Assembly: GCA_002898915.1 (NCBI GenBank) | Contig: BEHO01000014.1 | Coordinates: 1-11,344, forward strand | Reading direction: 5' to 3' | DNA: 11,344 bases | Source: a bacterium HR12 | GTDB lineage: Bacteria; Actinomycetota; UBA4738; HRBIN12 | Shown here: positions 1-11,344 of the stretch, in pieces | Layout: each line of letters opens with the position of its first letter | Numbering within the stretch: the stretch's first letter is position 1 | The notes under the pieces: model-generated | Told to the model about the DNA's origin: nothing | The model's input: only the letters and a program-made list of their open reading frames with translations | Database searches by the model: none | Made by a program: the position numbers and the translations under genes

Positions 1-939
1 GATATCGCGGCCGAGCGCATCGAGCGTCTGTCGCACCGCCGCGCCCTCGACGTGGAGCGGGCCGCCCCCCGGGTACCCGAGGACCGCGCCGCCGGCGCCC
101 CGGTCGACCTCCGTCCGGGCGAGCGGGAGCGGCGGTCCGAGCGGCTCCGCGAGGAGCAGGACCGCGAGATCGAGCTCCGGGTCGAAGGCCACGGTGATCG
201 CGCGGGTGCTCGCGCCGTCGGCGCGGCTCACCTGCGGCTCGCCGACGCCCGCCACCACGTGGGCGTTCGTGACGACGTAGCGGTCGGCGACGACGAAACC
301 GCTGCCCTCTTGGATCTGGTCGCAGGCGCGACCCAGGATCTTGACCGTGCTGCCGGACGCGAGCTGGGCCGCCCGCGTCGCCTGGCGCGCGGTGGGGCCG
401 TCCACGGGCGCCGCCGGGGTCGGCGGGATCCCCTCGAAGACCTCGGGGAAGCCGAAGCGGTTGAGGAAGCGGCGGACCTGGCCCATGGCCGGGGGCGGGT
501 CCGGCAGGGTCGAGTCCAGGCCGCGCACGATCGCGGACCCCCGAACCTCGGCGGCGATCTGCGGGAACGGGCCGTTCGCCAGGTTCAGGGCGATGAACCA
601 GATGACGAGGAGGGTCGCGAGGAGCGTGACCCCGGCGCCCCCGGCCGCGTCGAGCGCTCCGAACCGCGAGCGGCGAGCCCGGTCCCGCATCCGCGTTCCG
701 AGGAGCCACCCGGCGGCCTCGCCGAGCGCGGCGCCGGACAGGAGCGCGCCGAGGGTCACGAACGCCTCCGACGCCGGGTCGCCGAGGGGTGCGGCGAGGC
801 GGGGCGCCAGCAGGGCGCCCACCGCGAGGCCGAGGAGCAGCCCCCCGTAGGTGGCGAGCTGCAGCAGGGCGCCGCGGCGGTACCCGGACACGACGGCGAC
901 GGTGAGGAGGACGGCGAGCAGCACGTCGAGCCCGTTCAC
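1..939 (-). CDS. MarP-like membrane serine protease (CvpA domain + trypsin-like domain), C-terminus cut by window edge
   Basis: This is the N-terminal 313 residues of a membrane-anchored periplasmic/extracytoplasmic serine protease. The GTG start at 937-939 opens a frame that runs to base 1 without a stop. Residues 1-120 contain four hydrophobic segments (about 5-19, 24-45, 59-81 and 101-121), as in the CvpA/colicin V production family. From about residue 195 a chymotrypsin/HtrA-like fold begins: a GSGFVV strand (212-217), TNAHVV with the catalytic His227, and DLAVL with the catalytic Asp257. The nucleophilic Ser should lie beyond the window. The spacing His227-Asp257 and a Cys206 placed 21 residues before the His resemble Mycobacterium tuberculosis MarP (Rv3671c), which is needed for acid tolerance and has a disulfide from that region. 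No Shine-Dalgarno sequence precedes the GTG; a GATACT box ends 6 bases upstream, suggesting a leaderless transcript. The gene diverges from the phosphoesterase operon. Family assignment is firm; the MarP role is inferred. Confidence 0.85.
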   Translation of the reverse strand, partial: MNGLDVLLAVLLTVAVVSGYRRGALLQLATYGGLLLGLAVGALLAPRLAAPLGDPASEAFVTLGALLSGAALGEAAGWLLGTRMRDRARRSRFGALDAAGGAGVTLLATLLVIWFIALNLANGPFPQIAAEVRGSAIVRGLDSTLPDPPPAMGQVRRFLNRFGFPEVFEGIPPTPAAPVDGPTARQATRAAQLASGSTVKILGRACDQIQEGSGFVVADRYVVTNAHVVAGVGEPQVSRADGASTRAITVAFDPELDLAVLLLAEPLGPPLPLARTEVDRGAGGAVLGYPGGGPLHVEGAAVRQTLDALGRDI

Positions 940-945
940 GTCCGC

Positions 946-951
946 AGTATC
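946..951 (-). promoter_or_regulatory. Candidate -10 box (GATACT) of the MarP-like gene
   Basis: Read on the minus strand, GATACT matches five of six positions of the TATAAT consensus pattern TAnnnT/GATACT seen at actinobacterial promoters. It ends six bases before the GTG start, so transcription would begin at or next to the start codon. There is no purine-rich ribosome binding site between the box and the start, which fits leaderless translation. No convincing -35 box is seen 16-18 bases upstream. Confidence 0.45.
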
Positions 952-987
952 GCGCGGGAGGGGCTCGGACGACGCGGCGCGCCCCGG

Positions 988-993
988 TAGACT
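988..993 (+). promoter_or_regulatory. Candidate -10 box (TAGACT) of the phosphoesterase-cDPG-rho operon
   Basis: TAGACT stands nine bases before the ATG at 1003. The same hexamer at the same nine-base distance precedes the phosphatase gene at 10685. Such spacing puts the transcription start within a few bases of the start codon. The purines between the box and the ATG (GGGGCGAG) could act as a weak ribosome binding site, so a very short leader is the alternative to a leaderless message. A -35 box is not obvious. This is probably the main promoter of the following operon. Confidence 0.5.
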
Positions 994-1002
994 CGGGGCG
1001 AG

Positions 1003-1797
1003 ATGGTCACCATCGCCCACATCTCCGACCCCCACGTGGGCTCGCCGTACTTCGTCCCCAACATGATGCAGCGGGTCATCGCCGAGCTGAACGAGCTCCG
1101 CCCCGACGTCGTCATCAACACCGGCGACCTGACGAACGAGGGCTACCGGCAGGAGTACAAGACCTGGTTGGCGTACGCGGAGCGGATCGAGGCGCCGATG
1201 CACACGGTGCCGGGCAACCATGACGCCCGCAACGTGGGCTACCTCCACTTCGAGGAACTCATCGGCCCCCGGTACTGGAGCGTCGAGGTCCAGGGGGTGC
1301 GGATCGTGGGGGTCGACTCGAGCGAGCCCGACCTGAACGAGGGCATGGTCGGGCGCATGCACTACGGCTGGATCCAGCAGCAGTTCGCGCAGCCGGCCGA
1401 GGTGAAGATCTTCGTCCTGCACCACCACCTCCTGCCGATCCCCGGCACGGGGCGGGAGCGGAACATCGCGATCGACGCGGGCGACGTCCTCGAGGAGCTG
1501 GTCACGGCGGGGGTGAACATCGTGCTGTCCGGGCACAAGCACGTGCCCTACGTCTGGCACCTCGAGAACCTGTGGATCGCGAACGCCGGGACCGTGGCGT
1601 CCCTGCGCGTGCGCGGCTACACGAAGCCCTGCTACAACGTGGTCGAGATCGATGGTGACGAGGTGCGCATCATGCGGCGCTACCCCTTCGGGGGCGCCTC
1701 GATGATCGCCCACTTCTCGCTCTCCACCGACGAGCAGTACTACCGGGAGTTCGAGCCGCCGGTCCAGCAACGAGCCACGGCACCGCTCGGCGACTGA
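1003..1797 (+). CDS. Calcineurin-like metallophosphoesterase (CpdA/class III phosphodiesterase type)
   Basis: A 264-residue cytoplasmic metallophosphoesterase with the complete two-metal signature: DPH (Asp9, His11), GD (Gly41-Asp42), GNHD (71-74), a histidine run HHH (140-142) and GHKH (177-180). This set and order is that of the CpdA/Rv0805/class III cyclic-nucleotide phosphodiesterase group, which hydrolyses phosphomonoesters or phosphodiesters with Fe/Mn pairs. No signal peptide or membrane segment is present. The ATG at 1003 follows a TAGACT promoter box. The gene is the first of a same-strand operon, and the synthetase gene starts 24 bases after its stop. The actual substrate cannot be read from the motifs. 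cAMP phosphodiesterase is the default annotation, but the position next to a cyclic diphosphoglycerate synthetase makes hydrolysis of that product, or of another phosphorylated metabolite, a fair alternative. Confidence 0.85.
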   Translation: MVTIAHISDPHVGSPYFVPNMMQRVIAELNELRPDVVINTGDLTNEGYRQEYKTWLAYAERIEAPMHTVPGNHDARNVGYLHFEELIGPRYWSVEVQGVRIVGVDSSEPDLNEGMVGRMHYGWIQQQFAQPAEVKIFVLHHHLLPIPGTGRERNIAIDAGDVLEELVTAGVNIVLSGHKHVPYVWHLENLWIANAGTVASLRVRGYTKPCYNVVEIDGDEVRIMRRYPFGGASMIAHFSLSTDEQYYREFEPPVQQRATAPLGD

Positions 1798-1810
1798 TCC
1801 TGCGGCCCTC

Positions 1811-1816
1811 GGGAGG
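1811..1816 (+). promoter_or_regulatory. Ribosome binding site deciding the GTG start of the cDPG synthetase
   Basis: GGGAGG lies five bases before the GTG at 1822. It is the only good Shine-Dalgarno match near the beginning of the frame, and the first residues after it (MRVLVLVDGEHYPP) look like the start of a Rossmann-type strand, so the GTG is preferred over later in-frame starts. Confidence 0.6.
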
Positions 1817-1821
1817 CGCGC

Positions 1822-3153
1822 GTGAGGGTCCTCGTCCTCGTGGATGGCGAGCACTACCCGCCGGTCACCCGGTGGGGGATCGCGGCCGTGCGGGCGCGTG
1901 GACACGAGGTGCTGGGGGCGCTCCTGGTCGGCGGGGCGGAGAAGCTCGCGGCCGGCGCGGTCCCGGACCTCGGCGTGCCGACCCGCGCCGCGGGCGGGGA
2001 TCCGCGGGGGGCGCTCGCGGCGACCATCGACGAGCTCGCGCCGGAGGGCGTCGTGGACCTCTCGGACGAGCCGGTCCTCGGCTACCGGGAGCGGATGGAG
2101 CTCGCCGCCGTCGCGCTCGCCCGGGGTCTCCCGTACCTCGGGGCGGACTTCCGGCTCGACCCGCCGATCGCCGGCCCGCCCCTCGGGGCGCCGACGGTCG
2201 CGGTGATCGGCACGGGGAAGCGGACCGGGAAGACGGCGATCGCGGGGGAGCTGGCGCGCGTCGCGGCCGCGACGGACCGGAACCCCATCGTCGTGGCCAT
2301 GGGGCGGGGCGGGCCGCCCGAGCCCCAGGTGGCCCCGGCGGGTTCGGTGACGCTCGAGGGGCTGCTCGCGCTGGTGCGGGCGGGCGAGCACGCCGCCTCG
2401 GACTACCTGGAGGACGCGGTGACCACCGGGGTGACCACGATCGGGGCCAGGCGGGCCGGCGGGGGGCTCGCGGGAGCCCCGTACGTCTCGAGCGTCCGAC
2501 TGGCGGCGGAGCTCGCCGTGGGGATGGGCGCGGGGCTCGTGGTGCTGGAGGGCAGCGGGTCCTCGATCCCGCCCGTGCCGTGGGACGCCGGCGTGCTGGT
2601 CGTTCCCGCCTCCGTGAACCCCGAGTACCTGGCGGGGTACCTGGGGCCCCTCCGGCTGTTGCTATCGGACCTGGTCGTTGTTACGATGGCGTCTGGCCCG
2701 ACCGGGCATGAGCACCTCTCCACCTTGAGATCCCACGTTCGGCGGTTGCGCGACGATGCCCGGTTCGTCGTAACGGGGTTCGAGCCGCTGCCGCTGGGTG
2801 ACGTGCGGGGGCGGGACGTGTTCTTCGCCACGACGGCGCCGCCCGAGGTCGCCGCGGCCCACGCGGCCCACCTGGAGGCGGCGCACGGGTGCCGCGTGGT
2901 GGGATGGAGCGCCCGCCTGGCGGACCGGGCCGGGCTGACCGAGGAGATGGAGGCAGCGCCCAGGTACGACGTGCTCCTCACCGAGCTGAAGGCGGCGGCG
3001 GTCGACGTGGCCTGCGATCGGGCGCTCCGGCGGGGCGCGGAGATCGTGTTCGTGGACAACCGCGCCGTCCCCCTGGAGGGGGAGCCGGACCTCCGTGGAG
3101 AGCTCCTCCGGACGATCGAGCGGGCGGAGGGGCGGTTCCAGGAGCGGCGATAG
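1822..3153 (+). CDS. cpgS: Cyclic 2,3-diphosphoglycerate synthetase
   Basis: A 443-residue protein that I recognise as the cyclic 2,3-diphosphoglycerate synthetase family. The enzyme uses ATP to close 2,3-bisphosphoglycerate into the cyclic pyrophosphate cDPG, a thermoprotective and phosphate-storing solute of Methanothermus, Methanopyrus and Methanothermobacter. The N-terminal domain (1-about 120) begins VLVDGEHYPP. It is followed by a P-loop GTGKRTGKT at 130-138 with Lys137, a second nucleotide-binding-type strand LEGSGSS at 242-248, and a C-terminal part with TELKAAAVD (387-395) and VDNRAV (411-416). The length is close to that of the methanogen enzymes (about 460). The GTG start has a GGGAGG site; the stop is three bases before the kinase gene that makes its substrate. 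Residues 280-317 are coded by unusually rare codons (TTG, CTA, GTT, AGA, GTA) and include a promoter-like sequence. The role in bacteria is inferred; assignment by family resemblance is fairly strong, helped by the kinase neighbour. Confidence 0.85.
   Translation: MRVLVLVDGEHYPPVTRWGIAAVRARGHEVLGALLVGGAEKLAAGAVPDLGVPTRAAGGDPRGALAATIDELAPEGVVDLSDEPVLGYRERMELAAVALARGLPYLGADFRLDPPIAGPPLGAPTVAVIGTGKRTGKTAIAGELARVAAATDRNPIVVAMGRGGPPEPQVAPAGSVTLEGLLALVRAGEHAASDYLEDAVTTGVTTIGARRAGGGLAGAPYVSSVRLAAELAVGMGAGLVVLEGSGSSIPPVPWDAGVLVVPASVNPEYLAGYLGPLRLLLSDLVVVTMASGPTGHEHLSTLRSHVRRLRDDARFVVTGFEPLPLGDVRGRDVFFATTAPPEVAAAHAAHLEAAHGCRVVGWSARLADRAGLTEEMEAAPRYDVLLTELKAAAVDVACDRALRRGAEIVFVDNRAVPLEGEPDLRGELLRTIERAEGRFQERR
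2659..2687 (+). promoter_or_regulatory. Candidate internal promoter (TTGCTA - 17 bp - TACGAT) within cpgS
   Basis: A -35-like TTGCTA at 2659-2664 and a -10-like TACGAT at 2682-2687 are separated by exactly 17 bases. Each matches four of six positions of the sigma-70 consensus, including TTG and the TA...T of the -10. The site lies in a local AT-richer island within the synthetase gene, where rare codons are used, which is unusual for this genome. It would give a transcript starting near 2694 and covering the kinase, transaldolase, rho, rpmE and DUF1385 genes without the phosphoesterase and synthetase. It is a sequence match only. Confidence 0.35.
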
Positions 3154-3156
3154 GAC

Positions 3157-4110
3157 ATGACGAGGGACAAGAAGAGCCCGCACATCCTGATCTCGAACCG
3201 GGAGCCGGGACTCCCGTACTCGAAGGGCCTCATGGCTTCGCAGGTCATGGTCACGGGGCTCTCGCCCGTGCGGGCGTACCAGGTGGCCGAGGAGATCGAG
3301 GCGCGCCTGCTCGAGCTCGGCCTCCCCACGGCGACGAGCGAGACGCTGGACCGCCTGACGCTCGCGGTGCTCGAGGAGGTGGCCGGCGAGCGGTACGCCA
3401 AGAACTACCTGCGGTGGCGGGAAGTGGAGGCCCTCGATGTGCCCCTCGTCGTGCTCATCGGTGGGACCACGGGGGTCGGCAAGTCCACGATCGCGACGCA
3501 GCTCGCCGCGCGCCTGGGGATCGTGCGCGTCGTGGCCAGCGACGCGGTGCGGGAGGTCATGCGGGCGATGTTCTCGCGGGAGCTCATGCCGGCGCTCCAC
3601 GCCTCGTCGTTCGAGGCCGGGGCGGCGCTCCGGGAGCCGCCGGGCCGCGACGCGGCGATCGTGGGGTTCCGCGAGCAGACCTCGGCCGTGGCCGTCGGAC
3701 TCCAGGCGCTCGTGGAGCGGGCGGCGATCGAGGGGACCGACATCATCCTGGAGGGCGCGCACATCGTCCCGGGCTTCCTGAACGAGGAGGCCTGGCGGGA
3801 CCGCGTCCTCGCGGTCCCCGTGGTGATCACCGTGGAGGACGAGGACGTCCACCGGCGGCACTTCGTCGCGCGCTGGAGCGACCACGAGGGGCGTCCCGCC
3901 GGCCGGTACCTCGAGGGCTTCGAGAACATCCGGCGGATCCAGCGATTCATCAAGAGCCAGGCGCTCTCGCACGGCGTTCCGGTCGTGCCGAACTACGACT
4001 TCGACCACACGCTCGCGGCCGTCATCGACCTCATCATGGAGCGCGCGATGGAGCGCGCCGCCGAGATCGGGTCCCCGCGCCGCAGCGCCGCTGAGGGGGG
4101 TGGCAGGTGA
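3157..4110 (+). CDS. pgk2: 2-phosphoglycerate kinase (ATP-cone + P-loop kinase)
   Basis: A 317-residue kinase expected to phosphorylate 2-phosphoglycerate to 2,3-bisphosphoglycerate with ATP, the first committed step towards cyclic 2,3-diphosphoglycerate. Residues about 8-95 resemble an ATP-cone regulatory domain (start ILISNREPGLPYSKG), which is also found in the methanogen enzymes. The kinase core has a Walker A loop GTTGVGKST at 103-111 with Lys109, a Walker B-like strand IILEGAHIVPG at 196-206, and a basic lid-like helix RRHFVARW at 233-240. No signal peptide or membrane segment is present. The ATG is preceded by AGGAG at 3140-3144. The gene begins three bases after the cpgS stop, and its TGA overlaps the GTG of the transaldolase, so it is clearly cotranscribed and probably translationally coupled. 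The ATP cone suggests control by adenine nucleotide levels. The family is well recognised; activity in this host is inferred. Confidence 0.88.
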   Translation: MTRDKKSPHILISNREPGLPYSKGLMASQVMVTGLSPVRAYQVAEEIEARLLELGLPTATSETLDRLTLAVLEEVAGERYAKNYLRWREVEALDVPLVVLIGGTTGVGKSTIATQLAARLGIVRVVASDAVREVMRAMFSRELMPALHASSFEAGAALREPPGRDAAIVGFREQTSAVAVGLQALVERAAIEGTDIILEGAHIVPGFLNEEAWRDRVLAVPVVITVEDEDVHRRHFVARWSDHEGRPAGRYLEGFENIRRIQRFIKSQALSHGVPVVPNYDFDHTLAAVIDLIMERAMERAAEIGSPRRSAAEGGGR

Positions 4111-4769
4111 AGCTCTTCCTGGACACGGCCAACATCGAGGAGATCCGCGAGATCAACCGCTGGGGGGTGCTCGGCGGCGTCACGACGAACCCGACGCTCG
4201 TGGCCAAGGAACGCTCAGACCCCCTCCAGGTGTGGAAGGAGATCCTCGCCGAGGTGGCGGGGCCCGTGTCGCTCGAGACGACCGAGCTGGATGCCGATGG
4301 GATGTACCGGCAGGGCGTGGAGCTCGCGGGGCTCGGCCCCAACGCGGTCGTGAAGGTGCCGATGACGCCGGCGGGCCTCGAGGCGGGCTCGCGCCTGGTC
4401 CGGGACGGGGTGAAGATCAACGTGACGCTGGTGTTCTCGCCCGCGCAGGCTATCCTTGCAGCGGAGATCGGCGCGTTCATCGTCTCGCCGTTCCTCGGGC
4501 GGCTGGACGACGTGAGCGCCGACGGGCTGGATCTGCTCCGACGGATCTGCGAGATCTACCAGGTCCAGGGGTACGAGACGAACGTGCTCGCCGCGTCGTT
4601 GCGCCACCCGATGCACGTGGTGGAGGCGGCGAGCGCGGGGGCGGACATCGCGACGATGCCGTACGCGGTGTTCCGACAGTTGGTGAAACACCCCCTCACC
4701 GACATCGGGTTGGAGAGGTTCCTCCAGGACTGGAAGGGCCTGCAGGAGGAGCTGAAGGAAGGAGCCTAG
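4107..4769 (+). CDS. tal: Transaldolase, small TalC/FSA-type subfamily
   Basis: A 220-residue TIM-barrel Schiff-base aldolase that moves a dihydroxyacetone unit between sugar phosphates in the non-oxidative pentose phosphate pathway. Visible motifs are LDTAN with Asp6, GVTTNPTL (24-31), and VVKVPMT with the Schiff-base Lys83. The family contains both true transaldolases and fructose-6-phosphate aldolases. Here Glu57 occupies the position where E. coli FSA has the diagnostic Gln59, and Phe129 (SPFLGRLD) replaces its Tyr131, so transaldolase activity is favoured. The GTG start overlaps the kinase stop by four bases (GTGA) and has a G-rich Shine-Dalgarno stretch about 4095-4101. The TAG stop is one base before the rho start. 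Ribose-5-phosphate isomerase B of the same pathway lies at the far end of the window. Confidence 0.9.
4755..4764 (+). promoter_or_regulatory. Ribosome binding site supporting the TTG start of rho
   Basis: AAGGAAGGAG, placed six bases before TTG at 4771 and inside the last codons of the transaldolase gene, is the best Shine-Dalgarno match in the window. It decides the start, because no ATG or GTG occurs nearby in the rho frame and the residues directly after TTG are already the conserved Rho N-terminal helix. Confidence 0.7.
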
Positions 4770-4770
4770 G

Positions 4771-6387
<1,617 letters not shown>

Positions 6388-6411
6388 GCTGTCGGGTCTG
6401 GAGGAGCGACG

Positions 6412-6621
6412 ATGAAGCAGGGCATCCATCCCGAATACGTGCTCGCCACGGTCCACTGCTCGTGCGGGAACACGTTCCAGACCCGCAGCACGAAGGCCGA
6501 GCTCCGGGTCGAGATCTGCTCCCGGTGCCACCCCTTCTACACGGGCAAGCAGAAGCTCGTGGACACGGGCGGCCGCGTGGAGCGGTTCCAGCGGCGGTAC
6601 GGCCGCACGGCGAGCGCCTAG
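6412..6621 (+). CDS. rpmE: 50S ribosomal protein L31, zinc-binding form
   Basis: A 69-residue L31 with the four zinc-binding cysteines of the C+ form (Cys16 and Cys18 in HCSCGN, Cys36 and Cys39 in [12 protein letters not shown]) and the conserved [12 protein letters not shown] tail. It bridges the two ribosomal subunits. GGAGGAG at 6400-6406 is five bases before the ATG. The rho-rpmE pairing is conserved in many Gram-positive bacteria; the gene follows rho by 24 bases and must share its transcript. A zinc-free paralogue, if present, is outside the window. Confidence 0.97.
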
Positions 6622-6630
6622 CGCGGCCGG

Positions 6631-7545
6631 ATGGCGGGGCAGCCACGGCCGCGCGCCGAGCCCTTCTACGGCGGTCAGGCCGTCGTGGAGGGCGTCATGA
6701 TGCGCGGGCGCCACGTCTGGGCCGTCGCCGTGCGGCGTCCCGACGGCTCGCTCCACCTCGAGTCCCACGGGATCCGATCGATCGCCGACCGCCATCCCAT
6801 CCTGCGTCGGCCCCTCCTGCGGGGGGTGGTCGCCCTCGGGCAGGCCCTCGCGATCGGGTTCCGGGCGCTCGCGATCTCGGCCCGGGAGTCGGCGCCGGAG
6901 GAGGAGCAGCTCAGCTCGCGCCAGATGGCGGTCTCGATGGCGATCGCGGTCGCCCTGTTCCTCGGCCTCTTCATCGTGCTGCCGGCGCTCGCGTTCCGTT
7001 GGGTCGGGCACCGGGTGGACGCGAGCCTGCTGGTGAACGCGGGCGAGGGCGTGTTCCGCGTCGCCCTGTTCCTCGGCTACCTCGCGCTGATCGGTCGGAC
7101 CCGGGAGATCCGGCGGGTCTTCGCCTACCACGGGGCGGAGCACAAGACGATCGCCGCCTACGAGCACGGCGAGGAGCTCACGCCGGAGCGCGTGGACCGG
7201 TACCCGACGCTCCACGTCCGGTGCGGCACGAACTTCCTCCTCCTCGTGATGGTCATCACCATCTTCGTCTTCGCCCTGTTCGGGAGCCCGGGGATCTGGT
7301 GGCGGATCGGCTCGCGGATCGTGGCCATCCCACTCATCGCCGGCCTCGCCTTCGAGATGCTCCGCCTCGGGGCCCGGTACCCGGAATCCCGGCTGATCCG
7401 CGCCCTCATGCTCCCCGGCCTGTGGCTCCAGGAGATCCCCGCCCGGCCGCCGGAGCCGGACATGATCGAGGTGGCGATCGCCTCGTTCAACGAGGTCCTG
7501 CGGCGCGAGGCCGAGCACGAGGCCCAGGGGCCGTCGACCGCCTGA
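6631..7545 (+). CDS. DUF1385 family membrane protein (YqhQ-like)
   Basis: A 304-residue integral membrane protein of the DUF1385 family, whose biochemical function is not established. The family's hallmark segments are visible: GGQAVVEGVMMRG (14-26) near the N-terminus, and YHGAEHK (166-172) followed by a conserved E-x-x-x-HVRCGTNF stretch (about 183-202). Four hydrophobic segments are seen at about 99-122, 141-156, 202-219 and 228-243. The conserved His/Glu/Cys cluster next to the membrane hints at metal binding or catalysis, but nothing more can be claimed. The ATG is nine bases after the rpmE stop with no clear Shine-Dalgarno site, so translation may depend on coupling to rpmE. The gene commonly sits between rpmE and prfA in Gram-positive genomes, as here. 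The stop codon lies inside a 9-bp triplication. Confidence 0.88.
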   Translation: MAGQPRPRAEPFYGGQAVVEGVMMRGRHVWAVAVRRPDGSLHLESHGIRSIADRHPILRRPLLRGVVALGQALAIGFRALAISARESAPEEEQLSSRQMAVSMAIAVALFLGLFIVLPALAFRWVGHRVDASLLVNAGEGVFRVALFLGYLALIGRTREIRRVFAYHGAEHKTIAAYEHGEELTPERVDRYPTLHVRCGTNFLLLVMVITIFVFALFGSPGIWWRIGSRIVAIPLIAGLAFEMLRLGARYPESRLIRALMLPGLWLQEIPARPPEPDMIEVAIASFNEVLRREAEHEAQGPSTA

Positions 7546-7567
7546 ACGGCCTGAACGGCCTGGACGG
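7541..7567 (+). repeat. Three tandem copies of a 9-bp unit (CCTGAACGG)
   Basis: CCTGAACGG occurs twice and CCTGGACGG once, end to end. The first copy contains the TGA of the DUF1385 gene. The second copy repeats that TGA in frame, and the third has TGG instead. It looks like slippage at the gene end and gives a tandem pair of stop codons. Confidence 0.85.
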
Positions 7568-7781
7568 CAGCCTTCTCTCCGTCGATCTCGTGGCAGGCGA
7601 GCGGCGGGTCGTCACCCTCCTCGCCCTCGGCGCCCTGGCCTGGGCCGGTGCCGGGCGTCCGATGCTCGTGCGGGCCGAGGGGCGAGCGAGCGGGCCCGAT
7701 CCGAGCCCCGACGGGCCTGATCGCCGGTGCTGCGTGGTCCGAGCGGGTCCGCGAGCCGTCGGACGATCCCGGTCGGGGTGG

Positions 7782-7809
7782 TTGCATCCCGGCCTCCGCC
7801 GGCTAGCAT
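7782..7809 (+). promoter_or_regulatory. Candidate promoter of the divIVA-like gene (TTGCAT - 16 bp - TAGCAT)
   Basis: TTGCAT at 7782-7787 and TAGCAT at 7804-7809 are separated by 16 bases and sit at the end of the only long intergenic region. A start near 7816 would give a leader of roughly 28 bases ending in a strong AGGAGG. This is the best two-box promoter of the window that lies outside a gene, and it separates the divIVA-prfA-prmC block from the rho operon. Confidence 0.5.
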
Positions 7810-7830
7810 GCTGCGCGAACCCCCGCGAAC

Positions 7831-7836
7831 AGGAGG
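7831..7836 (+). promoter_or_regulatory. Ribosome binding site (AGGAGG) fixing the divIVA start
   Basis: A perfect AGGAGG lies seven bases before the ATG at 7844. It argues against the upstream in-frame ATGs at 7727 and 7808, which have no such site and would add a Pro/Arg-rich tail not expected before a DivIVA domain. Confidence 0.8.
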
Positions 7837-7843
7837 CTTCCCC

Positions 7844-8668
7844 ATGTCCGGGACCCACCTCGACCTGCCGGTGCTGATGAGCGCTGACCAGATCCGACGC
7901 CGCGAGTTCGTCGCCGTGCGGCGCGGGTACGACCCGGCCCAGGTCCGGGAGTTCCTCGAGCAGGTGGCGGACCAGGTCCAGCAGCTCGAGGCGATGCTGC
8001 GGGAGGCGCGACTGGAAGCCGAGAACGCCATCCGTGCGGCGGAACAGCCCAAGGTGGACCCGTACGAGCAGCTCGCCGGCCGCGTGGCCGGGCTCCTCCG
8101 CGCCGTGGACGAGGAGGCCGAGCGTCTGCGCCGGGAGGCTCGCGCGGAGGCCGAGCGGATCCTCTCCGAGGCCAGGGCCGACGCGGAGCGGATCCGCAGC
8201 GAGGCGGAGTCGCGCGCCGCCGAGCTCCGCGCCGAGGCCGAGGCCGCCCTGCGGGAGGCGCGCGAGCAGGCGGACCGGACCATCGCGGGGCTCGCGACGA
8301 AGCGGGACGAGCTCGTGGAGCAGCTCGCGAGGATGCAGGAGCGGCTGGTGGGGGTGGCGAGGGAGCTCGAGTCCACGATCTCGGCGCCGGTGGGTCCGGT
8401 TCCCTCACCCTCCGGATCGGAGGCGGAGGGGCGCGCCGAGGCCCCGCCCGAGGGAGGCCGGAAGGAACGCCCGGAGGAGCGGACGATCGTGCTCGGGGAG
8501 GCCAGCCCCGAGCCGGCCGACGAGGACCCCGACGATCTCGGCGCGGACGCCCGCGAGGCCCTCCTCGACGCCGCCTTCGACGACCCCTGGGCCGACGCCG
8601 GGTCGCTCGAGGCGCCGGAGATCCCGCCCCTCGACCTCGACTGGGGAGAGCTCCCGGAGGAGCGCTAG
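7844..8668 (+). CDS. DivIVA-domain coiled-coil protein
   Basis: A 274-residue cytoplasmic protein with a short DivIVA N-terminal domain: REF (20-22), then RRGYDPAQVREFLEQV (26-41), the GYD-x-x-x-V-x-x-FL-x-x-V signature of membrane-curvature-binding DivIVA/Wag31/GpsB-like proteins. A long coiled coil follows (about 42-170). Its central part has an exact 11-residue period, with AER[LI] at 92, 103 and 114 and AAEL at 125, and EA[RE] at 98, 109, 120 and 131; such hendecads favour a gently right-handed coil. Residues from about 185 to the end are acidic, Pro/Glu/Asp-rich and probably disordered. The likely role is polar or septal scaffolding of cell-wall growth. It could be the main Wag31-type protein or an accessory DivIVA-domain protein, as the usual ftsZ/sepF/yggT neighbours are absent. 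It has its own promoter and an AGGAGG site. Confidence 0.82.
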   Translation: MSGTHLDLPVLMSADQIRRREFVAVRRGYDPAQVREFLEQVADQVQQLEAMLREARLEAENAIRAAEQPKVDPYEQLAGRVAGLLRAVDEEAERLRREARAEAERILSEARADAERIRSEAESRAAELRAEAEAALREAREQADRTIAGLATKRDELVEQLARMQERLVGVARELESTISAPVGPVPSPSGSEAEGRAEAPPEGGRKERPEERTIVLGEASPEPADEDPDDLGADAREALLDAAFDDPWADAGSLEAPEIPPLDLDWGELPEER

Positions 8669-8704
8669 GTCGCGACGTCGGCGGCGATCCGCGCCCCCGC
8701 CTGC

Positions 8705-8710
8705 GATGAT
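8705..8710 (+). promoter_or_regulatory. Candidate -10 box (TGC-GATGAT) for a leaderless prfA transcript
   Basis: GATGAT, preceded by TGC like an extended -10 element, ends six bases before the prfA ATG. There is no Shine-Dalgarno sequence in the 25 bases before the start, so a leaderless message beginning at the ATG is the simplest reading. The upstream DivIVA transcript could also read through, because the gap is only 48 bases. Confidence 0.4.
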
Positions 8711-8716
8711 CGGGGT

Positions 8717-9790
8717 ATGGACGTCGACGTCCGCCTGCGCGAGATCGAGGAGCGGTACGAGGCCCTCCAGGCCGAGATGGCCTCGCCCGAGGTCGCCCGG
8801 GACCCCGAGCGCCTCCGTCGGCTCGGCAAGGATCTCGCCGAGCTGCGGGAGATCGTCGTCCCCTACCGCGAGTACCTGAACGTCCGCAGACAGGCGGAGG
8901 AGGCCCGCGCCCTGGCGAAGGAGGAGGCCGACCCGGAGATGGAGGCCTACCTCCGGGAGGAGGCGGCGGCGGCGGAGGCGCGCGCCGCCGAGCTGCGCGC
9001 GAGGCTCGAGGAGCTGCTCGTCCCGAAGGATCCGTACGAGGACAAGGACGTCCTCGTGGAGATCCGGGCGGGCGCGGGTGGTGAGGAGGCCGCCCTGTGG
9101 GCCGCCGACCTCCTCCAGCTCTACCGGGGGTACGCCGAGCGCCACGGCTGGAAGACCGAGGTGATCTCCTCCTCTCCCTCGGACCTGGGCGGGTTCAAGG
9201 AGGTCGTCCTCGAGGTCCGGGGGAAGGGTGCGTACCCGCGCCTCAAGCACGAGTCCGGCGTCCATCGGGTCCAGCGGGTCCCGGTGACCGAGTCGGCGGG
9301 GCGCATCCACACCTCGACCGCCACCGTCGCGGTCCTGCCGGAGGCGGAGGAGGTCGAGGTGGACATCCGCCCCGAGGACCTCGAGATCAGCGTGTTCCGC
9401 TCGAGCGGTCCGGGCGGGCAGAGCGTGAACACGACCGACTCGGCCGTGCGCATCGTGCACAAGCCGACCGGCATCAGGGTGGAGTGCCAGGAGGAGCGCT
9501 CCCAGCTCCAGAACCGCGAGAAGGCGATGCGGTACCTCCGTGCCCGACTGCTGCAGCGGGCCCGCGAGGAGGCCGCGGCCAAGGAGGCGGCGGCCCGCCG
9601 CCAGCAGGTCGGGACGGGGGAGCGGGCGGAGAAGATCCGCACCTACAACTTCCCCGAGAACCGGGTCACGGACCACCGCGTGAAGCTCACGGTGCACCAG
9701 CTCCAGGACGTGCTCGCCGGCGACATCGACGTGTTCGTCGAGGCCCTCATGGCGGCGGAGCGGGCGGCCCAGCTGGCCGGGGAGGGCTGA
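8717..9790 (+). CDS. prfA: Peptide chain release factor 1 (RF1)
   Basis: A 357-residue class I release factor that recognises UAA and UAG and triggers peptide release on the ribosome. The N-terminal part (1-about 105) is a charged helical domain. The stop-codon recognition tripeptide is Pro-Val-Thr (189-191 in RVPVTES), which is the RF1 PxT type and not the SPF of RF2. The catalytic GGQ is at 233-235 in SGPGGQSVN, and its glutamine is the substrate of PrmC, encoded directly downstream. The segment GAGGEEA about residues 118-124 is typical of the family. The length equals that of bacterial RF1 proteins (about 355-360). The start is chosen because the domain begins right there and a -10 box is positioned for a leaderless mRNA. 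The stop is one base from the prmC start. Confidence 0.97.
   Translation: MDVDVRLREIEERYEALQAEMASPEVARDPERLRRLGKDLAELREIVVPYREYLNVRRQAEEARALAKEEADPEMEAYLREEAAAAEARAAELRARLEELLVPKDPYEDKDVLVEIRAGAGGEEAALWAADLLQLYRGYAERHGWKTEVISSSPSDLGGFKEVVLEVRGKGAYPRLKHESGVHRVQRVPVTESAGRIHTSTATVAVLPEAEEVEVDIRPEDLEISVFRSSGPGGQSVNTTDSAVRIVHKPTGIRVECQEERSQLQNREKAMRYLRARLLQRAREEAAAKEAAARRQQVGTGERAEKIRTYNFPENRVTDHRVKLTVHQLQDVLAGDIDVFVEALMAAERAAQLAGEG
8719..8732. other. 14-bp perfect palindrome at the prfA start codon
   Basis: GGACGTCGACGTCC overlaps the third base of the prfA start codon and codes for the MDVDV beginning of RF1. A further GACGTC lies at 8674-8679, on the other side of the -10 box. It could be a small operator or 5' hairpin on a leaderless RNA, but Asp-Val codon pairs alone produce such sequences in a GC-rich gene, so significance is doubtful. 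Confidence 0.3.
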
Positions 9791-9791
9791 C

Positions 9792-10622
9792 GTGCGCCCC
9801 GCCCAGCTGATCGCCCGGGCCGCCGCCTACCTCGAACGCCACGGCGTGGACAGCCCCCGGGCCACCGCCGAGATCCTCCTCATGCACGTCCTCGGGACCG
9901 ACCGCGTCGGCCTGTACACGAGGGTCGAGCGGCTCGACGCCCGGCAGGCCAGGGAGTTCGGTCGAGCCCTGTGTCAACGCTGCGCCGGCACCCCGGTGCA
10001 GCACCTCACCGGTGAGCAGGCCTTCCACCGCCTCCGCCTCGAGGTGCGCCCCGGCGTGTTCGTGCCGCGACCCGAGACGGAGGTCCTGGTCGAGGTGGCC
10101 CTCCGCGAGATCCGAGAGGTCGAGGCGCCCGTCGTCGTCGACGTGGGAACCGGGACCGGGGCCATCGCCCTCGCCATCAAGCGGGAGCGGCCGGACGCGG
10201 CCGTGTTCGCCACGGACGTCGCCCCGGAGGCGGTGGAGCTCGCGCGGGTGAACGCCGCCCGGCTGGGGCTCGAGGTGGACGTGCGGCAGGGGGACCTCCT
10301 CGCGCCGCTCCCCGACGACCTGCGGGGGTGGGTCGACCTGGTGGTGAGCAACCCGCCGTACGTGCCCGAGGAGGAGTACGAGGATCTCCCCGCGGAGGTG
10401 CGGGCCGACCCTCGGGAGGCGCTCATCGGCGGGCCGGAGGTCTACGAGCGCCTGGCGGCCGAGGCCACCCGGTGGCTGCGGGACGGCGGGGTGCTCGCGG
10501 TCGAGATCCACGCGGCCGCCGGCGAGGCCGTCCGCTCCATCCTGCGCCGGAGCTTCGCCGACGTCCGGGTGCATCGGGACCTCGCCGGTCGCGACCGCGT
10601 GCTGACCGCGCGGCGGCCGTGA
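9792..10622 (+). CDS. prmC: Peptide chain release factor N5-glutamine methyltransferase
   Basis: A 276-residue SAM-dependent methyltransferase that methylates the glutamine of the GGQ motif in RF1 and RF2, raising release efficiency. An N-terminal helical domain (1-about 85) binds the release factor and ends in PVQHLTGEQAF. The FVPRPETEVLV stretch near residues 92-102 is a PrmC hallmark. The SAM-binding loop DVGTGTG is at 117-123, and the catalytic NPPY at 187-190. The GTG start lies one base after the prfA stop and is preceded by GGGGAGGG at 9779-9786, so the two genes are a translationally linked pair. No tsaC/sua5 gene follows, although it often does in related clusters. Confidence 0.95.
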   Translation: MRPAQLIARAAAYLERHGVDSPRATAEILLMHVLGTDRVGLYTRVERLDARQAREFGRALCQRCAGTPVQHLTGEQAFHRLRLEVRPGVFVPRPETEVLVEVALREIREVEAPVVVDVGTGTGAIALAIKRERPDAAVFATDVAPEAVELARVNAARLGLEVDVRQGDLLAPLPDDLRGWVDLVVSNPPYVPEEEYEDLPAEVRADPREALIGGPEVYERLAAEATRWLRDGGVLAVEIHAAAGEAVRSILRRSFADVRVHRDLAGRDRVLTARRP

Positions 10623-10669
10623 GGCGCGCCGGCCGCGACAGGACCGAGCGCCGTTCCCCGACCGGAGGG

Positions 10670-10675
10670 TAGACT
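10670..10675 (+). promoter_or_regulatory. Candidate -10 box (TAGACT) of the phosphatase-rpiB transcript
   Basis: TAGACT ends nine bases before the ATG at 10685, identical in sequence and spacing to the box before the phosphoesterase at 1003. A GGAGGG at 10664-10669 is too far from the start (15 bases) to act as a ribosome binding site, so a leaderless or near-leaderless message is likely. The -35 region shows no consensus. Confidence 0.5.
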
Positions 10676-10684
10676 CCGGGTCCC

Positions 10685-11275
10685 ATGCCTGGCTCGATCC
10701 TCGTGGTCTGCACCGGGAACGTGTGTCGCTCGCCGATCGCGGAGGGGTTCCTCCGAACCGTCCTGGAGGAGCGGCTCGGGGATGACGCGCCCCTCGTCGC
10801 CTCGGCCGGCACCGCCGGGTGGGAGGGAGCGCCGGCGACGCCCGAGGCGGTCGCGGCCGCGGCCGAGCTCGGCGTGGACATCGCGGGGCACCGTGCGCGT
10901 GCGCTCCGTGCCGAGCACGTGCTCGCGGCGGACCTCGTGGTCACGATGACGAGGGAGCAGCGTGACGAGGTCGCCGAGGAGGTCCCGGCGGCGAGGGCCC
11001 GCGTCTTCACGCTGAAGGAGCTCGTCCGGTCGCTCGAGGCCGAGCCGATCCCGCCGGACGTGTCGGAGCGCTCACCGTCGGCGCTCGCACGCCTGGCCGA
11101 CGAGCGACGGATCCGAGGGCTCGGACGGAACCCCCACGACGAGGACGTCGTCGACCCCATCGGCTCCCCGATGGAGACCTACCGCGCCGTGGCCTGGGAG
11201 CTGCAGGGCTGGTGCCGCCGCCTCGCCGACCTCATGGCTCCGGCGCCGGCGCGGATGGAGCCGGGCGAGGGCTGA
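10685..11275 (+). CDS. Low-molecular-weight protein tyrosine phosphatase family protein
   Basis: A 196-residue cytoplasmic phosphatase. The N-terminal CX5R loop is CTGNVCRSP (Cys9 nucleophile, Arg15), and the general acid sits in the DP motif Asp157-Pro158 (DVVDPIG), both as in low-molecular-weight phosphotyrosine phosphatases. The protein is longer than the usual 150 residues, because about 40 residues (roughly 112-151) are added before the acid loop. The position before rpiB matches Bacillus YwlE, a protein-arginine phosphatase, but YwlE's selectivity-determining threonine (CTGNTCRS) is Val13 here, closer to the Ile of tyrosine phosphatases. An arsenate reductase role is unlikely, since the cysteines of the redox relay are missing. 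The promoter box TAGACT lies nine bases upstream. The gene is followed after three bases by rpiB. Confidence 0.87.
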   Translation: MPGSILVVCTGNVCRSPIAEGFLRTVLEERLGDDAPLVASAGTAGWEGAPATPEAVAAAAELGVDIAGHRARALRAEHVLAADLVVTMTREQRDEVAEEVPAARARVFTLKELVRSLEAEPIPPDVSERSPSALARLADERRIRGLGRNPHDEDVVDPIGSPMETYRAVAWELQGWCRRLADLMAPAPARMEPGEG

Positions 11276-11278
11276 GCG

Positions 11279-11344
11279 GTGCGGATCGTGCTCGGGGCCG
11301 ATCACGCCGGGTACCGGCTGAAGGAGGACGTCAAGCGGTTCCTC
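11279..11344 (+). CDS. rpiB: Ribose-5-phosphate isomerase B, N-terminal fragment (cut by window end)
   Basis: The first 22 codons of RpiB, which interconverts ribose 5-phosphate and ribulose 5-phosphate in the pentose phosphate pathway. The visible sequence MRIVLGADHAGYRLKEDVKR matches the conserved family start, with the substrate-binding Asp8-His9 in GADHAG. GTG is the start, three bases after the phosphatase stop, so the two are cotranscribed. The rest of the gene lies outside the window. A related LacAB-type isomerase is the only real alternative, and the context favours RpiB. Confidence 0.88.
   Translation, partial: MRIVLGADHAGYRLKEDVKRFL

Follow-up and report, generated by a model that had tools for sequence, protein, structure and literature searches.

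A metallophosphoesterase gene linked to predicted cyclic 2,3-diphosphoglycerate synthetase and 2-phosphoglycerate kinase genes in an actinobacterial rho operon

The window analyzed here, a stretch of 11,344 nucleotides, belongs as contig C14 to a genome of 1.76 Mb (66% complete). Most of the nearest named relatives are metagenome assemblies of Actinomycetota, in keeping with the actinobacterial origin proposed in the original prediction. Within it, a metallophosphoesterase (MPE), a homolog of cyclic 2,3-diphosphoglycerate (cDPG) synthetase (cDPGS), a homolog of 2-phosphoglycerate kinase (2PGK), a transaldolase, rho, rpmE, and a DUF1385 gene follow one another at intervals of 24, 3, -4, 1, 24, and 9 nt, respectively (Table 1). 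Downstream of DUF1385 are DivIVA, prfA, prmC, and a low-molecular-weight phosphatase-like gene, and 5' of the operon a CvpA-like/trypsin-like gene runs in the opposite direction and off the contig. A promoter and terminator scan of positions 900-6700, together with an Rfam scan, returned nothing useful. The original prediction had recognized the synthetase and kinase genes, the P-loop of each, and the transaldolase, rho, and rpmE genes beside them, and the reading frames, motif positions, and profile matches (TIGR00875, TIGR00767, and PF01197 for the three neighbors) agree with it. Its description of the system as a pair is incomplete, as the MPE gene directly upstream was omitted, although this gene is linked to cDPGS across the phylum nearly as tightly as 2PGK is.

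Table 1. Positions of the operon genes and P-loop motifs in the window.
Feature	Position	Strand	Details
Metallophosphoesterase (MPE)	1003..1797	+	First gene of the operon; candidate hydrolase of cDPG or 2,3-bisphosphoglycerate
cDPGS homolog	1822..3153	+	443 aa; GTG start
cDPGS P-loop, GTGKRTGKT	2209..2235	+	Residues 130-138, placed by alignment; K133 and R134 correspond to 2,3-DPG contacts in the archaeal enzyme (roles from PMC10690619)
2PGK homolog	3157..4110	+	317 aa; ATG start; NF003259, E=6.2e-87, 291.8 bits (cut-off 343)
Kinase homolog P-loop, GTTGVGKST	3463..3489	+	Residues 103-111, read and counted on the sequence
TalC/FSA-type transaldolase	4107..4769	+	TIGR00875, 269.9 bits (cut-off 245.95); operon neighbor
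rho, transcription termination factor	4771..6387	+	TIGR00767, 626 bits; operon neighbor
rpmE, ribosomal protein L31	6412..6621	+	PF01197, E=3.3e-35; operon neighbor

The window cDPGS had no match in the copies of Pfam and NCBIfam that were searched, and its family assignment is borne out by solved cDPGS structures, to which it aligns over nearly the whole length (9sxb, E=1e-90; 8oru and 8ork, E=9.3e-85). Identity to the archaeal synthetase is 36-37%, the predicted fold is very close, and the full-length homology to the characterized enzyme takes in the N-terminal domain. Ten residues that serve as 2,3-DPG and Mg/ATP ligands are all present: in the alignment, archaeal E45, K46, K145, R146, K149, T150, D208, T353, E404, and K406 correspond to window E40, K41, K133, R134, K137, T138, D194, T338, E388, and K390. 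The substrate residues of the archaeal structure, whose absence the original prediction had set as a refuting test, are thus conserved. Among 101 distinct relatives drawn from Bacteria and Archaea, nine of the ten ligands are invariant, and T353 is kept in 100. The ATP contact E305 is replaced by Ser in the window; it is Glu in 69 of the 101 relatives and is therefore not diagnostic. The number of a further published residue, P335 (PMC10690619), falls on F in the residue count used here.

For the window kinase, the best NCBIfam family is 2-phosphoglycerate kinase, with a near full-length match (residues 9-302) that lies below the equivalog cut-off (Table 1), while the mevalonate-3-phosphate 5-kinase model reaches only 77 bits. 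The cDPGS-linked kinases of Thermoplasmata, Cloacimonadota, and Asgard archaea likewise score under the cut-off (298.6, 309, and 313 bits, respectively). The protein is accordingly described here as a putative 2PGK, that is, a homolog and not a confirmed equivalog. A separate ATP-cone domain, claimed for this kinase in the original prediction, is not found by Pfam at E<=0.001; one Thermoplasmata relative does have such a domain.

Both enzymes are shared with cDPG biosynthesis in Methanothermus fervidus (2PGK and cDPGS; PDB 8ORK and 8ORU), and the window synthetase resembles its counterpart in its full length, its N-terminal domain, its KR P-loop, and the partner-subunit residues E45/K46. The window differs in being bacterial, in the adjacency of the two genes to each other and to a phosphoesterase gene, and in the replacement of E305, the archaeal side of this comparison being its enzymes and not its gene order. 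Given the modest identity to the archaeal synthetase, the score of the kinase, and the E305 replacement, it could be argued that each enzyme now acts on some other small phosphorylated acid, making the archaeal names misleading. Set against this, the residues touching 2,3-DPG are invariant across bacterial and archaeal relatives and the predicted synthetase fold, N-terminal domain included, is very close, and we consider such a drift very improbable. By analogy with the archaeal enzymes, 2PGK would convert 2-phosphoglycerate and ATP to 2,3-bisphosphoglycerate, and cDPGS would use another ATP to join the 2- and 3-phosphates in a cyclic pyrophosphate; we hold it very likely that the module makes cDPG.

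The predicted model of the MPE (mean pLDDT 86) shares its two-metal phosphoesterase fold with purple acid phosphatases, Rv0805, and GpdQ, and this predicted fold has no membrane segment. The metal-ligand motif set of the two-metal metallophosphoesterases, which we take to be DxH, GD, GNHD, H, and GHxH, is represented by D9, H11, G41, N72, H73, D74, H140-H142, H178, and H180, all of which are invariant in two alignments (32 and 33 sequences), and by D42, kept in at least 90% of these sequences. In the same aligned sets R118, R151, R204, and K179 are also invariant, and might serve to bind a substrate of high charge. Enzymes with this fold are active on phosphomonoesters, diesters, and pyrophosphates, so that opening of a cyclic pyrophosphate is a plausible predicted activity for the MPE. 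The class III cyclic nucleotide phosphodiesterases (Rv0805, Icc/CpdA) and GpdQ share about 20-26% identity with the window protein, which differs from them in the signatures HHH...GRER and RxRG of the cDPGS-linked subfamily.

The assignment of a substrate to the MPE comes entirely from genome context, and one alternative is that the two enzymes synthesize cDPG for protection or storage, as they do in methanogens, while the MPE is an unrelated phosphodiesterase (e.g., for cyclic nucleotides) retained in an old operon. The nearest solved relatives of the MPE, Rv0805/Icc and GpdQ, point in this direction, as do the source names of its relatives, which include CpdA and Icc. The cyclic-nucleotide phosphodiesterase models, on the other hand, score far below their equivalog cut-offs (CpdA, NF008359, 38.2 bits against 225; SpdA, NF050112, 41.2 against 400), and the best NCBIfam match, an anti-phage phosphoesterase, reaches 61.8 bits against a cut-off of 420. 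The surroundings and distribution of the gene bear on the same question.

Gene order was compared in 60 regions from about 40 families, which were chosen and not random. The order MPE-cDPGS-2PGK-transaldolase-rho-rpmE-DUF1385-prfA-prmC recurs among them, whole or in part, and the position of these genes in the rho operon is old and widespread. An MPE is found in 53 of the 60 regions, and in 51 it lies on the same strand no more than 400 nt upstream of cDPGS, at a median distance of 20 nt; in 22 the two genes overlap or are at most 4 nt apart. The kinase is found in 56 regions, in 54 of them on the same strand no more than 400 nt downstream of cDPGS (median -4 nt), and the gap between these two genes is 4 nt or less in 36. 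Five long regions have cDPGS genes outside the rho operon, with no match to rho or transaldolase (L069, L070, L084, L094, and L096), but the trio of MPE, cDPGS, and 2PGK stays clustered, with altered spacing, order, or strand in L094 and L096. Six of the seven genomes whose regions have no nearby MPE have a match elsewhere, and G024 has none. Family f14, which includes the cultured cDPGS carrier Rubrobacter xylanophilus DSM 9941 (G060), keeps the MPE and cDPGS together with the kinase elsewhere in the genome.

Presence of cDPGS in all 23 genomes examined of the window's class, its own included, is far beyond chance. We also surveyed 396 genomes of the phylum (90% completeness was asked for), apart from the window's own. 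Matches to cDPGS (E<=1e-3) occur in 154 of these; one of them, in G185 (E=6e-4), is probably spurious, and the carriers other than G185 span 35 families by a by-eye count. The MPE (E<=1e-20) was matched in 155 genomes and 2PGK (E<=1e-10) in 153, and by the same kind of count 2PGK occurs in all 35 cDPGS families and the MPE in 34. The MPE accompanies cDPGS in 151 genomes, with cDPGS only in 3, MPE only in 4, and neither in 238 (phi 0.96); for 2PGK the corresponding numbers are 152, 2, 1, and 241 (phi 0.98). Fisher p values with cDPGS, which ignore phylogeny, are 1.5e-100 for the MPE and 1.3e-107 for 2PGK. All three genes are present in 150 genomes and all absent in 237. The transaldolase, used as a control (176 genomes, E<=1e-20), differs: it occurs with cDPGS in 92 genomes, each is found alone in 62 (cDPGS) and 84 (transaldolase), and neither in 158 (phi 0.25). 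From this weak co-occurrence, the transaldolase is probably an operon neighbor outside the module.

Exceptions to this pattern are few. An MPE match is missing from G024, G322, and G185 among the cDPGS genomes, the last being the doubtful one, and an MPE without cDPGS occurs in G081, G276, G362, and G390, of which the first two, from family f24, are without 2PGK as well. Within carrier families, four genomes have none of the three genes (G050 in f25, G155 in f9, and G186 and G257 in f47), which looks like joint loss of the trio. Hitch-hiking in an operon as the explanation for the MPE link fails within the phylum, given the transaldolase control and the linkage of the trio outside the rho operon. 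These observations also bear on the suggestion in the original prediction that cDPG production is tied to growth-related genes: the rho-operon position is indeed old and widespread, but the genes also occur outside the rho operon and the transaldolase is weakly associated, leaving the tie less supported.

A tree of 76 MPE rows was built from the window copy, all region MPEs but the truncated L087 (52 of 53), 19 others, and 4 half-proteins. One clade (96/88) holds 50 operon copies and three f14 paralogs, and a second (92/96) holds 16 unlinked copies and 2 linked ones, L094 and L096. Three of the distant MPEs from genomes with none near cDPGS (G094, G153, and G182) were placed on the tree, and fall in the second clade; L075 sits on a long branch and its placement is unsure. 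Because the MPEs of the phylum form two clades, the count of genomes with an MPE among the 396 mixes both. The signature HHH...GRER occurs in 52 of the 53 region MPEs but is shared by 18 of the 19 unlinked copies, and the idea that it is exclusive to cDPGS carriers was rejected. Its retention in L195, from a genome with no cDPGS match, favors an MPE unrelated to cDPG.

A scan of genome contigs gave 434 relatives, and the best 80 of the 434 mostly bear titles of Actinomycetota or groups within it. Bacillota account for six of these 80, Thermoplasmata for two, and Cloacimonadota and Thorarchaeota for one each, the phylum of the Thorarchaeota genome being, we assume, the Asgard archaea. A second architecture is seen in Cloacimonadota (L168) and Thermoplasmata (L156), where cDPGS is followed by 2PGK, then by a CBS-domain protein of 144 residues, and last by a double MPE in tandem (499 and 497 residues, respectively), the halves of which branch apart from the actinobacterial MPEs in the tree. 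In the phylum of the Thorarchaeota genome, L244 has cDPGS, 2PGK, and then a 511-residue double MPE; the corresponding genes of L245 are 91-98% identical, and the two loci were counted as one lineage. In L246, also Asgard, cDPGS adjoins 2PGK without an MPE. Among 116 Thermoplasmatota genomes cDPGS is found in one, namely that of the query itself.

Across 89 Asgard genomes, the MPE (E<=1e-25, best identity 50%) occurs in 53 and cDPGS (E<=1e-20) in 5, and co-occurrence gave no signal, with an MPE match in 4 of the 5 cDPGS genomes. That Asgard MPEs are common without cDPGS indicates that the family has other roles, or acts there on another phosphoglycerate, and counts against an MPE exclusive to cDPGS. 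These relatives also favor the unrelated phosphodiesterase described above. Against that explanation stand the co-occurrence in the phylum, nearly as tight as that of 2PGK and unlike that of the transaldolase, the joint absences, and a linkage that persists both outside the rho operon and in the second architecture of other phyla, and we regard an unrelated MPE as unlikely. Action of the MPE on cDPG or 2,3-bisphosphoglycerate is, in our judgment, slightly favored. Going by genome context, the two-metal enzyme would either open the ring or take a phosphate off 2,3-bisphosphoglycerate, and the phosphoglycerate produced could re-enter glycolysis. Taken as a whole, a module of MPE, cDPGS, and 2PGK that makes cDPG from 2-phosphoglycerate and likely degrades it via the MPE is the reading we find reasonably probable.

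The Bacillota differ from this arrangement. All six cDPGS genomes, whose completeness is not given, are without a 2PGK match (E<=1e-5). Nor is a close MPE present in any of them, the best match having E 4e-24, and two of the genomes have no match at 1e-10. In the two Bacillota loci examined, cDPGS adjoins an importer. A synthetase without its kinase is what might be seen if the true product of the system were 2,3-bisphosphoglycerate (e.g., as a phosphoglycerate mutase cofactor), with the synthetase homolog in another or a reverse role; the kinase would itself make 2,3-bisphosphoglycerate, and the M. fervidus enzyme is reversible according to the available part of a review (PMC1224877). In the phylum, by contrast, 152 genomes have both kinase and synthetase and 3 have one without the other, and the substrate residues of the synthetase are kept. 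We therefore consider this alternative improbable, and retain cDPG as the predicted product.

Previous descriptions place cDPG in archaea. The portions consulted of a 2023 structural paper on cDPGS describe cDPG as exclusive to hyperthermophilic methanogens (PMC10690619), and much the same statement of occurrence is found in those of a 2025 paper on in vitro cDPG production (PMC12136491). The available text of the review extends cDPG to Methanobrevibacter smithii, and reports that in Methanothermobacter it turns over rapidly and its hydrolase is membrane-bound (PMC1224877). The MPE would fill the same step as the membrane-bound cDPG hydrolase activity of Methanothermobacter thermautotrophicus, for which that text names no gene; it differs in having no predicted membrane segment and in being known from sequence alone. 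Our search found no named gene or reference sequence for a cDPG hydrolase in the literature covered. Outside methanogens, a cDPGS homolog has been inferred from the genomes of thermophilic ammonia-oxidizing archaea (PMC5797428, PMC7554672, PMC7819960). Those organisms are archaeal thermophiles, and the phosphoesterase and bacterial cDPGS go unmentioned in the parts of these papers available. A COG for 2PGK is common to Thermus, Deinococcus, and archaea, as given in an excerpt of PMC1274311. Papers on Rubrobacter solutes name solutes other than cDPG (PMC3505630, PMC4148983, PMC6741124); this counts against cDPG in a carrier of the genes, though a small pool with fast turnover would be compatible with it. 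In the part of the literature covered, searches for bacterial cDPG, cDPG hydrolase, and actinobacterial cDPGS found no study of the bacterial genes. While the enzyme names are already in databases, the MPE as a third member, the phylum-wide operon, the second architecture, and a culturable test organism seem to be new.

A hydrolase of its own would be more in keeping with a pool undergoing turnover, be it a phosphate, energy, or carbon store or a signal, than with an inert protectant against heat. Thermoprotection as the sole role of cDPG was rejected, as the carriers include genomes from groundwater and, apparently, soil, going by their titles, and M. smithii is also reported to accumulate cDPG (PMC1224877). 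A broader view, which we put forward tentatively and rate at somewhat less than an even chance, is that cDPG is a widespread and actively turned-over bacterial metabolite, with the cDPGS-linked MPE as its hydrolase, and that the three enzymes make up a self-contained cycle, of which Actinomycetota, Cloacimonadota, Thermoplasmata, and Asgard archaea have at least two architectures between them. The CBS-domain protein encoded within the operon in two of these groups could sense adenylates, and cDPG would then be an energy or phosphate buffer or a signal and not mainly a thermolyte, while some Bacillota might import cDPG and run cDPGS backwards for ATP.

If the enzymes work as predicted, cDPG would be no archaeal specialty and its role would need rethinking. 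The linked MPE offers a concrete candidate for the cDPG hydrolase step, and Rubrobacter xylanophilus DSM 9941 is a culturable relative in which bacterial cDPG is testable.

The position of the archaeal ATP-contact residue E305 varies in our alignment of cyclic 2,3-diphosphoglycerate synthetase (cDPGS) relatives, where residues other than E include A, G, S, D, or H, among others; nucleotide preference may differ. Divergent from the operon in the window is a gene for a CvpA-like, trypsin-like protein, similar to MarP-type proteases.

Location of features in the window and in fetched loci (L numbers)
Feature	Location	Strand	Remark
S291 of cDPGS	window 2692-2694		corresponds to E305 of archaeal enzyme
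CvpA-like (PF02674) + trypsin-like (PF13365) gene	window 1-990	-	divergent; incomplete at contig end
Second 2PGK-like gene	L208:4353-5075		genome G263, apart from its cDPGS locus
CBS-domain protein	L168:12232-12666		between 2PGK and double MPE
CBS-domain protein	L156:12221-12655		between 2PGK and double MPE
cDPGS + regulator + importer	L161:9041-15219		Bacillota MAG; genes identified by profile
cDPGS + regulator + importer	L143:2533-8655		Bacillota MAG; profile identification covers L161 genes only

Genome G051 encodes a 2-phosphoglycerate kinase (2PGK) homolog (E=7e-42) with no match to cDPGS or the metallophosphoesterase (MPE), and G173 encodes cDPGS and MPE with no match to 2PGK. In the MPE tree, most members of the second clade are unlinked to cDPGS, and those of loci L094 and L096 lie close to cDPGS/2PGK; additional first-clade copies occur in family f14 (Rubrobacter xylanophilus). 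Loci L189-L207 represent unlinked MPE copies.

The CBS-domain protein encoded in the Cloacimonadota (L168) and Thermoplasmata (L156) loci is a possible adenylate-sensing regulator of the proposed cDPG cycle. In both Bacillota loci, cDPGS has a GntR/UTRA regulator (PhnF/PhnR-like) on one side and, on the other, an ABC importer similar to 2-aminoethylphosphonate systems; 2PGK had no match in either MAG. Perhaps these organisms import an organophosphate (e.g., cDPG) and run the synthetase in reverse.
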